Assembly (NCBI RefSeq): GCF_030816965.1 | Contig: NZ_JAUSYQ010000002.1 | Location: forward strand, 3,071,001 to 3,135,000 | Direction of reading: 5' to 3' | From: Streptomyces canus | GTDB taxonomy: Bacteria > Actinomycetota > Actinomycetes > Streptomycetales > Streptomycetaceae | DNA: 64,000 bases | Shown: positions 1 to 64,000 of the stretch, in pieces | Layout: each line of letters opens with the position of its first letter | Numbering within the stretch: the first letter of the stretch is position 1 | The notes under the pieces: model-generated | What the model was told of the DNA's origin: nothing | What the model saw: the letters and a program-made list of their open reading frames with translations, nothing else | Database searches by the model: none | Made by a program: the position numbers and the translations under genes

Positions 1-308
1 CCCGCCCGCCCCTGCTGCTCCTCGACGAACCGACCCGCGGCCTGGACTACGCGGCGAAGGCCCGCCTCGTCGCTCTGCTGAGGGAACTCGCCGCCACCGG
101 CCACGCGATCATGCTGGCCACCCACGATGTGGAACTCGCCGCCGAGCTCGCCCACCGGGTGATCCTGCTGGCCGAGGGCGAGGTGATCGCCGACGGCCCG
201 GCGGCGGACGTCATCACGGCCTCCCCCTCCTTCGCCCCGCAGGTCAGCAAGATCCTCGCCCCTCAGCGGTGGCTCACGGTGACCCAGGTGAGGAAGGCCC
301 TGCCATGA
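1..308 (+). CDS. ABC transporter ATPase, C-terminal part (ECF-type)
   Basis: This is the C-terminal 100 or so residues of an ABC ATPase whose beginning lies outside the window; the frame starts at base 3. Visible motifs are the Walker B segment LLLLDEPTRGLD and the switch histidine in MLATHDVELAAELA, followed by the usual tail describing gene control (VILLAEGEVIADGP). The stop overlaps the next start (ATGA), so it is co-translated with an ECF S-component gene. The pair is therefore inferred to be part of an energy-coupling-factor vitamin importer, with this protein hydrolysing ATP on the cytoplasmic face. The substrate cannot be read from the sequence. Confidence 0.9.
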   Translation, partial: RPPLLLLDEPTRGLDYAAKARLVALLRELAATGHAIMLATHDVELAAELAHRVILLAEGEVIADGPAADVITASPSFAPQVSKILAPQRWLTVTQVRKALP

Positions 309-1114
309 CCCGAGCCGTACGCCTCGGCCCCCGCTCCCTGCTCACTCTCGCCCTGGTCAGCGCCGTGGGCGTCGTCGCCTTCGGCTGGCCCTTCCTCGCC
401 CCGCCCACCTCCCGGGTCGGCACCCACACCCAGGACGCCCCCTGGCTCTTCGCCGGACTCCTCGTCCTCCTCGTCGCGGTGGTCGCGGCGGCGATCGCGG
501 AGTCGGGGCTGGGCCCCAAGGCCGTGGCCATGCTCGGGGTACTCGCCGCGACCGGCGCGGCACTCCGGCCGATCGGCGCGGGTACGGCCGGCATCGAGCC
601 GATGTTCTTCCTGATGGTGCTCAGCGGCCGGGTTCTCGGCCCCGGCTTCGGCTTCGTGCTCGGCAACGTCACGATGTTCGCGTCCGCCCTGCTCACCGGC
701 GGGGTGGGCCCGTGGATGCCGTTCCAGATGCTGGCCATGGGCTGGTTCACGATGGGCGCGGGCCTGCTGCCGGGCCCCGAGCGGACAAGGGGCCGCGCCG
801 AGGTCCGCCTGCTCGCTGCGTACGGCTTCCTCGCCGCGTTCGCCTATGGCACCGCCATGAACATGGCCGGCTGGCCCTTCATGGGCGCCCTCGCCTCGAA
901 CATCGCCTTCGACCCGCACGCCGGCGTCCCCGCCAACCTGGCCCGTTTCGTCACGTACTGCCTGGCCACATCCCTGGGCTGGGACCTCGGCCGGGCCCTG
1001 GTGACCGTCGTCCTGACGCTCACCCTCGGTCCGGCCCTCCTCAGGGCGCTCCGCCGGGCCACCCGTCGCGCCGCCTTCGAGGCCCAGGTCACATTCGAGG
1101 CGTCCGGGCGGTGA
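305..1114 (+). CDS. ECF transporter S component (substrate-binding membrane subunit)
   Basis: A 269-aa protein with about six hydrophobic segments (near residues 10-30, 44-65, 70-90, 95-140, 165-190 and 225-250). It resembles actinobacterial S components of energy-coupling-factor transporters, which bind a vitamin and dock on the EcfA/EcfT module. The ATG at 305 overlaps the stop of the ABC ATPase gene (ATGA), which decides the start over an in-frame ATG 12 codons upstream. Basic residues cluster at the C-terminus (RALRRATRR), consistent with a cytoplasmic end. A cobalamin-type or other vitamin substrate is possible but not shown. Confidence 0.8.
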   Translation: MTRAVRLGPRSLLTLALVSAVGVVAFGWPFLAPPTSRVGTHTQDAPWLFAGLLVLLVAVVAAAIAESGLGPKAVAMLGVLAATGAALRPIGAGTAGIEPMFFLMVLSGRVLGPGFGFVLGNVTMFASALLTGGVGPWMPFQMLAMGWFTMGAGLLPGPERTRGRAEVRLLAAYGFLAAFAYGTAMNMAGWPFMGALASNIAFDPHAGVPANLARFVTYCLATSLGWDLGRALVTVVLTLTLGPALLRALRRATRRAAFEAQVTFEASGR

Positions 1115-1399
1115 AGCACCCCACATGACCCAGCTCACCTACTAACGGGAGCAGTAGGAATATCTCAGATATAACGCCCGCTAGGCACCCCCTCCGACCT
1201 GCGGTTTGAGAGCCGGATCACACGGCTTCCCTTTCCCGGCGATTCGACCACAACTAGTAAATGGGGTCATTGCGGACGCCTTCCGAGCCTGTTTCTCTGG
1301 ACCACGTCGCACGGCGCCGACAAGCCCACGGGCCTCGGCGCCGATGCATGTCCCCCGGGTCTGCGAGCGGCACCCACGTCCCCGAAGAAAAGGTTCTCC

Positions 1400-1819
1400 G
1401 TGTCCGTCTCCCGTATCGCCCGCCGCATCTCTTCTCCGAAGAAGGCCATCACCACCGTCGCGATGGCCGCCGCCACCGCCGGCCTGGTCCTGACCGCGGC
1501 GCCGGCTCAGGCGGCCACCACGAACTCGCCCGCCCAGGCCAAGGCCGTCGCGCACAAGATGATCCCGAACGCCGCGCAGTACGCCGCGTTCAGCAAGATC
1601 GTCGAGCACGAGAGCGGCTGGGACGTCGACGCCATGAACTCCTCCTCCGGCGCCTACGGCCTGGTCCAGGCCCTGCCCGGTTCGAAGATGGCCGCCGCCG
1701 GCTCGGACTGGAAGACCAACGCCAAGACCCAGATCAAGTGGGGCCTGGACTACATGAACTCCCGCTACGGCAGCCCGACCGCCGCCTGGGCCTTCTGGCA
1801 GGCCAACGGCTGGTACTGA
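1400..1819 (+). CDS. Secreted lytic transglycosylase-like protein (SLT domain)
   Basis: A 139-aa exported protein. Residues 1-35 form a Sec signal peptide (RRISSPKK, hydrophobic core, AAPAQA cleavage site). The mature part is one small SLT/lysozyme-like domain: the likely catalytic Glu lies in KIVEHESGWD, followed by SSGAYGLVQALPGSKM and the end YGSPTAAWAFWQANGWY, the typical end of the streptomycete cell-wall transglycosylases. It would cleave peptidoglycan glycan strands outside the cell. The GTG start at 1400 follows an AAGAAAAGG ribosome site. The 285-bp leader was examined for a c-di-AMP (ydaO) riboswitch, common before cell-wall hydrolase genes in this genus, and none was recognised. 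Confidence 0.85.
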   Translation: MSVSRIARRISSPKKAITTVAMAAATAGLVLTAAPAQAATTNSPAQAKAVAHKMIPNAAQYAAFSKIVEHESGWDVDAMNSSSGAYGLVQALPGSKMAAAGSDWKTNAKTQIKWGLDYMNSRYGSPTAAWAFWQANGWY

Positions 1820-1832
1820 GCCGCCGCGCGCA

Positions 1833-2063
1833 TCACCCCCGGACGCCGTCGAAGAGCCGCACCACCTGCGGCGCCGACACGGCGAGGGAGCCGAAGTGAT
1901 CCACGGCTCCCTGCTCGACCACCCGCACCCTCGCTCCCTGACCTGCGAGGGTGCGGGCGCATGTCCGGGTGTTGCCGATGGGCACGTCGGTGTCGCCGGC
2001 ACCGGCGTACAGCCGCACGTCCGAGAGTCCCCCGCATCCGTGGTGGACTTGCGTGCACCCTGC
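1833..2063 (-). pseudogene. Remnant of a secreted alpha/beta hydrolase (C-terminal fragment)
   Basis: The minus strand encodes a coherent C-terminal piece of an alpha/beta hydrolase: VRLYAGAGDTDVPIGNT, with the Asp of the catalytic triad, then VVEQGAVDHFGSLAVSAPQV, with the catalytic His, and a natural stop after LFDGVRG. The frame continues upstream to about 2063 and then runs into the 5' flank of the DUF1275 gene without a nucleophile motif or start. It looks like the surviving last 75 or so codons of a deleted lipase or peptidase gene. Family assignment rests on these two motifs only. Confidence 0.5.
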
Positions 2064-2086
2064 CCGTCCGGCCGCCCGGAGACTCG

Positions 2087-2785
2087 ATGAGCGAACAGAG
2101 CAGCACCGACCCGAAGACGGCCGACGATCCCGAGGCGCGCGGACTGCGCCTGGTGGTTGTGCTGTTGGGGCTGACGGTGGTCAGCGGACTGATCGACGCG
2201 GTCAGCTATCTGGGCCTGGAGCATGTCTTCACCGCGAACATGACCGGCAACGTGGTCGTGCTCGGGTTCGCGGCGGCCGGGGCGCCCGGCTTCTCGGTGC
2301 TGCACACGCTGACCTCGCTGGGGTCCTTCGTCGTGGGCGCCATGGCGGGTGGCCGGGTCGCCGTACGGCTCGGCGGTGGTTCCCGGCGGACCTGGGCCCG
2401 GCTCACGCTCGCGGCCGAGGCGGTGCTGCTGGGGATCTCGGCGGTGGTCGCCTTCGCCGCGCCCGGCGCCACGGCCACCGCCTACACCCTCATCGCCGTG
2501 ACCGCCTTCGCCATGGGCCTGCGCAACGCCACGGTCCGCAAGCTCGGCGTCCCTGACCTGACCACGACCGTGCTGACCATGACGCTGACCGGCCTCGCCG
2601 CCGACTCCCGGGCCGGCGGCGGCCCCGGCACCCGCTCCCCCCGCCGTACGGCATCCGTGATCGCGATGGTCACCGGGGCCGCGCTCGGCGCGTGGCTGGT
2701 GCTCCACCACGGCCTCGGGATTCCGCTGGCGATCGCGGCGGGGCTGGTGGCCCTGCTGGCGGTGACCGCCTCGGGGCGCGAGTGA
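2087..2785 (+). CDS. DUF1275 (YoaK-like) membrane protein
   Basis: A 232-aa integral membrane protein. The signature of the family is present: GLIDAVSYLGLEHVFTANMTGN near residues 36-57, then LRNATVRKLGVPDLTTTVLTMTLTGLAAD near 145-175. Six hydrophobic segments are visible. The family has no established biochemical role; some members are called putative transporters. The ATG at 2087 is chosen because the protein then begins with the short hydrophilic MSEQSSTD tail usual before the first membrane segment. It stands alone, convergent with the downstream hydrolase gene and only 15 bp from its end. Confidence 0.85.
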   Translation: MSEQSSTDPKTADDPEARGLRLVVVLLGLTVVSGLIDAVSYLGLEHVFTANMTGNVVVLGFAAAGAPGFSVLHTLTSLGSFVVGAMAGGRVAVRLGGGSRRTWARLTLAAEAVLLGISAVVAFAAPGATATAYTLIAVTAFAMGLRNATVRKLGVPDLTTTVLTMTLTGLAADSRAGGGPGTRSPRRTASVIAMVTGAALGAWLVLHHGLGIPLAIAAGLVALLAVTASGRE

Positions 2786-2800
2786 ACCCTTTGTCGAGGG

Positions 2801-3667
<867 letters not shown>

Positions 3668-3737
3668 TCACCACGGGTGGCTCATGGTCACCAGGCAGAA
3701 GTGCAGGCGGAAGTAGAGAGCGCTTGTTCTAATTGTC

Positions 3738-6008
3738 GTGATGACCAGTCATGCACCTGAACCACCGCAGCCCGAGGCTCCCCCCGGTGGCACCGCCTTC
3801 GGCGTGATGCTGCGCTCCCTGCGCCGGACCGCCCGGCTCACCCTGGAGGACCTGTCCGGGGCGTCCGGGGTCAGCGTCCGCGCGCTCGGTGACCTGGAGC
3901 GCGGCCGCAGCCGGGGGCCCCAGCGACGTACGGTCGACGCGCTCGCCGCCGCCCTCCGGCTCGACACCGAGCAGCGCGAGCGCCTCCAGCGGCTCGCCGA
4001 CACCGGCCGGGAACGCGGGGGCCCGCCGACCCCGCCGTATCTCCTGCGCACCGTCCCGGACTTCACCGGACGGGAACACGAGCTGGCGGAGCTGCAGGCC
4101 CTCGCCACCGGCACGCGCACGCGTGCGGCGGTGCTCTTCGGGCCCGGCGGGCAGGGCAAGACCACCCTGGCCGCGGAAGCCGTACGACGGCTGACCGACT
4201 CCTTCCCGGACGGCAGCGTCTGCGTCCAGCTGCACGGCATGAGCGACTCCCCGCTGCCGGCCGCCGAGGCGCTGGTCCTCCTGCTCGTGGCACTCGGCCA
4301 CCCGCCTGACCGGATCCCGGTCGACCCGGTGGCCCGGGAGTCCGTCTACCGGGCCATGCTCGCGACCCGGCGGGCGCTGGTCGTCCTCGACGACGCGGCC
4401 GACGAGACCCAGACCAGGTCGCTGCTGCCGGACGCCGAGGGCAGCTTCGTGCTGGTCACCAGCAGACGACCGCTGGCCGGACTCGAAGGCGTACGGCGGA
4501 TCAGGCTCGGCGGGCTCAGCGGCAGGGAGTCGGCGACCCTCCTGGAGCGGATCCTCGGCGCCCCGCGCACCGACGGACAGTCCGAGGCGATCACCCGGCT
4601 GACCGAGCTGTGCGGACACCTCCCGCTGGCCCTGCGCATCGTCGGCAACCGCCTCTCCAGCCGCCCGAGCTGGACGCCGGCCCGCCTGGTGAGCCACCTC
4701 GCGGACGAGGAACGCCGGTTGAGCGGCCTGGTCGCGGGCGACCTCGCCGTACGCGGGGCTCTCGCCCTCTCCTACGGCCAACTCACCGAACCGCACCGGC
4801 TCTTGCTGCGCCGGCTCTCGCTCATCCCCGGCCATGACACCGGGCCCGACCTCGCCGCCGTCCTGACCGGCGAGGACCCGCTCACCACCGGGGACGTTCT
4901 CGACCTCCTGGTCGACCGGGGTCTGTTGGAGGAGACCGCACCCGGCCGGTACGCCCTCCATGATCTCGTACGGCTCTTCGCGCGCGAGCGACTCGACGGC
5001 GAGGAGCCCGAGTCGGTGGCCCGGGAGGTCCAACTGCGCATGGCGGACTGGTTGTTGCGCTCGGCCTCGGCGGCCGGCCGGATATTCGAGGCGCCGGGCG
5101 CGCCGGAGCCGTGGGCGGGCGAACCCGCCGCCTCCACCCCGGAGTCCGCCGCGGACGCGGAGGAATGGCTCATCGCCGAACGCTCCAACTGGGCAGGTGC
5201 CCTGCCCCTGATGTACGCGGCGGGCCGGCACGCGGAGATCCTCCACACCTCGCGCACCCTGTACTGGTTCTCCGACCGCTGGACCCAGTGGCCCGAGTGG
5301 CGGACCCTCTTCTCGTACGGCGCCCGGTCCGCGGCCGCCGTCGGGGACCGGGCGGCCGAGGCCCACCAGCTCAACTGCCTCGCCTGGGCCCACGGGGTCG
5401 GCGCGAACCAGTACGAACGGGCCGAACAACTCGCCCGCAAGGCGCTGGAGTTGGCGATCGAGACCAGCGATGAGGGCCAGCAGGCCTGGGCGTGGTCGTA
5501 CATCACCGGGGCCTGTCTGAGCCTGGAGCGGCCCACGGAGGCCGCGGAGGCCGCCGCGAAGGCCATCCGGCTCTTCGAGGCCGTCGGCGACACCGCCGGG
5601 AAGGCGGTCTCCCAGCGGGTCCTCGGCAAGGCGCTGCGCGAATCCGGCCGTGCCGAGGAGGCGCTGGCCCTTCACCGGGCCCTGCTCGACACCTCCGCCG
5701 GGGATGTTCCCGGCCTGAACGAGTTCGTCCAGGCCCTTCTCCGCCACGAGATCGCGAATGATCTGCTGGCCCTCGAACGATGGCCGGAGGCGGTGGCGGC
5801 CTACCGGCCGGTCACCACACCCCCCGCCCGCGGCGACCTCGACCGCTTCCGGGCCCGGGCACTCACCGGTCTCGCCACGGCCCTGCGCCACTGCGGCGAA
5901 CTCTCCGAGGCCCGCGAACACCTCACCCGGGCACACGAACTGTTCGCGGCGGCCGACGACACGGTGTCGGCGGCGGAGACGGCAGCGGCGATCGAACGCC
6001 TCGGGTAG
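3738..6008 (+). CDS. STAND-type regulator: XRE HTH, NB-ARC ATPase, TPR repeats
   Basis: A 756-aa regulator. Residues 22-80 are a Cro/CI-like helix-turn-helix (LRSLRRTARLTLEDLSGASG...ALGDLERG). Residues 110-400 are an NB-ARC NTPase with Walker A GPGGQGKT (135-142), Walker B RALVVLDDA and a sensor LVTSRRPLAGL, followed by the winged-helix LRRLSLIPGHD. From about 480 the protein is a series of TPR-like helical pairs rich in Ala, ending at EHLTRAHELFAAADD. Such proteins act as ATP-switched transcriptional regulators related to the NB-ARC part of AfsR. GTG 3738 is directly followed by ATG 3741; either may be used. The neighbouring divergent hydrolase is the obvious candidate target. Confidence 0.88.
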   Translation: MMTSHAPEPPQPEAPPGGTAFGVMLRSLRRTARLTLEDLSGASGVSVRALGDLERGRSRGPQRRTVDALAAALRLDTEQRERLQRLADTGRERGGPPTPPYLLRTVPDFTGREHELAELQALATGTRTRAAVLFGPGGQGKTTLAAEAVRRLTDSFPDGSVCVQLHGMSDSPLPAAEALVLLLVALGHPPDRIPVDPVARESVYRAMLATRRALVVLDDAADETQTRSLLPDAEGSFVLVTSRRPLAGLEGVRRIRLGGLSGRESATLLERILGAPRTDGQSEAITRLTELCGHLPLALRIVGNRLSSRPSWTPARLVSHLADEERRLSGLVAGDLAVRGALALSYGQLTEPHRLLLRRLSLIPGHDTGPDLAAVLTGEDPLTTGDVLDLLVDRGLLEETAPGRYALHDLVRLFARERLDGEEPESVAREVQLRMADWLLRSASAAGRIFEAPGAPEPWAGEPAASTPESAADAEEWLIAERSNWAGALPLMYAAGRHAEILHTSRTLYWFSDRWTQWPEWRTLFSYGARSAAAVGDRAAEAHQLNCLAWAHGVGANQYERAEQLARKALELAIETSDEGQQAWAWSYITGACLSLERPTEAAEAAAKAIRLFEAVGDTAGKAVSQRVLGKALRESGRAEEALALHRALLDTSAGDVPGLNEFVQALLRHEIANDLLALERWPEAVAAYRPVTTPPARGDLDRFRARALTGLATALRHCGELSEAREHLTRAHELFAAADDTVSAAETAAAIERLG

Positions 6009-6022
6009 ACCGGCGATCCCGC

Positions 6023-6045
6023 GCTCGCCTCCGCCGAAGGCGAGC
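6023..6045. terminator. Bidirectional hairpin between convergent genes
   Basis: An 8-bp perfect stem (GCTCGCCT / AGGCGAGC) with a 7-nt loop lies in the 48-bp gap between the stops of the STAND regulator and the pyridoxamine-oxidase-like gene. There is no T-tract, which is normal for streptomycete terminators. Confidence 0.5.
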
Positions 6046-6056
6046 CGTCGGCGACC

Positions 6057-6521
6057 TCAGCCCGGATCGACCGCCACTCGGTGATCCGGGCGCCCGTCCT
6101 TCGCCAGCATCGAGTGCGCCTCGGCCACCGCCCGGTAGATCCGCATCCCGGAGTCGCCCCGTACGTCGTCGAGGGTCCAGACCCGCCCGCCGTGCCCCAG
6201 CGACCGCCGGGAGAAGACCTCCAGCGCGCTCGTTGCCGCCGCCCCCTCCACGAGCTCGGCCGCGACGGCGGGCATGTACACACCCTGCCCGGTGCCGATC
6301 TCCACCGACGAGTCGAAGACCGCGATCCCCACCTCGGGCCGCACCGCGACGTTCCGCGAATGAACCGCCTCCGGCGAGGACACCCAGAAGAACTCCCGGC
6401 ACCCCACATGCGCGAAGTAGACCGGCGTACTCCAGGGCCGCCCCTCCGCGTCCGCCGTGGCCAGCACCAGGTACCGGCTCGCGTCGACGATCCCGCGTGC
6501 GTTCTCCGCCGTGGGCCGCAT
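6057..6521 (-). CDS. Pyridoxamine 5'-phosphate oxidase-like flavin protein
   Basis: A 154-aa split-barrel protein of the pyridoxamine-phosphate-oxidase-like family: YLVLATADAEGRPWSTPVYFAHVGCREFFWVSS at residues 17-50 and the C-terminal W-T-L-D-D-V-R-G region. Members bind FMN or F420 or act as haem-degrading or redox enzymes; which applies here cannot be told. Its start is 1 bp after the stop of the upstream gene on the same strand, so the two are translationally coupled. Confidence 0.8.
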   Translation of the reverse strand: MRPTAENARGIVDASRYLVLATADAEGRPWSTPVYFAHVGCREFFWVSSPEAVHSRNVAVRPEVGIAVFDSSVEIGTGQGVYMPAVAAELVEGAAATSALEVFSRRSLGHGGRVWTLDDVRGDSGMRIYRAVAEAHSMLAKDGRPDHRVAVDPG

Positions 6522-6522
6522 G

Positions 6523-6978
6523 TCAGCGGCTCCTTCGGTACGTCAGTGCGAAGTCCGTCTCCCACTGCGCCGCCCCGTCCGTCGACTGCTCCCAGACGCC
6601 GTGGATGCTGTCGCCGTCCGCGCTCAGCCGCCCGGTGAAACGCTGTCGGAAGGACAGCGGGGAGAAGTCCTCCTCCTCACGCAGCAACTGCCACACCTCG
6701 CCGTCGAAGGTCATCGCGTACAGCCGTACGACCCCCCGCGCGTCGAAGTAGTGCTGCGTGTACGCCCCCGTCTCCGGCTCGACCGACACGATCGACGTAC
6801 TGTCCGGCGCGGGGTTCGGCACCTCGGTCCGTTGCACCAGGAACTGCCCGTCCAGCGTCCACTCGAACACACTCCGCCCGGCCCCCACCGTCTGCCCGGG
6901 AAACTCCGCCTCCACCACCCACTCCCCGACCAGAACCCGCAGCCGCTCCAGAGCCTCCTGCCGTACCGTCGCGTCCAT
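6523..6978 (-). CDS. Conserved hypothetical protein, lipocalin/DUF1579-like
   Basis: A 151-aa soluble protein starting MDATVRQEALERLRVLVGEW. The order of motifs (GEW near the N-terminus, then RSVFEWTLDGQFLVQRTEV, VRLYAMTFDGEVWQL and GVWEQSTDGAAQWETDFALTY) matches the small beta-barrel proteins annotated as DUF1579 or heme/fatty-acid-binding-like. No catalytic motif is visible. The ATG at 6978 follows a GGAGG ribosome site (CGAGGAGGTGTTCGCG), which rules out the much longer upstream reading frame. It forms a two-gene operon with the pyridoxamine-oxidase-like gene. Confidence 0.75.
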   Translation of the reverse strand: MDATVRQEALERLRVLVGEWVVEAEFPGQTVGAGRSVFEWTLDGQFLVQRTEVPNPAPDSTSIVSVEPETGAYTQHYFDARGVVRLYAMTFDGEVWQLLREEEDFSPLSFRQRFTGRLSADGDSIHGVWEQSTDGAAQWETDFALTYRRSR

Positions 6979-7022
6979 CGCGAACACCTCCTCGGAGTGA
7001 GGACCGCACAGGCGGGCCGAAG

Positions 7023-7646
7023 TCATCGGTGGGTCGACAGGCCCGCCGCCGGAAGCCGCAGCTCCTCGGAGTCCTTCGGCACCCACAGCCCCAACCGGCT
7101 CTCCAGGTACTCCAGAACCTGCGGCGAAGTCATGCTCCCGCCGGCCGCCGGCCAGGCGAGGGCCGACGGGTCCGCGCCGTCGTCGTACGCGGGAACCCCG
7201 GGGTCGAAGGAGGACAGCACCTGCCCGTCGACCGCGTACTCCACCCGCTGCACGGCGTTGACGTCGCAGCTCGCGGCGAGGACGCGGCTGCCCGAGGAGA
7301 GCGCGGGGAGGTAGTTCACCGCCGAGACGTACGAGGCGGAGGCCTGGACGGCGAAGGTCCAGCCCTCGATCGACCCGGCCCGCACGACCGCGTCCACTGA
7401 GCGCCGCAGGAAGCCGAGTTCCTCCACGGCCTCGACGTCCAGATCCTCCAGGTGGTCCAGACCGAACGGCTCGTCCATCGAGTTGCGGACCTCGATCTCC
7501 TGGGCCTCGTGCCGGGTCAGCGGAAAGACGGACTCGCGCCGGGCACCGAGTCGCCGGAGTACTTCCTCGGGCGTGAGGCCCTCGCAGAAGATGAGGCTGT
7601 AGCCGAAAGGGTAGGCCTCGGACACCCACCGAAGACCCTCTGCCAT
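7023..7646 (-). CDS. DUF6461 family protein
   Basis: A 207-aa protein beginning MAEGLRWVSEAYPFGYSLIF. The pattern CEGLTPEEVLRRLGA near residues 21-35 and the central WTFAVQASASYVSAVNYLPALSSG identify the streptomycete family usually labelled DUF6461. These occur beside regulatory modules and their function is unknown. It is not predicted to be secreted or membrane bound. It lies 7 bp after the anti-sigma-like ATPase gene on the same strand, so the two probably share a transcript and belong to the regulatory module at 7.0-9.1 kb. Confidence 0.7.
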   Translation of the reverse strand: MAEGLRWVSEAYPFGYSLIFCEGLTPEEVLRRLGARRESVFPLTRHEAQEIEVRNSMDEPFGLDHLEDLDVEAVEELGFLRRSVDAVVRAGSIEGWTFAVQASASYVSAVNYLPALSSGSRVLAASCDVNAVQRVEYAVDGQVLSSFDPGVPAYDDGADPSALAWPAAGGSMTSPQVLEYLESRLGLWVPKDSEELRLPAAGLSTHR

Positions 7647-7653
7647 GTCGCCA

Positions 7654-8067
7654 TCATCGGGGCCCGCACTCGAACCAGACAACCTTTCCGCCACCCGATC
7701 TCGGCCCCATGCCCCACTTGTCCACGACGGCGTCCAGCAGCACGAGTCCGCGGCCGTGTTCGGCCTCCGCGTCCGACTCGACCGCCGGGAGCGGGAGTTC
7801 GGGCGCCCCGTCCGCGACCTCCACCCGGACACCGGTCTCCAGCCGCAGCACCAGCACCACACACCGACGGTCCGGAACATGGCGTACGACATTGGCGACC
7901 AGCTCCGTCACGCCGAGTTCGGCGGCATCGCACAGCGGGGACAGCCCCCACTCGTCCAGCAGCGAGCGGACGATCCGGCGGATGTGGCGGGCGGAATGTT
8001 CGCCCGCGGTGAGGGACAGGCGCCACTGGGGAATGTAGGAGTTCACGGGACGAGCGTGACCTCGCAT
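7654..8067 (-). CDS. Anti-sigma-like HATPase domain protein
   Basis: A 137-aa GHKL-fold ATP-binding protein. The N box is ELGVTELVANVVRHV (residues 50-64), the G1 box VRVEVADGAPELP and the G2 region AEHGRGLVLLDAVVDKWG. This is the single-domain serine-kinase/anti-sigma type that is abundant in Streptomyces and normally partners XRE regulators. It is divergent from the XRE-DUF5753 gene with a 72-bp shared promoter region. The arrangement is that of whiJ-like loci, in which such triplets influence development; activity here is inferred. Confidence 0.85.
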   Translation of the reverse strand: MRGHARPVNSYIPQWRLSLTAGEHSARHIRRIVRSLLDEWGLSPLCDAAELGVTELVANVVRHVPDRRCVVLVLRLETGVRVEVADGAPELPLPAVESDAEAEHGRGLVLLDAVVDKWGMGPRSGGGKVVWFECGPR

Positions 8068-8139
8068 GACTACTCTGGGCTATCGAACGGACACAACTGG
8101 TTGAGCCGTGGACCCAGTTACCCGAGAGGGGACCCCCGC

Positions 8140-8947
8140 GTGACCGGCATTCACTCCCTCGACCCCGGCGCCTCGCCCGGCGACTACTACGGTTTCGAGC
8201 TGCGCCGGCTCCGAGAAGCCGCCCACCTGACCCAGCGTCAACTCGGCGACATCCTCAGCTATACCGGCTCCCTGGTCGGGCAGATCGAGACGGCGAGGAA
8301 GGTCCCGACACCGGAGTTCAGCGAACGGGCGGACGCGGCGCTGGGATCGGACGGGTTACTGACCCGTCTTGTCGACCTGGTGCTGCGCAGTCAACTGCCC
8401 TCGTGGTTTCAGCAGGTTGCCGAGCTGGAGGCACGGGCGACCGAGATCTGTACCTTCCAGGCCACCATGATCCACGGACTGCTGCAGACCCCCGCCTACG
8501 CCCGCGCCACGCTCAGCGCACTCCGACGCAACGACCTCGACGACCGCACCGCCGTACGACTGGCTCGTCAGCGCATCTTCGAGAAGGAGGAGCCACCGGT
8601 CTTCTGGATGGTCATCAGCGAGGCCGCGCTGTACCAGGAGATCGGCGACAAGGAAACGATGCGTGGCCAACTGACCCATCTGTTGTCCTTCGAGAACGAT
8701 CCCCAGATCAACATCCAGGTACTGCCGTTCTCCGCAGGGGCGCACGCCGGACTGACGGGCTCGTTCAACCTCTACCGATTCGGCAGCGACCCGACCATCG
8801 TCTACACCGAGGGATACGGCAGCGGACATCCGACCGCGAATCCGGACACCGTCAAGGACTGCTCGCTCCGTTACGATCATCTTCGAGCCGCCGCTCTATC
8901 CCTCAAGGACTCGGCGGAGTTGATCCGACGCGCGATGGAGGACCGCT

Positions 8948-8967
<20 letters not shown>
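8140..8967 (+). CDS. XRE regulator with DUF5753 (WhiJ-like), contains TTA codon
   Basis: A 275-aa DNA-binding protein. Residues 14-70 are a Cro/CI helix-turn-helix (FELRRLREAAHLTQRQLGDILSYTGSLVGQIE); residues 95-270 are the DUF5753 ligand-like domain (EARATEICTFQATMIHGLLQT, then FWMVISEAALYQEIGDK and FSAGAHAGLTGSFNLYRF). The GTG at 8140 follows a CGAGAGGGG ribosome site. Codon 73 (8356-8358) is TTA, so translation should depend on the developmental tRNA encoded by bldA. It overlaps the DUF397 gene by 20 bp and is divergent from an anti-sigma-like ATPase, completing a whiJ-like module. Confidence 0.9.
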
Positions 8968-10436
<1,469 letters not shown>

Positions 10437-10443
10437 CTACTTG

Positions 10444-10457
10444 TAGAACCCGTTATT
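10444..10457. promoter_or_regulatory. KstR-like operator, cyp125 side
   Basis: The 14-mer TAGAACCCGTTATT matches TnnAACnnGTTnnA except for the last base. It is 68 bp upstream of the P450 start, and a second similar site lies about 100 bp away near the thiolase promoter. One site per divergent promoter is the arrangement expected for joint repression by a KstR-like protein. Confidence 0.5.
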
Positions 10458-10524
10458 ACCTTCACGGCAGCTCTGTTCCTGATGGGCCGTCAGAAAGCTG
10501 TCGAACGGCTGGAGTGAGTTGCCG

Positions 10525-11763
10525 ATGTCGTGTCCAGCGCTTCCCGACGGGTTCGACTTCACCGACCCCGACCTGCTGCAAAGTCGCGTACCGCTGCCGG
10601 AGTTCGCCGAACTGCGCCGGGCCGAACCGGTGCGCTGGATCCCCCAGCCGGGGAACGTCGCCGGCTTCCAGGACGAGGGGTACTGGGCGGTCACCCGGCA
10701 CGCGGACGTCAAGTACGTCTCCACCCACCCGGAGATCTTCTCGTCGTACCTCAACACGGCGATCATCCGCTTCAACGAACGCATCGAGCGCGACGCGATC
10801 GACGCGCAACGGCTGATCCTGCTGAACATGGACCCGCCCGAGCACACCCGCGTCCGCGGAATCGTCCAGCGCGTCTTCACCCCGAGGGCCATCCGCGCCC
10901 TGGAGGAACGCCTCCGCAACCGAGCCCACGCGATCGTCGAGACCGCGCGCGCCCTGCCCGGCGAATCCTTCGACTTCGTCACCCAGGTCGCCTGCGAACT
11001 GCCCCTCCAGGCCATCGCCGAGCTCATCGGCATCCCGCAGGACGACCGGGCGAAGATCTTCGACTGGTCCAACAAGATGATCTCGTACGACGATCCGGAG
11101 TACGCGATCAGTGAGCAGGTCGGCCAGGAATCGGCCATGGAGGTCATCGCCTACGCGATGAACATGGCGGCCGACCGCAAGCAGTGCCCGGCGAAGGACA
11201 TCGTCACGACCCTGGTGGCGGCGGAGGACGAAGGCAACCTGAACTCCGACGAGTTCGGCTTCTTCGTGCTGATGCTGGCGGTCGCGGGCAACGAGACGAC
11301 CCGCAACGCCATCACCCACGGGATGCACGCCTTCCTCACCCACCCCGACCAGTGGGAGCTCTACAAGGCCGAGCGCCCCTCGACGGCGGCGGAGGAGATC
11401 GTCCGCTGGGCCACGCCGGTCAACTCCTTCCAGCGCACGGCCACCCAGGACACGGAGCTGGGCGGCAAGCAGATCAAGAAGGGTGACCGGGTGGGCATCT
11501 TCTACGCCGCCGCCAACCACGACCCGGAGGTCTTCGAGAACCCGGACGCCTTCGACATCACCCGCGATCCCAACCCCCACCTCGGCTTCGGCGGCGGAGG
11601 CCCGCACTACTGCCTCGGCAAGTCCCTGGCGGTCCTGGAGATCGACCTGATCTTCAACGCCATCGCCGACGCCATGCCCAACCTCCGCGCGGCCGGCGAC
11701 CCCCGCCGCCTGCGCTCGGCCTGGATCAACGGCGTCAAGGAACTCCAGGTCACCCTGAGCTGA
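10525..11763 (+). CDS. cyp125: Cytochrome P450, CYP125-like steroid C26/C27 hydroxylase
   Basis: A 412-aa soluble bacterial P450. The I-helix oxygen-binding motif is AVAGNETTRNAITHG, the ExxR motif lies in AEEIVRWATPVNSFQRTA, and the haem-ligand loop is FGGGGPHYCLGKSLA with the cysteine ligand. LILLNMDPPEHTRVRGIV and the FNAIADAMPNL end are like CYP125, which hydroxylates the terminal side-chain carbon of cholesterol or cholestenone. The ATG at 10525 follows GGAGTGAG with good spacing; TTG 10519 is a weaker alternative. It is divergent from the FadA5-like thiolase, supporting a sterol side-chain role. Exact CYP subfamily was not tested. Electron-transfer partners are not nearby. Confidence 0.85.
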   Translation: MSCPALPDGFDFTDPDLLQSRVPLPEFAELRRAEPVRWIPQPGNVAGFQDEGYWAVTRHADVKYVSTHPEIFSSYLNTAIIRFNERIERDAIDAQRLILLNMDPPEHTRVRGIVQRVFTPRAIRALEERLRNRAHAIVETARALPGESFDFVTQVACELPLQAIAELIGIPQDDRAKIFDWSNKMISYDDPEYAISEQVGQESAMEVIAYAMNMAADRKQCPAKDIVTTLVAAEDEGNLNSDEFGFFVLMLAVAGNETTRNAITHGMHAFLTHPDQWELYKAERPSTAAEEIVRWATPVNSFQRTATQDTELGGKQIKKGDRVGIFYAAANHDPEVFENPDAFDITRDPNPHLGFGGGGPHYCLGKSLAVLEIDLIFNAIADAMPNLRAAGDPRRLRSAWINGVKELQVTLS

Positions 11764-13831
11764 CCCCTGCCCCGGCGCCCCGGGCCGACGGTCCCTCCAG
11801 GCCGCCGGCCCGCTCCGCATCGGCCTCCGCCGCCACGGCCACCACCCGAGCCCGCGGCCCCTGGAACAGATACGACAACCCGAACCCACCGGCGACAACC
11901 GCCGCACCCCCCACCGCGTCCAGCACCCAGTGGTTACCGGTGGCCACGATCGCCGAGACGGTGAACAGCGGGTGCAGCAGCCCGAGTCCCTTCATCCACC
12001 ACCGGGGCGCGATGATCGCGATGACGACCCCGCACCACAGCGACCAGCCGAAGTGCAGCGAGGGCATCGCCGCGTACTGGTTGGTCAGGGCGGTGAGGGT
12101 GCCGTAGTCCGGCTTGGAGAAGTCCTGCACGCCGTGCACGGTGTCGATGACCCCCAGCGCCGGCATGAGCCGGGGCGGTGCCAGCGGATAGAGCCAGAAC
12201 CCGACAAGGGCCAGCAGGGTCGCGAACCCGAGCGACGCCCGCGCCCACCGGTAGTCCCCCGGCCGCCGCCAGTACAGAACGGCCAGCACGCTCAGCGGGA
12301 CCACGAAGTGGAAGGACTCGTAGTAGAAGTCGAAGAAGTTGCGCAGCCAGTCCACCTTGACGACCGCGTGGTTGACCCAGTGCTCGATGTCGATGTGCAG
12401 CAGGCGCTCGAGATCGAGGATCTGCCGGCCGTGCTCCTCGGCGGCGGCCCGCCCCGCGGAGTTGGTTCCGCCGGTGGCCGCGAGTCTGACCTGCTGGTAG
12501 GCGGCGTAGGTGACACGAATCAGCAGCAGTTCGAGGAGCAGATTGGGCCGGGTCAGCACCCGCCGCAGGAACGGCAGCAGTGGCACGCGCGGCAGCCGCG
12601 CGGGCACCGGCGCCGCGTACGCCGTGGGGATCGGCGACCGGTAGTACGGCGAGGTCCGCGACAGGAAGGGAATCACCGTGGCGGCGGCGAGCGCGGCCAG
12701 CAGCACCACGTTGTCCCGCAGGGTGTACAGCGCCGAGATGTGCGGCAGCATCATCGTCGCCGGGAGGGTCATCACCAGGACGACGGCCACGGGCCAGACG
12801 TACCGGTCGGAGGCACGCTTGCCGACCCGCCCGACGACCGCGAGCAGCACCCACAGCAGCTGGTGCTGCCAGGTGGTCGGCGAGACGGCGATCGCCGCGC
12901 ACCCGGTGATCGCGACGGCGAGCAGCAGCTGGCCGTCGCGGGCGTAGCGCACGGCCCGCCGCAGGCCCAGTGCGGCGACGGCCACGCCGAGGACCAGGAA
13001 GAGGGAGATCTCCTGCGGTCCGGCCACACCGAGACGCAGCAGCAGGCCGTGCAGGGACTGGTTGGAGAGGTCGTCGGCGGGACCGCCGAGGCCGGTGCCC
13101 GCGACGTGGTGCACCCAGTAGGTGTACGAGTCGTGCGGCATCGCGGCCCAGGCCAGTGCGGTGCCGGCGGCGAAGGTCGCGGCCGTGGTCAGGGCGCCGC
13201 GGCGGCGGCCGGTGAACCAGAGCAGGGGCGCGAAGAGCAGGACCGTGGGCTGGAGGGCGGCGGCGAGACCGATGAGCAGGCCGCTGACCCGCTCACCTCG
13301 TACGACGAAGCAGGCGACCAGGACCAGCAGGACCGGCATGATGCTGGTCTGCCCGAGGTAGAGCGTGTTGCGCACGGGCAGCGACAGCATGAGGAGGCTG
13401 ATCGCGACCGGCGCGGCGAGCAGGGAGGTGCGGCGGTCGACCGGCTGGGGGAGGGCGCGGGCGGCGACGAGGCCCAGGGCGACGACCAGGAGCAGGGTGC
13501 CGAAGGTCCAGCCCCAGCCGAGAGCCTGTTCGGCGGCACGGGTGAGCGGCTTCAGGACAAGTCCCCCGAACGGGGTACCGGTGAACTGCGTCGAGTCGTA
13601 CAGCGAACCCTTCACATGCAGGACGCCGTCCGGGCCGACCCAGGTCTCCAGGTCCGTCAGCCGCTCGCCTCTGGGGGTGCTGAGGACGACGGCCACCTGT
13701 CTGACGGCGAGGACGGCGGCCACCAGCCACAGGGCCAGCCTGGCCGCGCGCAGCCGCGCCTGGACCTCCGTAGTCCCACTGTGCTCCGCGTTCGCCACGC
13801 CTCGTCGGCCTCTCAATCCCGGTCGTGCCAT
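11750..13831 (-). CDS. Bifunctional glycosyltransferase 87 / PAP2-family protein
   Basis: A 693-aa polytopic membrane protein made of two modules. The first 400 or so residues are a GT87 polyprenol-phosphate mannosyltransferase-like domain with about ten membrane segments, starting LALWLVAAVLAVRQVAVVL and with the luminal D-x-E-like pair LTDLETWV near the first loop. From about residue 440 a PAP2/AUR1-like module follows: the YQQVRL segment, AMPSLHFGWSLW (active-site His) and GNHWVLDAVGGAAV (second His and Asp). GT87 enzymes move mannose from lipid carriers and PAP2 domains act on lipid phosphates, so a role in lipoglycan assembly is plausible. It overlaps the P450 gene by 14 bp at the 3' ends. 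A GTG at codon 13 is an alternative start. Confidence 0.85.
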   Translation of the reverse strand: MARPGLRGRRGVANAEHSGTTEVQARLRAARLALWLVAAVLAVRQVAVVLSTPRGERLTDLETWVGPDGVLHVKGSLYDSTQFTGTPFGGLVLKPLTRAAEQALGWGWTFGTLLLVVALGLVAARALPQPVDRRTSLLAAPVAISLLMLSLPVRNTLYLGQTSIMPVLLVLVACFVVRGERVSGLLIGLAAALQPTVLLFAPLLWFTGRRRGALTTAATFAAGTALAWAAMPHDSYTYWVHHVAGTGLGGPADDLSNQSLHGLLLRLGVAGPQEISLFLVLGVAVAALGLRRAVRYARDGQLLLAVAITGCAAIAVSPTTWQHQLLWVLLAVVGRVGKRASDRYVWPVAVVLVMTLPATMMLPHISALYTLRDNVVLLAALAAATVIPFLSRTSPYYRSPIPTAYAAPVPARLPRVPLLPFLRRVLTRPNLLLELLLIRVTYAAYQQVRLAATGGTNSAGRAAAEEHGRQILDLERLLHIDIEHWVNHAVVKVDWLRNFFDFYYESFHFVVPLSVLAVLYWRRPGDYRWARASLGFATLLALVGFWLYPLAPPRLMPALGVIDTVHGVQDFSKPDYGTLTALTNQYAAMPSLHFGWSLWCGVVIAIIAPRWWMKGLGLLHPLFTVSAIVATGNHWVLDAVGGAAVVAGGFGLSYLFQGPRARVVAVAAEADAERAGGLEGPSARGAGAGVSSG

Positions 13832-14109
13832 ACGTCCGAGAGGAAGGACGCGGGCAACCCCCGCTTCACCTGACGTCCGCCTCCATTTGTCCGAATGACG
13901 ATAGTCCGCCGCGGGTACCGTCGCTCAGCCAGGCGCGAGATGGATCACACGGGCCGCGGGAAGACGCGTCCCTGACCAGGCACGAGATACCTGCATACGG
14001 CACATTTGTGCACGCTCCGCGACCGGACCTGAGCATGACGTAAGCCCGGCAAGTCCGCCTATGGTCGCTTTTTGCCCTTGTCCCCGTCGAAAGGCAGGCG
14101 AGCGACGTT

Positions 14110-15474
14110 TTGCCGAGTGCCGCAGCCCTCACCCATCCCGCCCACGCCCCTCGCGGCCCCGAGACCCCCGATGCCGTCGTCGTCGACCCGGCCCTCGTGA
14201 AGCGTGCCGTCAAGGCCGCCGCGCTGGGCAACGCCATGGAGTGGTTCGACTTCGGTGTCTACAGCTACATCGCCGTCACCCTGGGGAAGGTCTTCTTCCC
14301 GTCCGGCAATCCGACCGCCCAGCTCCTGTCGACGTTCGGCGCCTTCGCCGCGGCCTTCCTGGTCCGCCCGTTCGGCGGCCTGGTCTTCGGCCCGCTGGGC
14401 GACCGGGTGGGCCGCCAGAAGGTCCTCGCCGTGACCATGATCATGATGGCGGCCGGCACCTTCGCCATCGGCCTGATCCCGTCGTACGCCACGATCGGCG
14501 TCGGCGCCCCGCTGCTGCTCCTGGCCGCCCGTCTGGTCCAGGGCTTCTCCACCGGCGGTGAGTACGCGGGCGCCTCCACCTTCATCGCCGAGTACGCGCC
14601 CGACAAGAAGCGCGGCTTCCTCGGCAGCTGGCTGGAGTTCGGCACGCTGGCCGGTTACATCGCCGGCGCCGGCCTGGTCACGCTGATGACGGCCCTGCTG
14701 TCCACCGAGGACCTGGTCTCCTGGGGCTGGCGGATCCCGTTCCTGATCGCGGGCCCGATGGGCGTCATCGGCCTGTATCTGCGGCTGCGCCTGGAGGAGA
14801 CCCCGGCGTTCGCGGCGGAGACCGAGAAGGCCGAGTCGAGCCGCCCGAAGATCCCGCTGCGCGAGATGATCACCGGCCAGTGGCCGGCCCTGCTGCTCTG
14901 CGTGGGTCTGGTGCTGGTCTTCAACGTCACCGACTACATGCTGCTGTCGTACATGCCGAGCTACCTGACCAGCGAGCTCAAGTACGACGAGACACACGGC
15001 CTGCTCGTCGTCCTCGCGGTGATGGCGCTGATGATGGTCGTCCAGCCCTTCGCGGGCGCCCTGAGCGACCGCGTCGGCCGCCGCCCGGTGATCGCCGCGG
15101 GCTGCGCGGGCTTCCTGCTGCTCTCGGTACCGGCCCTGCTGCTGATCCGTCAGGGCAGCCTGTTCGCGATCGCGCTCGGCATGGGCGCGCTGGGCCTGCT
15201 CCTGGTCTGCTTCACCGCGGCGATGCCGTCGGCCCTCCCCGCCCTTTTCCCGACCCGGGTGCGCTACGGCTCCCTCTCGGTCGGCTTCAACATCTCGGTG
15301 TCCCTCTTCGGCGGCACGACCCCGCTGGTGGTGACGGCCCTGATCGGCGCGACCGGGAACATGATGATGCCCGCCTACTACATGATGGCCGCGGCCGTGA
15401 TCGGCGGTGTGGCGGTGTGGTTCATGACGGAGTCGGCGGGCCGGCCGCTGCCGGGCTCGCCGCCGCAGCGGTAA
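14110..15474 (+). CDS. MFS metabolite:H+ symporter, ProP-like
   Basis: A 454-aa transporter with 12 membrane segments. Family signatures are NAMEWFDFGVYSYIAVTLG at the first segment, RPFGGLVFGPLGDRVGR between segments 2 and 3, and LVQGFSTGGEYAGASTFIAEYAP. These define the metabolite:proton symporter group that includes ProP (proline/betaine), KgtP and shikimate carriers. The substrate is most likely an osmolyte or small carboxylate but cannot be fixed. The start is a TTG at 14110; no in-frame ATG or GTG is close by. Single gene. Confidence 0.88.
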   Translation: MPSAAALTHPAHAPRGPETPDAVVVDPALVKRAVKAAALGNAMEWFDFGVYSYIAVTLGKVFFPSGNPTAQLLSTFGAFAAAFLVRPFGGLVFGPLGDRVGRQKVLAVTMIMMAAGTFAIGLIPSYATIGVGAPLLLLAARLVQGFSTGGEYAGASTFIAEYAPDKKRGFLGSWLEFGTLAGYIAGAGLVTLMTALLSTEDLVSWGWRIPFLIAGPMGVIGLYLRLRLEETPAFAAETEKAESSRPKIPLREMITGQWPALLLCVGLVLVFNVTDYMLLSYMPSYLTSELKYDETHGLLVVLAVMALMMVVQPFAGALSDRVGRRPVIAAGCAGFLLLSVPALLLIRQGSLFAIALGMGALGLLLVCFTAAMPSALPALFPTRVRYGSLSVGFNISVSLFGGTTPLVVTALIGATGNMMMPAYYMMAAAVIGGVAVWFMTESAGRPLPGSPPQR

Positions 15475-15518
15475 TCCGCTGACAGAGACCGGGTGCCGGA
15501 CTATATTCGTTAGCGCAA

Positions 15519-15539
15519 CTAGTTAGCTGCTCTAACTAG
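15519..15539. promoter_or_regulatory. Perfect inverted repeat in O-methyltransferase promoter
   Basis: Two perfect 8-bp arms, CTAGTTAG and CTAACTAG, are separated by 5 bp just upstream of the O-methyltransferase start, with a partial third copy (GTTAGCGCAACTAG) overlapping on the left and a TATATT -10-like element at 15503. The size and position fit an operator for a MarR- or TetR-type regulator. No such regulator is adjacent. Confidence 0.5.
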
Positions 15540-15560
15540 ACATATGAAAGGCACAGGTGC

Positions 15561-16232
15561 ATGAGCGAGTCGCAGCTCTGGGACGACGTCGACGACTACT
15601 TCACCACCCATCTGGCACCGGAGGACGACGTACTCCGGGCGGCCTTGCGCGACAGCGAGGCCGCCGGCCTGCCGTCCATCGCCGTGACGGCACCACAGGG
15701 CAAACTCCTGCAGCTCCTGGCCCAGATCCAGGGTGCCCGTACGGTCCTGGAGCTCGGCACGCTCGGCGGCTACAGCACGATCTGGCTGGCCCGCGCCCTG
15801 CCCGCCGACGGCCGTCTGGTCTCACTGGAGTACAGCCCGGTCAACGCCGAGGTCGCGAACCGCAACATCGCCCGCGCGGGCCTCGACAAGATCGTCGAGG
15901 TGCGGGTCGGCCCGGCCCTCGAGTCCCTGCCCCGGCTGGCCGACGAGAACCCGCCCCCCTTCGACCTGGTCTTCATCGACGCCGACAAGGGCAACAACCC
16001 GCACTACGTGGAGTGGGCCCTCAAGCTCACCAGCTCGGGCAGCCTGATCGTGGTGGACAACGTCGTGCGGGGCGGCCGGGTGGCCGATCCCGGCAACCCC
16101 GCCTCCGACGTCCAGGGCACCCGCACCGCGCTCGAACTGATCGGACAGCACCCGAGGCTGAGCGCCACGGCGATCCAGACGGTGGGCAGCAAGGGTTACG
16201 ACGGCTTCGCGCTGGCGCGCGTGCTGCCGTGA
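15561..16232 (+). CDS. Class I SAM-dependent O-methyltransferase
   Basis: A 223-aa cation-dependent O-methyltransferase of the catechol/caffeoyl-CoA type. The SAM-binding motif I is VLELGTLGGYSTIWLARALP (residues 60-79), the acidic loop VSLEYSPVNAEVA follows, and the metal-binding aspartates are FIDADKGNNPHYVEWAL and VVDNVVRGG. These enzymes methylate hydroxyls of small aromatic compounds. A single gene, preceded by a well-formed inverted repeat that suggests regulation by a dedicated repressor. ATG 15561 has a weak AAAGG ribosome site. Confidence 0.9.
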   Translation: MSESQLWDDVDDYFTTHLAPEDDVLRAALRDSEAAGLPSIAVTAPQGKLLQLLAQIQGARTVLELGTLGGYSTIWLARALPADGRLVSLEYSPVNAEVANRNIARAGLDKIVEVRVGPALESLPRLADENPPPFDLVFIDADKGNNPHYVEWALKLTSSGSLIVVDNVVRGGRVADPGNPASDVQGTRTALELIGQHPRLSATAIQTVGSKGYDGFALARVLP

Positions 16233-16242
16233 CCCCGCACCC

Positions 16243-16635
16243 TCACACCTCGTGGTAGAAGCCGACGTTGACGCTGCGCGGGGCGGTGCGGTCACGGATG
16301 ACGATCTCGCCGTTGCCGCCCCGGGGCAGCGTCACCGAGCCGCCGTAGACCAGCGGCTGCGCGTAAGCCCCGGCCACCAGTCGTACCTCGGACGAGGGAT
16401 CGGGCTGCGAGCCCTGGAGCCAGGTCACCTGCCAGACGCCCTCGGGCCCGCACAGGAACTCCAGGTGCACCCGGGAGACGAACAGCCAGTCGTCGGGTGT
16501 CGCGAGCCGGCACACGGACTTGTCCCGGCCCACCCGCAGCACGGTGCCCGGGTCACTGGGCGCGTCGGTCATCTGCATCCCGGCCGTGGCACCCTCCTCC
16601 GCCGCGGTGACGACGGCCATGGTGAGTTCGAGCAC
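16243..16635 (-). CDS. FHA-domain-like protein
   Basis: A 130-aa protein that is essentially one forkhead-associated-like domain: VLRVGRDKSVCRLATPDDW supplies the conserved Gly-Arg, and FVSRVHLEF the Ser-Arg-x-His signature for phosphothreonine binding. The C-terminal half continues the beta sandwich (RLVAGAYAQPLVYGGSVTLP). The GTG start at 16635 is fixed by an AGGAGG site 7 bp upstream. FHA proteins read Ser/Thr-kinase signals; no kinase gene is adjacent. Confidence 0.75.
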   Translation of the reverse strand: MLELTMAVVTAAEEGATAGMQMTDAPSDPGTVLRVGRDKSVCRLATPDDWLFVSRVHLEFLCGPEGVWQVTWLQGSQPDPSSEVRLVAGAYAQPLVYGGSVTLPRGGNGEIVIRDRTAPRSVNVGFYHEV

Positions 16636-16737
16636 GTGCGCTCCTCCTGAAGGGTCCTTGCGCGGCTGCCCCGTTGGCCCACCGCCGCCGCATGATAAAT
16701 CGCCCGGCACGGCCGTGTCCGGTGCAAGGCACCCAAG

Positions 16738-16775
16738 ACCGGCCTGCCGCCCGACTCCGGGCGACAGGCCGGTCG
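16738..16775 (-). terminator. Rho-independent hairpin after the 16.8-18.1 kb gene pair
   Basis: GACCGGCCTG pairs with CAGGCCGGTC and the inner bases (CGCCC / GGGCG) extend the stem. It lies just past the stop at 16793 on the minus strand and before the FHA gene, so it separates the two units. Confidence 0.65.
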
Positions 16776-16792
16776 TACTCATGGACGATGTC

Positions 16793-17443
16793 TCAGCTGT
16801 GCAGCAGCCGCTCCGTCAGCTCGCGGTAGTCCCGCAGCGCCAGCCGGAGTTGCTCGGTGTCGCCGGTGCCGACCGCCTTGTCGTCCCGGCCGCCGTCGCC
16901 GGTCTGCCAGGAGTTGCGCAGCGTGCGCCGACGCTGCTTCACCGCATCGGTGAACCGCGCGGCGACCTCCTCCAGCACGTGGTCGGCCTCCTCGACGGCG
17001 GACCGGGGCTCGTCCACGAACCCGGCGACGGCGTGCTGGAGCCGCGTGCTGAGTTTGTCGCACTCCTCGTGCGGCAGCAGCCGGGCCTCGTGGCTCTCGG
17101 GGCTCGAGGACCCGCCCACGCCCGTACCGACTCCACCGACGGTGTCGGAACCGGCGTCCCGCCCCCGCTCGGTCTCACGACCGAGACCGGAGGTCCTGTC
17201 GCGGCCGGGAACCGAGTCGGCGCCGAAGCCGCCCTCGTCGCCCCGCCCGGGAGTCGTCATCGCACCCGGTATGGACTCACGACGCTCCCCACGCTCCTCT
17301 TCCGCACCACGTCCCGTCACGGGTCCCCGGGCGTCCGGTGCCTCGGTCTCGGTGGGAGCCACCAGGGGGCTGCGAGCACCCGAGCGGTCGCCTGTGGTCC
17401 GGCCCTTCCGCTCCTCGCCCGCCCCGCTCACGGCATCCGTCAT
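16793..17443 (-). CDS. Hypothetical protein with low-complexity N-half, paralogue of upstream gene
   Basis: A 216-aa soluble protein. Residues 1-120 are rich in Gly, Glu, Arg, Ser and Thr and look disordered. Residues 125-216 are helical and share a pattern with the upstream gene: FVDEPRSAVEEADHVLEEVAARF here against FVDSPREAVAEADRLLAELA there, both followed by a histidine/arginine-rich helix and a last helix ending LRLALRDYRELTERLL. The ATG at 17443 follows AAGGGGAG. Function unknown. It lies 5 bp after the paralogous membrane gene. Confidence 0.65.
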   Translation of the reverse strand: MTDAVSGAGEERKGRTTGDRSGARSPLVAPTETEAPDARGPVTGRGAEEERGERRESIPGAMTTPGRGDEGGFGADSVPGRDRTSGLGRETERGRDAGSDTVGGVGTGVGGSSSPESHEARLLPHEECDKLSTRLQHAVAGFVDEPRSAVEEADHVLEEVAARFTDAVKQRRRTLRNSWQTGDGGRDDKAVGTGDTEQLRLALRDYRELTERLLHS

Positions 17444-17448
17444 TTCGC

Positions 17449-18144
17449 TCAACTCCCCTTCGCGTGACGCCTGTTGAATGCCCACGGCAGGTGCCCCCGG
17501 CCGTCACTGCGACCGTCGCGGGGCTGACCCGCGCGCAGGTGGGACTCGCCGGTGGGTGTACGGGACTCCTCGCGGTTGCGCGGCGGGCCGACGAGGTCCT
17601 CGAAGAGGGCCCGCGCCTCCACCATGGCGGCGCGCATCTCCTCCGTGTTCGTCCGGCCGTCGCCGTCCTGCCGGGCGTCCGCGCGGGCACCCGCCACCGC
17701 ATGCACCCGCTGGTAGCCGTGCACATGGTCCGCGTGGTGCACGGACAGCGCGTTGAACTGTTCCTCGTACCGCCCGCCGTCCGGGAAACCCCGGGCCTTG
17801 GCGAGCTCGGCGAGCAGCCGGTCCGCCTCGGCGACGGCCTCCCGAGGAGAGTCGACGAAGCGTTCCTGGGCGGCCGCCCAGCGGTCCTCGTACCGCTGGC
17901 GCTCCGCTGGTTCCAGTGGCTGCTCGCGCAGGGATCCATGCCGCTCCACGCGCTCGGCGAGTTCGCGCTCGGCGGCCTTCTTGTCCCCGTCGTGCCGGGC
18001 CACGGCGCGGTCGTACTCGGGCCCGAAGCGTCGCTTCAGGCCCCGGCCGTGCTGCGGGCCCCGGCCACGCAGGGTCAGGACGGCCGCCACGACGAGGACG
18101 GCCGCCACGATCACGATCAGAGCGATGATCAGGCCTGTTGACAT
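17449..18144 (-). CDS. Conserved membrane-anchored hypothetical protein
   Basis: A 231-aa protein with a single N-terminal membrane segment (GLIIALIVIVAAVLVVAAVLTL, residues 3-24) and a long cytoplasmic helical part. Residues 85-165 hold the helical domain shared with the downstream gene (FVDSPREAVAEADRLLAELAKARGFP, then YEEQFNALSVHHADHVHGYQRVHAV). The tail is Arg-, Gly- and Asp-rich. ATG 18144 places the membrane segment at the very N-terminus, preferred over the longer frame. Streptomycete homologues exist to my memory but none has a named role; charged helices plus anchor suggest an adaptor or envelope protein. Confidence 0.65.
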   Translation of the reverse strand: MSTGLIIALIVIVAAVLVVAAVLTLRGRGPQHGRGLKRRFGPEYDRAVARHDGDKKAAERELAERVERHGSLREQPLEPAERQRYEDRWAAAQERFVDSPREAVAEADRLLAELAKARGFPDGGRYEEQFNALSVHHADHVHGYQRVHAVAGARADARQDGDGRTNTEEMRAAMVEARALFEDLVGPPRNREESRTPTGESHLRAGQPRDGRSDGRGHLPWAFNRRHAKGS

Positions 18145-18228
18145 GTCTGCCGGGTTGCCCTGAACGCTTTGTTCAAACCGTCTCCCCATGTGTGGAGGCG
18201 GCAATCGGGCCATGACCTGGGAGGCGCC

Positions 18229-20325
<2,097 letters not shown>

Positions 20326-20434
20326 TTATGGCCTGTTGAGTCCTGTTGGAAGCCGGTATTCCGGGGGCTTCCGAACGTCGGGTGTGGAGGGGGTCTGCAT
20401 AATCGCTGGAGTTTGTGAGGGGAGGGACGAACAC

Positions 20435-21379
20435 ATGGCGGAGTCGAACGCCCATCTGTGCCCGGAGTGCCGGGCACCGAGAGGGGCCGACAACACCCCG
20501 TCCTGCGGGTGCACGCAGCGCGCGTCGGACGCATTGCGGGACGCGCGGACGGCGGAGGCGGCCGCGGCGGAGGACTTCGATCCGCTACGCATACGGCCGT
20601 ACGTGGAGCTGGACGACGAGACCGCACCGGTGCCGAAGGCACCCGCGCCGGACGTCACGATGCCGCTGCGCGTGCCGGCACCGCCGCCGACCGCCCCGAG
20701 CCGCACCGACCTGAACCTGTTCGAGGTGGAGGCCGACGCCTCCGTACCCGGCCGGACCACCGACGGGCCGCCGCGCCGCACCCGGCGCCGTGCCGTCCTC
20801 CTCGCCACCGCCGGGGCGGTCGTGACGGTGGCCGCCGCGGCCGCGTTCGCCGGCGGGCTGTTCACGTACGAGTCGCCGGTGCGGGACGAGGCGGCACGGG
20901 GCGACGTACGGCCGGCGGTCCCCGATGCGACGACGACCGCGGCGTCGGCGCCCCCGTCCACGGCCGCGGCGTCCGTACGGCCGCCCTCCGCGCCCCCGTC
21001 CGCCACGGCGAGCGCGAGCCGGTCGGCCTCCCCGTCCCCGTCGAGGTCCAGCGCCTCGCCCAGCCCGTCACTGTCCAGCGAGCCCTCGGCGACCCCGACG
21101 GCCTCCGCCGCGACGGATTCGGCGGCCGGGTCCGACGCGGCACACGAGGCGGCTCCGCAGGTTCTGCGGCGCGGGTCCGAGGGACCGGAGGTCGTCGAGC
21201 TCGAGCTGCGGCTCACCCAGGTCGGGCTGTACGCGCGCAAGGCGAGCGGGCACTACAACGAGGGGGTCGAGGACGCGGTCTCCGCGTATCAGTGGCAGCG
21301 GGGGATTCAGGTGGCGGAGCACGGGGTGTACGACCTGGTGACCCGGGAGCGGCTGGAGTCGGAGACGACAGAGCCGTAG
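20435..21379 (+). CDS. Membrane-anchored peptidoglycan-binding protein
   Basis: A 314-aa protein in four parts: a zinc-ribbon-like N-terminus (CPECRAP...CGC), an acidic linker, one membrane segment (RAVLLATAGAVVTVAAAAAF, about residues 117-140), and an extracellular Ser/Ala/Pro linker leading to a C-terminal peptidoglycan-binding domain (VLRRGSEGPEVVELELRLTQ, then YNEGVEDAVSAYQWQRGI). The domain order puts the zinc ribbon inside the cell and the binding domain on the wall, a layout seen in a streptomycete family that sits near cell-envelope genes. No catalytic domain. The ATG at 20435 has a GGGGAGGGACG site. Confidence 0.82.
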   Translation: MAESNAHLCPECRAPRGADNTPSCGCTQRASDALRDARTAEAAAAEDFDPLRIRPYVELDDETAPVPKAPAPDVTMPLRVPAPPPTAPSRTDLNLFEVEADASVPGRTTDGPPRRTRRRAVLLATAGAVVTVAAAAAFAGGLFTYESPVRDEAARGDVRPAVPDATTTAASAPPSTAAASVRPPSAPPSATASASRSASPSPSRSSASPSPSLSSEPSATPTASAATDSAAGSDAAHEAAPQVLRRGSEGPEVVELELRLTQVGLYARKASGHYNEGVEDAVSAYQWQRGIQVAEHGVYDLVTRERLESETTEP

Positions 21380-21446
21380 GCCGTTCTTCGCGTGCGGGCC
21401 CGGCGGGGGCCGGCTGCGGGGTCCACCCGACAGCGGACGGGGGGAT

Positions 21447-22115
21447 CTACCCGACGGAGAGCCGGATCCCGCCGTCCTCCCCCGCCTCGATCCGCACCTG
21501 CGTCAGATCCGCCACCACCACGTCCGGCTCGTGCACCGCGGCTCGCGCCCCGACTCCCACGACCCTCATCCCGGCCGCCTTACCGGCGGCGATTCCCGCC
21601 CCGGAGTCCTCGAAGACGACGCAGTCGGCGGCCGCGACGCCCAACTCCGCCGCTCCCTTCAGAAAGCCCTCGGGGTCCGGCTTGCTCGCCCCCACGGACT
21701 CGGCGGTGACACGGACATCGGGCAGTCCCAGCCCCGCGGCCGCCATCCGGGCCGTGGACAGCGGGACGTCGGCCGAGGTCACCAGCGCGTGGGGCAGCCC
21801 CCGCAGGGCGGCCAGGAACTCGGGCGCCCCCGGTATCGCCACGACACCGTCCATGTCGGCGGTCTCCTCCGCGAGCATGCGCGCGTTGTCCGCGAGGTTC
21901 TGCTCCATGGGCCGGTCGGGCAGCAGGAGGGCCATCGACGCGTGCCCCTGGCGGCCGTGGACGACCTTCATGACCTCGTCGGCGCCCAGCCCCTGGCGTT
22001 CGGCCCAGCGGCGCCAGATGCGCTCCACGACGGCGTCGGAGTTGACGAGGGTGCCGTCCATGTCGAGCAGGAGGGCGCGGGCGGTGAGCACGGTGGGGGC
22101 GGCGGTGGCCGTCAT
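21447..22115 (-). CDS. HAD-superfamily phosphatase (beta-phosphoglucomutase/GS1-like)
   Basis: A 222-aa HAD hydrolase with an alpha-helical cap: motif I LLLDMDGTLVNSDA (nucleophile Asp), motif II PHALVTSADVP, motif III Lys in SVGASKPDPEGFL and motif IV CVVFEDSGAGIAAGKAAGM. This is the sugar-phosphate phosphatase or mutase subgroup; the substrate is probably a small phosphorylated sugar. The ATG at 22115 is chosen because the protein then begins a few residues before motif I; the longer frame runs through intergenic DNA. Convergent with the peptidoglycan-binding gene. Confidence 0.88.
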   Translation of the reverse strand: MTATAAPTVLTARALLLDMDGTLVNSDAVVERIWRRWAERQGLGADEVMKVVHGRQGHASMALLLPDRPMEQNLADNARMLAEETADMDGVVAIPGAPEFLAALRGLPHALVTSADVPLSTARMAAAGLGLPDVRVTAESVGASKPDPEGFLKGAAELGVAAADCVVFEDSGAGIAAGKAAGMRVVGVGARAAVHEPDVVVADLTQVRIEAGEDGGIRLSVG

Positions 22116-22261
22116 CGGCAGCTCCAAGCGCAGACGGAAGAGACAAGGCGGCCCCGCCCGCCGGTCAGGGAAAACGAGCGGGAGCCACTTTGTTTCTCCA
22201 CGGTACAAAATCGAGCGGCTTCCCGCCACCATCCCCGGAAACCGCCCGGAACAGTTCACCT

Positions 22262-23705
22262 GCTTCTTGCGAGGATGCCCCGGCGTTCATACCGGGGAGG
22301 AATCGCACGCCGTGTCCGGTCCTTTGGGGCGCGGAGCGCCCGCGAAGCCGCCGACGAAGACGGAAAGCGAACGGGTGTGCCTGTGTTCGCTGGTGGAGCT
22401 GGGGCGATCGGGCGGGGTGTGGGAGGGGGATGTCATGTCGGTGGTGAAGGGGGCCGGGGGCGCCGTCCATGCTCGGTGGACGTTCCGGCTGCGTGTGTCG
22501 TCGACCGCTGAGCGTGCGCTGCTGGCGGAGTGGGACCGGTGCCGGTGGGTCTGGAACGAGTGCGTCGCCAAGTCCAAGCAGACCCACTTCTGGAACAAGA
22601 ACCGACCCGAGGACGCGGACAAGGCGGCGTGCGGCCCGGCCCGGCCCGGCTCGACACGATGCTGACCGAAGCCCGCGCGAAGACGCTGTGGCTGCGTGAG
22701 GGGTCATCGGTTCCCCAGCAGCAGATCATCCGGGACTTCGGCAAGCCCCGCGCGAAGGCGCACAAGGACATCCGCGAACGTCTGCCGCAGTATCGCCGGG
22801 CCGGGATGCCCAAGTACAAGAAGAAGCGTGAGGCCGACCCGAGCCTGAACTACACCAGGCGCGGCTTCCGGCTCAAGGACAGCCGTCTGCACCTGGCCGG
22901 GAACATCGCCCTGACGGTCATGTGGTCGCGGGAACTTCCCGCCGAACCGTCCTCGGTGCGCGTGTACCGCGACAGCCTCGGCCACTGGTACGCCTCGTTC
23001 GTCGTGTCCGTCGAAGTCCAGCCGCTGCCCGGAACCGGCCAGGTGATCGGGATCGACTGGGGCGTCAGCCAGACCGCGACCACCACCAGCGACGCCCACG
23101 ACCTCCCCCACGCCCGGCACGGGAAGAAGGCCCAGGCGAAGCTGTCGCGGTACGACCGCATGATGGCCCGCCGCAAACCCGCCAAAGGACAGGCAGCCTC
23201 CAAGGGCTACCGCGAGGCGAAGAAGCTTCGGGCCAAGGCGTACAAGAAGGTGTCGCGGCAACGCCAGGACACCGGCCGCAAGTGGGCCAAGCGCGTGGTG
23301 GCCGACCACGACGCCATCGCCGTGGAGGACTTCCGTCCGAAGTTCCTGGCGAAGTCGACCATGGCGAGGAAGGCGGCTGATGCCGCCATCGGGGCCACCA
23401 AGAAGGCCCTGCTGGAGATGGCCCGCAAGCACGGCAGGATCGTGGACCTGGTCCATCCCGCGCACACCACGATGGACTGCGCGCAGTGCGGAGCGAGAAC
23501 CAAGTACGCCCTGCCGCTGTCGGAACGAACCTACGCCTGCGCCGCGTGCGGAGCCGTCTCGCCCAGAGACAAGAACTCCGCTCGCGTGATGCTGGCCCGG
23601 GCTGGTCTCAACCCGGCTGGTGCTGATGGCGCAAGACCCGGCGGGACGCTGTTCCGTCAGGCAGCCTGAGCCAGAAATCCCCCTCGTTCACGAGGGGGGA
23701 GGATT
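22262..23705 (+). mobile_element. IS200/IS605-family, tnpB-only element (decayed)
   Basis: An element with a tnpB reading frame and no tnpA. Both ends carry a similar hairpin: at the left CCCCGG / CCGGGG (22278-22297) with loop CGTTCATA followed by GGGGAGGAATC, and at the right CCCCCTCG / CGAGGGGG (23679-23698) with loop TTCA followed by GGGAGGATTC. Exact ends are estimates because this family makes no target duplication. The right end lies on the 3' end of the GDT1 gene. Confidence 0.7.
22435..23669 (+). pseudogene. tnpB: tnpB (OrfB) transposon-associated nuclease, frameshifted
   Basis: Two frames together make a full TnpB. The N-part (22435-22665) starts with GTG-rich leader and MSVVKGAGGAVHARWTFRLRV-type beta fold and WVWNECVAKSKQTHFW; the C-part runs to 23669. 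The RuvC residues are all present: Asp in VIGIDWGVSQTATTT, Glu in IAVEDFRPKFL and Asp in SPRDKNSARVMLARAG, plus a four-cysteine zinc finger (CAQCGA...CAACGA). The break is at 22633-22647, where GGCCC is repeated three times; removing one 5-bp unit restores CGPARLDTMLTEARAKT. So a slippage expansion inactivated it. TnpB proteins are RNA-guided nucleases that help IS elements persist. Confidence 0.85.
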
Positions 23706-24278
23706 CAAGGCCTCCCACAGGCTCCACAGCCCGAGCCCCAGCATCAGCAGCGCCGCGACCTTGGTGACGATCTTGAGCGGGACCCGCTTCATCAGGGCCT
23801 TTCCGCCCACGATGCCGAGGCCGGCCACCGCCCACAGCGCGAGCACCGCGCCGAGGCCGACGGAGAGCGGGTCGTCGTATCGGGCCGCGAGGTTCGCCGT
23901 CATGATCTGGGTCAGGTCCCCGAACTCGGCCACCAGGATGAGCATGAACCCGGCCCCGGCGACCTTCCAGAACGACTGGTCCTCGGGCCTGCGGATCTCC
24001 TCGTCACCCTCGTCCTTCTTCAGCAGCAGGACGGCCGCGCCACCCAGGAAGAGCACGCCCGTCAGCGCCTGCACGATCTGCTGCGGCAGCAGGGTCAGCA
24101 CGCTGCCGGCCGCCACGGCGAGCGCGACGTGCAGCGCGAAGGCGGCGGCGACGCCCGCGAAGACGTAGGAGGCGCGGTAACGGGTGCCGAGAACGAGGCC
24201 GGCGAGCGCGGTCTTGTCCGGCAGTTCGGCGAGGAAGACGACGCCGAAGACGACGGCCGTCACGGTGAAGCTGATCAA
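23688..24278 (-). CDS. TMEM165/GDT1-family manganese exporter
   Basis: A 196-aa membrane protein with two copies of the family motif E-x-G-D-[KR]-[TS]: VVFLAELPDKTALAGLVLG near residue 13-31 and LILVAEFGDLTQIMTANLA near 112-130, separated by an acidic loop (KKDEGDEEIRRPEDQSF). GDT1 proteins export Mn2+ (and Ca2+ in eukaryotes). The 5' region contains a yybP-ykoY manganese riboswitch, which supports a Mn2+ role. The stop codon lies in the loop of the IS right-end hairpin, so the last few residues (NPPPS) come from the inserted element. Confidence 0.9.
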   Translation of the reverse strand: MISFTVTAVVFGVVFLAELPDKTALAGLVLGTRYRASYVFAGVAAAFALHVALAVAAGSVLTLLPQQIVQALTGVLFLGGAAVLLLKKDEGDEEIRRPEDQSFWKVAGAGFMLILVAEFGDLTQIMTANLAARYDDPLSVGLGAVLALWAVAGLGIVGGKALMKRVPLKIVTKVAALLMLGLGLWSLWEALNPPPS

Positions 24279-24344
24279 GGGTCCTCAATCGGTCGGGGCT
24301 GCCCCACCGAGAGTTCCTGCGAAACGACGCCTCGGCACGGCAGC

Positions 24345-24468
24345 ACACAGTCAGTGCACTACTGGCCGAAGGTCTCGCTGACGGGCCGCACGCGACCTGC
24401 CTCCGGGCGCCGGCTCAGACGAGCTGAGCAGTATGTCGACGGTCCGGCGAAGAGCTACTCCCCTTCAA
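24345..24468 (-). ncRNA. yybP-ykoY manganese riboswitch
   Basis: On the minus strand, 70-190 nt upstream of the GDT1 start, the RNA begins AAGGGGAGTAGCTCTTCGCC and ends CGTCAGCGAGACCTTCGGCC. These are the two conserved internal-loop strands of the yybP-ykoY aptamer (GGGGAGUAGC and the AGCGAGACCUU partner), separated by the variable helix region. This class binds Mn2+ and turns on Mn2+ exporters; a GDT1 gene is a classical target. The exact outer limits of P1 are approximate. Confidence 0.85.
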
Positions 24469-24621
24469 CGCCGTCCATCGTACGTGATCGTTTTGTCGTA
24501 CACCTTGTCGTGTCATGTACGCGTCACTAACTTCTTACCGAACGCACACCTCCCCGCAACACGGAGCCGCGAGCATTCCCACGCTCGCGCTCCAACATCC
24601 CCGTCCCCCAAGGGAGTTCGC

Positions 24622-25266
24622 ATGTCGAAGTTCTACGCGCGTCGACGGCTCAGCATACTCGGGGCGCTCACCGCCCTCATAGCCTCCGTCGCGGTCCTCA
24701 ACGGACCGACCGCCTCCGCCGCCCTCCCCACGCCGGTCAGCGCCGCCACCGCCCGCACCTACCTCGCCTCGCTCACCGTGAAAACCGAGAGCCGCACCGG
24801 CTACGACCGCGACCTGTTCCCCACCTGGATCACGATCAGCGGCACCTGCAACACCCGTGAGTACATCCTCAAGCGGGATGGTACGAACGTCGTCACCGAC
24901 TCCGCCTGCGCCTCGACCAGCGGCAGTTGGTACTCCCCGTACGACGGCGCCACCTGGACCGCTGCCTCCGACCTCGACATCGACCACCTGGTCCCGCTCG
25001 CCGAGGCCTGGGACTCCGGCGCGAGCGCCTGGACCACCGCCCGGCGCCAGTCCTTCGCCAACGACGTCACCCGCCCGCAGCTCATCGCCGTCACGGACAA
25101 CGTGAACCAGTCCAAGAGCGACCAGGACCCGGCCGAGTGGATGCCGTCGGTCACCTCGTACCGCTGCACCTACGTCCGCGCCTGGGTCCAGGTGAAGTAC
25201 TACTACGGCCTCTCCGTCGACTCGGCGGAGAAGAGCGCGCTCACGAGCTACCTCGCCAACTGCTGA
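24622..25266 (+). CDS. Secreted HNH-family nuclease (DUF1524-like)
   Basis: A 214-aa exported protein. Residues 1-33 are a signal peptide (RRRLSILGALTALIASVAVL, cleavage near ASA-A). The catalytic core is LDIDHLVPLAEAWDSGAS, the D-H-x-x-P pattern of the HNH/DUF1524 ββα-metal fold, with downstream Asn in RPQLIAVTDNVNQSKSDQDP. Four cysteines probably form disulfides (SGTCNTRE, SACAST, YRCTY, ANC). It should cut nucleic acids outside the cell, as in other streptomycete extracellular nucleases. ATG 24622 has an AAGGGAG site. Divergent from the manganese riboswitch. Confidence 0.88.
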   Translation: MSKFYARRRLSILGALTALIASVAVLNGPTASAALPTPVSAATARTYLASLTVKTESRTGYDRDLFPTWITISGTCNTREYILKRDGTNVVTDSACASTSGSWYSPYDGATWTAASDLDIDHLVPLAEAWDSGASAWTTARRQSFANDVTRPQLIAVTDNVNQSKSDQDPAEWMPSVTSYRCTYVRAWVQVKYYYGLSVDSAEKSALTSYLANC

Positions 25267-25337
25267 CGATTCCGTAACGGAACCTCGCCGCGGGCCTCCG
25301 CCGTTCCGTACCGTACGGGGCGACGGAGGAGGATCAC

Positions 25338-27017
25338 GTGGCCGAACTGCGGCTGGGACCACTGCTCAGGTACGTCGACGGCTCGTCCGCGACCGTGTGG
25401 GTCGAGACGAGCCGTCCGTGCGCCGCCGAGGTGCGCTGCTCGGACGGCACCGGCGGTGAGGCCCCCACCTTCCAGATCGCGGGCCACTACTACGCCCTCG
25501 TCCCGGTCGACGGCCTGGCTCCGGGCACCGAGCGGTCGTACGAGGTGTTCCTGGACGGCGCGCGCGTGTGGCCCCTGTCCGACGCCCCCTTCTCGGGGTT
25601 TCCGCCGTCCGTCATCCACACGCCCGCCGACACGGACACCGTCCGCGTCGCCTTCGGCTCCTGCCGCTGGGCCTCGCCCCCGAAGGGCGAGAAGGACCCC
25701 GTGGGCCCCGACGCCCTGGACACCCTCGCGGCCCGTATCGCCGCCGAACCGGAGGGCGAACGGCCGGACGTCCTCCTGCTGCTGGGCGACCAGGTCTACG
25801 CCGACGAGACCTCACGGGCCACCCAGAGCTGGCTGGCCGCACGCCGCGATCTGAGCGACCCGCCGAGCAACCAGGTGGCGGACTACGAGGAGTACACCCA
25901 CCTCTACTACGAGTCCTGGCTCGACCCCGAGGTGCGCTGGCTGCTGTCCACCGTGCCCAGCTGCATGATCTTCGACGACCACGACGTCATCGACGACTGG
26001 AACACCTCCGCCTCCTGGGTCGAGGACATGCGCGCCGTCTCGTGGTGGCGGGAACGGCTGCTGAGCGGCCTGATGTCCTACTGGGTCTACCAGCACCTGG
26101 GCAACCTCCCCCCGGCCGAGCTCGCCGCCGACCCGCTCTACGCCGTCGTACGGCAATCCCCGGACGGCACCGACGAGTTGCGCGCCTTCGCCTGCCGGGC
26201 CGAGGCCGACGCGGCCTCCGTGCGCTGGAGTTACCGGCGCGACTTCGGCCGGGTGCGCCTGGTCATGGTGGACTCCCGCGCGGCCCGCGTCCTCGACGAG
26301 GAGAGCCGCTCGATGCTGGACCCCGGCGAGGCCGAGTGGCTGCGCGGACAGGTCCTGGAGGAGCGCGCCTCCTACGACCACCTCCTGATCGGCACCTCGC
26401 TGCCCTGGCTGCTGCCGCATCTGGTGCACCATGCCGAGGCGTGGGACGCCGCGCTGTGCCGGGGGGACCGAGGGGCGCGCTGGGCCCGGTTCGGGGAGGA
26501 TCTGCGGCGGAAGGCCGACCTGGAGCACTGGGCGGCGTTTCCGGAGTCCTTCGCGGCGCTGGCGGACCTGATCGCCGAGGTGGGCTCGGGGCCCGAGGCG
26601 CCGGCGACGGTGCTGGTGCTGTCGGGGGACGTGCACCACGCGTACGTGGCCGAGCCGAAGTGGCACTCCGGCGGACCGGAGGCCCGCGTCCTCCAGCTCA
26701 CCTGCTCGCCCGTCCACAACTCCGTGCCCCGCTGGATACGGTTCGGCTTCCGCTTCGGCTGGAGTGCGACCGCGCGGGCGCTCGGGCGGCGGCTCGCCCG
26801 GCACGGCGGCTGCGAGCGACCGCCGGTCTCCTGGCGGCACACGGGCGGGCCGTGGTTCGGCAACCAGCTCATGACGCTGACGCTGAGCGGGCGTTCGGCG
26901 CGGCTGCGGCTGGACCAGGCGCGGGAGTCGGGCAAGGGGCGGACGCGGCTGGTGACGGTCTCGGAGTCCGAACTCACCGGGGGGAGCGGGCGCGAGGCGT
27001 CCCGGCTCGCCCGGTAA
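25338..27017 (+). CDS. PhoD-like alkaline phosphatase family protein
   Basis: A 559-aa metallophosphatase of the PhoD group without a signal peptide. Residues 1-90 form the Ig-like N-domain (RLGPLLRYVDGSSATVWVET). Metal ligands are recognisable in VRVAFGSCRW, LLLLGDQVYADE, MIFDDHDVIDDWN, LVMVDSRAAR and VLVLSGDVHHAYVAE. A tryptophan-rich middle section (WWRERLLSGLMSYWVYQ) is typical of streptomycete cytoplasmic relatives. Substrate unknown, phosphodiester or monoester. GTG 25338 follows GGAGGAGG. Confidence 0.88.
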   Translation: MAELRLGPLLRYVDGSSATVWVETSRPCAAEVRCSDGTGGEAPTFQIAGHYYALVPVDGLAPGTERSYEVFLDGARVWPLSDAPFSGFPPSVIHTPADTDTVRVAFGSCRWASPPKGEKDPVGPDALDTLAARIAAEPEGERPDVLLLLGDQVYADETSRATQSWLAARRDLSDPPSNQVADYEEYTHLYYESWLDPEVRWLLSTVPSCMIFDDHDVIDDWNTSASWVEDMRAVSWWRERLLSGLMSYWVYQHLGNLPPAELAADPLYAVVRQSPDGTDELRAFACRAEADAASVRWSYRRDFGRVRLVMVDSRAARVLDEESRSMLDPGEAEWLRGQVLEERASYDHLLIGTSLPWLLPHLVHHAEAWDAALCRGDRGARWARFGEDLRRKADLEHWAAFPESFAALADLIAEVGSGPEAPATVLVLSGDVHHAYVAEPKWHSGGPEARVLQLTCSPVHNSVPRWIRFGFRFGWSATARALGRRLARHGGCERPPVSWRHTGGPWFGNQLMTLTLSGRSARLRLDQARESGKGRTRLVTVSESELTGGSGREASRLAR

Positions 27018-27214
27018 TCGGCTCCTTCCGGCCGCTTCCGGCCTTTGCTGCCGTTTGTTGTGCCCGTGGCACGGGATGCTCGTGATGCATCCCACAGTCC
27101 AGGCCCTCCAGCCTCGGCACCCCGTACTCCCGACGGCATGATGAGGCGGACCGTCCGCTTCCGGTGGAGCTCCACGGCTCCGCCACGCGCCCCACATGCC
27201 CGGGAGTCCCGCTC

Positions 27215-29254
27215 TTGCCCGCACCGACCACGGACCACGCGCCCGTCTCCGTCGCCCTGGTCGGCGCGGGGCCCCGCGGCACCAGCGTCCTGGAACGCCT
27301 CTGCGCCTCCGCCCCCGAACTCCTCCCGCCCGGCGCCCACGTGACGGTCCACGTCATCGACCCGTCCCCACCGGGCCCCGGCCGCGTATGGCGCCCCACC
27401 CAGTCCCCCGACCTCCTGATGAACACGGTGGCCTCCCAGGTCACCCTGTTCACCGACGAGAGCGTGGACTGCGCGGGACCGATACGCCCAGGACCGAGCC
27501 TGCACGAGTGGGCCTGCGGACAGTGGGGGGCGGGGTGCGGTGCCGAGGGGGATACAGGGCCCGGAACCGGAGACGGACGACCAGCACCGGGCGGGACGCC
27601 CGACCCCGGCCGGCTGTCGTGGTCCGGGAGCGACTCGGGGCTCGGCACAGGTTCGAGCCCCTGTGGCCCGCTCGGGCCCGACGACTATCCGAGCCGTGCT
27701 CAGTACGGGCGTTATCTGGAGTGGGTGTTCGCCCGGATCGTGCGGCAGGCGCCCGGGGTCGTGAGTGTCGAGGTGCACGCGGCGCGGGCCGTGCGGGTCG
27801 ATGACGCCGTCGACGGGCGGCAGACGGTGACGCTGGACGACGGGACCGTGCTGTACGGGCTGTCGGCCGTGGTCCTCGCCCAGGGGCATCTGCCGGTCGT
27901 CGCCGACGCGCCCCAGCGCAGCCACACCGCCCACGCCGAACGCCACGGTCTGCACCACGTCCCGCCCGCGAACCCGGCCGACGTGGACCTGTCCCGCATA
28001 CGGCCGCACGAGCCGGTGCTGCTGCGCGGCCTGGGCCTGAACTTCTTCGACCACATGGCCCTGCTGACCACCGGCCGCGGTGGCCGTTTCGTCCGCTCGG
28101 ACACCGGCACCCTGCGCTATCTCCCCTCCGGCGACGAGCCGCGCCTGTACGCCGGTTCGCGCCGCGGCATCCCGTACCAGGCACGCGGTGACAACGCCAA
28201 GGGCGCCTTCGGCCGCCACCTCCCCCTCGTCCTCACCGACGAGACGATCTCCCGCTTCCGCAAACGTGCCGACTCCGGCGAGGCCCCCGACTTCCTCACG
28301 GAGATATGGCCGCTGGTGGCGAAGGAGGTGGAGACGGTCTACTACGAAGCCCTCGTCGAGGACGGGGAGTTCAGGGACCGCTTCCTCGCCACGGACCACG
28401 GCGGCCCCGAAGAGGCCGCCGTACTGGACGAGTTCGGCATCCCGCACGCCGACCGCTGGTCCTGGGACCGCATTTCACGGCCGTACACCGGACAGACCTT
28501 CACGGACCCCGGCACGTGGCGGCACTGGCTCCTCGGCCATCTGCGCCAGGACGCCGCCGAGGCCGCGCTCGGCAATGTCGCCGGCCCTCTGAAGGCGGCC
28601 CTCGACGTCCTGCGGGACCTGCGCAACGAACTGCGGCAGATCGTCGACCACCGCGGCCTCGCCGGCCCGTCCCGCCGGGACCACCTGGACCGCTGGTACA
28701 CCCCGCTCAACGCCTTCCTCTCCATCGGCCCGCCCCGCCGCCGCATCGAGGAACTGACCGCGCTGATCGAAGCGGGCACCGTGGACGTGCTGGGCCCTCG
28801 CCTGGAGGTCCGCGAGGCGGACGGCACCTGGGTGGCCCGCTCGCCCGAGGTGCCGGGGTCCGCCGTACACGTGACGACCCTCATAGAGGCGCGCCTTCCG
28901 GAACCGGATCTGCGGCGCACCGCCGACGATCTGCTCGCCCGGCTGCTGAAGACGGGCCAGTGCCGGCCGCACACCGTCGACGGTTACGAGACCGGCGGCC
29001 TGGACGTCACCCGGCGGCCGTATCACCTGATCGACCGTCAAGGACTCGCCCACGCAAGGCGGTTCGCCTTCGGTGTGCCCACGGAGGGAGTGCACTGGGT
29101 GACCGCGGCGGGCGCCCGCCCAGGGGTGGATTCGGTCACGCTTTCGGACGCCGATGCGGTGGCGAGAGCCGTTCTGCGTGCGACGGCGAGCGAAACAGGA
29201 GGGACCACAGAGGCAAACGAGTGGCCAAATGTTGAACTTGCAAGCATTGATTAG
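27215..29254 (+). CDS. FAD/NAD(P)-binding protein
   Basis: A 679-aa protein (from TTG 27215 after a GGGAG site; GTG 27164 is an in-frame alternative). The N-terminal Rossmann motif is VALVGAGPRGTSVLERL and a later ribose-binding stretch is LSAVVLAQGHLPVVAD; GLGLNFFDHMALLTTGRGG and RGIPYQARGDNAKG are signatures of the NAD_binding_9 family. The C-terminal half (FPTEG-like VPTEGVHWVTAAGARPG) completes the fold. An unusual Gly/Pro-rich segment around residues 110-155 interrupts the flavin domain. Members are flavoproteins of unclear reaction, sometimes next to siderophore or biosynthetic genes; there is no such context here. Confidence 0.78.
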   Translation: MPAPTTDHAPVSVALVGAGPRGTSVLERLCASAPELLPPGAHVTVHVIDPSPPGPGRVWRPTQSPDLLMNTVASQVTLFTDESVDCAGPIRPGPSLHEWACGQWGAGCGAEGDTGPGTGDGRPAPGGTPDPGRLSWSGSDSGLGTGSSPCGPLGPDDYPSRAQYGRYLEWVFARIVRQAPGVVSVEVHAARAVRVDDAVDGRQTVTLDDGTVLYGLSAVVLAQGHLPVVADAPQRSHTAHAERHGLHHVPPANPADVDLSRIRPHEPVLLRGLGLNFFDHMALLTTGRGGRFVRSDTGTLRYLPSGDEPRLYAGSRRGIPYQARGDNAKGAFGRHLPLVLTDETISRFRKRADSGEAPDFLTEIWPLVAKEVETVYYEALVEDGEFRDRFLATDHGGPEEAAVLDEFGIPHADRWSWDRISRPYTGQTFTDPGTWRHWLLGHLRQDAAEAALGNVAGPLKAALDVLRDLRNELRQIVDHRGLAGPSRRDHLDRWYTPLNAFLSIGPPRRRIEELTALIEAGTVDVLGPRLEVREADGTWVARSPEVPGSAVHVTTLIEARLPEPDLRRTADDLLARLLKTGQCRPHTVDGYETGGLDVTRRPYHLIDRQGLAHARRFAFGVPTEGVHWVTAAGARPGVDSVTLSDADAVARAVLRATASETGGTTEANEWPNVELASID

Positions 29255-29341
29255 GGGCACCTACCGTGGATGGCTCACTCGGTTCCATCCCCCTGGGGCG
29301 ACCCCCCTGTGGGACCGACCCGACCGAAGGAGTCCCCCACA

Positions 29342-29791
29342 ATGACCGGACGCCTGAACAGCGCCCAGCCATACGCCCTCGGCCTCTACCGCATCGTCGT
29401 CGGCCTGCTCTTCCTCTGTCACGGCGCCGCTTCCCTCTTCGGTGTCCTCGGCGGTGTCTCGGGCACCGACGGCGGCACCCTCGAAGCGGGCACCTGGCCC
29501 GGCTGGTACGCGGCCGTGATCCAGCTCGTCTGCGGCGGCCTCGTACTGCTCGGCCTGGGCACGCGCGTCGCCGCGCTTGTCGCCGCGGGATCCATGGCGT
29601 ACGCGTATTTCAAGGTGCACCAGCCCACGGCCCTGTGGCCCATGGAGAACGGCGGCGAGGCCGCGGCGATGTTCAGCTGGGCCTTCCTGCTGCTGGTCTT
29701 CACCGGGTCCGGCGCGTTCGGCCTGGACCGGCTGTTCGCGAAGCGCTCGGCCGAGGAGCGGAAGCCGGCGGCCGAGCCCGTGGCCGTCTGA
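29342..29791 (+). CDS. DoxX-family membrane protein
   Basis: A 149-aa protein with four membrane segments. The DoxX pattern is complete: LGLYRIVVGLLFLCHGAASLFG, then PGWYAAVIQLVCGGLVLLGLGTR and the conserved SMAYAYFKVHQPTALWPMENGGE loop before the last helix. DoxX proteins are small quinone-linked or redox-associated membrane proteins. The ATG at 29342 with AAGGAG 10 bp upstream is preferred over the longer frame. A strong hairpin follows the stop. Confidence 0.9.
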   Translation: MTGRLNSAQPYALGLYRIVVGLLFLCHGAASLFGVLGGVSGTDGGTLEAGTWPGWYAAVIQLVCGGLVLLGLGTRVAALVAAGSMAYAYFKVHQPTALWPMENGGEAAAMFSWAFLLLVFTGSGAFGLDRLFAKRSAEERKPAAEPVAV

Positions 29792-29804
29792 GGCGATCGC
29801 GTAC

Positions 29805-29838
29805 GGTGCCCTCCCCCGCGTCCGTGGGGGAGGGCACC
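29805..29838 (+). terminator. Hairpin terminator after doxX-like gene
   Basis: Thirteen perfect pairs, GGTGCCCTCCCCC with GGGGGAGGGCACC, enclose an 8-nt loop 13 bp after the DoxX stop. It ends this unit before the DedA gene. Confidence 0.75.
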
Positions 29839-29963
29839 GGCGCGTTCGGACGCGGCGGCCGGGTGAACATGCCGCACCCATCTCATGAGCCCCCCGGGAA
29901 TCTCCTGTCCCTGTCCAGGCGTACGCTGTATGGCTGTCTACGGGGGAATCACGGGGAGTCGCG

Positions 29964-30575
29964 GTGCTGGAGAATCTGGGGTCACTGACCGGCAGTCCAT
30001 GGATTTACGCCATGGTCGCGCTGTCGGTGCTCCTCGACGTGTTCGTGCCGCTGCTGCCCAGCGGGGTGCTGGTCATCACGGCCGCGACGGCCGCGGCCGC
30101 GGGCAGCGCGGCGACCGGCAAGGTCCCGGACGTGATGGCCCTGATCCTGTGCGCGACGACCGCCTCCGTTCTGGGCGACCTGGCGGCGTACCGCCTCGCC
30201 TTCCGGGGCGGTGAGCGCCTCGACCGCGCGATCGCCCGCTCGCGTCGCCTCACCACGGCGCAGGAACGTCTCGGCGAGGCGCTTTCCGCGGGCGGCGGAG
30301 CCCTGGTGGTCCTCGCCCGCTTCGCCCCCGCCGGCCGCTCGGTGGTCTCCCTCCTCGCCGGCACCGCCCACCGCCGAGCCCGTGACTTCCTCCCCTGGTC
30401 CGCCCTCGCGGGCCTGTCCTGGGCCGCGTACAGCGTCGCCCTCGGCTACTTCGGCGCGCACTGGCTGGGGGCGACCTGGCTGGCAGCGGGGGTCTCGGTA
30501 GCGGCGCTGTTCGGGGCGGGAGCGGGGGCGGCGTATGTGATGCGCCGACGTCCGGTGGCAGCGGAAGCGCGCTAG
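29964..30575 (+). CDS. DedA-family membrane protein
   Basis: A 203-aa member of the DedA/SNARE-associated family with about five membrane segments. The core motif is seen as VLGDLAAYRLAFRGGERLDR followed by GGALVVLARFAPAGRSVVSLLAG and the final WAAYSVALGYFGAHWLG. DedA proteins are lipid flippases (undecaprenyl phosphate or phosphatidylethanolamine). The usual Glu/Asp before the first membrane segment is FVPLLPSGVLVI-like here. GTG 29964 follows GGGGAG. Confidence 0.82.
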   Translation: MLENLGSLTGSPWIYAMVALSVLLDVFVPLLPSGVLVITAATAAAAGSAATGKVPDVMALILCATTASVLGDLAAYRLAFRGGERLDRAIARSRRLTTAQERLGEALSAGGGALVVLARFAPAGRSVVSLLAGTAHRRARDFLPWSALAGLSWAAYSVALGYFGAHWLGATWLAAGVSVAALFGAGAGAAYVMRRRPVAAEAR

Positions 30576-30639
30576 CGTCCGACGGCGGCTGCAGGACGTA
30601 CGTCGGGGGCGGGTGGACGGGGTCCGGCCGATGTGGGCC

Positions 30640-31065
30640 GGCGGCGGACCGGTGGGGCCGGCCGGTTGTGGGCCGGCCGCGCCCACGCGACGGAGCCGCA
30701 CAGGACACAGCCCCGCGCCCCGGGCAGTCCGGCTGAGGGGGCACAGGACGTGCGTCGGCCGCAGGCCGGTGTGGGCCGGTCACGCCCACGCGACGGAGCC
30801 GCACATGAACACCGCGCCGCGCACGAGCAGTTCCAGCTGGAGCAGCACGGAACGTGCGTCGACCCCGAGCCGGTGAGGGCCGGCCAGTGAGGGCAGGCCG
30901 CGCCCACGCGACGGAGCCGCAACACAGCCCCGCGGCCCCAGGCAGTCCGGCTGAGGAAGCACAGGACGTGCGCCGGCCGCAGCCGGTGCGGGACGGTCAC
31001 CACGCCCACGCGACGGAGCCGCACAGGACACAGCCCCGCGCCCCCGGCAGGTCCAGCCGAAGCGG
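30640..31065. repeat. Cluster of degenerate GC-rich interspersed repeats
   Basis: The 541-bp gap between the DedA and DUF2277 genes has no credible gene. It holds at least four copies of CGCCCACGCGACGGAGCCGC (starting near 30680, 30783, 30901 and 31004), most followed by CAGGACACAGCCCCGCGCCCC and then GGCAGTCCGGCTGAGG, giving a period of roughly 105-120 bp. The reverse complement contains GGGGCGCGGGGCTGTG, the same core as the repeat found inside the phosphoribosyltransferase gene at 48.3 kb. Confidence 0.75.
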
Positions 31066-31116
31066 CACCCGCCCTGCGGCGAGCGCGACCTGCCCCCGCA
31101 CCCGGCGCCGCCCAGG

Positions 31117-31347
31117 TCACCCCGCCTCGCGCCGAGCCGTTCCGCGGACTTCCAGCCCCGCCAGCAACTCCGCCGTGGCCTCCGCGATCACCTCCACGGC
31201 CCGTTCGAAGACCTCCTGGTTGTGGGCGGCGGGGACCCGGAACCCCGAGACCTTGCGCACATACTGAAGCGCGGCGGCCCGGATGTCCTCCTCCGTCGCC
31301 TCCTCGGGCAACACGGGCGGACGAAGCGTCTTGATACTGCGGCACAT
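31117..31347 (-). CDS. DUF2277 protein
   Basis: A 76-aa protein with the whole DUF2277 pattern: MCRSIKTLRPP at the N-terminus, EEDIRAAALQYVRKVSGFRVPA in the middle and NQEVFERAVEVIAEATAELL at the end. The pattern CRxIKxLRPP is invariant in the family, whose function is unknown. Single gene at the edge of the repeat region. Confidence 0.9.
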   Translation of the reverse strand: MCRSIKTLRPPVLPEEATEEDIRAAALQYVRKVSGFRVPAAHNQEVFERAVEVIAEATAELLAGLEVRGTARREAG

Positions 31348-31463
31348 ACCGACAGTCTCCCTCCCCGAGCGGATCGGCGCTTCCGTCCGCCCGGTCCGAA
31401 TGTCATGATCCTTGACGAGGCGGCCACCGGTTCCGGGGCCGACCGACGAGAGGACAATCCGAC

Positions 31464-32378
31464 ATGGCGCACGACTCGGCGCACCAGAAACTCACCCTGG
31501 CCGTCCTGGGCCCGGGCGGCACCGGCGGCCTTCTCGCCGCGCTCCTCGCCCGCGCCGGACACCGCGTGATCTGCCTGGCGGGCGACGACACGGCGGACAC
31601 CCTGCGCACGGCCGGCCTCCAGATCCGCAGCGGCACCTTCGGCGACTTCACGACCCCCGTGGAGGCCGGCACCGAACTGCACGAACCGGTCGACGCCTGC
31701 CTGATCGCCGTCAAGCACACGTCCCTCCACTCCGCACTCGACCGCGTCCCGCCCACCGCCCTGGGCGACGGCCTGGTCGTCCCCCTCCTGAACGGCGTGG
31801 AACACCCGGCGACCCTGCGCACCCGCTACCGCCCGGACCGGGTCGCCCCCGCGGTGATCCGCGTCGAGTCGACACGGATCGCGCCGGGCGTCATCGAGCA
31901 CGGCAGCCCCTTCGCCGAGCTCGACCTGACCGGCGACGGCGTCCCCCGCGAGCGCCTCGACGCATTGGCCTCCGCCCTGGCCGGGGCCGGCCCCGGGACC
32001 CGTGTCCTGGACGACGAGTCGGCCGCCCTGTGGGCCAAGATGTCCTTCCTCGCTCCCTTCGCCCTCCTCACCACCCTGTACGGCCTCCCCCTCGGCGAGG
32101 TACGCACCCGCCACCGCGAGGAGCTGACCGCCCTGGTCGAGGAGACCGCCGCGGTCAGCGCGGCCTGCGGCGGCCCCGCCGACCCGGCCCAGGCCCTCGC
32201 CCGCTACGACGCCTTCCCGCCCCGGACGAAGTCCTCGATGCAGCGCGACGCGGAGGCGGGCCGCCCCCTAGAACTGGACGCGATCGGCGGGGCGTTGCTG
32301 CGCGCGGCGGACCGGCACGGGGTGAAGGTGCCCGTCGCGACCCGGGTGGTACGGGAGTTGGCGGACGCCGCCCGCTGA
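31464..32378 (+). CDS. Ketopantoate reductase-like oxidoreductase
   Basis: A 304-aa protein of the 2-dehydropantoate 2-reductase family. The NADP-binding motif is LAVLGPGGTGGLLAALLARAGH (a G-x-G-G-x-G variant), the catalytic Lys lies in CLIAVKHTSLHSAL, and the C-terminal helical domain has AALWAKMSFLAPFALLTTLYG and the characteristic PPRTKSSMQRDAEAGRPLELD. Genomes usually have a separate panE; this one may act on another 2-oxo acid. ATG 31464 follows GAGAGGAC. Convergent with a GNAT gene. Confidence 0.85.
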   Translation: MAHDSAHQKLTLAVLGPGGTGGLLAALLARAGHRVICLAGDDTADTLRTAGLQIRSGTFGDFTTPVEAGTELHEPVDACLIAVKHTSLHSALDRVPPTALGDGLVVPLLNGVEHPATLRTRYRPDRVAPAVIRVESTRIAPGVIEHGSPFAELDLTGDGVPRERLDALASALAGAGPGTRVLDDESAALWAKMSFLAPFALLTTLYGLPLGEVRTRHREELTALVEETAAVSAACGGPADPAQALARYDAFPPRTKSSMQRDAEAGRPLELDAIGGALLRAADRHGVKVPVATRVVRELADAAR

Positions 32379-32386
32379 CGGACCAC

Positions 32387-32436
32387 CCCCAACCGCCACC
32401 GCCCCAACCGCCACCGCCCCGACCCCCACCGCCACC
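32387..32436. repeat. Short tandem repeat, 15-bp unit
   Basis: Three tandem copies of a 15-bp unit, CCCCAACCGCCACCG twice exactly and a third with two changes, fill the gap between two convergent genes. Confidence 0.7.
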
Positions 32437-32449
32437 CTCACGCGCGCCC

Positions 32450-32962
32450 TCAGCCGCCGTCGCCGCCCGTCAGGTCGAACCGCCAGTCGTTCGACGTGAG
32501 CCAGCGCCCCTTCGGGTACTCGAACTCGGCCTGTCCGAGCAGCGTGAAGCCCGCCCGGCGACAGACGCTGTTCGACGCGGTGTGCTCCACGCTCGGGAAC
32601 GCGTGCAGATACTGGTGCTCTCCGGCGGCCCGTGCCTCCTCCACGACGGCGCGGGCCGCCTGCGCGGCCAGTCCCCGCCCCTGGAACTCCGGCAGGATCC
32701 CCCACCCGGTCTCCCATATCAGGGAGTCCCGCCACTCACGCTGCCAGAACCCCACCGAGCCCACGGTCTCCCCGCCGTCCGCGAGCGTGACGCGGTACAT
32801 CCGCCCCGCCGACAGCTCGACGTACCGCCGATGCCGTGCGACGAGCTTCTCCTCGCTCTCGGGACCGCCCAAGTGGTCGGTCATCCCGGGGCTGTTGGTC
32901 CGCTCCAGCAGCCAGAAGTCGCCCTCCGCCCAGGGCACCAGCCGCACCTGCTCCGTATCCAT
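32450..32962 (-). CDS. GNAT-family N-acetyltransferase
   Basis: A 170-aa acetyltransferase of the RimJ/RimL subgroup. Motif A is ILPEFQGRGLAAQAARAVVEEAR (the Q-G-R-G-x-A acetyl-CoA loop), and the C-terminal PSVEHTASNSVCRRAGFTLLGQAEFEYP is typical. The preceding strands TVGSVGFWQREWRD and WETGWG fit. Substrate unknown, possibly an amine metabolite or a protein N-terminus. The start MDTEQVRLVPWAEGDF is the only sensible one. Divergent from the epoxide hydrolase gene. Confidence 0.88.
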   Translation of the reverse strand: MDTEQVRLVPWAEGDFWLLERTNSPGMTDHLGGPESEEKLVARHRRYVELSAGRMYRVTLADGGETVGSVGFWQREWRDSLIWETGWGILPEFQGRGLAAQAARAVVEEARAAGEHQYLHAFPSVEHTASNSVCRRAGFTLLGQAEFEYPKGRWLTSNDWRFDLTGGDGG

Positions 32963-33063
32963 GCCGGCCACACTAGGCGCCAGGTCTGACAACGCCCCCG
33001 GCCTGCGGTTTTGCCGAACCGGCAACAGACCTCGCGCCGGTCCGCCGCCACCCCGCAGGATCG

Positions 33064-33098
33064 TCGTAACCCGTAACCCGTAACCCGTAATCCGTACG
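33064..33098. repeat. Heptamer tandem repeat CCGTAAC
   Basis: Five consecutive 7-bp units (TCGTAAC, CCGTAAC twice, CCGTAAT, CCGTACG) lie 13 bp upstream of the epoxide hydrolase start, in the divergent promoter region. It may be a simple slippage tract or regulatory iterons. Confidence 0.7.
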
Positions 33099-33110
33099 CA
33101 CGGAGGACAC

Positions 33111-34115
33111 ATGCCGCACCGCACCCACCGTCTGGTCCCCGGTCCCGCCGGCCGGATCCACCTCGTGGAGCAGGGCAGCGGGCCCCTGGTCCTGCTGCTG
33201 CACGGCTTCCCGGAGTCCTGGTACTCGTGGCGCCACCAGCTGCCGGTGCTGGCCGCGGCCGGATACCGCGCGGTCGCCGTGGACGTGCGCGGCTACGGCC
33301 GCTCCTCGAAGCCACAGGCGGTGGCGGCGTACCGGATGACCGAGCTGGTGGAGGACAACGCGGCCGTGGTGGAGGCACTCGGCGAGCGTTCCGCGGTGGT
33401 CGTCGGGCACGACTGGGGCGCGACGATCGCCGCGCACTCGGCGCTGCTCAGGCCGGACGTCTTCCACGCGGTCGCGCTGCTGAGCGTGCCGTACACCCCG
33501 CCCGGCGGCCCCCGCCCCAGCGAGGTCTTCGCGCGGCTCGGCGGGCAGGAGGAGTTCTACGTCTCCTACTTCCAGGAGCCCGGCCGGGCCGAGCGCGAGA
33601 TCGAACCGGACGTCCGCGGCTGGCTGGCCGGCTTCTATGCCGCGCTCTCCGCCGACACCATGCCCATGACCGACCCGCACCTCGTGCCCACCGGCACGCG
33701 GCCCGCCGCCGACCCCCACTTCGTCGCACCCGGCGGCCGGCTCCGCGACCGCTTCCCCGCCGACCGCCTCCCGGCCTGGCTCACCGAGGACGATCTCGAC
33801 GTCTACGCGGGCGAGTTCGAGCGCACGGGCCTGACCGGTGCCCTGAACCGCTACCGCGCGATGGACCGGGACTGGAAGGATCTCGCCGCCCACGCGGGCG
33901 CGGCGATCCGTCAGCCCTCTCTCTTCCTGGGCGGCACCCTGGACGCCTCCACCACCTGGCTCTCCGACGCCATCGACGCCTTCCCCACCACTCTCCCCGG
34001 TCTGCGCGGCGCCCATCTCCTCGAGGGCTGCGGACACTGGATCCAGCAGGAACGCCCCGAGGAGGTCGGCCGTCACCTGACCGACTGGCTGGGATCGGTC
34101 GTGACCGGTCGGTAG
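33111..34115 (+). CDS. Epoxide hydrolase-type alpha/beta hydrolase
   Basis: A 334-aa alpha/beta hydrolase. Motif VLLLHGFPESWYSWRHQLPVL supplies the H-G-x-P oxyanion motif typical of epoxide hydrolases; the nucleophile is the Asp of VVVGHDWGATIAAH (instead of Ser); DVRGYGRSSKP precedes it. The acid is near LFLGGTLDASTTW and the base is the His of EGCGHWIQQERPEEV. The Asp nucleophile supports epoxide ring opening over ester hydrolysis. ATG 33111 follows CGGAGGAC. Confidence 0.88.
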   Translation: MPHRTHRLVPGPAGRIHLVEQGSGPLVLLLHGFPESWYSWRHQLPVLAAAGYRAVAVDVRGYGRSSKPQAVAAYRMTELVEDNAAVVEALGERSAVVVGHDWGATIAAHSALLRPDVFHAVALLSVPYTPPGGPRPSEVFARLGGQEEFYVSYFQEPGRAEREIEPDVRGWLAGFYAALSADTMPMTDPHLVPTGTRPAADPHFVAPGGRLRDRFPADRLPAWLTEDDLDVYAGEFERTGLTGALNRYRAMDRDWKDLAAHAGAAIRQPSLFLGGTLDASTTWLSDAIDAFPTTLPGLRGAHLLEGCGHWIQQERPEEVGRHLTDWLGSVVTGR

Positions 34116-34198
34116 CGCACGTTCACCGTGGCCGCGCGGTCGCCGCTGTTGCGGAGTTCGAGGCGGAGGGGAGCACTGCCGGGGTTGTCCAGCGAAAG
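34075..34198 (-). pseudogene. Possible remnant of a secreted-protein C-terminal domain
   Basis: On the minus strand the short gap and the end of the epoxide hydrolase gene can be read as NPGSAPLRLELRNSGDRAA and TVNVRYRPV, ending in a stop near 34075. It resembles a beta-sandwich tail of an exported protein. It has no start and begins at the MFS stop codon, so this could be chance in GC-rich DNA. Confidence 0.2.
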
Positions 34199-35395
34199 TC
34201 ATCTCCGGACCGCCGACTCGCGGGCCTGTCTTCCGGTCGGCCTCGCTCGATGCGCGGCGACGGTCATGACGAGGACGGAGGTCAGGACGATGCCGGCGCC
34301 GACATAGAGCGGTGCGGTGTAGCCGAGGCCCGCCGTGATCGCGAGGCCTCCGGCCCAGGCGCCCAGCGCGTTGCCGATGTTGGACGCGGACACGTTGGCA
34401 CTGGCGGCCAGGGCGGCCCCGTGCGCGTAGTCGGTGACGCGGGTGATCATGCCGGGCACACCGGCGAACCCGAACACCCCCATCAGGAACGCCAGCACCA
34501 CCGACGCCGTGGCGCTGGTGGCGAGCAGCCCGAACACGGCCAGGGTGACGGTGAGCCCGGCCAGGGCGAGGACCAGCGCGCGGTCACGGTCCTGGTCGGC
34601 GGCCCGCCCGCCGACCAGGTTCCCGACGACCAGGCCGACGCCGTACACCATGAGCAGCCAGGCGACATCCGCCGAGGAGAAGCCGCCGACCTCGGTGAAC
34701 GTGTAGGCGATATAGCTGAACGCGCCGAACATCCCGCCATAGCCGAGGGCGGTGGCCGCCAGGGTCAGCCAGACCTGCGCGGACCGGAACGCGCCGAGCT
34801 GGGCGCGCAGGCCGGTGGGGGCCGCCGGTTCCGTCGGCGGTGTCTGTCCGGCCCTCCTCGGCACGAACGCGACGATTCCCGCGAGCGCGAGCAGGCCGAC
34901 CACGGTGACCGCCCAGAACGCGGCCCGCCAGCCCCAGCGCTCCCCCACCAGCGCGCCGAACGGCACGCCGAGCACGTTCGCGACGGTCAACCCGGCGAAC
35001 ATGACGGCCACCGCGCGGGACTTGCGCTCCGGCGCGACCAGACTGCGCGCGACCAGGGACCCGATGCCGAAGAACGAGCCGTGGCACAGCGCCGCGACGA
35101 TCCGCCCGAGCAGCATCACCGGATAGCTCGGCGCGATCGCGGACAGCAGGTTGCCGAGGACGAACAGGACCACCAGGCCGACCAGGACGTGTTTGCGGGG
35201 CAACCGCGCGGTCGCCGCGGTCAGGGCGATCGCACCGACCGCCACGCTCAACGCGTATCCGGAGATCAGCCGCCCCGCGGCCGCCTCGGACACCGCGAAA
35301 CTCGCCGCCACCTGGGGCAGCAGCCCCGCGATCAGAAACTCGGTCAGCCCGATGCCGAACCCACCGACGGCCAGCGCGACGAGCCCCCTTGGCAT
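34199..35395 (-). CDS. MFS transporter, DHA1 drug/arabinose efflux type
   Basis: A 398-aa, 12-segment MFS protein. ALAVGGFGIGLTEFLIAGLLPQVA at the first segment and SVAVGAIALTAATARLPRKHVLV (motif A region) and GRIVAALCHGSFFGIGS place it with the Cmr/AraJ/YdhP-type DHA1 exporters. Export of a drug, sugar or amino-acid analogue is likely; no specific substrate. ATG 35395 (MPRGLVALAVGG) is preferred because the family begins there; TTG 35437 would add 14 residues. Convergent with the epoxide hydrolase gene. Confidence 0.82.
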   Translation of the reverse strand: MPRGLVALAVGGFGIGLTEFLIAGLLPQVAASFAVSEAAAGRLISGYALSVAVGAIALTAATARLPRKHVLVGLVVLFVLGNLLSAIAPSYPVMLLGRIVAALCHGSFFGIGSLVARSLVAPERKSRAVAVMFAGLTVANVLGVPFGALVGERWGWRAAFWAVTVVGLLALAGIVAFVPRRAGQTPPTEPAAPTGLRAQLGAFRSAQVWLTLAATALGYGGMFGAFSYIAYTFTEVGGFSSADVAWLLMVYGVGLVVGNLVGGRAADQDRDRALVLALAGLTVTLAVFGLLATSATASVVLAFLMGVFGFAGVPGMITRVTDYAHGAALAASANVSASNIGNALGAWAGGLAITAGLGYTAPLYVGAGIVLTSVLVMTVAAHRARPTGRQARESAVRR

Positions 35396-35525
35396 CCGTG
35401 ACCGTCCGATCACCGGGCTATGCACGACAATCCTCAAGGTCCGCGTTCATGAACCGACCCTCGCGTCCCGCCCGCGGATCGGTCCATGGACAAAGGAACG
35501 ACGACGCTTGGACGAAAGGGGTCCG

Positions 35526-36281
35526 ATGTTCACGGTCGAGGAACGGGACCGCCTACGGGAGCGGTTGCTCGCGCGCGCGGAGGCCGACGACAGCGTCGTG
35601 GGCGCCGCCTTCACCGGCTCGTACGCCGTCGGGGAGGGCGACCGCTGGTCGGACACCGACCTGGTCCTGGCCGTGCGCGGCGACCTGACGCCGACGCTGG
35701 AGCGGTGGACCGGCTGGCTCTACGACGATCTCGGCGCGCGGCACCACTGGGACCTGCGCGTCGGGGCCGGCGTCATCCGCGTGTTCCTTCTGCCGGGCTG
35801 GCTGGAGATCGACCTGACCTTCGCTCCGGAGGCCGAGTTCGGCCCGCGGGGCCCGCAATGGCGGACGGTCTTCGGCCGGACCCGCCCCCTCGAACCCTTC
35901 ACTCCCCCGGACGGCGACACGCTGGTCGGTCTCCTGTGGCATCACGCCCTCCACGCGCGCGTGTGCGTCGAGCGCGCCCGCTGGTGGCAGGCCGAACACT
36001 GGATCAGCGCCCTGCGCGACCACGTGATCGCCTTGGCCTGCCTGCGACTCGGCCACCCGGCCGCGCACGCGAAGGGCGCCCATCTGCTCCCCGGCGGCCT
36101 CTCGGCCGCGCTGGAGACGACTCTCGTCCACTCGCTCACCGCCACGGAGCTGCACCGCGCCCTGAGCGCCACGGTCGGCGTCGTCACGGCCGAACTCGAA
36201 CGCTTCCGTCCCGAACTCGCCACCCGTCTGGTCCCGATGTTCTCGGAGCTGACGAACACGCCGCCCGCGAAATGCCGTTGA
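35526..36281 (+). CDS. Nucleotidyltransferase-domain protein
   Basis: A 251-aa protein with a Pol-beta-type minimal nucleotidyltransferase core: GAAFTGSYAVGEGDRWSDTDLVLAV (G-S-x(n)-D-x-D metal ligands, residues 23-47) and the third acidic strand GWLEIDLTFAPEAEF. The C-terminal helices (LWHHALHARVCVERARWWQAEHWISALRDHVIALAC) look like the HEPN-like/substrate domain of aminoglycoside adenylyltransferase relatives. It might modify a small molecule such as an antibiotic; not demonstrated. Followed closely by the YciI gene on the same strand. Confidence 0.8.
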   Translation: MFTVEERDRLRERLLARAEADDSVVGAAFTGSYAVGEGDRWSDTDLVLAVRGDLTPTLERWTGWLYDDLGARHHWDLRVGAGVIRVFLLPGWLEIDLTFAPEAEFGPRGPQWRTVFGRTRPLEPFTPPDGDTLVGLLWHHALHARVCVERARWWQAEHWISALRDHVIALACLRLGHPAAHAKGAHLLPGGLSAALETTLVHSLTATELHRALSATVGVVTAELERFRPELATRLVPMFSELTNTPPAKCR

Positions 36282-36308
36282 GATGACGCCACCCGTGGAC
36301 GAGGCTCC

Positions 36309-36863
36309 GTGGTCATGGAGTTCTTCTGTTACCACCGTGACCGGCCCGGCTCCCTGCCTCTGCGTGAGGAGCTGGCGGAAGCGCACTGGTCGTACATGGA
36401 TCGGTACGCGGCCGAACTGATCGCCCGCGGGCCGACGTTCGCCGCCGACGGTGAGACCCCGACCGGGAGCGTGCACATCGTCGAGCTGCCCGATCCCGCC
36501 GCGGCCCGCGCGTTCGCGTTCGACGAGCCCAACTACCAGGCCGGCGCGTACCGGGACGTATTGCTGCGCCGCTGGCGGAACCTGCTGGGCCGCACCATGC
36601 GGGACTTCCCCGGCGGCCGGACCGGCGGCGACCGGTACCTGGTGCTCGGTCTCGGCTCGGGAGAGGCCGCCGACGTCGCCGTACCGCCCGAAAGGGACGA
36701 CCTGATCGCCTACGGCCCCCTCCTCTCGGACGACGCCACCACCTGGCTGGGTACGGCGGCCCTGGTCCGCGCCCCGGATCCGGACCGGGCACGGGCCGTG
36801 CTGACCGCGGACCGGTACGCCGCGCTGGAGGTCCACGAGTGGGAGTTCGGCGGGCGACGCTGA
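36309..36863 (+). CDS. YciI-family protein, tandem domains
   Basis: A 184-aa protein made of two YciI-like ferredoxin folds. The first is EFFCYHRDRPGSLPLREELAEAHWSYMDRY with IARGPTFAADGETPTGSVHIVEL; the second is YLVLGLGSGEAADVAVPPERDDLIAYGPLLSDD and AALVRAPDPDRARAVL. In YciI a His-Asp pair and the G-P-x-x strand form the active-site pocket; the reaction is unknown in most members. GTG 36309 and ATG 36315 are both possible. It lies 27 bp after the nucleotidyltransferase gene, a probable operon. Confidence 0.8.
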   Translation: MVMEFFCYHRDRPGSLPLREELAEAHWSYMDRYAAELIARGPTFAADGETPTGSVHIVELPDPAAARAFAFDEPNYQAGAYRDVLLRRWRNLLGRTMRDFPGGRTGGDRYLVLGLGSGEAADVAVPPERDDLIAYGPLLSDDATTWLGTAALVRAPDPDRARAVLTADRYAALEVHEWEFGGRR

Positions 36864-36924
36864 CAACCTGGTTCTCGGGGCAACCGCACAGGGACCAGCC
36901 GTCCGAGCAAGGAGCGTCCACGCC

Positions 36925-37890
36925 ATGGGTACCGCCGTCCGCGTCCCGCAGACCAGGGACATGATCGGGGACGAGCTCTCCGGAGACGAGGCCTTCACCG
37001 CCCTGCGCCACTACGGCGGGCTGCGGCTGCTGGCCGACTCCTTCGCGCGGTTCCGTTATGCCGACGGCTTCACCAATGCCCGGGCCCTCGCCTTCCAGGT
37101 GGTGCTCGGGCTGGTTCCGTGCACCGTGGCGCTGGTCGGCCTCGCCACGTCGGTGCACACGGAGGGCGTGGGCCGGATCATCGAGCTCACACTCGGCCGG
37201 ATCGTGCCGGGCGCGAGCGCCGACATCGTGAAGGACGCCTTCGACGGGACCCGGCGCACCGCGCACGGCGATGTCTGGAGCACGCTCGCCCTGTGGCTCG
37301 GTCTGGGCTTCGCGCTGCTGAACCTCGCCTCGGCCATGGGCCAGATCGAACGCGGCGCGAACCGGATCTACGGCATCGAGCGCGACCGTCCCTTCCCGCG
37401 CAAGTACGCGCGCGGGATCGTGCTCGCGCTCGCCGCCGGTCTGCCCCTGGTGCTGGGGTTCGTCGTGCTGGTGGCCGGAGAGGCGGTGGGCGACGCGGTG
37501 GCCGAGTCCGCGGGCCGGGAGGGCGGCGGGCCGCGCTGGTGGGGTGTGCTGGACCTGCCGGTGGGGCTCGCGCTGGCCTGGGTGGCCTCCGCCGTGATCT
37601 TCCGCTGGTCGCCGCGCCGTGTACAGCCCGGTTACACCTGGCTGGCCTTCGGCTCGGCCGTGCATCTGCTGCTGTGGGTGGCGGCCACCTGGCTGCTCGC
37701 CCTGTACGTCGAGGAGAGCGGTGCCTTCGGCGCCGTGTACGGGCCGCTCACCGCCTTCATCGCCCTGCTGCTGTGGGCCAACCTCACCGCCGTCGCGCTC
37801 TTCCTCGGCATCGCGTTCGCCGCCCAGCTGGAGGCGGCCCGCGCCGGCGTCGAGTCGGTCGTCCATCCGGATCCCGGCCCGGGGATGTGA
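36925..37890 (+). CDS. YihY/BrkB-family membrane protein
   Basis: A 321-aa protein with six membrane segments. The family pattern is visible in DGFTNARALAFQVVLGLVPCTVALVGLA, the RTAHGDVWSTLALWLGLGFALLNLASAMGQIERGANRIYGIE block, and YGPLTAFIALLLWANLTAVALFLGIAFAAQLEAAR near the end. YihY proteins were once called ribonuclease BN by mistake; they are membrane proteins of unknown transport or envelope function. ATG 36925 follows CAAGGAG. Confidence 0.88.
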   Translation: MGTAVRVPQTRDMIGDELSGDEAFTALRHYGGLRLLADSFARFRYADGFTNARALAFQVVLGLVPCTVALVGLATSVHTEGVGRIIELTLGRIVPGASADIVKDAFDGTRRTAHGDVWSTLALWLGLGFALLNLASAMGQIERGANRIYGIERDRPFPRKYARGIVLALAAGLPLVLGFVVLVAGEAVGDAVAESAGREGGGPRWWGVLDLPVGLALAWVASAVIFRWSPRRVQPGYTWLAFGSAVHLLLWVAATWLLALYVEESGAFGAVYGPLTAFIALLLWANLTAVALFLGIAFAAQLEAARAGVESVVHPDPGPGM

Positions 37891-37911
37891 GGCCGGACGG
37901 CGGTCTCGTCG

Positions 37912-38337
37912 TCAGCCTTCCGCGGCGGCGGTGACCGTCGCGGGGTCCACGCCGGTCAGTTCGACGATGCGGTGCGCCGGCACGCCGGCGGCCAGTGCGC
38001 GTCCGATCAGGCCGTCCCGGCCGTCCGCGCAGTCGCGGTAGGCCAGCAGCTCCTCCTCGACCCCGGCGAGCGACTCCGGCGCCAGGTGGTGGCGGACCCG
38101 GCTCAGTTCCTCGTCACTCAGCGGCACCGGCAGCCGCTCGGCCCCCTCGGGCACGGCGGCGGTCTCCTCCGGTGGCAGCAGACGCAGGTGCGGGGAGGTC
38201 GCCGTGGTCCCCTGCGCGTCCAGCCACGCGCGCACCGCGGGAGTCTCCAGGCACGCGAGATCGCCGACGGCGGCGGGGGCCACGCCGAGTTGCGCGGACG
38301 CGTCGTCGAGCAGGAACAGGTAGGCGTCGTCGGTCAT
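37912..38337 (-). CDS. Conserved hypothetical protein (DUF6003-like)
   Basis: A 141-aa soluble acidic protein starting MTDDAYLFLLDDASAQLGVA. It has LACLETPAVRAWLDAQGTTA and a helix-turn-helix-like C-terminus, GLIGRALAAGVPAHRIVELTGVDPATV, which resembles the helix pair of a DNA- or protein-binding motif. From memory it matches a Streptomyces-only family labelled DUF6003. ATG 38337 is fixed by the AGAAGGAG site. Function unknown. Confidence 0.65.
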   Translation of the reverse strand: MTDDAYLFLLDDASAQLGVAPAAVGDLACLETPAVRAWLDAQGTTATSPHLRLLPPEETAAVPEGAERLPVPLSDEELSRVRHHLAPESLAGVEEELLAYRDCADGRDGLIGRALAAGVPAHRIVELTGVDPATVTAAAEG

Positions 38338-38486
38338 CCTCGGCTCCTTCTCCGTACTGCTCCTCAACAGGGGCTGATCGGCATCCCATTACCCCGCCTC
38401 GCACGGCTAATGTTCTGGTTCGGCGAGTGACCGAAGAGGAGCGAGGACATGCCCGGTTTTCCGAGCGCGCGTTGACGTCGTAGGCC

Positions 38487-39863
38487 GTGACCGGCCTGTC
38501 ATCGCGTGCTGCCCTCGATGGTGCGGCACAGCCAGCCTTCGATCCGAGGATCTCCGTGCCGTCCTTTTCCTCCGATATACCCGATTCCATTCGATCTGCC
38601 CCGTCGAGTCTGTGGCGGGACCGTGACTTCCGTCGCCTCTGGGTGGGCCAGACGGCCTCCCAACTCGGTGAACACACAACTCTGTTGGTGTTGCCGCTCT
38701 TCGCCGTCCTGACACTCGACGCCGGCGCCGGCCAGCTGGGTGTCCTGCGAGCGGTGGGGCAGGCACCGATCCTGTTGCTCACGCTCTTCGTCGGCGCGTG
38801 GGTGGACAGATGGCGGACCCGCACGGTGATGGTGCTGACGGACGCCGGCCGGACCCTGGCACTGGGCGCCGCCGCCCTGGGCGGTCTCCTCGGTCTGCTC
38901 GGCCTGCCCGCGCTGCTCGTGGTCACCTTCACCGTGGGAGCCCTGTCCGTGTTCTTCGACGTGGCCTACCAGGCGTCTCTCGTGCGGCTGGTGAGACGTG
39001 ATCAGCTGGTGCGGGGCAACAGCGCGCTCGAGGGCAGCCGGTCCGCGGCCCAGATCGGCGGTCCCGCCCTCGGCGGTGCGCTGGTGTCACTGCTGTCGGC
39101 GCCGATCGCCGCAGCCGCCGGCGCGCTGTTCTTCGCGCTGTCGTTCCTGTCGATCCGGCGGATCCGTCACCGCGAATCGATCCCGGCGCATTCGGAACGG
39201 CCCCCTCGCACAGGGCGGCGTATCCACGAGGGCCTCCGTTTCGTCGCCGGCGACCCCTTGCTGCGGACCGTGTGCCTGGCCTCGGCCGCCTTCCAGTTCT
39301 GCTTCGCGGCCATGATGACCGTCTATCTGCTCTTCCTGCCGCGGGAGCTGCACCTGTCGGGCACCGCCGTCGGGCTGGCCCTCGCGGCGACGGGGCCGGG
39401 CGCGCTCCTGGGCTCGGTGCTGGCCGCCCGGCTGCCGGGCCGGTTCGGTTACGGCGTGGTGCTCATGTCCGCGGCGGCACTCGGCGACGGCGCGTTCCTG
39501 TGCGTGCCCGCGCTGCACGGCTCCACCGCGGTGACGCTTCCCGTGCTCCTCGCGGTCGGCTTCGTGTTCGGGGCGGGTGGCCAGTTGGTGAACGTCACGG
39601 TCATGGCCGTCCGGCAGACGGCCACCCCGGACGGGATGCAGGGCCGCGCGGCCGCCACGATCACGTTCGTCGGCATGGGGATGACCCCGCTCGGCTCCCT
39701 GCTCGGCGGATTCCTCGCGCAGGAGTGGGGATTGCGCACCAGTCTCCTGGTGACGGCGGCGGGCATGCTGCTGTCCCCGGTGGTGATGGCCCTGTCCCCG
39801 CTCGCTCGCCTGGGACGGTCGCTTCCAGCACGCGAAGGACGCACCGACCCGACGTCACCCTGA
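38487..39863 (+). CDS. MFS transporter, EntS-like (DHA3)
   Basis: A 458-aa, 12-segment MFS exporter. LWRDRDFRRLWVGQTASQLGEHTTLLVLPLFAVL is the standard opening of the DHA3/EntS family, followed by GAWVDRWRTRTVMVLTDAGRTLALG and VFFDVAYQASLVRLVRRDQLVRGNSALEGSRSAAQIGGPALGG. Members export siderophores or macrolides; no siderophore genes are near. GTG 38487 gives a 45-residue hydrophilic lead; GTG at 38556 is an alternative. Confidence 0.82.
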   Translation: MTGLSSRAALDGAAQPAFDPRISVPSFSSDIPDSIRSAPSSLWRDRDFRRLWVGQTASQLGEHTTLLVLPLFAVLTLDAGAGQLGVLRAVGQAPILLLTLFVGAWVDRWRTRTVMVLTDAGRTLALGAAALGGLLGLLGLPALLVVTFTVGALSVFFDVAYQASLVRLVRRDQLVRGNSALEGSRSAAQIGGPALGGALVSLLSAPIAAAAGALFFALSFLSIRRIRHRESIPAHSERPPRTGRRIHEGLRFVAGDPLLRTVCLASAAFQFCFAAMMTVYLLFLPRELHLSGTAVGLALAATGPGALLGSVLAARLPGRFGYGVVLMSAAALGDGAFLCVPALHGSTAVTLPVLLAVGFVFGAGGQLVNVTVMAVRQTATPDGMQGRAAATITFVGMGMTPLGSLLGGFLAQEWGLRTSLLVTAAGMLLSPVVMALSPLARLGRSLPAREGRTDPTSP

Positions 39864-39951
39864 TGCCGGTGGGCGGGACCGACCGCCCCCGTTCGCATGA
39901 ACCTCCCGAAGCCACTCGCAACCCAAAATCGAACAGGCGTAGCATTGTGCC

Positions 39952-40290
39952 GTGGCTACGACCTATGACTTTCCGAGTGACCTCCTCGCCGGTCAGGAGG
40001 AGCTGCATCAGGTCCGGGCCGAGCTGTCGGCCCTGCTCAAGCGGCTTCCCTGGTCGGTCGCGCCGCTGGACGGCTTCAGCGACAGCAACGGCTGGCGGAA
40101 GGTGGAGCGCCCCGCCTCCCCCGGCTGGACGCCCGACGAACAGGCCGAGGTGGAAAAGCTCCGGCAGCGCGAACACGAACTCGCGGTCTTCGTCACCACC
40201 CACCGCTTCTGGACGGAAGTGGCGACATCGGAACGCGTGGACGCCCGCACCAAGCTGAAGCACGCGTCCCGCAGGCCGGAAACCGGCTGA
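39952..40290 (+). CDS. Conserved hypothetical protein
   Basis: A 112-aa soluble, charged protein starting MATTYDFPSDLLAGQEELHQV. The order (AELSALLKRLPWSV, WTPDEQAEVEKLRQREHELAVFVTTHRFW, ARTKLKHASR) suggests a helical hairpin. I recall it as a conserved streptomycete protein without assigned function. GTG 39952 is used. Followed by a strong terminator and the tRNA gene on the opposite strand. Confidence 0.7.
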   Translation: MATTYDFPSDLLAGQEELHQVRAELSALLKRLPWSVAPLDGFSDSNGWRKVERPASPGWTPDEQAEVEKLRQREHELAVFVTTHRFWTEVATSERVDARTKLKHASRRPETG

Positions 40291-40297
40291 ACGACAA

Positions 40298-40328
40298 AGG
40301 ACCCCGGCCGAAGATCGGCCGGGGTCCT
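40298..40328 (+). terminator. Hairpin terminator before tRNA-Val
   Basis: A 14-bp perfect stem, AGGACCCCGGCCGA with TCGGCCGGGGTCCT, has a 3-nt loop and is followed by CTTTCC. It lies 8 bp after the stop of the hypothetical gene and 11 bp from the 3' end of the tRNA, so it can serve both strands. Confidence 0.85.
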
Positions 40329-40338
40329 CTTTCCGGTG

Positions 40339-40410
<72 letters not shown>

Positions 40411-40798
40411 GAGACGAGTCGACAGCCTACCTTGCCCGGGACCCTGTCCCGCAAACCGCTCCGGTGGAGCGGGGGCCCCGCACGCCGGCACCGTACCCGG
40501 CGTCCCAGATCGCATGATCACGTCAGCCCGATCGGCCCAGGGCACCGCAAGCCTGCGGGCCGATCATCACCCGATCGAGCCAACTCGACCTCAATCACGC
40601 TCTCCGGGAAGCAGCTGCAAACCCTTGGCCGGGGCCCGGCGGAGTCAGGGCAGGAGTCAGGGTTGATACGGGGGAAAACCCCACCCTCGATCCGGGAGCG
40701 ACCCGGATCCCCCGCGGGAGCCCCGGTCCCTAGGGTCGAAGCAGGGTCGCGGACTGCCCGCGGCCGCCCGTCCAGGGCTAGATCAGGGGGAGATCGTC
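40411..40798. other. Intergenic stretch between tRNA-Val and DUF4097 gene
   Basis: No gene, repeat or clear hairpin was recognised in these 388 bases. They must hold the promoters of the tRNA gene (minus strand) and the lipoprotein gene (plus strand). The lipoprotein start is preceded by GGGGGAG. Confidence 0.5.
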
Positions 40799-41569
40799 AT
40801 GGTCCGTTCCGTTCCCGTACGTGCCGCCACCGCGGCCGGAGTCGTCGCGCTCGTCGTCGCGGGGGCCACCGCCTGCGGCGCCTCCGCCGGGGACGACAAG
40901 ACCCCCGACCACAAGTCCTTCGCCCTCCACGGCCGCACCCTCACCGTCGACTCCGACGACTCGGCGCTGGAGATCGTCGCCGCCGATTCGAACAAGGCGG
41001 GCACGGTCGAGGTCACCCGCTGGTTCCAGGGGACCGTCGCCGTCGGCAAGGACCCCGAGGTGACCTGGTCGATGAAGGACGACCGGCTGGTGCTGCGCAT
41101 GAAGTGCAGCGGTGTCGTCGCCGACTGCGCCGCCAAGCACCGCATCGAGGTGCCGCGGGACATCAGCGTGAAGATCCAGGACGGCGACGGCAGTGTGCGG
41201 GCCCGCGGGTTCACCCGGCCGCTGAGCATCAGCACCGGCGACGGTTCCGTGCGGGTCACCGACTCCAGTGGGCCGCTGGAGCTGCACACCGGCGACGGCT
41301 CCATGAGGGCGGACGTCACCTCCCGCCGCATCACCGCCCGTACCGGCGACGGCTCGCTCCACCTGGAACTCGGCGCCGTACCGGACCGGGTGGAGACCCG
41401 CAGCGGTGACGGCTCCGTGACCGTCGAGCTGCCGAAGGCCACCTACCGCGTGGACACCAAGACCGGCGACGGAGGGGTCGACGTGTCCGTGCCCCGGTCC
41501 GACTCCAGCGACCACGTGGTGTCCGCCCAGAGCGGAGACGGGAAGGTCACGGTGCGAACCGCGAACTAA
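40799..41569 (+). CDS. DUF4097 beta-helix lipoprotein
   Basis: A 256-aa exported protein. Residues 1-26 form a signal sequence whose end, AGATACGAS, fits a lipobox with the acylated Cys. The rest is a right-handed beta-repeat of the DUF4097 type. At least six turns carry the motif GDGS or GDGG (KIQDGDGSVRARG, ISTGDGSVRVTD, LHTGDGSMRAD, ARTGDGSLHLE, TRSGDGSVTVE, TKTGDGGVDVS), spaced 17-25 residues. Such proteins are surface proteins of unknown role, often next to envelope-stress genes. It is followed 80 bp later by a coiled-coil membrane protein gene. Confidence 0.85.
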   Translation: MVRSVPVRAATAAGVVALVVAGATACGASAGDDKTPDHKSFALHGRTLTVDSDDSALEIVAADSNKAGTVEVTRWFQGTVAVGKDPEVTWSMKDDRLVLRMKCSGVVADCAAKHRIEVPRDISVKIQDGDGSVRARGFTRPLSISTGDGSVRVTDSSGPLELHTGDGSMRADVTSRRITARTGDGSLHLELGAVPDRVETRSGDGSVTVELPKATYRVDTKTGDGGVDVSVPRSDSSDHVVSAQSGDGKVTVRTAN

Positions 41570-41649
41570 CCGGGCCGTGTGTTCGTCCCTTACCGGTGGG
41601 AGAATGACACCGGGCACCGCCAGGACGGACCACAGCACGGGAGAGGGAT

Positions 41650-43026
41650 GTGACGGCGACACCATCGCAGCCGTACTCGTCGTCGTCGGTGCCGCGCGCA
41701 CACCGCCAGGCGCTCAAGGACACCCTCACCCTCGTCGGTCTGCCCCTGTTCGCCGCACTCGCGTTGCCGGCCGCGTTCGCCGGCGGCGGCACCCGGCGCT
41801 GGTTCGGCGGACGGGCGGAGAGCCAGCGGGCCGAGGCGCAGGCCGCGAAGGACGCGGCCGCCGCCGCGTTCTACGAACTGGACACCGCCCAGCGGGATCT
41901 GCGGATCTCGATCGAGACCATCACGGCCGTGGACGACTCCCCCGCCGCCCGGCGGGCGGTCGCCGACTTCCAGGCGATCAGCGGGCGGATCGACGAGGCC
42001 AGTAGTCACTACATCGAGGCCGTCGACGCCCATGATCTCGACCGGGACGACCTGGAGGCCTCGGTCGCCGCACACGCGCGTACCGAGCTCACCCGGGCCA
42101 AGGACGACCTCGTCAACGTCAAGCGGGAGCTGGACCGTTTCGGCGACAGCCTCGGACCGCTGCTGGGCAAGGCCGAGACCCAGCTCGCCCGCCTCGCCCC
42201 GGCGGTCGAGCGGGCCCGGCAGGGGCTGCTGGCCGCCTCCAACGCCCTGGACGCCGTACGGAAGTCGGGGCTGAAGGCGGACGACCTCGCCGCCCGGCTC
42301 GCCGCCCTCGGCCCCGAACTGACCAAGCTCAATCAGGGCGCGGGACAGCACGGCGTGCCGCAGACCCTGGAGCGGGCCGAACGGGTCGCGCGGGAGGCCG
42401 AGTCGATCCGGGTGGAGGCCGAGCGGCTGCCGGAACGGGCCGCGGAGATCGACCACCGGCTCGTCTCCCTGCGCACCCGCGCCGAGGCCCTCACCACCCG
42501 CGCGGGCCAGGTCGACCCGGTGCTCAGCGAACTGCGCCGCCGGTTCACGGCCGCCTGCTGGCAGGACCTCCAGCACGTCCCGGACCAGGCCACGGAGAAC
42601 GTACGGCAGGCCGAGCAGAAACTCCGCGAGGCCCGCGCCGCGCGGGACGAACAGCGCTGGCCGGACGCGACCTCCCTGCTCTCCACGGTCCGCGCCCTGC
42701 TCAACACCACCGACGAGTCCGTCTCCGCCGCCGGCGACCGGCTGCGCCGGCTGAACGCCGTGCAGAAGGACCCCCAGCAGGAGATCGACCGCACCCGCTT
42801 CGCCATCCGCGACGCCCAACGCCTCGCCATGAGCGGCCGCAACACCCCCGACCCCAGGCACGCCCGCCCGTTGGACGACTCCGTGGCCCGCCTGGACCGG
42901 GCGATCGGCACCCTGGAGGGCCGCCACCCCGACTACTGGCACTTCCTGACCGAGACGGAAGCGGTACGGCAGACGGTGGCGCGGGTGGTCTCGCAGATCC
43001 GTGAGGAGCGCGGGGGCTCGCACTGA
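41650..43026 (+). CDS. Long coiled-coil protein with N-terminal membrane segment
   Basis: A 458-aa protein. A hydrophobic stretch (LTLVGLPLFAALALPAAFAGGG, residues 26-47) is followed by about 400 residues of charged alpha helix with heptad character: AQAAKDAAAAAFYELDTAQRD, ELTRAKDDLVNVKRELDRF, QTLERAERVAREAESIRVEAERLPE and LREARAARDEQRWPDATSLL. No enzymatic motif. It could scaffold the envelope or act like phage-shock/spectrin-type proteins; that is speculation. GTG 41650 follows GGGAGAGG. Confidence 0.65.
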   Translation: MTATPSQPYSSSSVPRAHRQALKDTLTLVGLPLFAALALPAAFAGGGTRRWFGGRAESQRAEAQAAKDAAAAAFYELDTAQRDLRISIETITAVDDSPAARRAVADFQAISGRIDEASSHYIEAVDAHDLDRDDLEASVAAHARTELTRAKDDLVNVKRELDRFGDSLGPLLGKAETQLARLAPAVERARQGLLAASNALDAVRKSGLKADDLAARLAALGPELTKLNQGAGQHGVPQTLERAERVAREAESIRVEAERLPERAAEIDHRLVSLRTRAEALTTRAGQVDPVLSELRRRFTAACWQDLQHVPDQATENVRQAEQKLREARAARDEQRWPDATSLLSTVRALLNTTDESVSAAGDRLRRLNAVQKDPQQEIDRTRFAIRDAQRLAMSGRNTPDPRHARPLDDSVARLDRAIGTLEGRHPDYWHFLTETEAVRQTVARVVSQIREERGGSH

Positions 43027-43124
43027 GAGTGCGTCGCTCGTCGACTACTCACGAGCGGGAGATTGAATCTCGCACGAGACAGACAAATCTCCCTTTTTGC
43101 CGCCGCTTTCTCGGCACCGCGTCC

Positions 43125-44489
43125 TCAGACGCGCTGCCACAGGGCCGGAGCGAGGGCCGGCTGCCACGCGGCCTGTGCCTGATGGGGCTGCAGGCACTCG
43201 TAGGAGACGCCGTCGTGGGTCACCCGCGCGCCCGCCTCGTACACCCGGCCCGCGGCCCAGCCACCCGTCTGACCGTCCTCGGGGACGGTGGCACCGCTCG
43301 TTCCGGTGCTTGTCCTGAGAGTGAGGCCGTAGGTGCTGAGCAGCGGGTTGATCGGCTGGTAGAAGGTCGTTCCGCCGCTCGTGCAGTCGCCGGAACCCCC
43401 GGACGTGACGCCCTGGGCCTGGGCTCCCGAGATGTACGAGCCACCGGAGTCGCCCGGCTCCGCGCACACCGTCGTACGGGTCACGCCGTCGATGGTGCCC
43501 TCGGCGTAGGTGACGCTCGTGTCGTGCTGCTCGATCGTGCCGCAGTGCCAGCCGCTGGTGGAACCGGACCGGCACACCGCGGCACCCGTCAGGGCCTGCA
43601 CCGAGCCGGCGGTCTGAACGTCCTGGCCGCCCTCCCCCTTGACGGCGGGCGTCGCGGTCCAGTCACTGTTGACGCCCACCCATGCCATGTCCCGCCCGGG
43701 GAAGACGGACGCCTGGAAGGTGCCCTGGGCGACCTGGTTGAACCCGGTGGTCTTCGCCCCCGCCTTCCCACAGTGGCCGGCCGTCGCGAACCCCTGCTGG
43801 TCGCCCTTGGTGACGCCGAATCCCACGGAACAGCGGGCCGTGCCGTCGATGTAGAAGGCGTCACCGCCCCGGATGTCGTACAGGGCGCGCGGCTGGTCGG
43901 CCGACACCTTGACGTCCACGATCGCGCTGTCGACGCCGGCGGCCGCGATGAGCGTGTTGGCGGCGCCGCGGCTCTTCGCCTGCACCGTCACCCGGTTGGT
44001 CCGAACGTCGATGTAGCGGACCGGCGTGTCCAGGGCCTCGCCGGTCACGGAGGCGTCCAACTTCGCCTTGGCGGTCTTCAGGTCCTGCAGCGGGGTTTTG
44101 ACGACCACTGCCCGCGCTCCACCGGCCTCGATGGCGGGGGTGTCCGCGGCATCGGTGGTCGCGACCGTCAGGTCCGCGGAGGTGTCGCCGCTCACCCACG
44201 CTCCAGCGAACCGCTTGCCCAGCGCGTTCTGGAGGCGGCCGGCGCGAGCGCCCGCTTCGGCCTCGTTGACCAGGCGCGTCCTGGCCTGATCCTCGGTCAG
44301 GCGCAGATCACGCTTCAGCGCCCGCAGGACCGCGGGCGAGGGATTGTTCGCGTCGAGCGTCCCGGTGGCGGAGGGCGCCGGCGTCGGCGCGGGGGGCTCT
44401 ACGGCCGCGGCCGCGGGCAGCCCCGTGAGCACGAGGGCACTGAGCAGCGTCAACGCGGCACAGCCGGCCGAAGCGTGTCTGTGGACCAT
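43125..44489 (-). CDS. Streptogrisin-type S1 serine protease with chitin-binding domain
   Basis: A 454-aa secreted zymogen. Residues 1-35 are the signal peptide (ALTLLSALVLTGLPAAAA). A pro-region (ALKRDLRLTEDQARTRLVNEAEAG; PLQDLKTAKAKLDASVTGEALD) precedes the chymotrypsin-fold protease: His in ATAGHCGKAG, Asp in GRDMAWVGV and Ser in EPGDSGGSYISG. A linker of Thr/Ser leads to a C-terminal carbohydrate-binding module of family 5/12 (WAAGRVYEAGARVTHDGVSYEC, ending ALWQRV). This is the streptogrisin C layout: a protease tethered to chitin. ATG 44489 has a GAGGAG site. Confidence 0.92.
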   Translation of the reverse strand: MVHRHASAGCAALTLLSALVLTGLPAAAAVEPPAPTPAPSATGTLDANNPSPAVLRALKRDLRLTEDQARTRLVNEAEAGARAGRLQNALGKRFAGAWVSGDTSADLTVATTDAADTPAIEAGGARAVVVKTPLQDLKTAKAKLDASVTGEALDTPVRYIDVRTNRVTVQAKSRGAANTLIAAAGVDSAIVDVKVSADQPRALYDIRGGDAFYIDGTARCSVGFGVTKGDQQGFATAGHCGKAGAKTTGFNQVAQGTFQASVFPGRDMAWVGVNSDWTATPAVKGEGGQDVQTAGSVQALTGAAVCRSGSTSGWHCGTIEQHDTSVTYAEGTIDGVTRTTVCAEPGDSGGSYISGAQAQGVTSGGSGDCTSGGTTFYQPINPLLSTYGLTLRTSTGTSGATVPEDGQTGGWAAGRVYEAGARVTHDGVSYECLQPHQAQAAWQPALAPALWQRV

Positions 44490-44871
44490 CAGGCATCTCC
44501 TCGGTGCGAGTACAAAAGGTCTCGAATCCCTAGGTTTTGCCGAGAACGCCACAGACGATGTCCGCTTCCTGCCCGTTCCACGCATCGGACGACAAGAAAG
44601 GGCCGCCCGGCGGAGCACGGGATGCCGGCGGGCCGACACCGGCCGCCGGTGCCCGGCAGTTCCTCAGGCGGGCTGGAGGCCCGGTTCCTGAAGTCGGCCC
44701 GCTCCTGCTTGCGGTCGAGTGTGAACGGATCGCTGGGAATCCTCGCCGCGGTGACCGTGAGAAAGCGGCGCCGCTCGAAGTACCGGGCGGCGGCGAGCAG
44801 TTCGGGATGACACTAATCGAACAAAGATCAGAATTCGGGCACCCAGCCGGGGCGCCGGTTAACCTGTGCTC
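44490..44871. other. Intergenic stretch upstream of protease gene
   Basis: No complete gene is seen in these 382 bases. The minus strand near 44670-44815 can be read as RYFERRRFLTVTAARIPSD and PFTLDRKQERADF, which carries a twin-arginine-like RRRFLT core and might be the relic of a Tat-exported protein; it has no start and soon loses any pattern. The right end holds the leaderless promoter of the FmdB gene. Confidence 0.4.
44860..44865 (+). promoter_or_regulatory. Leaderless -10 element of the FmdB-like gene
   Basis: TAACCT ends 6 bp before the ATG at 44872 and no ribosome site is present, the signature of a leaderless actinobacterial promoter (TANNNT about 7 bp before the start codon). Confidence 0.6.
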
Positions 44872-45096
44872 ATGCCTCGCTACGAGTACCGCTGCCGGAC
44901 CTGCGGCGACACCTTCGAACTGAGCCGTCCCATGGCCGAGTCCTCCGCCCCCGCCGACTGCCCGGCGGGCCACGACGACACGGTGAAGCTGCTGTCGACG
45001 GTGGCGGTGGGCGGCTCGGCGTCCGCGTCGGCCCCGGCGCCCCAGGCGGGTGGGGGCGGTGGAGGCGGCTGCTGCGGCGGAGGCTGCTGCGGCTGA
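44872..45096 (+). CDS. FmdB-type zinc ribbon protein
   Basis: A 74-aa protein. Residues 1-35 form a zinc ribbon (PRYEYRCRTCGDTFELSRPM, then CPAGH) as in FmdB/CxxC regulators. The C-terminus is a Gly/Cys-rich tail (GGGGGGGCCGGGCCG) that may bind a second metal. The ATG at 44872 is taken because the message appears leaderless. Role unknown; homologues are linked to formamidase and 5-formyltetrahydrofolate cyclo-ligase loci. Confidence 0.88.
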   Translation: MPRYEYRCRTCGDTFELSRPMAESSAPADCPAGHDDTVKLLSTVAVGGSASASAPAPQAGGGGGGGCCGGGCCG

Positions 45097-45113
45097 CCGC
45101 CGTACGCACCCCT

Positions 45114-45147
45114 CTTCAGGCTGCCTTCAGGTCGGCCTCCCTAGCGT
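45114..45147 (+). promoter_or_regulatory. Direct-repeat operator and leaderless promoter of DedA gene
   Basis: CTTCAGG occurs twice with an 11-bp period (45114-45120 and 45125-45131), followed 10 bp later by the -10 TAGCGT (45142-45147), which ends 6 bp before the ATG. Direct repeats one helical turn apart in place of a -35 box are typical of OmpR-type response-regulator binding and activated promoters. Confidence 0.55.
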
Positions 45148-45153
45148 GTGCCC

Positions 45154-45786
45154 ATGTCAGCCATCGCCTGGGTCAACGGCCTCATGGACACGCTCGGCGC
45201 GCCCGGTGCCGGGATCGCCGTCGCCCTGGAGAACCTCTTCCCGCCGATCCCGAGCGAGGCGATCCTGCCGCTCGCCGGCTTCGCGGCGAGCACCGGCCGG
45301 ATGAGCGTGGTCGCCGTGCTGCTGTGGACGACGGCGGGCTCGGTGATCGGTGCCCTCGCGCTCTACGGCGTCGGCGCGCTCCTCGGCCGGGACCGCACGG
45401 TGGCGCTCGCGGCCCGGCTGCCCCTCGTCAAGGTCTCGGACATCGAGAGGACCGAGGCCTGGTTCCTGCGCCACGGCACCAAGGCGGTGTTCTTCGGCCG
45501 GATGATCCCGGTCTTCCGCAGCCTCGTCTCCGTCCCGGCCGGCGTCGAACGCATGCCGCTGCCCGTGTTCCTGACGCTGACCACCTTGGGCAGCGCCCTG
45601 TGGAACACGGCGTTCGTCCTCGCGGGCCACGCCCTGGGCGCCAACTGGACCCAGGTCACCGACGTGGTGTCCGCGTACTCGAAGGTCGTCCTCGCGCTCG
45701 CCGCGCTCGCGGTCGTGGCCTTCGTCGCCGTACGACTGCTGCGGCGAGGCCGGCCGAGTCCTACTGAGGTGTCCGAGCCGTCCTGA
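45154..45786 (+). CDS. DedA-family membrane protein
   Basis: A 210-aa DedA protein with the complete family pattern: VALENLFPPIPSEAILPLAGFAAS (conserved Glu and Pro before the first re-entrant helix), GSVIGALALYGVGALLGRDR and the F-x-R-x(3)-P-x-x-R motif FFGRMIPVFRSLVSVPAGVERM. These proteins flip lipid carriers such as undecaprenyl phosphate and affect envelope integrity and peptide-antibiotic tolerance. A leaderless promoter with an OmpR-like direct repeat lies upstream. Its 3' end overlaps the convergent HAD gene by 26 bp. Confidence 0.92.
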   Translation: MSAIAWVNGLMDTLGAPGAGIAVALENLFPPIPSEAILPLAGFAASTGRMSVVAVLLWTTAGSVIGALALYGVGALLGRDRTVALAARLPLVKVSDIERTEAWFLRHGTKAVFFGRMIPVFRSLVSVPAGVERMPLPVFLTLTTLGSALWNTAFVLAGHALGANWTQVTDVVSAYSKVVLALAALAVVAFVAVRLLRRGRPSPTEVSEPS

Positions 45787-46585
45787 GGAACTCGCGCAGG
45801 ATCCGCTCCCCCGCCGCGACACCCCGCTCCGGCAGCGCGGTGATCGCCGGAGCCGTCCAGCCCACGTCCGCCAGCTCCCCGTGTCCGGGCCGCCAGCCCC
45901 GGTCGGCCGCGAGGAGCAGGTCGGCGTCCAGCAGGGAGTCACCCGCGGCCAGCGTCACGCAGGCCCCGGTGCGCCGGGCCACCTCGCGCATGGCCGCGCT
46001 CTTGGTGAGCGGCTTGGGGACGGCGTAGATCTTGCGGCCCTGGAGGGAGACCGTCCAGCCGCGGTTCTCGGCCCACACCGCGAGCTCCTTCACCCAGTCC
46101 TCGGGCAGCAGTTCACGCTCGACGACGAGGTAGACGAAGAGATCCTCGGCGATCCGGTGCTTGCGCACCCACAGGGGATCGGCCGTCTCCTGGAGGTGCG
46201 CGCGGATCTCCTCGAGAGGTGCGCACTCGTCGGCGAGGCGGGCCGTGACGCGGGTGTGCCAGTCGAGGTCGGTGACGCCGTCGACCAGCAGGTGGCCGCC
46301 GTTCGCGCAGATCGCGTAAGTGGGCGCGGGGCCCGGCAGGTTGATGCGCTGGTACTGCTTGCGGGTGCGGGTCGTCGTCGGCACGAAGACCGCCGTGTCC
46401 CCGAGCTCGGAGAGCAGCCCGGCCGCGGTCTCCGTCATGTACGACAGCGGCCTGCTCTCGTGCACCTCGACGCAGAGCAGCCTCGGCGCCCGCGCGTCCG
46501 GCATGGTGAGCGCCAGGGCGGCGGCGGAGTAGATGAGCGTACGGTCGAGGTCGCTCGCCACGAGCACCGGAGGCTGCGTCGGCAT
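45761..46585 (-). CDS. HAD-superfamily phosphatase of the Ter biosynthetic operon
   Basis: A 274-aa Cof/sucrose-phosphatase-type HAD enzyme: motif I LVASDLDRTLIYSAAAL, motif II VPTTTRTRKQYQRI, motif III Lys in PKPLTKSAAMREV and motif IV TLAAGDSLLDADLLLAAD. The start codon overlaps the stop of the double phosphoribosyltransferase gene (TGATG). HAD phosphatases are fixed members of the Ter-linked operon predicted to make a nucleoside-like metabolite, where this enzyme would dephosphorylate the product. Confidence 0.88.
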   Translation of the reverse strand: MPTQPPVLVASDLDRTLIYSAAALALTMPDARAPRLLCVEVHESRPLSYMTETAAGLLSELGDTAVFVPTTTRTRKQYQRINLPGPAPTYAICANGGHLLVDGVTDLDWHTRVTARLADECAPLEEIRAHLQETADPLWVRKHRIAEDLFVYLVVERELLPEDWVKELAVWAENRGWTVSLQGRKIYAVPKPLTKSAAMREVARRTGACVTLAAGDSLLDADLLLAADRGWRPGHGELADVGWTAPAITALPERGVAAGERILREFLRTARTPQ

Positions 46586-49083
46586 CAGAGGGTCACCGCC
46601 CTGCCGTCGGCGCCCGTCGCGCCCCGCGTGTACTTGGGGTGGATCAACCCCACGCAGGTGTACGGGAGTTCGGCGACCTCTTCCACCGGGACACCTCTCT
46701 GCTCGGCCAACAGGCGTACGTGGTCCAGGTCGGCGCCCGCACCGGCCCGCGCCAGGATCTTCCAGGGCACCCGGCGCAGCAGCACCCGGGTGGTCTCGCC
46801 GACGCCCGGCTTGACGAGGTTGACGTCGTGGATGCCGTACTCCTCACTGATGCGTTCGACGGCCGCCCAGCCCTCCCAGGTGGGCTCCCGGTCGCCGGCG
46901 AGGAGCTCCTTGACCTGTGCGCCGACCGCCTCGGCGACCTCGGGGAAGCGGGCGGCGACGGCGTCCAGGAATTCCACCGACATATCCGCGCCGGCGAGTT
47001 CGCGATAGAACTTCGCGCCGTGGAAGTCGTCCGGGCCGACCAGGTCCGCACGCAGGACCGTGCGCGAAATCAGGCCGGACACCGTGGAGTTGAGACACGC
47101 GGAGGGGATGAGGAAGTCCTCGCGGGTGCCGTACGTCTTCACGCACGAGCCCGGGTCGGCGAGTACGGCGATCTCCGGGTCGAACCCGACGGGACCACCC
47201 TCGGCCTCGAACTGCTTTATCGCTTCCGCCAGTTCACGCGTGATCGCGCCCTTGCCGGTCCAGCCGTCGACGAACACGACGTCAGCGGGGTCGTGGTGGC
47301 CGGCCAGCCAGCGCAGGGCGTTGGCGTCGATGCCGCGGCCCCGGACGATCGAGACCGCGTAGTGCGGCAGTTCGAGGCCGTGGCGGAACTGGGCCCAGCG
47401 GCGCATCAGGACGCCGACGGGGGTGCCGGCGCGGGCGAGGGAGACCAGGACGGGGCGGGGCGAGCGCTCCTGGAGCACGATCTCCGTCACCGCGCCGACC
47501 GCCTGGGCGAGCCTCGCGGAGGACTCCTGGAGGGCCGTCCGGAACAGCTCCTGGTACTGGTCGCTCGGCTGGTACTCCACCGGCAGCGATTCCGCGTAGT
47601 GCGCGCCACCGCTCTGGATGGCCTCCTCGCGCTCCTCGGTCGGCGCCTCCAGCGTGACGTCCGAGAGGTCCTGGAGCAGCCAGCCGACCTCCTCGGGGGC
47701 GTACGAGGAGAAGGCGGGGCCGCGGAGGGGCTCGGAGAGCATGGGGGGCCTTTCGGGGGTGTAGCTGGGGACGACGGTGAGGACGACCTGCCGGGTGTGC
47801 GCGGCGAGTTGGGCCAGGAGGCCGTCGGGGGCGTGCAGTTCGGGGGTGTCGGCGGTGTCGTCGACGACGGCGATCACGGTGTCGAAACCTGCTCCGGCGA
47901 CGTTGTACGCGTAGCGGTCGCCGGGGCCGTCCGCCGGGGTGTCGTGGGCCGGGAAGACGAGGCGGGTGCGGATGGCGTAACCGGGGTCGTCCACGGCCAG
48001 GACGGGTGAGCGGGTGGTCGTGGAGTAGGTCACCTCCACACCTTCAGCGACCTGTTCGAGTTCGCGGGCGAATCTCAGGGGGGCGTACATCAGCTCTTCG
48101 AAGCCGAGGACGTGTACGCGGCGGGCGTCTGCCGGGAGGGCCTCGGCGAGCCTTGCGGCCATGGCGGGAAGCGCGGACTCCAGGCGTATTCGGTGCGCCG
48201 GAGTGAAACCGTGACGGCCGCCGTCGGGGAGGTCTCGGGGCCACGACAGGTCTATGCGGTTGATTGCCTGGTGCGGGCGGGTGGGGGCTGGTCGCGCCCG
48301 CGCGGCGGTAGCCGCAGATTCAACACAGCCCCGCGCCCCTACGGCACTTTCGTACTCGGCGACCAGATGTTGCCCCTTCTCCAGCACGCCGTCGGGCAGG
48401 CGTACGGTGCCTGAAGCCGCTGCCACCAGGTCCACCCGCGCGTTGATCTCGCCGGCGAAGTCGTCCAGTCGACTCGCATCCTCCTCCGACCGCATGTCCA
48501 CCAGGGCGACCACCACGTACCGGCCCCGCGGATACCGCTCGTGCAGATCCCTGATCGTGTTCAGGACCGTGTTGCCCGTCGAGAACTCGTCGTCGACCAG
48601 CACCAGGGGGCCGTCGCCGGCGAGGAGCGCGGGGTCCTCCGGGAGGAGCAGGTGGGACGTGGCGTGGGAGTGGGACTCCTCGAAGCCGCCCGCGGGGGCC
48701 ACGCCGGGGACCGGGCGGCGGGTGGAGTGGAGGTAGGGGGCGAGAGCGATGCCGTCGGCGACGGAGTGGCCGAGACCTGTCGCCGTCTCCGCGTAGCCGA
48801 GGACGACCGCCCGGGCCGCCTCCTCGTCGCCCAGCAGGTCCCGGACCCTGCGGCCCAGCGCGAAGCCCTGTCCGTAGACCACCGACGGCGACTGCGGGAC
48901 GTGCTTGCCCAGCACGTTGGAGACCAGCAGATGGGCCCGCTTGGGGTTGCGGCGCAGCGCCAGTCCCAGCAGGTCGGTCAGCCGGCTGTCGCCCACGAGT
49001 TCGACGCCGAGCCGGTCGGCGACCCACGTCCCCGACCAGACCTGGTCGTTCACTGCCTTGTTCATGCGTCCCTTGGTGTTCAC
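46585..49083 (-). CDS. Fused double phosphoribosyltransferase (PRTase-TRSP-StiP-like-PELOTA)
   Basis: An 832-aa multidomain protein. Residues 25-240 are a PRTase_2-type phosphoribosyltransferase with PRPP loop PLVLVDDEFSTGNTVLNT (159-176). Residues 285-450 are the TRSP domain, named for the motif seen in YSTTTRSPVLAVDDPG (357-360). Residues 500-700 are a second PRTase_1/StiP-type domain with PRPP-like loop DVVFVDGWTGKGAITREL. Residues 740-815 resemble the PELOTA RNA-binding fold. In other bacteria these pairs are usually two genes. Residues 246-275 are encoded by an interspersed repeat (48260-48347). It lies between the lyase and HAD genes in the Ter operon and probably joins PRPP to a base. 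Confidence 0.8.
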   Translation of the reverse strand: MNTKGRMNKAVNDQVWSGTWVADRLGVELVGDSRLTDLLGLALRRNPKRAHLLVSNVLGKHVPQSPSVVYGQGFALGRRVRDLLGDEEAARAVVLGYAETATGLGHSVADGIALAPYLHSTRRPVPGVAPAGGFEESHSHATSHLLLPEDPALLAGDGPLVLVDDEFSTGNTVLNTIRDLHERYPRGRYVVVALVDMRSEEDASRLDDFAGEINARVDLVAAASGTVRLPDGVLEKGQHLVAEYESAVGARGCVESAATAARARPAPTRPHQAINRIDLSWPRDLPDGGRHGFTPAHRIRLESALPAMAARLAEALPADARRVHVLGFEELMYAPLRFARELEQVAEGVEVTYSTTTRSPVLAVDDPGYAIRTRLVFPAHDTPADGPGDRYAYNVAGAGFDTVIAVVDDTADTPELHAPDGLLAQLAAHTRQVVLTVVPSYTPERPPMLSEPLRGPAFSSYAPEEVGWLLQDLSDVTLEAPTEEREEAIQSGGAHYAESLPVEYQPSDQYQELFRTALQESSARLAQAVGAVTEIVLQERSPRPVLVSLARAGTPVGVLMRRWAQFRHGLELPHYAVSIVRGRGIDANALRWLAGHHDPADVVFVDGWTGKGAITRELAEAIKQFEAEGGPVGFDPEIAVLADPGSCVKTYGTREDFLIPSACLNSTVSGLISRTVLRADLVGPDDFHGAKFYRELAGADMSVEFLDAVAARFPEVAEAVGAQVKELLAGDREPTWEGWAAVERISEEYGIHDVNLVKPGVGETTRVLLRRVPWKILARAGAGADLDHVRLLAEQRGVPVEEVAELPYTCVGLIHPKYTRGATGADGRAVTL
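48260..48347 (-). repeat. Interspersed repeat inserted in frame in a coding sequence
   Basis: On the minus strand the segment contains GTAGGGGCGCGGGGCTGTG, CGGCTACCGCCGCGCGGGCG and GCGACCAGCCCCCACCC. These are the hallmarks of the GC-rich interspersed repeat common between streptomycete genes and related to the copies at 30.6-31.1 kb. Here it is read as a low-conservation peptide (SAVGARGCVESAATAARAR) between two domains. Confidence 0.7.
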
Positions 49084-49088
49084 GAATG

Positions 49089-50252
49089 TCAGCCGGAGAT
49101 TCCGGCGGCGAGCAGCTCCACGAAGCCGATGTCCTCGTTGGCCACCCCGAAGACCTCGGCGCGCAGCAGGGTCCGTTCGGCCCAGGCGCGATGCGGCTTC
49201 ACTTCGTTCATTTTGTTCGTGTACTGCGACCTCAGCACCCCGCCGCCGCCGCGCTCGGGCCGCAGGATGTCCTGCGCGTCACTGAACTCCTCGTGGCTGA
49301 CCACGGACAGTGCGTGCACGGGCAGCACGTGGGAGGGGTGGATGCAGGTCTTGCCGAGCAGTCCGTTGGCCTGGTCGAGGGTGATCTCGCGCAGCAGGCC
49401 GTCCATGGCGTGCTCGATGAGCGCCTCGCGCAGTTCCTCGGCCTGTCCCTCCAGGAAGGGGCTACGGCGCAGCTGCGGCTTGAACATGCGCTCCTGGACC
49501 CGGAAGTACTCCCAGACCGGCCCGGTCACGGTGAAGCCGGTGCCGTCGGCGCGGCCCAGCATGTTCACCACGTCGGCGATCACGGAGGCGACGATCTGGA
49601 CGTCCCAGGCGGTCATGTCGGGGGCGCGGCGCAGGCCGTAGGAGGAGCAGAAGTCGGTGACGCCGAGGCGCAGCGCCAGGACCCGGTCGCGGTACTTGTC
49701 GACCGCGCGCGCGATGCCCTCCAGGGTCTCTACGCGCGTCTCGCGGTAGAGCAGCTCCGGAGACTCCAGCACGGGCATGGCGAACAGCCGGTGTCCACTC
49801 GCCACCTCGGCGGCGGAGAGCGCCTCCAGGAAGGGGATGCCGCGTTCCTCGGTGAACTTCGGGAGCACGAATCCGGACAGCAGCCGGACGGCGGGACCGA
49901 GCCGTCGTACGAGATCGGGGATCTGCTCGGGGTGGCGGACCCGGATGAAGAGCAGTGGCAGGTCCACCTGCCGGTCCGCGAGGTCCGTGAACTGCCGGAC
50001 GAGGTTCTCCTCGCCCTCCGCGACGTCGTCGTCACCGATCGAGTCTTCCAGGCACAGCACCATCGAGACCACGCCGCGTCCGGTCTGCTTGACGATGTCG
50101 TCGGCGAGCCGCGGCCGCGTGGCCGGACTGTAGAGCGTGGCGCCCAGAGCCGCGGAGAGCAGCCGGGCCGAGGAATCGGCGGTGAACTCGCAGGGCTCCT
50201 GGTGGAAGAGGCGCTGACGCACCTCAGGGGCGATGTGCCCGAAATGACGCAT
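49089..50252 (-). CDS. HpcH/HpaI aldolase / citrate-lyase-like enzyme of the Ter operon
   Basis: A 387-aa TIM-barrel lyase. CLEDSIGDDDVAEGEENLV gives the acidic metal-binding turn, LFIRVRHPEQIPDL and FVLPKFTEERGIPFLE follow the CitE pattern, MPVLESPELLYRETRVETL has the catalytic Glu region and LGKTCIHPSHVLPVHALSV closes the barrel. The N-terminus (MRHFGHIAPEVRQRLFHQEP) matches Ter-linked members, not CitE itself. It would cleave or form a C-C bond in the predicted nucleoside-like metabolite pathway. ATG 50252 has a GGGGAG site. First gene of a three-gene operon. Confidence 0.85.
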   Translation of the reverse strand: MRHFGHIAPEVRQRLFHQEPCEFTADSSARLLSAALGATLYSPATRPRLADDIVKQTGRGVVSMVLCLEDSIGDDDVAEGEENLVRQFTDLADRQVDLPLLFIRVRHPEQIPDLVRRLGPAVRLLSGFVLPKFTEERGIPFLEALSAAEVASGHRLFAMPVLESPELLYRETRVETLEGIARAVDKYRDRVLALRLGVTDFCSSYGLRRAPDMTAWDVQIVASVIADVVNMLGRADGTGFTVTGPVWEYFRVQERMFKPQLRRSPFLEGQAEELREALIEHAMDGLLREITLDQANGLLGKTCIHPSHVLPVHALSVVSHEEFSDAQDILRPERGGGGVLRSQYTNKMNEVKPHRAWAERTLLRAEVFGVANEDIGFVELLAAGISG

Positions 50253-50274
50253 ATGACTCCCCCGTGACGGCTGT

Positions 50275-50301
50275 GCCGCCTGTGAACCGTTCACAGGTGG
50301 C
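50275..50301. promoter_or_regulatory. 27-bp near-perfect palindrome in Ter divergent promoter
   Basis: The core TGTGAAC-C-GTTCACA (50281-50295) is perfect and the arms extend with GCCGCC / GGTGGC to 13 bp with one mismatch. It lies 22 bp upstream of the lyase start and about 160 bp upstream of the divergent terD start. A one-base centre argues against an RNA hairpin and for a dimeric repressor site. Confidence 0.6.
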
Positions 50302-50458
50302 CGGTAATAGTACGTAGGTACCCATGTCTGAGGTTCCCACCGGGCATGAATTTCAGGTAACGCAGACAAACACGACCTTGTCGACACCGGTACGACATGA
50401 ACCGGTGCCCCGCACCCCCGCGTTGTCGTGACCAGGACCGAGAGGGCAGGATGACCGC

Positions 50459-51256
50459 ATGACGCACGCCATGCTGAAAGGGTCGAACGTCCCGCTGGAA
50501 GCCACCACGGTACGTGCCGTGCTGCGCTGGGCGCCCGGGCAGGGGGTCCCGGTCGTCGATGCCTCGGCGCTCCTCCTCGGCCCCGACGGTCGTGTGCGAT
50601 CCGACGAGGACTTCGTCTTCTACAACCAGCCCCGGCACCCCTCCGGGAAGGTCTGGCTCCTCGGCAAGAAGCGCGTCGCCGAGGGTCCCACCGACACGAT
50701 CCAGACAGATCTGGCCGGTGTCGAGCCCGAGGTCAGCCAGATTCTCCTGGTCGCGTCGGTGGACGAAGCGTCGGTGGACAACGCCACCTTCGGCCGCGTG
50801 CAAGGCCTGCGCATCCTGTTGTACGACGCCTCGGTCGCCGACGGCGAGCCGCTGCTCCACTTCGACATCAAGCCCGAGACGGGCGAGGAGACCGCCCTGA
50901 TCTGCGGCGAGCTGTACCGCCGCGGCGAGGGCTGGAAGTTCCGCGCCCTGGGCGAGGGCTACGCGGAGGGCCTCCAGGGACTGGCCACCGACTTCGGCAT
51001 CGTGGTCGACGAGTCCGACTCCGCGGAGACCCCGTCCCAGCCCGAGGCCACGTCGTTCCCCCTGCCCCCGGAGCAACCGGCCCAGTCGGCCGCCTCGGTC
51101 CCCACGCAGCCGGCCTACGGCTACCCCCAGCAGGCGACTCCGGCGACAGCCCCCGTACCGGCGTCGGGGTACGGCTACCCGCAACCGGTGACTCCGGTAC
51201 CTGCTGCGGCGGAGTTCCGTATGCCTCCCCAGGGGCCGCAGTTCATCGGACGGTAA
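50459..51256 (+). CDS. Atypical TerD-family protein with Pro/Tyr-rich tail
   Basis: A 265-aa protein. Residues 1-190 are a TerD beta-sandwich ([70 protein letters not shown]). The tail of 75 residues is rich in Pro, Gln, Tyr and Gly ([20 protein letters not shown]). The calcium-binding residues of canonical TerD are missing: the DLDAS motif is VVDAS and the [11 protein letters not shown] loop is [13 protein letters not shown]. It may be a non-metal-binding scaffold in the Ter complex. Divergent from the biosynthetic operon. Confidence 0.85.
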
Positions 51257-51262
51257 CGGCCC

Positions 51263-52018
51263 TCACCGGTCCGCCTTCGCCTTGTAACCCCGCCCCCACT
51301 GAAGCCCCCAGCCGTACAGCCGGTCCAGCTCGCCCTGGAACCCGTACACGAACTGCACCTCACGCCGCACGATGAGCTCGCCCTTGACGTTCTCGATCAT
51401 CACCACCGCACAGGACCGGGCCTGAGGGTGCCGCTCGTCGAGACCTATCTCGATCCGCGGCCCATTGCTCGGGTACAGCGTCACGATGGCGTGCGTACGG
51501 TCGAACGCCGGCGTCTGGTCGTAGATGTACACGAAGACCAGCAGCCGCTTGATCTGGTCGCGGTGATCGAGGTTGACGTACATCGTCTCGCCGGACGCCG
51601 ACCCGAACCGGTCGTCCCCGCTGAGTTTCACGTACGGCGGCGCGTTGACGTCCCCCAGCAGGCCGCCGAGCGGCTGGACGACGCCCTTCGTGCCGTCGGC
51701 CAGCTCGTACAGGCACCCCAGGTCGAGGTCGACGTTGACCATGCTCTGGCTGTGCCCGAGGACCTCCGGCGGCTTGAGCGCCTTGAAGGGGTGCCGCAGC
51801 AGCGACTCCCGCTGTGAGCCCCCGATGTCGGAGGTCCGCATCCGCCAGGTCAGGTTGACACGGAGGTTCCCGGTCGCCGCGCCCTGCTTGGTGAGCGAGA
51901 CCCGGTTGTGCCGCTTGGTCAGTTCGATCGCGTTGCTGGCCGCGCTGCCCGAGTCGAAGTCGACCTCGCGGCCGCCCCGGAGTCCGTCCAAGAAGCCCAT
52001 TCCCGCCCCCATGTTCAC
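51263..52018 (-). CDS. TerD/TerA-like tellurium-resistance family protein
   Basis: A 251-aa protein starting MNMGAGMGFLDGLRGGREVD. It has IELTKRHNRVSLTKQGAATGNLRVNLTWRM, then VNVDLDLGCLYELADGTKGVVQPLG, YVKLSGDDRFGSASGETMYVNLDHRDQIKRLLVFVYIYD and TLYPSNGPRIEIGLDERHPQARSCAVVMIENVKGELIVRRE. This is the TerA/TerF-like branch of the TerD fold, with Asp residues in DLDLG and SGDDRFG for metal binding. Several ATGs are possible (52018, 52012, 52000). It follows terC, after a terminator. Confidence 0.78.
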   Translation of the reverse strand: MNMGAGMGFLDGLRGGREVDFDSGSAASNAIELTKRHNRVSLTKQGAATGNLRVNLTWRMRTSDIGGSQRESLLRHPFKALKPPEVLGHSQSMVNVDLDLGCLYELADGTKGVVQPLGGLLGDVNAPPYVKLSGDDRFGSASGETMYVNLDHRDQIKRLLVFVYIYDQTPAFDRTHAIVTLYPSNGPRIEIGLDERHPQARSCAVVMIENVKGELIVRREVQFVYGFQGELDRLYGWGLQWGRGYKAKADR

Positions 52019-52031
52019 TTTGGAGAAACCG

Positions 52032-52060
52032 GCGGGGCGGCCGGAGGCCGGCCGCCCCGC
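52032..52060 (-). terminator. Terminator after terC-like gene
   Basis: Thirteen perfect pairs, GCGGGGCGGCCGG with CCGGCCGCCCCGC, enclose a 3-nt loop in the 69-bp gap between the terC-like stop and the next start on the minus strand. Confidence 0.8.
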
Positions 52061-52087
52061 TCAGAGCGTTCCTCACCAGGAAGGGTG

Positions 52088-53236
52088 TCACACCCCGGAC
52101 GAGACCTCAGTCTTCTCGTCCGAGCCCTCGGCTTTTCCCTCGGCGGCCGCCAGTGCCCTGTTGCGGCGTACGGAGGACAGGAAGGACCAGCCGATCAGGA
52201 GGACACCGACGAGACCGGTGATGATCTCGTGGATCTCGTACTGGATGGTGACCATGAGGATCACCGCGAGGGCGCCGATCGCGTAGTGGGCTCCGTGCTC
52301 CAGGTAGACGTAGTCGTCGAGGGTGCCCTGGCGGACCAGGTACACGGTCAGGGACCGGACGTACATCGCGCCGATGCCGAGGCCCAGCGCCATCAGGACG
52401 ATGTCGTTGGTGATGGCGAACGCGCCGATCACGCCGTCGAACGAGAACGAGGCGTCGAGAACCTCCAGGTAGAGGAACATGAAGAACGCGGCCTTGCCGG
52501 CCATCAGGACCGCCGACTTGGGCTTGCCCTCGCGCTCGGCCTGTTCCTCCTCCTCGTGCTCGCGTTCCTCGTCCTCTTCGAGCTTGTCCTCGAAGTAGCC
52601 GGACAGGCCCCCGACGACCATGTAGGTGATCAGACCCGCGATACCGGAGATCAGGACGGTCTGCGCCTTGTCGACATGCGCGCCGCCGTGCTGGTGGGCG
52701 TGGGTCGCGAAGGTGAACGCGGTGACCAGCAGGACGACCAGCGCGATGCAGACCGACAGCATGTCGACCTTGCCGAGCTTGGCCAGCGGCCGCTCCAGCC
52801 AGGCCAGCCACTTGATGTCCCGGTCCTCGAAGATGAAGTCAAGGAAGATCATCAGCAGGAACATGCCACCGAACGCGGCGATCGCCGGGTGCGCGTCGGT
52901 CACCAGCTCCTGGTAGTGGTCCTTGTTGTTGAGGGCGAGGTCGACCGCCTCGATGGGCCCCATCTTGGCGCTGATCGCGACGATCACGACGGGGAAGACC
53001 AGCCGCATGCCGAACACGGCGATCAGGACACCGACCGTGAGGAAGATGCGCTGCCAGAAGGCGTTCATCTTCTTCAGGATTCCGGCGTTGACCACCGCGT
53101 TGTCGAACGACAGGGAGATCTCGAGGATGGAGAGGATCGCCACGACACCGAAGCCCTCCCACCCCCCGTAGAGGACCGCAGCGACCAAGCCGAGCGCGGT
53201 GACCGCGAACGACCAGCCGAAGGTTTTGAGAACCAC
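52088..53236 (-). CDS. TerC-superfamily (DUF475) membrane protein
   Basis: A 382-aa polytopic protein. The TerC signatures occur twice: ILEISLSFDNAVVNAGILKKM near residue 40 and LEVLDASFSFDGVIGAFAITNDI near residue 250; the Asp in each S-F-D motif is the likely metal site. A highly charged cytoplasmic loop (KLEEDEEREHEEEEQAEREGKP) and a His cluster (THAHQHGGAH) are notable. TerC proteins export Mn2+ or support Ter complexes at the membrane. It begins MVLKTFGWSFAVTALGLV at 53236. Confidence 0.9.
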   Translation of the reverse strand: MVLKTFGWSFAVTALGLVAAVLYGGWEGFGVVAILSILEISLSFDNAVVNAGILKKMNAFWQRIFLTVGVLIAVFGMRLVFPVVIVAISAKMGPIEAVDLALNNKDHYQELVTDAHPAIAAFGGMFLLMIFLDFIFEDRDIKWLAWLERPLAKLGKVDMLSVCIALVVLLVTAFTFATHAHQHGGAHVDKAQTVLISGIAGLITYMVVGGLSGYFEDKLEEDEEREHEEEEQAEREGKPKSAVLMAGKAAFFMFLYLEVLDASFSFDGVIGAFAITNDIVLMALGLGIGAMYVRSLTVYLVRQGTLDDYVYLEHGAHYAIGALAVILMVTIQYEIHEIITGLVGVLLIGWSFLSSVRRNRALAAAEGKAEGSDEKTEVSSGV

Positions 53237-53361
53237 TGGCTACCCAATCCGTACGTGTACGGGATTCCCCCGTGCCGCACTCGGCTTTACGAAACTTTGA
53301 AGCGAAGTGTAGTCGGGCGCCCTCGAGGCCCCACCCTGCCCCGGCTTTTGCTCATATCGCG

Positions 53362-53937
53362 TTACGAGACGTTGACTCCGAAGTCGAGAGCGATGCCCCT
53401 GAGGCCCGACGCGTACCCCTGCCCCACCGCCCTGAACTTCCACTCGCCCTGGTAGCGGTAGAGCTCGCCGAAGATCATCGCGGTCTCGGTGGAGGCGTCC
53501 TCGGAGAGGTCGTAGCGGGCCAGTTCCTGGCCGTCGGCCTGGTTGACCACACGGATGAAGGCGTTGCTGACCTGGCCGAAGGTCTGGCCGCGGTTGTCGG
53601 CGTCATGAATCGACACCGGGAAGACGATCTTGTCGCACCGGTCCGGCACCTTGGAGAGGTCGACCAGGATCGACTCGTCGTCGCCCTCGCCCTCACCGGT
53701 GAGGTTGTCGCCGGTGTGCTCGACCGAGCCGTCCGGGCTCTTGAGCTGGTTGTAGAAGACGAAGTACTCGTCACCCAGGACCCGCCCGTTGCTGCACATC
53801 AGGGCGCTGGCGTCGAGGTCGAAGTCGGCTCCGGTGGTGGAGCGCGCGTCCCAGCCGAGTCCGACCATCACCTGGGTGAGGTTGGGGGCGGCCTTGGACA
53901 GGGAGACGTTCCCTCCCTTGGCGAGCGTGACGCCCAT
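53362..53937 (-). CDS. terD: TerD-family calcium-binding stress protein
   Basis: A 191-aa canonical TerD. The metal-binding residues are all present: [20 protein letters not shown] and [19 protein letters not shown], then [34 protein letters not shown] and [17 protein letters not shown]. TerD proteins bind Ca2+, sit under the membrane with TerC and respond to tellurite and other stresses. ATG 53937 has a GGGGAGGGAAC site. A close paralogue lies 125 bp upstream. Confidence 0.95.
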
Positions 53938-53982
53938 GTGCTGTTCCCTCCCCGAGAGTGTGCTTCTGTGCTTGTCCTGCAC

Positions 53983-54017
53983 GTCCGGCGCCGCACGCAA
54001 ACGGTGCGGCGCCGGAC
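53983..54017 (-). terminator. Hairpin between tandem terD genes
   Basis: Fourteen perfect pairs, GTCCGGCGCCGCAC with GTGCGGCGCCGGAC, have a 7-nt loop. It lies between the two terD genes and may terminate or attenuate read-through so that the second is transcribed less. Confidence 0.7.
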
Positions 54018-54062
54018 GAAGAGAGCCGGGGCCGGTCCGAGGGCCTGCCCATGGGACAGGTA

Positions 54063-54638
54063 CTAGACGTTGACGCCGAAGTCCTGGGCGATCCCGCGCA
54101 GACCCGAGGCGTAGCCCTGGCCGATGGCGCGGAACTTCCACTCGGCGCCGTTGCGGTAGAGCTCGCCGAAGACCATGGCGGTCTCGGTGGAGGCGTCCTC
54201 GGAGAGGTCGTAGCGGGCGATCTCCGCCTCGCCGGCCTGGTTCACGACGCGGATGAACGCGTTGCGCACCTGGCCGAAGGACTGCTGGCGGTTCTCGGCG
54301 TCGTAGATCGAGACCGGGAAGACGATCTTGTCGACGTCGGCCGGGACCGCGGCGAGGTTGACCTTGATCTGCTCGTCGTCGCCCTCGCCCTCACCGGTGA
54401 TGTTGTCGCCGGTGTGCTCGACGGAGCCGTCCGCGCTCTTGAGGTTGTTGAAGAAGACGAAGTTGGCGTCGCTGGCGACCTTGCCTGCCGAGTTCAGCAG
54501 CAGTGCGCTGGCGTCCAGGTCGAAGTCGGTGCCGGTCGTGGTGCGGACGTCCCACCCCAGACCGACGATGACCGCGGTCAGGCCCGGGGCCTCCTTGGTC
54601 AGCGATACGTTGCCGCCCTTGCTGAGGCTGACTCCCAC
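54063..54638 (-). CDS. terD: TerD-family calcium-binding stress protein
   Basis: A 191-aa canonical TerD, clearly a close paralogue of the next gene (long identical runs such as [12 protein letters not shown] and [14 protein letters not shown]). Residues [20 protein letters not shown] open it, [21 protein letters not shown] and [20 protein letters not shown] supply metal ligands and [20 protein letters not shown] ends it. The GTG start at 54638 is decided by a TATGGAGGACTC ribosome site; the longer frame is upstream DNA. It follows ahpE divergently from aceE further on. Confidence 0.95.
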
Positions 54639-54734
54639 GAGTCCTCCATAGGTTTGCTGGTTGTGATGCTGCCGGATCAACGATTCGATCCTAGTGACGG
54701 GTTCCCGAACCACGCAGTCCCTGGAGGCGGACAA

Positions 54735-55193
54735 TCACAGGGTGTCGAGCGCCTTGACGTACTCGTTCAGGTCACGGGCGTCCGGCAGGGCGTTGACGAC
54801 GGTCCAGCGGACCACGCCCTCCTTGTCGATGACGAAGGTGCCGCGCACCGCGCAGCCCTTGTCCTCGGCGAAGACACCGTAGGCGCGGGAGACCTCGCCG
54901 TGCGGCCAGAAGTCGCTCAGCAGCGGATACTCCAGGCTCTCCTGCTCGGCGAAGACGCGCAGGGTGTGGATGGAGTCGTTGGAGACGGCGAGCAGCTGGG
55001 TGTCGCGGTCGGAGAACTGCGGCAGGTTGTCACGCAGTTCGCACAGCTCACCGGTGCACACGCCGGTGAAGGCGAAGGGGTAGAAGAGCAGCACGACGTT
55101 CTTGCTGCCGCGGAAGTCGGACAGCTTCACGGCCCGGCCGTGGTTGTCCTTGAGCTCGAAGTCGGGGGCCTTTTCGCCGACCTGGATCGCCAT
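54735..55193 (-). CDS. ahpE: AhpE-type one-cysteine peroxiredoxin
   Basis: A 152-aa thioredoxin-fold peroxidase. The peroxidatic Cys is in [17 protein letters not shown] (residue 46), with Thr in the P-x(3)-T-x-x-C pattern and Arg in [17 protein letters not shown]. It reduces hydroperoxides in the cytoplasm. The extra Cys at 51 is conserved in AhpE relatives and could be a resolving residue. Order terD-ahpE-DUF3052-aceE places an oxidative-stress enzyme next to Ter and pyruvate dehydrogenase genes. Confidence 0.9.
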
Positions 55194-55303
55194 CGCGTGG
55201 ATGTCCCTTCGGGAGGCTGTTCGAGTGACGCAGCCACCCTACGCAGCGATCATCACGGGTATGCGGACGGGCCGGTCACGCCGGCCCGTCCGGTCCCACA
55301 GGG

Positions 55304-55735
55304 CTACTTCTTGGACTTGGCCGCCTTGGGCGTCACCAGCCGGCTGCCGCTCCAGTCCTTGCCCACACTGACGCTCTTGGAGGCGGACAGGCCTGCCGTC
55401 GTCGCGGCTTCGGAGATGTCGCTCGGCTCCACGTAGCCGTCCCGGCCGGTCTTCGGCGTCAGCAGCAGGATCGAGCCGCCCTCCTCGATGTACGTGGTGG
55501 CGTCCACCAGCACATCGGTCAGGTCGCCGTCCTCGTCACGGAACCAGAGCACCACGGCATCGGCGACGTCGTCGTAATCCTCGTCCACAAGGTCGCTGCC
55601 GATGACTTGCTCGATGGCCTCGCGGAGTTCCTGGTCTACGTCGTCGTCGTAGCCGATCTCCTGGACCACCTGCTCGGGCTGGAACCCCAGCCTCACGGCA
55701 GGGCTCGTCTCCGCGTGGTCCGCGGTCGCGCTCAC
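55304..55735 (-). CDS. DUF3052 protein
   Basis: A 143-aa acidic soluble protein. Its family pattern is LGFQPEQVVQEIGYDDDVDQELREAIE, DEDYDDVADAVVLWFRDEDGDLTDVLVDA and ILLLTPKTGRDGYVEPSDISEAATTAGL. DUF3052 genes sit beside aceE across actinobacteria, which suggests a link to pyruvate dehydrogenase, but no activity is known. GTG 55735 follows AGGAGGCAACCC; the longer start is weaker. Confidence 0.9.
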   Translation of the reverse strand: MSATADHAETSPAVRLGFQPEQVVQEIGYDDDVDQELREAIEQVIGSDLVDEDYDDVADAVVLWFRDEDGDLTDVLVDATTYIEEGGSILLLTPKTGRDGYVEPSDISEAATTAGLSASKSVSVGKDWSGSRLVTPKAAKSKK

Positions 55736-56078
55736 GGGTTGCCTCCTGATCATGTCTTGATGATTGTCTCAGCCACGCGCGTGCGCGAAGCATTGGCCGT
55801 AGTCCACACGGGCGGGACGGATCGCGCAAGTACCCGGCGTTTCAGACCGCCGAAACGGTGACGTTCCGGAACGTGTCGACGCAACTTAAGGCACATCATC
55901 GCGGTCGCGTCGTGACACATGCCACACCTTTCTGCCCTCTTTGCGTGTTTGGGAACCATACCCGGGCGAGGAACCCCGGGTTACCACGGAGTAGAGATGA
56001 CGTTTGGCCCCCCGAGGTACACGATGGGGAGCGGTGCAGACATACAGAAATACGGCCCTCTGACAGGTAAGGAACAGC
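55736..56078. other. Divergent promoter region of DUF3052 and aceE
   Basis: No gene is visible in these 343 bases. They contain a perfect 14-bp palindrome, ACGTTCCGGAACGT, at 55861-55874, about 205 bp upstream of aceE, and an AT-richer tract (CTCTTTGCGTGTTTGG) near 55936-55951 that could hold the aceE promoter. The aceE start is preceded by GGTAAGGAAC. Confidence 0.5.
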
Positions 56079-58811
56079 GTGGCTTCCGGATCCGATCGCA
56101 ACCCGATCATCATTGGCGGCCTTCCGAGTCAGGTTCCTGACTTCGATCCCGAGGAAACCCAGGAGTGGCTCGACTCCCTCGACGCCGCCGTGGACCAGCG
56201 CGGCCGGGAGCGAGCCCGCTATCTGATGCTGCGGCTCATCGAGCGGGCCCGCGAGAAGCGCGTGGCCGTGCCGGAGATGCGCAGCACGGACTACGTCAAC
56301 ACGATCCCCACCAGGGCGGAGCCGTTCTTCCCGGGCAATGAGGAGATCGAGCGGAAGATCCTGAACGCCACCCGGTGGAACGCGGCCGTGATGGTCTCGC
56401 GTGCCCAGCGTCCCGGTATCGGCGTCGGCGGCCACATCGCCACCTTCGCCTCCTCCGCGTCCCTCTACGACGTCGGCTTCAACCACTTCTTCCGTGGCAA
56501 GGACGAGGGCGACGGCGGCGACCAGGTCTTCTTCCAGGGCCACGCCTCCCCGGGCATCTACGCGCGCGCGTTCCTGCTGGACCGCCTCACCGAGGACAAC
56601 CTCGACGGGTTCCGCCAGGAGAAGTCGAAGGCCCCGCACGGCCTGTCCTCGTACCCGCACCCGCGGCTGATGCCGGACTTCTGGGAGTTCCCGACCGTGT
56701 CGATGGGCCTCGGCCCGATCGGCGCGATCTACCAGGCGCGGATGAACCGTTACATGCAGGCGCGCGAGATCGCCGACACGTCCAAGTCCCATGTCTGGGC
56801 GTTCCTCGGCGACGGTGAGATGGACGAGCCGGAGTCGCTCGGCCAACTGACCATCGCCGCGCGCGAGGGCCTGGACAACCTGACCTTCGTCGTCAACTGC
56901 AACCTCCAGCGCCTCGACGGCCCGGTGCGCGGCAACGGCAAGGTCATCCAGGAGCTGGAGTCGGTCTTCCGGGGCGCCGGCTGGAACGTGATCAAGCTGA
57001 TCTGGGACCGCACCTGGGACCCGCTGCTCGCGCAGGACCGCGACGGCATCCTCGTCAACCGGATGAACACCACCCCGGACGGCCAGTTCCAGACCTACGC
57101 CACCGAGTCCGGCGCCTACATCCGCGATCACTTCTTCGGCGACGACCAGCGCCTGCGCGCGATGGTCGAGGGCATGACCGACGACCAGATCCTGCACCTG
57201 GGCCGCGGCGGTCACGACCACAAGAAGATCTACGCGGCGTTCAAGGCGGCCGTCGAGCACAAGGGCCAGCCGACGGTCATCCTCGCCAAGACCGTCAAGG
57301 GCTGGACGCTGGGACCCAACTTCGAGGGCCGCAACGCCACGCACCAGATGAAGAAGCTGACGGTCGCCGACCTCAAGGGCTTCCGCGACCGGCTGCACCT
57401 GCCGATCTCCGACAAGGAGCTGGAGTCGGGCCCGCCGCCCTACTACCACCCGGGCCGGGACTCGGAGGAGATCCAGTACATGCACGACCGCCGGCTGGGT
57501 CTCGGCGGTTACGTCCCCACGCGAGTCGTGCGCTCCAAGCCGCTCGCGCTGCCGGACGACAAGACGTACGCGACCGTGAAGAAGGGCTCGGGTCAGCAGT
57601 CGATCGCCACGACCATGGCGTTCGTACGACTGCTCAAGGACCTCATGCGGGACAAGGAACTCGGCAAGCGGTTCGTGCTGATCGCGCCGGACGAGTACCG
57701 CACCTTCGGCATGGACTCGTTCTTCCCGAGCGCGAAGATCTACAACCCGCTCGGGCAGCAGTACGAGTCGGTCGACCGTGAACTGCTGCTCGCGTACAAG
57801 GAGTCCCCGACCGGGCAGATGCTGCACGACGGCATCTCGGAGGCGGGCTGCACGGCGTCGCTGATCGCGGCGGGTTCGGCGTACGCCACGCACGGCGAGC
57901 CGCTGATCCCGGTGTACGTCTTCTACTCGATGTTCGGTTTCCAGCGCACCGGTGACCAGTTCTGGCAGATGTCGGACCAGCTGGCGCGCGGTTTCGTGCT
58001 GGGTGCGACCGCGGGCCGTACGACTCTGACCGGTGAGGGGCTGCAGCACGCGGACGGGCACTCGCAGCTGCTCGCCTCGACCAACCCGGGCTGTGTGGCG
58101 TACGACCCGGCGTTCGGGTTCGAGATCGCGCACATCGTGCAGGACGGTCTGCGCCGGATGTACGGCCCGGACAGCGAGGACGTCTTCTACTACCTCACCG
58201 TCTACAACGAGCCCATCCAGCACCCGGCCGAGCCGGAGAACGTCGACGTCGAGGGCATCCTCAAGGGCGTCTACCGCTTCTCCGAGGCCACCTCGGGGTC
58301 GATTCCGGCGCAGATCATGGCGTCGGGTGTGGCCGTGCCCTGGGCGGTCGAGGCGCAGAAGCTCCTCGCCGAGGACTGGAACGTCAAGGCGGACGTCTGG
58401 TCGGCCACCTCCTGGAACGAACTGCGGCGCGAGGCCGTGGCCTGCGAGGAGCACAACCTGCTGCACCCGGAGGAGGAGCAGCGGGTGCCGTACGTGACGC
58501 GGAAGCTGGCCGGGGCGCAGGGGCCGTTCGTGGCGGTGTCCGACTGGATGCGCGCGGTTCCCGACCAGATCGCGCGGTGGGTACCGGGCACGTACCAGTC
58601 GCTGGGAGCGGACGGGTTCGGCTTCGCGGACACCCGGGGTGCGGCGCGGCGGTTCTTCCACATCGACGCCCAGTCGATCGTGGTGGGTGTGCTGACGGAG
58701 CTGGCGCGGGAGGGGAAGGTGGACCGTTCGGTGCTGAAGCAGGCGATCGACCGGTACCAGCTGCTGGACGTCTCGGCGGCGGACCCGGGGGCCGCGGGCG
58801 GCGACGCGTAA
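56079..58811 (+). CDS. aceE: Pyruvate dehydrogenase E1, homodimeric type
   Basis: A 910-aa thiamine-diphosphate enzyme. Residues 1-480 form the TPP-binding half with [24 protein letters not shown] and the GDG-x(n)-NN signature in [11 protein letters not shown]...[14 protein letters not shown], and [25 protein letters not shown]; residues 500-720 are the pyrimidine domain ([27 protein letters not shown]-like [17 protein letters not shown]) and the rest is the transketolase C-domain. It decarboxylates pyruvate and reduces lipoyl-E2. GTG 56079 start. A strong terminator follows. Confidence 0.97.
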
Positions 58812-58832
58812 CCGCTGCGCTCGGCCGGAACG

Positions 58833-58872
58833 GGTGAAGGGCGGTGGAGCTGCGGCTCCACCGCCCTTCACC
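58833..58872 (+). terminator. Very long-stem terminator after aceE
   Basis: Eighteen perfect pairs, GGTGAAGGGCGGTGGAGC with GCTCCACCGCCCTTCACC, close a 4-nt TGCG loop; GTTTCCTT follows. It lies 21 bp after the aceE stop and 7 bp before the -10 element of the next gene. Confidence 0.9.
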
Positions 58873-58879
58873 GTTTCCT

Positions 58880-58885
58880 TACGAT
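58880..58885 (+). promoter_or_regulatory. Leaderless -10 element of the potassium-channel gene
   Basis: TACGAT lies 6 bp before the ATG at 58892 with no ribosome site, directly downstream of the aceE terminator. Confidence 0.55.
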
Positions 58886-58891
58886 GCGGTC

Positions 58892-59629
58892 ATGAAGGAA
58901 CAGTCGGCGCAGGTCCGTTGGGAACAGCACACCCAGCGGCCCCTACTGGCGCTCGCGGTGCTGTTCGCCGTCGCCTATGCCGTGCCGATCGTGGACGCCT
59001 CGGCGGGACGGTCGTTGACGGCGGTGTGCACGGCGGTCGAGTGGGTGGTGTGGGGGGTCTTCGCCGTCGACTACCTCGTGCGGTTGTCGCTCTCGCGGGA
59101 CCGGCGCGGATTCGTACGGCAGCACTGGATGGACCTGTGTGCCGTGGTGCTGCCGCTCATACAGCCGCTGCGGCTGCTGCGCCTCGTCTCCACCCTGCTG
59201 CTGGTGGGGCAGCGGGCGCGGATGGCCTCGCAGATCCGGGTGACGACGTATGTGGCCGGGGCGGTCGTGGGGCTGCTGATGTTCGGGTCGCTGGCGGTGC
59301 TGTCGGTGGAACGGGACGCGCCGAACGGGAACATCCGCACGTTGGGTGACGCGGTGTGGTGGTCCTTCACGACCATGACGACCGTGGGCTACGGCGACCA
59401 CGCCCCGACCACCGGACTGGGCCGGATGGTCGCGGTCGGGCTGATGCTCTCCGGGATCGCCCTGCTGGGTGTGGTGACCGCGAACATCGCCGCCTGGTTC
59501 ATCGAGCGGTTCGAGAAGGACGACGTGGAGGAACGCCGGCAGACGGAGGCGATCCAGGCCCTGACGGAGGAAGTACGGGCACTGCGCGCGGAGGTCCAGG
59601 CCCTGCGGAAGACATCCGTCGGCGGCTGA
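58892..59629 (+). CDS. Voltage-gated-like potassium channel
   Basis: A 245-aa ion channel with six membrane segments, an S4-like helix (LPLIQPLRLLRLVSTLLLVGQRARMASQIR) and the pore loop DAVWWSFTTMTTVGYGDHAPTTGLGR with the TVGYGD K+ selectivity filter. The C-terminus is a short coiled coil (EERRQTEAIQALTEEVRALRAEVQALRK) probably for tetramerisation. It conducts K+ through the cytoplasmic membrane. ATG 58892 is preferred because the message is leaderless; a longer frame would start inside the aceE terminator. Confidence 0.93.
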   Translation: MKEQSAQVRWEQHTQRPLLALAVLFAVAYAVPIVDASAGRSLTAVCTAVEWVVWGVFAVDYLVRLSLSRDRRGFVRQHWMDLCAVVLPLIQPLRLLRLVSTLLLVGQRARMASQIRVTTYVAGAVVGLLMFGSLAVLSVERDAPNGNIRTLGDAVWWSFTTMTTVGYGDHAPTTGLGRMVAVGLMLSGIALLGVVTANIAAWFIERFEKDDVEERRQTEAIQALTEEVRALRAEVQALRKTSVGG

Positions 59630-60054
59630 CGGAGGCCCTGGCTCGCAGACGCAGGTGGGGCACCGGGTTGTCGCCGTGGCAGACCGGCACGCTCCGGGGA
59701 CATCCAGGCGGGGATTCCCCGCCACCCCGGCCACGGCCCACCGCCCCGAACCACAGAGCCGCCTGAGACCACCCGAGCGCGCGACATCGTCCCGGCGCAT
59801 CCCGACGGGCTGCCCCACCGCCACGACACGACGTCCGAACCCCGGTCGGCGTGAACGAGCGCGCAGACCTGGGCCACCGCAACCACGGCCGCGGACCACC
59901 GGCCCGAAGCACGGAGCCGCGCGAGGCCGCCCGAGCGTGGGGCGTCTCGCCCGCGGACGCCGGCGATGCTTCTCAGCGCCGCGCACCTGCATCGGCAGAG
60001 CGAGAGCGGGCCCCCGGTCGTCCCACCGGGGGCCCTTCCCTCACGCGCCCCGGG
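59630..60054. repeat. Non-coding stretch with two degenerate repeat copies
   Basis: No gene is credible in these 425 bases. Two related blocks are seen: CACGGCCCACCGCCCCGAAC...CACCCGAGCG (59731-59778) and CACGGCCGCGGACCACCGGC...CGCCCGAGCG (59883-59936), both with ACAGAGCCGC or ACGGAGCCGC in the middle. The right end has the terminator of the DUF4190 gene. Confidence 0.55.
60008..60035 (-). terminator. Hairpin terminator of DUF4190 gene
   Basis: Eleven perfect pairs, GGGCCCCCGGT with ACCGGGGGCCC, close a 6-nt loop 19 bp beyond the stop on the minus strand. Confidence 0.75.
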
Positions 60055-60363
60055 TCAGAACAACCCGCTGCCCGGGGTGGCCGCTCCGACGAGCCAGATG
60101 ATCGCCAGGAGCGTGTCGATGGCGCCCAGTACGAAGGCGACCAGAGCAGGCCAGGCACGGTTGCCGCCCGACCAGGTGCGGCCCATGGCGAGCCAGCCGC
60201 AGACGATCGCCACGGGGCCGAGGATGATCCCCAGCACGAAGAATCCGGCGATCGCGCAGATGACTCCGATGATTCCGAGCGTCGCGCGATCCGGCCCGGT
60301 CCGTGACCACGTCCGGCCACGTGATCGGGGGTACCTGCGCGTTCCGTGTCCGAAGCCCGCCAT
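60055..60363 (-). CDS. DUF4190-like small membrane protein
   Basis: A 102-aa protein with a basic N-terminus (HGTRRYPRSRGRTWSRTGPDR) and two membrane helices, TLGIIGVICAIAGFFVLGIILGPVAIVCGWLAM and AWPALVAFVLGAIDTLLAIIWLVGA. The G-x-x-x-F-x-L-G-x-x-x-G-P-x-A-I-x-x-G pattern is the DUF4190 signature. Function unknown. Of two adjacent ATGs, 60363 has the better distance to GGGAG. Confidence 0.85.
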   Translation of the reverse strand: MAGFGHGTRRYPRSRGRTWSRTGPDRATLGIIGVICAIAGFFVLGIILGPVAIVCGWLAMGRTWSGGNRAWPALVAFVLGAIDTLLAIIWLVGAATPGSGLF

Positions 60364-60627
60364 CATCAACTCCCTGACACCCTTGATTGGTTGGGTTCGT
60401 CTCGGGTTCAACGATGCGAGTACCCCCGGCGCAGCGGTTAATCCTCCGGCCTTGCGGCGCGCCACCCCCCTCCGGCAGCGCGCCGCAGCGCCGTCCGTCC
60501 TCCCATGCCGTGCGGAGGACTTGACCCACTGTGACCTGCGGCGCGTACCGAGGGCGAGAAATCTTTAGCCTCTTCACCCTGATAGGCGAAGAACACTGAA
60601 GCCCCGTCAGTTCCCGGATGGCGGGCG

Positions 60628-62244
60628 TCAGATGTGGCCCACGCCCGCGCCCGCCTCCGCGTTCTCGCCGCGCTTGGTGAGCAGGGCGACGAACACCGCC
60701 ACCACCGCGACCCCGGCGGCGACCAGGGACGCCAGGCTCATGCCGGAGATGAAGGTGTCGTGGGCGACGTCGGTGATCTTCGCGACGATCGCCTCCGGGG
60801 TCCCCTTGGCGACCGGGGCCACGCCCACCTGGACCGCCTCGGACGCCTGGTCCAGCTGGGTCGGCGTGAGCGCCGGCAGACCCGCGTCCTTCCAGTTGGC
60901 CGCGAGGTCGCCGTCCACCTTGGAGGCCATCACGGCGCCGAGGACGGCCGTACCGAGGCTGCCGCCGATCTGCATCGCGGCCTGCTGGAGACCGCCGGCC
61001 ACGCCGGAGAGCTCCATCGGCGCGTTGCCCACGATGACCTCGGTGGCGCCCACCATCACGGGCGCGAGGCCGAGACCCAGCAGGGCGAACCAGAGCGACA
61101 TCACGGCGCTGCCGGTGTCCGTCTCCAGCGTCGACATCCCGAACATGGCGATCGCGACGGACGCCATGCCGCCGGCCAGGGGCACCCGCGGGCCGAACTT
61201 GGTGATCATGGCGCCCGCGAGCGGGGAGCCCACGATCATCATCCCGGTGAGCGGGAGCAGGTGGAGACCGGCGTCGATCGGGCTCATACCGTGCACGTTC
61301 TGCAGATAGAAGGTCACGAAGAACAGGCCGCCCATGAACGCGATCGCCATCAGGACCATGAGGACCACACCCGCCGACAGTGCCACCGAGCGGAACAGCG
61401 CGAGTGGGATCAGCGGCTCCTTGACCTTCGTCTCCCAGACGGCGAACAGGACGAATCCCACGAGGGACACGGCGATGAAGGTCCAGGTCAGTCCGTCGCC
61501 CCAGCCCCAGGTCGGGGCCTTGATGAGCGCCCACACCAGGCAGAACATGGCGCCGGACAGCAGGGCTATGCCCAGGATGTCGAAGGAGCGCGGGGCGTTC
61601 TCGGCGCGGTGGTCGAGCAGGATCAGCACGCCGAGGACGAGGGCGAGGACACCCACCGGCACGTTGATGAAGAACACCGACTGCCAGTTGACATGTTCGA
61701 CCAGGACACCGCCGAGGATCGGGCCGCCGGCGGTGGAGGCGCCGATGACCATGCCCCAGATGCCGATGGCCATGTTGAGCTTCTCGGCCGGGAAGGTGGC
61801 CCGCAGCAGACCGAGCGCGGCCGGCATCAGCAGGGCGCCGAACAGTCCCTGGAAGACGCGGAAGAGGACGACCGCGGCGATGCTGCCGGACAGACCGATC
61901 GCACCCGAGGCGGCGGCGAAGCCAACGACACCGATCAGGAAGGTCTGGCGGTGGCCGAAGCGGTCACCGAGCTTGCCCGCGGTGATCAGGGCGACCGCCA
62001 GCGCGAGGAAGTAGCCGTTGGTGATCCACTGGACGTCCGCGAAGCTCGCCTTGAGGTCGGCCTGGATGGCCGGGTTGGCGATGGCCACGATGGTGCCGTC
62101 GAGGGCCACCATCATGACCCCGACGGCCACGGTCAGCAGGGTGAGCCAAGGGTGGCCGCGCAGCCCCGAGGCGGGCGGCTGATCCGACGAGGCCGATGAC
62201 GCCCCGTCCCCCGGTCCCGTCGTGTCGATCGTCTGACTAGTCAT
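60628..62244 (-). CDS. DHA2-family MFS multidrug exporter
   Basis: A 538-aa, 14-segment EmrB/QacA-type transporter: VMMVALDGTIVAIANPAIQADL, ITAGKLGDRFGHRQTFLIG, and motif C VIGASTAGGPILGGVLVEHVNWQSVFFINVPVG. It exports lipophilic compounds by H+ antiport. Its start is leaderless (TAGCCT 7 bp before ATG). Divergent from the TetR gene with a 66-bp shared region, so it is probably repressed by that protein. Confidence 0.92.
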   Translation of the reverse strand: MTSQTIDTTGPGDGASSASSDQPPASGLRGHPWLTLLTVAVGVMMVALDGTIVAIANPAIQADLKASFADVQWITNGYFLALAVALITAGKLGDRFGHRQTFLIGVVGFAAASGAIGLSGSIAAVVLFRVFQGLFGALLMPAALGLLRATFPAEKLNMAIGIWGMVIGASTAGGPILGGVLVEHVNWQSVFFINVPVGVLALVLGVLILLDHRAENAPRSFDILGIALLSGAMFCLVWALIKAPTWGWGDGLTWTFIAVSLVGFVLFAVWETKVKEPLIPLALFRSVALSAGVVLMVLMAIAFMGGLFFVTFYLQNVHGMSPIDAGLHLLPLTGMMIVGSPLAGAMITKFGPRVPLAGGMASVAIAMFGMSTLETDTGSAVMSLWFALLGLGLAPVMVGATEVIVGNAPMELSGVAGGLQQAAMQIGGSLGTAVLGAVMASKVDGDLAANWKDAGLPALTPTQLDQASEAVQVGVAPVAKGTPEAIVAKITDVAHDTFISGMSLASLVAAGVAVVAVFVALLTKRGENAEAGAGVGHI

Positions 62245-62251
62245 GCGATCG

Positions 62252-62304
62252 AGGCTAATGACAGCCACTGACAATTGACAAACCAGTTCACAAGTCGGTA
62301 ACTG
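62252..62304. promoter_or_regulatory. Overlapping leaderless promoters and TetR operator
   Basis: The exporter -10 (TAGCCT on the minus strand, 62252-62257) ends 7 bp from its ATG. The tetR promoter reads TTGACA (62275-62280), 18-bp spacer, TAACTG (62299-62304), ending 6 bp before its ATG. A CAGTT / AACTG inverted repeat (62284-62304) covers the spacer and -10, a good position for TetR autorepression. Confidence 0.55.
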
Positions 62305-62310
62305 ACATCA

Positions 62311-62946
62311 ATGGAATCACTCCGCGAACGCAAGAAGCAGCGCACCCGAGAGGCATTGCTGCGGGTCGCCATCGAGCTCTTCACCACCGAGGGCTACGAG
62401 CGGACGACCGTCGACGACATCGCCGACGCCGTCGGGGTCTCGCAGCGCACCTTCTTCCGGTACTTCGCCGGCAAGGAGGATGCGGCGCTGGCGCTCGACG
62501 AGATGACGGTGACGCGCTTCGTCGACGCCGTACGCGCGCGTCCGTCGCACGAACCCCCGCTGGAGGCGCTGCGGCAGGCCGTGCTGGAAGGCTGGGACAC
62601 CCTGCACGAGGTCGTCGAGTCGGTCGTGCCGGTGGCACGGTTCCTGGCCATGTACCAGGTGATCGAGTCGACGCCCGTCCTGCTCGCCGCCCATCTGCGG
62701 CGCTCGGCGGAGGTCGAGGAGGTGCTCACGCGCGTGCTCGCCGAACGCGAGGGCCTCGACGCGGCCACCGACCCGCGACCCAGGCTGCTGGTGGCCGTCT
62801 TCAGCGGTGTGATGCGGGTGACGGAACGGCAGTGGCTGACCGACGGGGAGTGCAGTCTGGAGGCCATGCGCGCGTTGACGGTCTCGCACCTGGAACTGCT
62901 CGGTCCCGCGCTGACCGGCAAGTGGTTCCCTTACACCAAAACGTGA
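62311..62946 (+). CDS. TetR-family regulator of the adjacent exporter
   Basis: A 211-aa repressor. The helix-turn-helix is REALLRVAIELFTTEGYERTTVDDIADAVGVSQRTFFRYFAGKEDAA, standard for TetR. The C-domain (LEALRQAVLEGWDTLHEVVESVVPVARFL) would bind the inducing drug. The message appears leaderless. Divergent from the DHA2 exporter, the classic repressor-pump pair. Confidence 0.93.
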   Translation: MESLRERKKQRTREALLRVAIELFTTEGYERTTVDDIADAVGVSQRTFFRYFAGKEDAALALDEMTVTRFVDAVRARPSHEPPLEALRQAVLEGWDTLHEVVESVVPVARFLAMYQVIESTPVLLAAHLRRSAEVEEVLTRVLAEREGLDAATDPRPRLLVAVFSGVMRVTERQWLTDGECSLEAMRALTVSHLELLGPALTGKWFPYTKT

Positions 62947-63000
62947 TCCCCGTCACTGGATTAACCCGAGACCGTCCCGTTCTCCTAGTGTGTCCTTTCA

Positions 63001-64000
63001 GTGACTTCCTTCGACACCTCCCCGCAACTCAACGTCTGGCGCGCACTGCTCGCGCTGGCCGTGGTGTTCGTGATGCTGGCGACCACCGGCTGGACCGCGC
63101 TGCGCAACCAGAGGGAGGCCACGCCGCTCCAGGCCTCGCTCGAGTCCTGGGCGCACGGTCGCCTGCACGGATACCCGCTGCCCGACCCCGACACCGCCCC
63201 CGCCCAGCTCACGCGCTTCTTCGCGTCGCTCACCTCCCAGGAGCGGGTCCGCCTCGCCCAGCGCTACCCGCTCGCGGTCGGCAACATGAACGGCGCCCCC
63301 GTCAAGCTGCGCTACCAGGCCAACCGCCTCGCGCTCCTGCAGGCCCGTGCCGTCGAGCGCACCCGCATGCACGACACCCGGCTCACGCCGTCAGGTCAGC
63401 AGGAGGCGGGCCGCCGTATGCACCGCTTCGAGTCGCTGACGGCCCCGGAGCGCCACATCCTCGCCTTCGACCCCGAGGGCTCCGGCCGGGTCGCCGAGGT
63501 CTTCGGCGATCTCGGCACGGCGGAGCGGATCTCCCTCGTCGTGCCCGGCGTCGACACCAACCTGCTCACCTTCCAGCGCACCAGCCGCGGTTACTCCGCT
63601 CCGGTCGGCATGGCCAAGGCCCTTTACCAGGCCGAACGTGAGGCGAGCCCCGCCACGCGTACGGCGGTGATCGCCTGGGCCGACTACACGGCACCCGCCG
63701 GACTCGGCATCGACTCGGCCACCGCGATGCGCGCCGAGACCGGCGCCGTCCGGCTGAACGCGCTGGTGCGCGCACTGCCCGGCAGCTCGCCGGTCTCCCT
63801 GTTCTGCCACAGCTACGGCTCCGTGGTGTGCGGGGTGGCCGCGCACACGCTGCCCGACCGGGTGGCCGACATCGCGGTGGCCGGCAGCCCCGGGATGCGG
63901 GTCGCCAACGCCTCCCATCTGCGCACCACCGCGCATGTGTGGGCGATGCGGGACGCCGACGACTGGATCCAGGACGTGCCGTACATGGAGGTCGGCGGGC
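63001..64000 (+). CDS. Secreted/anchored alpha/beta hydrolase, 3' end outside window
   Basis: The first 333 codons of an alpha/beta hydrolase of the DUF1023 type. A membrane anchor or signal (WRALLALAVVFVMLATTGW, residues 13-31) is followed by a helical region, and the hydrolase domain has ISLVVPGVDTNLLTFQRTSRGYSAPVGMAKALYQ and the nucleophile elbow SLFCHSYGSVVCG (Ser in H-S-Y-G-S). The His and the end are beyond the window. GTG 63001 has no ribosome site; TAGTGT upstream may be a leaderless-type promoter. Confidence 0.82.
   Translation, partial: MTSFDTSPQLNVWRALLALAVVFVMLATTGWTALRNQREATPLQASLESWAHGRLHGYPLPDPDTAPAQLTRFFASLTSQERVRLAQRYPLAVGNMNGAPVKLRYQANRLALLQARAVERTRMHDTRLTPSGQQEAGRRMHRFESLTAPERHILAFDPEGSGRVAEVFGDLGTAERISLVVPGVDTNLLTFQRTSRGYSAPVGMAKALYQAEREASPATRTAVIAWADYTAPAGLGIDSATAMRAETGAVRLNALVRALPGSSPVSLFCHSYGSVVCGVAAHTLPDRVADIAVAGSPGMRVANASHLRTTAHVWAMRDADDWIQDVPYMEVGG

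Follow-up and report, generated by a model that had tools for sequence, protein, structure and literature searches.

The Ter locus of Streptomyces canus encodes, beside its TerD and TerC-family proteins, a tightly packed operon of three genes, namely those for a CitE/HpcH-like lyase, a four-domain protein that combines a phosphoribosyltransferase (PRTase_2) domain with a StiP domain of predicted PRTase-like fold, and a HAD phosphatase related to an enzyme of solved structure. The best explanation of this operon appears to be a pathway that ribosylates an acceptor with PRPP, removes the phosphate and thereby feeds the Ter response; we hold it with somewhat better than even confidence. The proposal builds on what can be observed in the genomes compared: the gene families, their order and conservation, their motifs, the co-distribution with an ATP-grasp ligase and the solved homologue of the phosphatase.

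The Ter module was reportedly defined in a 2012 paper, and comparative work is said to predict that Ter operons make a nucleoside-like compound; we know of no metabolite of such a biosynthetic operon. Plasmids of enteric bacteria commonly carry the PRTase/StiP part of Ter loci, and so do a few phages. In Streptomyces it is available in a harmless chromosomal form, in which a single fused enzyme, natural genomes that either have or lack the ATP-grasp ligase, and a solved structure in the phosphatase family make the question of the product of the Ter operon directly testable. The present analysis adds three leads, namely the solved relative of the HAD, the doubtful protease label of StiP and the accessory ATP-grasp; the initial annotation had missed both the fusion, with its predicted second PRTase-like fold and RNA-binding-type tail, and the solved relative of the HAD.

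Layout and conservation of the locus

The locus occupies positions 45761..54638 of the window, that is, of the whole 64-kb stretch analysed, within a genome of 10.66 Mb, and is the usual, conserved chromosomal Ter stress locus of Streptomyces, a kind of system already known. Pfam recognizes PF02342 (TerD) three times and PF04332/PF03741 (DUF475/TerC) in the locus. Two TerD genes whose products keep the acidic motifs (53362..53937 and 54063..54638, by Pfam and alignment) lie on the minus strand together with the gene for the DUF475/TerC-family membrane protein (52088..53236) and a TerA-like gene (51263..52018), whereas the third TerD-domain protein, encoded divergently on the plus strand (50459..51256), lacks a portion of the acidic motif in the alignment. 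The latter protein ends in a long Pro/Gln-rich C-terminal tail. The TerA-like product matches the Pfam TerD family below threshold (E 0.033), and profile-profile comparison identifies it as a divergent member of the TerD superfamily (93.8 % probability, E 1.7e-7); the three TerD genes, the TerD/TerA-like gene and the terC/DUF475 gene named in the initial annotation are thus all borne out. Genome-wide, TerD matches 15 stretches, some of which share one frame. On the far side of the locus follows a peroxiredoxin of the AhpC/TSA family (54735..55193, minus strand, by Pfam), a usual neighbour in Streptomyces, and a tRNA-Val gene (anticodon tac; 40338-40410, minus strand) lies about 5 kb from the locus. 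When nine proteins were compared with the PADLOC models of anti-phage defence, nothing matched at E <= 0.001.

The membership of the locus in the Ter system is indicated by the TerD proteins and the TerC-family membrane protein and, equally, by the PRTase_2/TRSP, StiP and C-C_Bond_Lyase families, all matched far above the cut-off. The operon proper reads, on the minus strand, from the lyase (49089..50252) through the fusion gene (46585..49083) to the HAD gene (45761..46585). The packing described earlier holds at the second joint, where the stop codon of the PRTase gene overlaps the start of the HAD gene in TGATG at 46583-46587, but probably not at the first: the proposed gap of 5 bp between the lyase and PRTase genes exists only if the fusion gene starts from GTG at 49083 (832 aa). 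The ATG at 49065, which is preceded four bases upstream by AAGGG and would yield 826 aa, is the likelier start, judging from the length of the closest database homologues, which are 826 aa long; the gap is then 23 bp. Named homologues of the fusion in or near S. canus are up to 96 % identical, the best match overall being 99 %. The reading frame of the lyase extends to 50387, with the ATG at 50252 as its likely start. The lyase matches PF15617 (C-C_Bond_Lyase, E 3.6e-122), a CitE/HpcH-like TIM barrel, and its E163 and D200, which we take to be metal ligands, are invariant in nine sequences.

Between the lyase gene and the divergent TerD gene lies an intergenic region (50253..50458) that is likely to be a promoter region. 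Across 91 sequences, 69 of its 206 columns are conserved at 90 % or more, the longest run being 19, and it contains two conserved blocks (50299-50317 and 50345-50362) that have no other exact copies in the genome, the former having one further genomic site with 3 mismatches. This conservation is notable but not unique: set beside five further intergenic regions, it ranks behind two and ahead of three, the conserved fraction being 0.52 for TerD3-AhpC, 0.40 for DUF3052/AceE and 0.33 for the lyase/TerD divergent region. The TerD-AhpC gap (54636-54734) is strongly conserved in Streptomyces, with 51 of 99 columns at >= 90 %.

Among 42 related actinomycete loci, the order lyase-PRTase_2-StiP-HAD is complete in 39, including one (L085) where the HAD gene lies 2.6 kb off; contig ends truncate two loci (L061 and L077), and no HAD was found in L079. 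The co-occurrence of the operon with terD stands as well. TerD or DUF475 is encoded in the fetched stretch of 28 of the 42 loci, L085 has the TerA-like gene only, and the genomes of the other 13 all possess terD, in 11 cases on the same contig some 14-18 kb away and in two on another contig; for the same reason, the idea that the operon is unlinked to terD in the family f59 had to be rejected. In a named collection limited to the best 80 of 588 relatives (79 Streptomyces and one Actinobacteria bacterium), 64 show the series aceE, DUF3052, AhpC, TerD, TerD, DUF475, TerA-like, divergent TerD, lyase, PRTase_2, StiP, HAD, and the other 16 show shorter stretches of the Ter order or one extra match. 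The recurrence of this gene order in dozens of genomes indicates that the arrangement is not due to chance.

Similar sets of genes are found far beyond Streptomyces. The 832-aa query is matched by 2,567 plasmid records at E <= 1e-5, and four phage records also contain the PRTase/StiP part. The loci of Klebsiella (NZ_CP131946) and of the Pseudomonas plasmid pRBL16 contain the same set, ATPgrasp_Ter, PRTase, HAD, StiP and lyase, by terD/terA/terC. However, StiP and PRTase_2 are there encoded by separate genes with the HAD gene between them, whereas in the window they are fused and the HAD gene comes after, and these loci hold ATP-grasp and TerB, both of which lie elsewhere in the genome of S. 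canus. Plasmids p1-WH99 of P. equi and pGD25-3 of M. abscessus share with the window the order lyase-PRTase-StiP-HAD, together with TerD, DUF475 and TerA-like genes; these Mycobacteriales plasmid loci differ in that PRTase and StiP are separate, TerB is present and a gene for a protein of about 395 aa precedes the lyase gene. The latter protein has no Pfam match (L096:7166-8356 and L097:7259-8443, directly before the lyase gene, 38 % mutual identity); homologous stretches occur before the lyase gene in L188:6549-7715 and after the HAD gene, on the other strand, in L190:11999-12610, and it may be regarded as a putative extra Ter gene. As to viruses, Acinetobacter phage ME3 has the order PRTase-HAD-StiP, the IMG/VR contig L178 has lyase-PRTase-StiP-HAD-x-ATP-grasp (L178:5907-11381), and the phage-borne StiP proteins are 31-45 % identical to that of the window. 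ATP-grasp accompanies the module in two of the three IMG/VR contigs that bear StiP (L178 and L179). The stretch L179:3789-15316 is a Pseudomonas-like ter locus with terA, terB, terC, terD and ATP-grasp, and this contig could be a misclassified plasmid.

These comparisons leave hardly any room for the view that the operon consists of relic genes without joint function. What speaks for decay is the lack of ATP-grasp in many genomes, the lack of a HAD gene in L079 and its displacement by 2.6 kb in L085; against it, the order has been kept in several actinomycete families and on plasmids, with PRTase_2-HAD-StiP in phage ME3, the motifs are invariant, and some families have a fusion of PRTase_2 and StiP where others have two separate proteins.

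The four-domain fusion and the StiP label

The fusion gene is matched in Pfam by StiP (E 2.7e-106), PRTase_2 (2.4e-67), TRSP (1.1e-37) and PELOTA_1 (4.2e-35). The PRTase_2 domain (48409..48972) shows the hallmarks of a type I phosphoribosyltransferase, both in its PRPP motif, VDDE..TG, of which VDDE and TG are invariant in eight sequences, and in its predicted fold, which matches that of APRT; in addition, it is matched by PyrR-type profiles (best E 4.4e-5). It is followed by the TRSP domain (aa 287-425; 47809..48225), the StiP domain (aa 459-709; 46957..47709) and a PELOTA_1 or L7Ae-like domain of the RNA-binding type (aa 736-815; 46639..46878), the last assigned from Pfam and from L7Ae matches.

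The StiP domain, which has one match in the genome, yields a good structural model (pLDDT 86.9, pTM 0.89), while the model of the full-length fusion is middling (pLDDT 73.5, pTM 0.50). Foldseek found no match for the StiP model at E <= 0.001 in PDB or BFVD. VIA-align, which re-scored Foldseek's own match list, matched the model, among the folds of that list, to phosphoribosyltransferases (Bcs3 CriT, the ribose-5-phosphate transferase of the Hib capsule; PyrR; HGPRT) and to L7Ae-type proteins. The identity of StiP to CriT, PyrR and HGPRT is 6-19 %, and the likeness is one of predicted fold. While StiP has the PRTase-like fold of a type I enzyme, the canonical two-acid PRPP motif is absent from it; the 13 sequences aligned share an invariant RAG and a DGW-GKG with a single invariant Asp. 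Therefore, we call StiP PRTase-like and do not consider it a canonical member of the class. A comparison of the StiP profile with PRTase_2 by hhalign gave no match (probability about 1 %), and the assignment accordingly relies on motifs and on the modelled fold rather than on homology of sequence. With this qualification, the fusion is predicted to contain, in StiP, another PRTase-like fold beside that of PRTase_2, joined to an L7Ae-like tail.

The whole fusion protein is matched in one piece in 10 of 16 same-genus genomes and in two pieces in the other six, one of which (G023) has a stop codon inside the fusion; an S. rimosus entry is a separate StiP. Several other families match the fusion in one piece, whereas the two parts are encoded separately in the family f59 and in the plasmid loci. 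Since the fusion recurs, it suggests that the PRTase_2 and StiP parts work together.

Databases describe StiP differently, as a cysteine protease, which would turn the operon into a proteolytic stress unit. The Pfam title of PF11202 and the NCBI names say so, and the actinomycete copies examined all have the cysteine of the motif ACLNST, which is Cys663 of the 832-aa reading frame. However, no alignment column has Cys in all 13 diverse StiP sequences, the best reaching 9 of 13; the ACLNST cysteine is missing from the StiP proteins of Pseudomonas, Klebsiella, ME3 and L179, while the glycine-rich loops are invariant throughout; and the fold matches listed consist of PRTases and proteins of the L7Ae type. 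Judging from the sequences aligned, the protease label is not supported, and we regard a proteolytic function as very improbable. A literature search revealed no basis for the name "cysteine protease StiP", and the papers listed for PELOTA, StiP and TRSP together were unrelated.

The C-terminal tail raises another possibility, namely that it recruits both PRTase-like domains to an RNA, which they phosphoribosylate or which regulates them, with the HAD then removing the phosphate. There is a precedent in PyrR, a PRTase that binds RNA. Nevertheless, no target RNA is known, Rfam gave no match over 44500-56200 at E <= 1, and L7Ae-type folds bind other partners too; an RNA-directed activity is thus an unlikely alternative to ribosylation of a metabolite. 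Alternatively, the operon might make a sugar conjugate, by PRPP-dependent O-ribosylation followed by the action of a sugar-phosphate phosphatase, as performed by the CriT and CrpP parts of the Hib capsule enzyme. We likewise deem this improbable: an identity of 7 % implies a common fold at most, CrpP has another kind of HAD cap, and PRTase_2 resembles APRT, an enzyme that acts on a base.

The HAD phosphatase and its solved relative

The last gene of the operon encodes a HAD phosphatase of 274 aa that has no Pfam match above the cut-off. Its closest solved relatives are the PDB entries 6CJ0 and 6D3V, named "trehalose phosphatase" (E 2.8e-10), which belong to the same HAD family. The window HAD is homologous to the HADs of the ter operons of Pseudomonas, Klebsiella and Mycobacteriales and is, by this token, of the Ter-linked type; together with the assignment of the lyase and the PRTase to Ter-linked Pfam families, this agrees with the initial placement of all three enzymes. 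Specifically, it is 29 % identical over 231 aa to the HAD of the P. citronellolis pRBL16 ter operon, which sits between PRTase_2 and StiP. The pRBL16 protein, in turn, aligns with 6D3V along 251 residues at 528 bits and is about 92 % identical to it by a hand count of the alignment.

PMC6838324 describes an extra-chromosomal trehalose-6-phosphate phosphatase (TPP) of P. aeruginosa that is susceptible to a TPP inhibitor and has cysteines at positions 85 and 231. The row of 6D3V has cysteines exactly at 85 and 231 (hand count, two leading residues being allowed for), and, because these positions agree, we take 6CJ0/6D3V to be the P. aeruginosa enzyme. Given this putative identity and the closeness of the pRBL16 ter HAD to 6D3V, the Ter-linked HAD family has a solved member, studied as a trehalose-6-phosphate phosphatase. 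Trehalose-6-phosphate is thereby a candidate for the natural substrate; the window HAD itself is 29 % identical to the pRBL16 relative. Among the matches listed in a literature search, which is not proof of absence, trehalose phosphatase was not linked to ter.

Unlinked partners and the proposed pathway

ATPgrasp_Ter and TerB, two usual partners of such operons, were indeed not found in the 64-kb window at E <= 0.001, as stated in the initial annotation. The suggestion that the locus is "reduced or split" has to be divided, however. The genome search that the annotation proposed found both genes, unlinked to the locus: at C2:8479698-8480075, 5.4 Mb off the Ter locus, lies an ATPgrasp_Ter gene that scores 120.5 bits, and at C2:5246456 a TerB gene that scores 87.7 bits. 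Hence the system is split, and the notion of a reduced locus lacking ATP-grasp and TerB is rejected. Two weaker genome matches of ATPgrasp_Ter, at 37.3 and 29.1 bits, probably represent different members of the ATP-grasp group; a second TerB match scores 35.9 bits. No other Ter gene was found in the 20 kb around the remote ATPgrasp_Ter gene or in the 13 kb around the TerB gene at C2:5246456.

The ATP-grasp ligase is co-distributed with the operon across genomes. A first sample comprised 197 genomes of the class; at E <= 1e-25, 43 of them had the fusion protein and 15 had ATP-grasp, all 15 being among the 43. A second sample of 394 genomes, which includes the matches of the first, was searched with profiles (StiP at E <= 1e-40, ATP-grasp at E <= 1e-30; these cut-offs are of our own choosing, and the profiles A1 and A5 include rows taken from some genomes of the sample). 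Here StiP occurs in 92 genomes and ATP-grasp in 25, and 24 of the latter have StiP, the exception (G479) being a genome that is 63 % complete. Outside the genus, StiP is found in 7 of the 8 genomes with ATP-grasp as against 52 of 354 (Fisher 7e-6, ancestry being ignored). All 40 same-genus genomes sampled have StiP and 17 of them have ATP-grasp; as the ligase is absent, at E <= 1e-30, from the remaining 23, the ligation step cannot be essential. In one locus (L076), an ATP-grasp homologue lies between TerD genes and adjoins the DUF475 and TerA-like genes, with TelA nearby, and in another (L087) it is one gene away from TerD, separated by a gene of the AIM24 family (L087:9318-10133). In ten further stretches (L004, L088-L092, L184-L187), of which L089 and L187 span no more than 4-5 kb, the probes used found no other Ter gene beside ATP-grasp. 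The ATP-grasp ligase thus looks like an optional accessory of the Ter module.

A broader alternative would combine several of these features: the two PRTase-like domains and a kink-turn-type RNA-binding tail would ribosylate RNA or a sugar-like acceptor, as opposed to serving a free-nucleoside pathway, the HAD of the "trehalose phosphatase" type would remove the 5'-phosphate, and the unlinked ATP-grasp would decorate the product in some genomes. We give this combination a small chance; should it be true, the widespread annotation "cysteine protease StiP" would be in error.

The favoured scenario, PRPP-dependent ribosylation and dephosphorylation, can be envisaged as follows; what we infer are its reactions, their substrates and order, and the connection between TerD/TerC and the product. 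A DUF475/TerC membrane protein and cytosolic TerD/TerA proteins would be encoded together with a pathway for a ribosyl metabolite. In this pathway, PRTase_2 would move 5-phosphoribose from PRPP onto an acceptor, with the StiP domain serving as a second PRTase-like site or as a partner of PRTase_2, and the CitE-like lyase might supply or trim a carbon-acid unit. The HAD would then take off the 5'-phosphate, the unlinked ATP-grasp ligase would, in genomes that keep it, add a further group, and the TerD/TerC proteins would either receive the product as a signal or make use of it. This reading agrees with a published idea, put forward in PMC7824862, according to which TerB/TerD sense a signal produced by the PRTases and HADs that accompany Ter systems. 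A simple role in tellurite resistance is less probable. According to PMC8115787, Klebsiella terZ-F alone, without the biosynthetic genes, makes E. coli resistant to tellurite, so that this phenotype does not require the pathway, and in P. citronellolis PMC8779313 describes terC and terD as the core genes.

With regard to Streptomyces physiology, the terD gene SCO2368 of S. coelicolor, which is likely one of the TerDs of this locus, is reportedly tied to calcium and a DosR-like regulon. Table 1 of PMC3765725 includes sco2364 with an antisense RNA that is conserved in three Streptomyces species, and sco2364 may be a gene of this locus. SCO2366 is named FasR in the literature. In P. citronellolis, the ter operon of pRBL16 encodes a TerD-type domain fused to a trypsin-like peptidase (L093:7702-8841).
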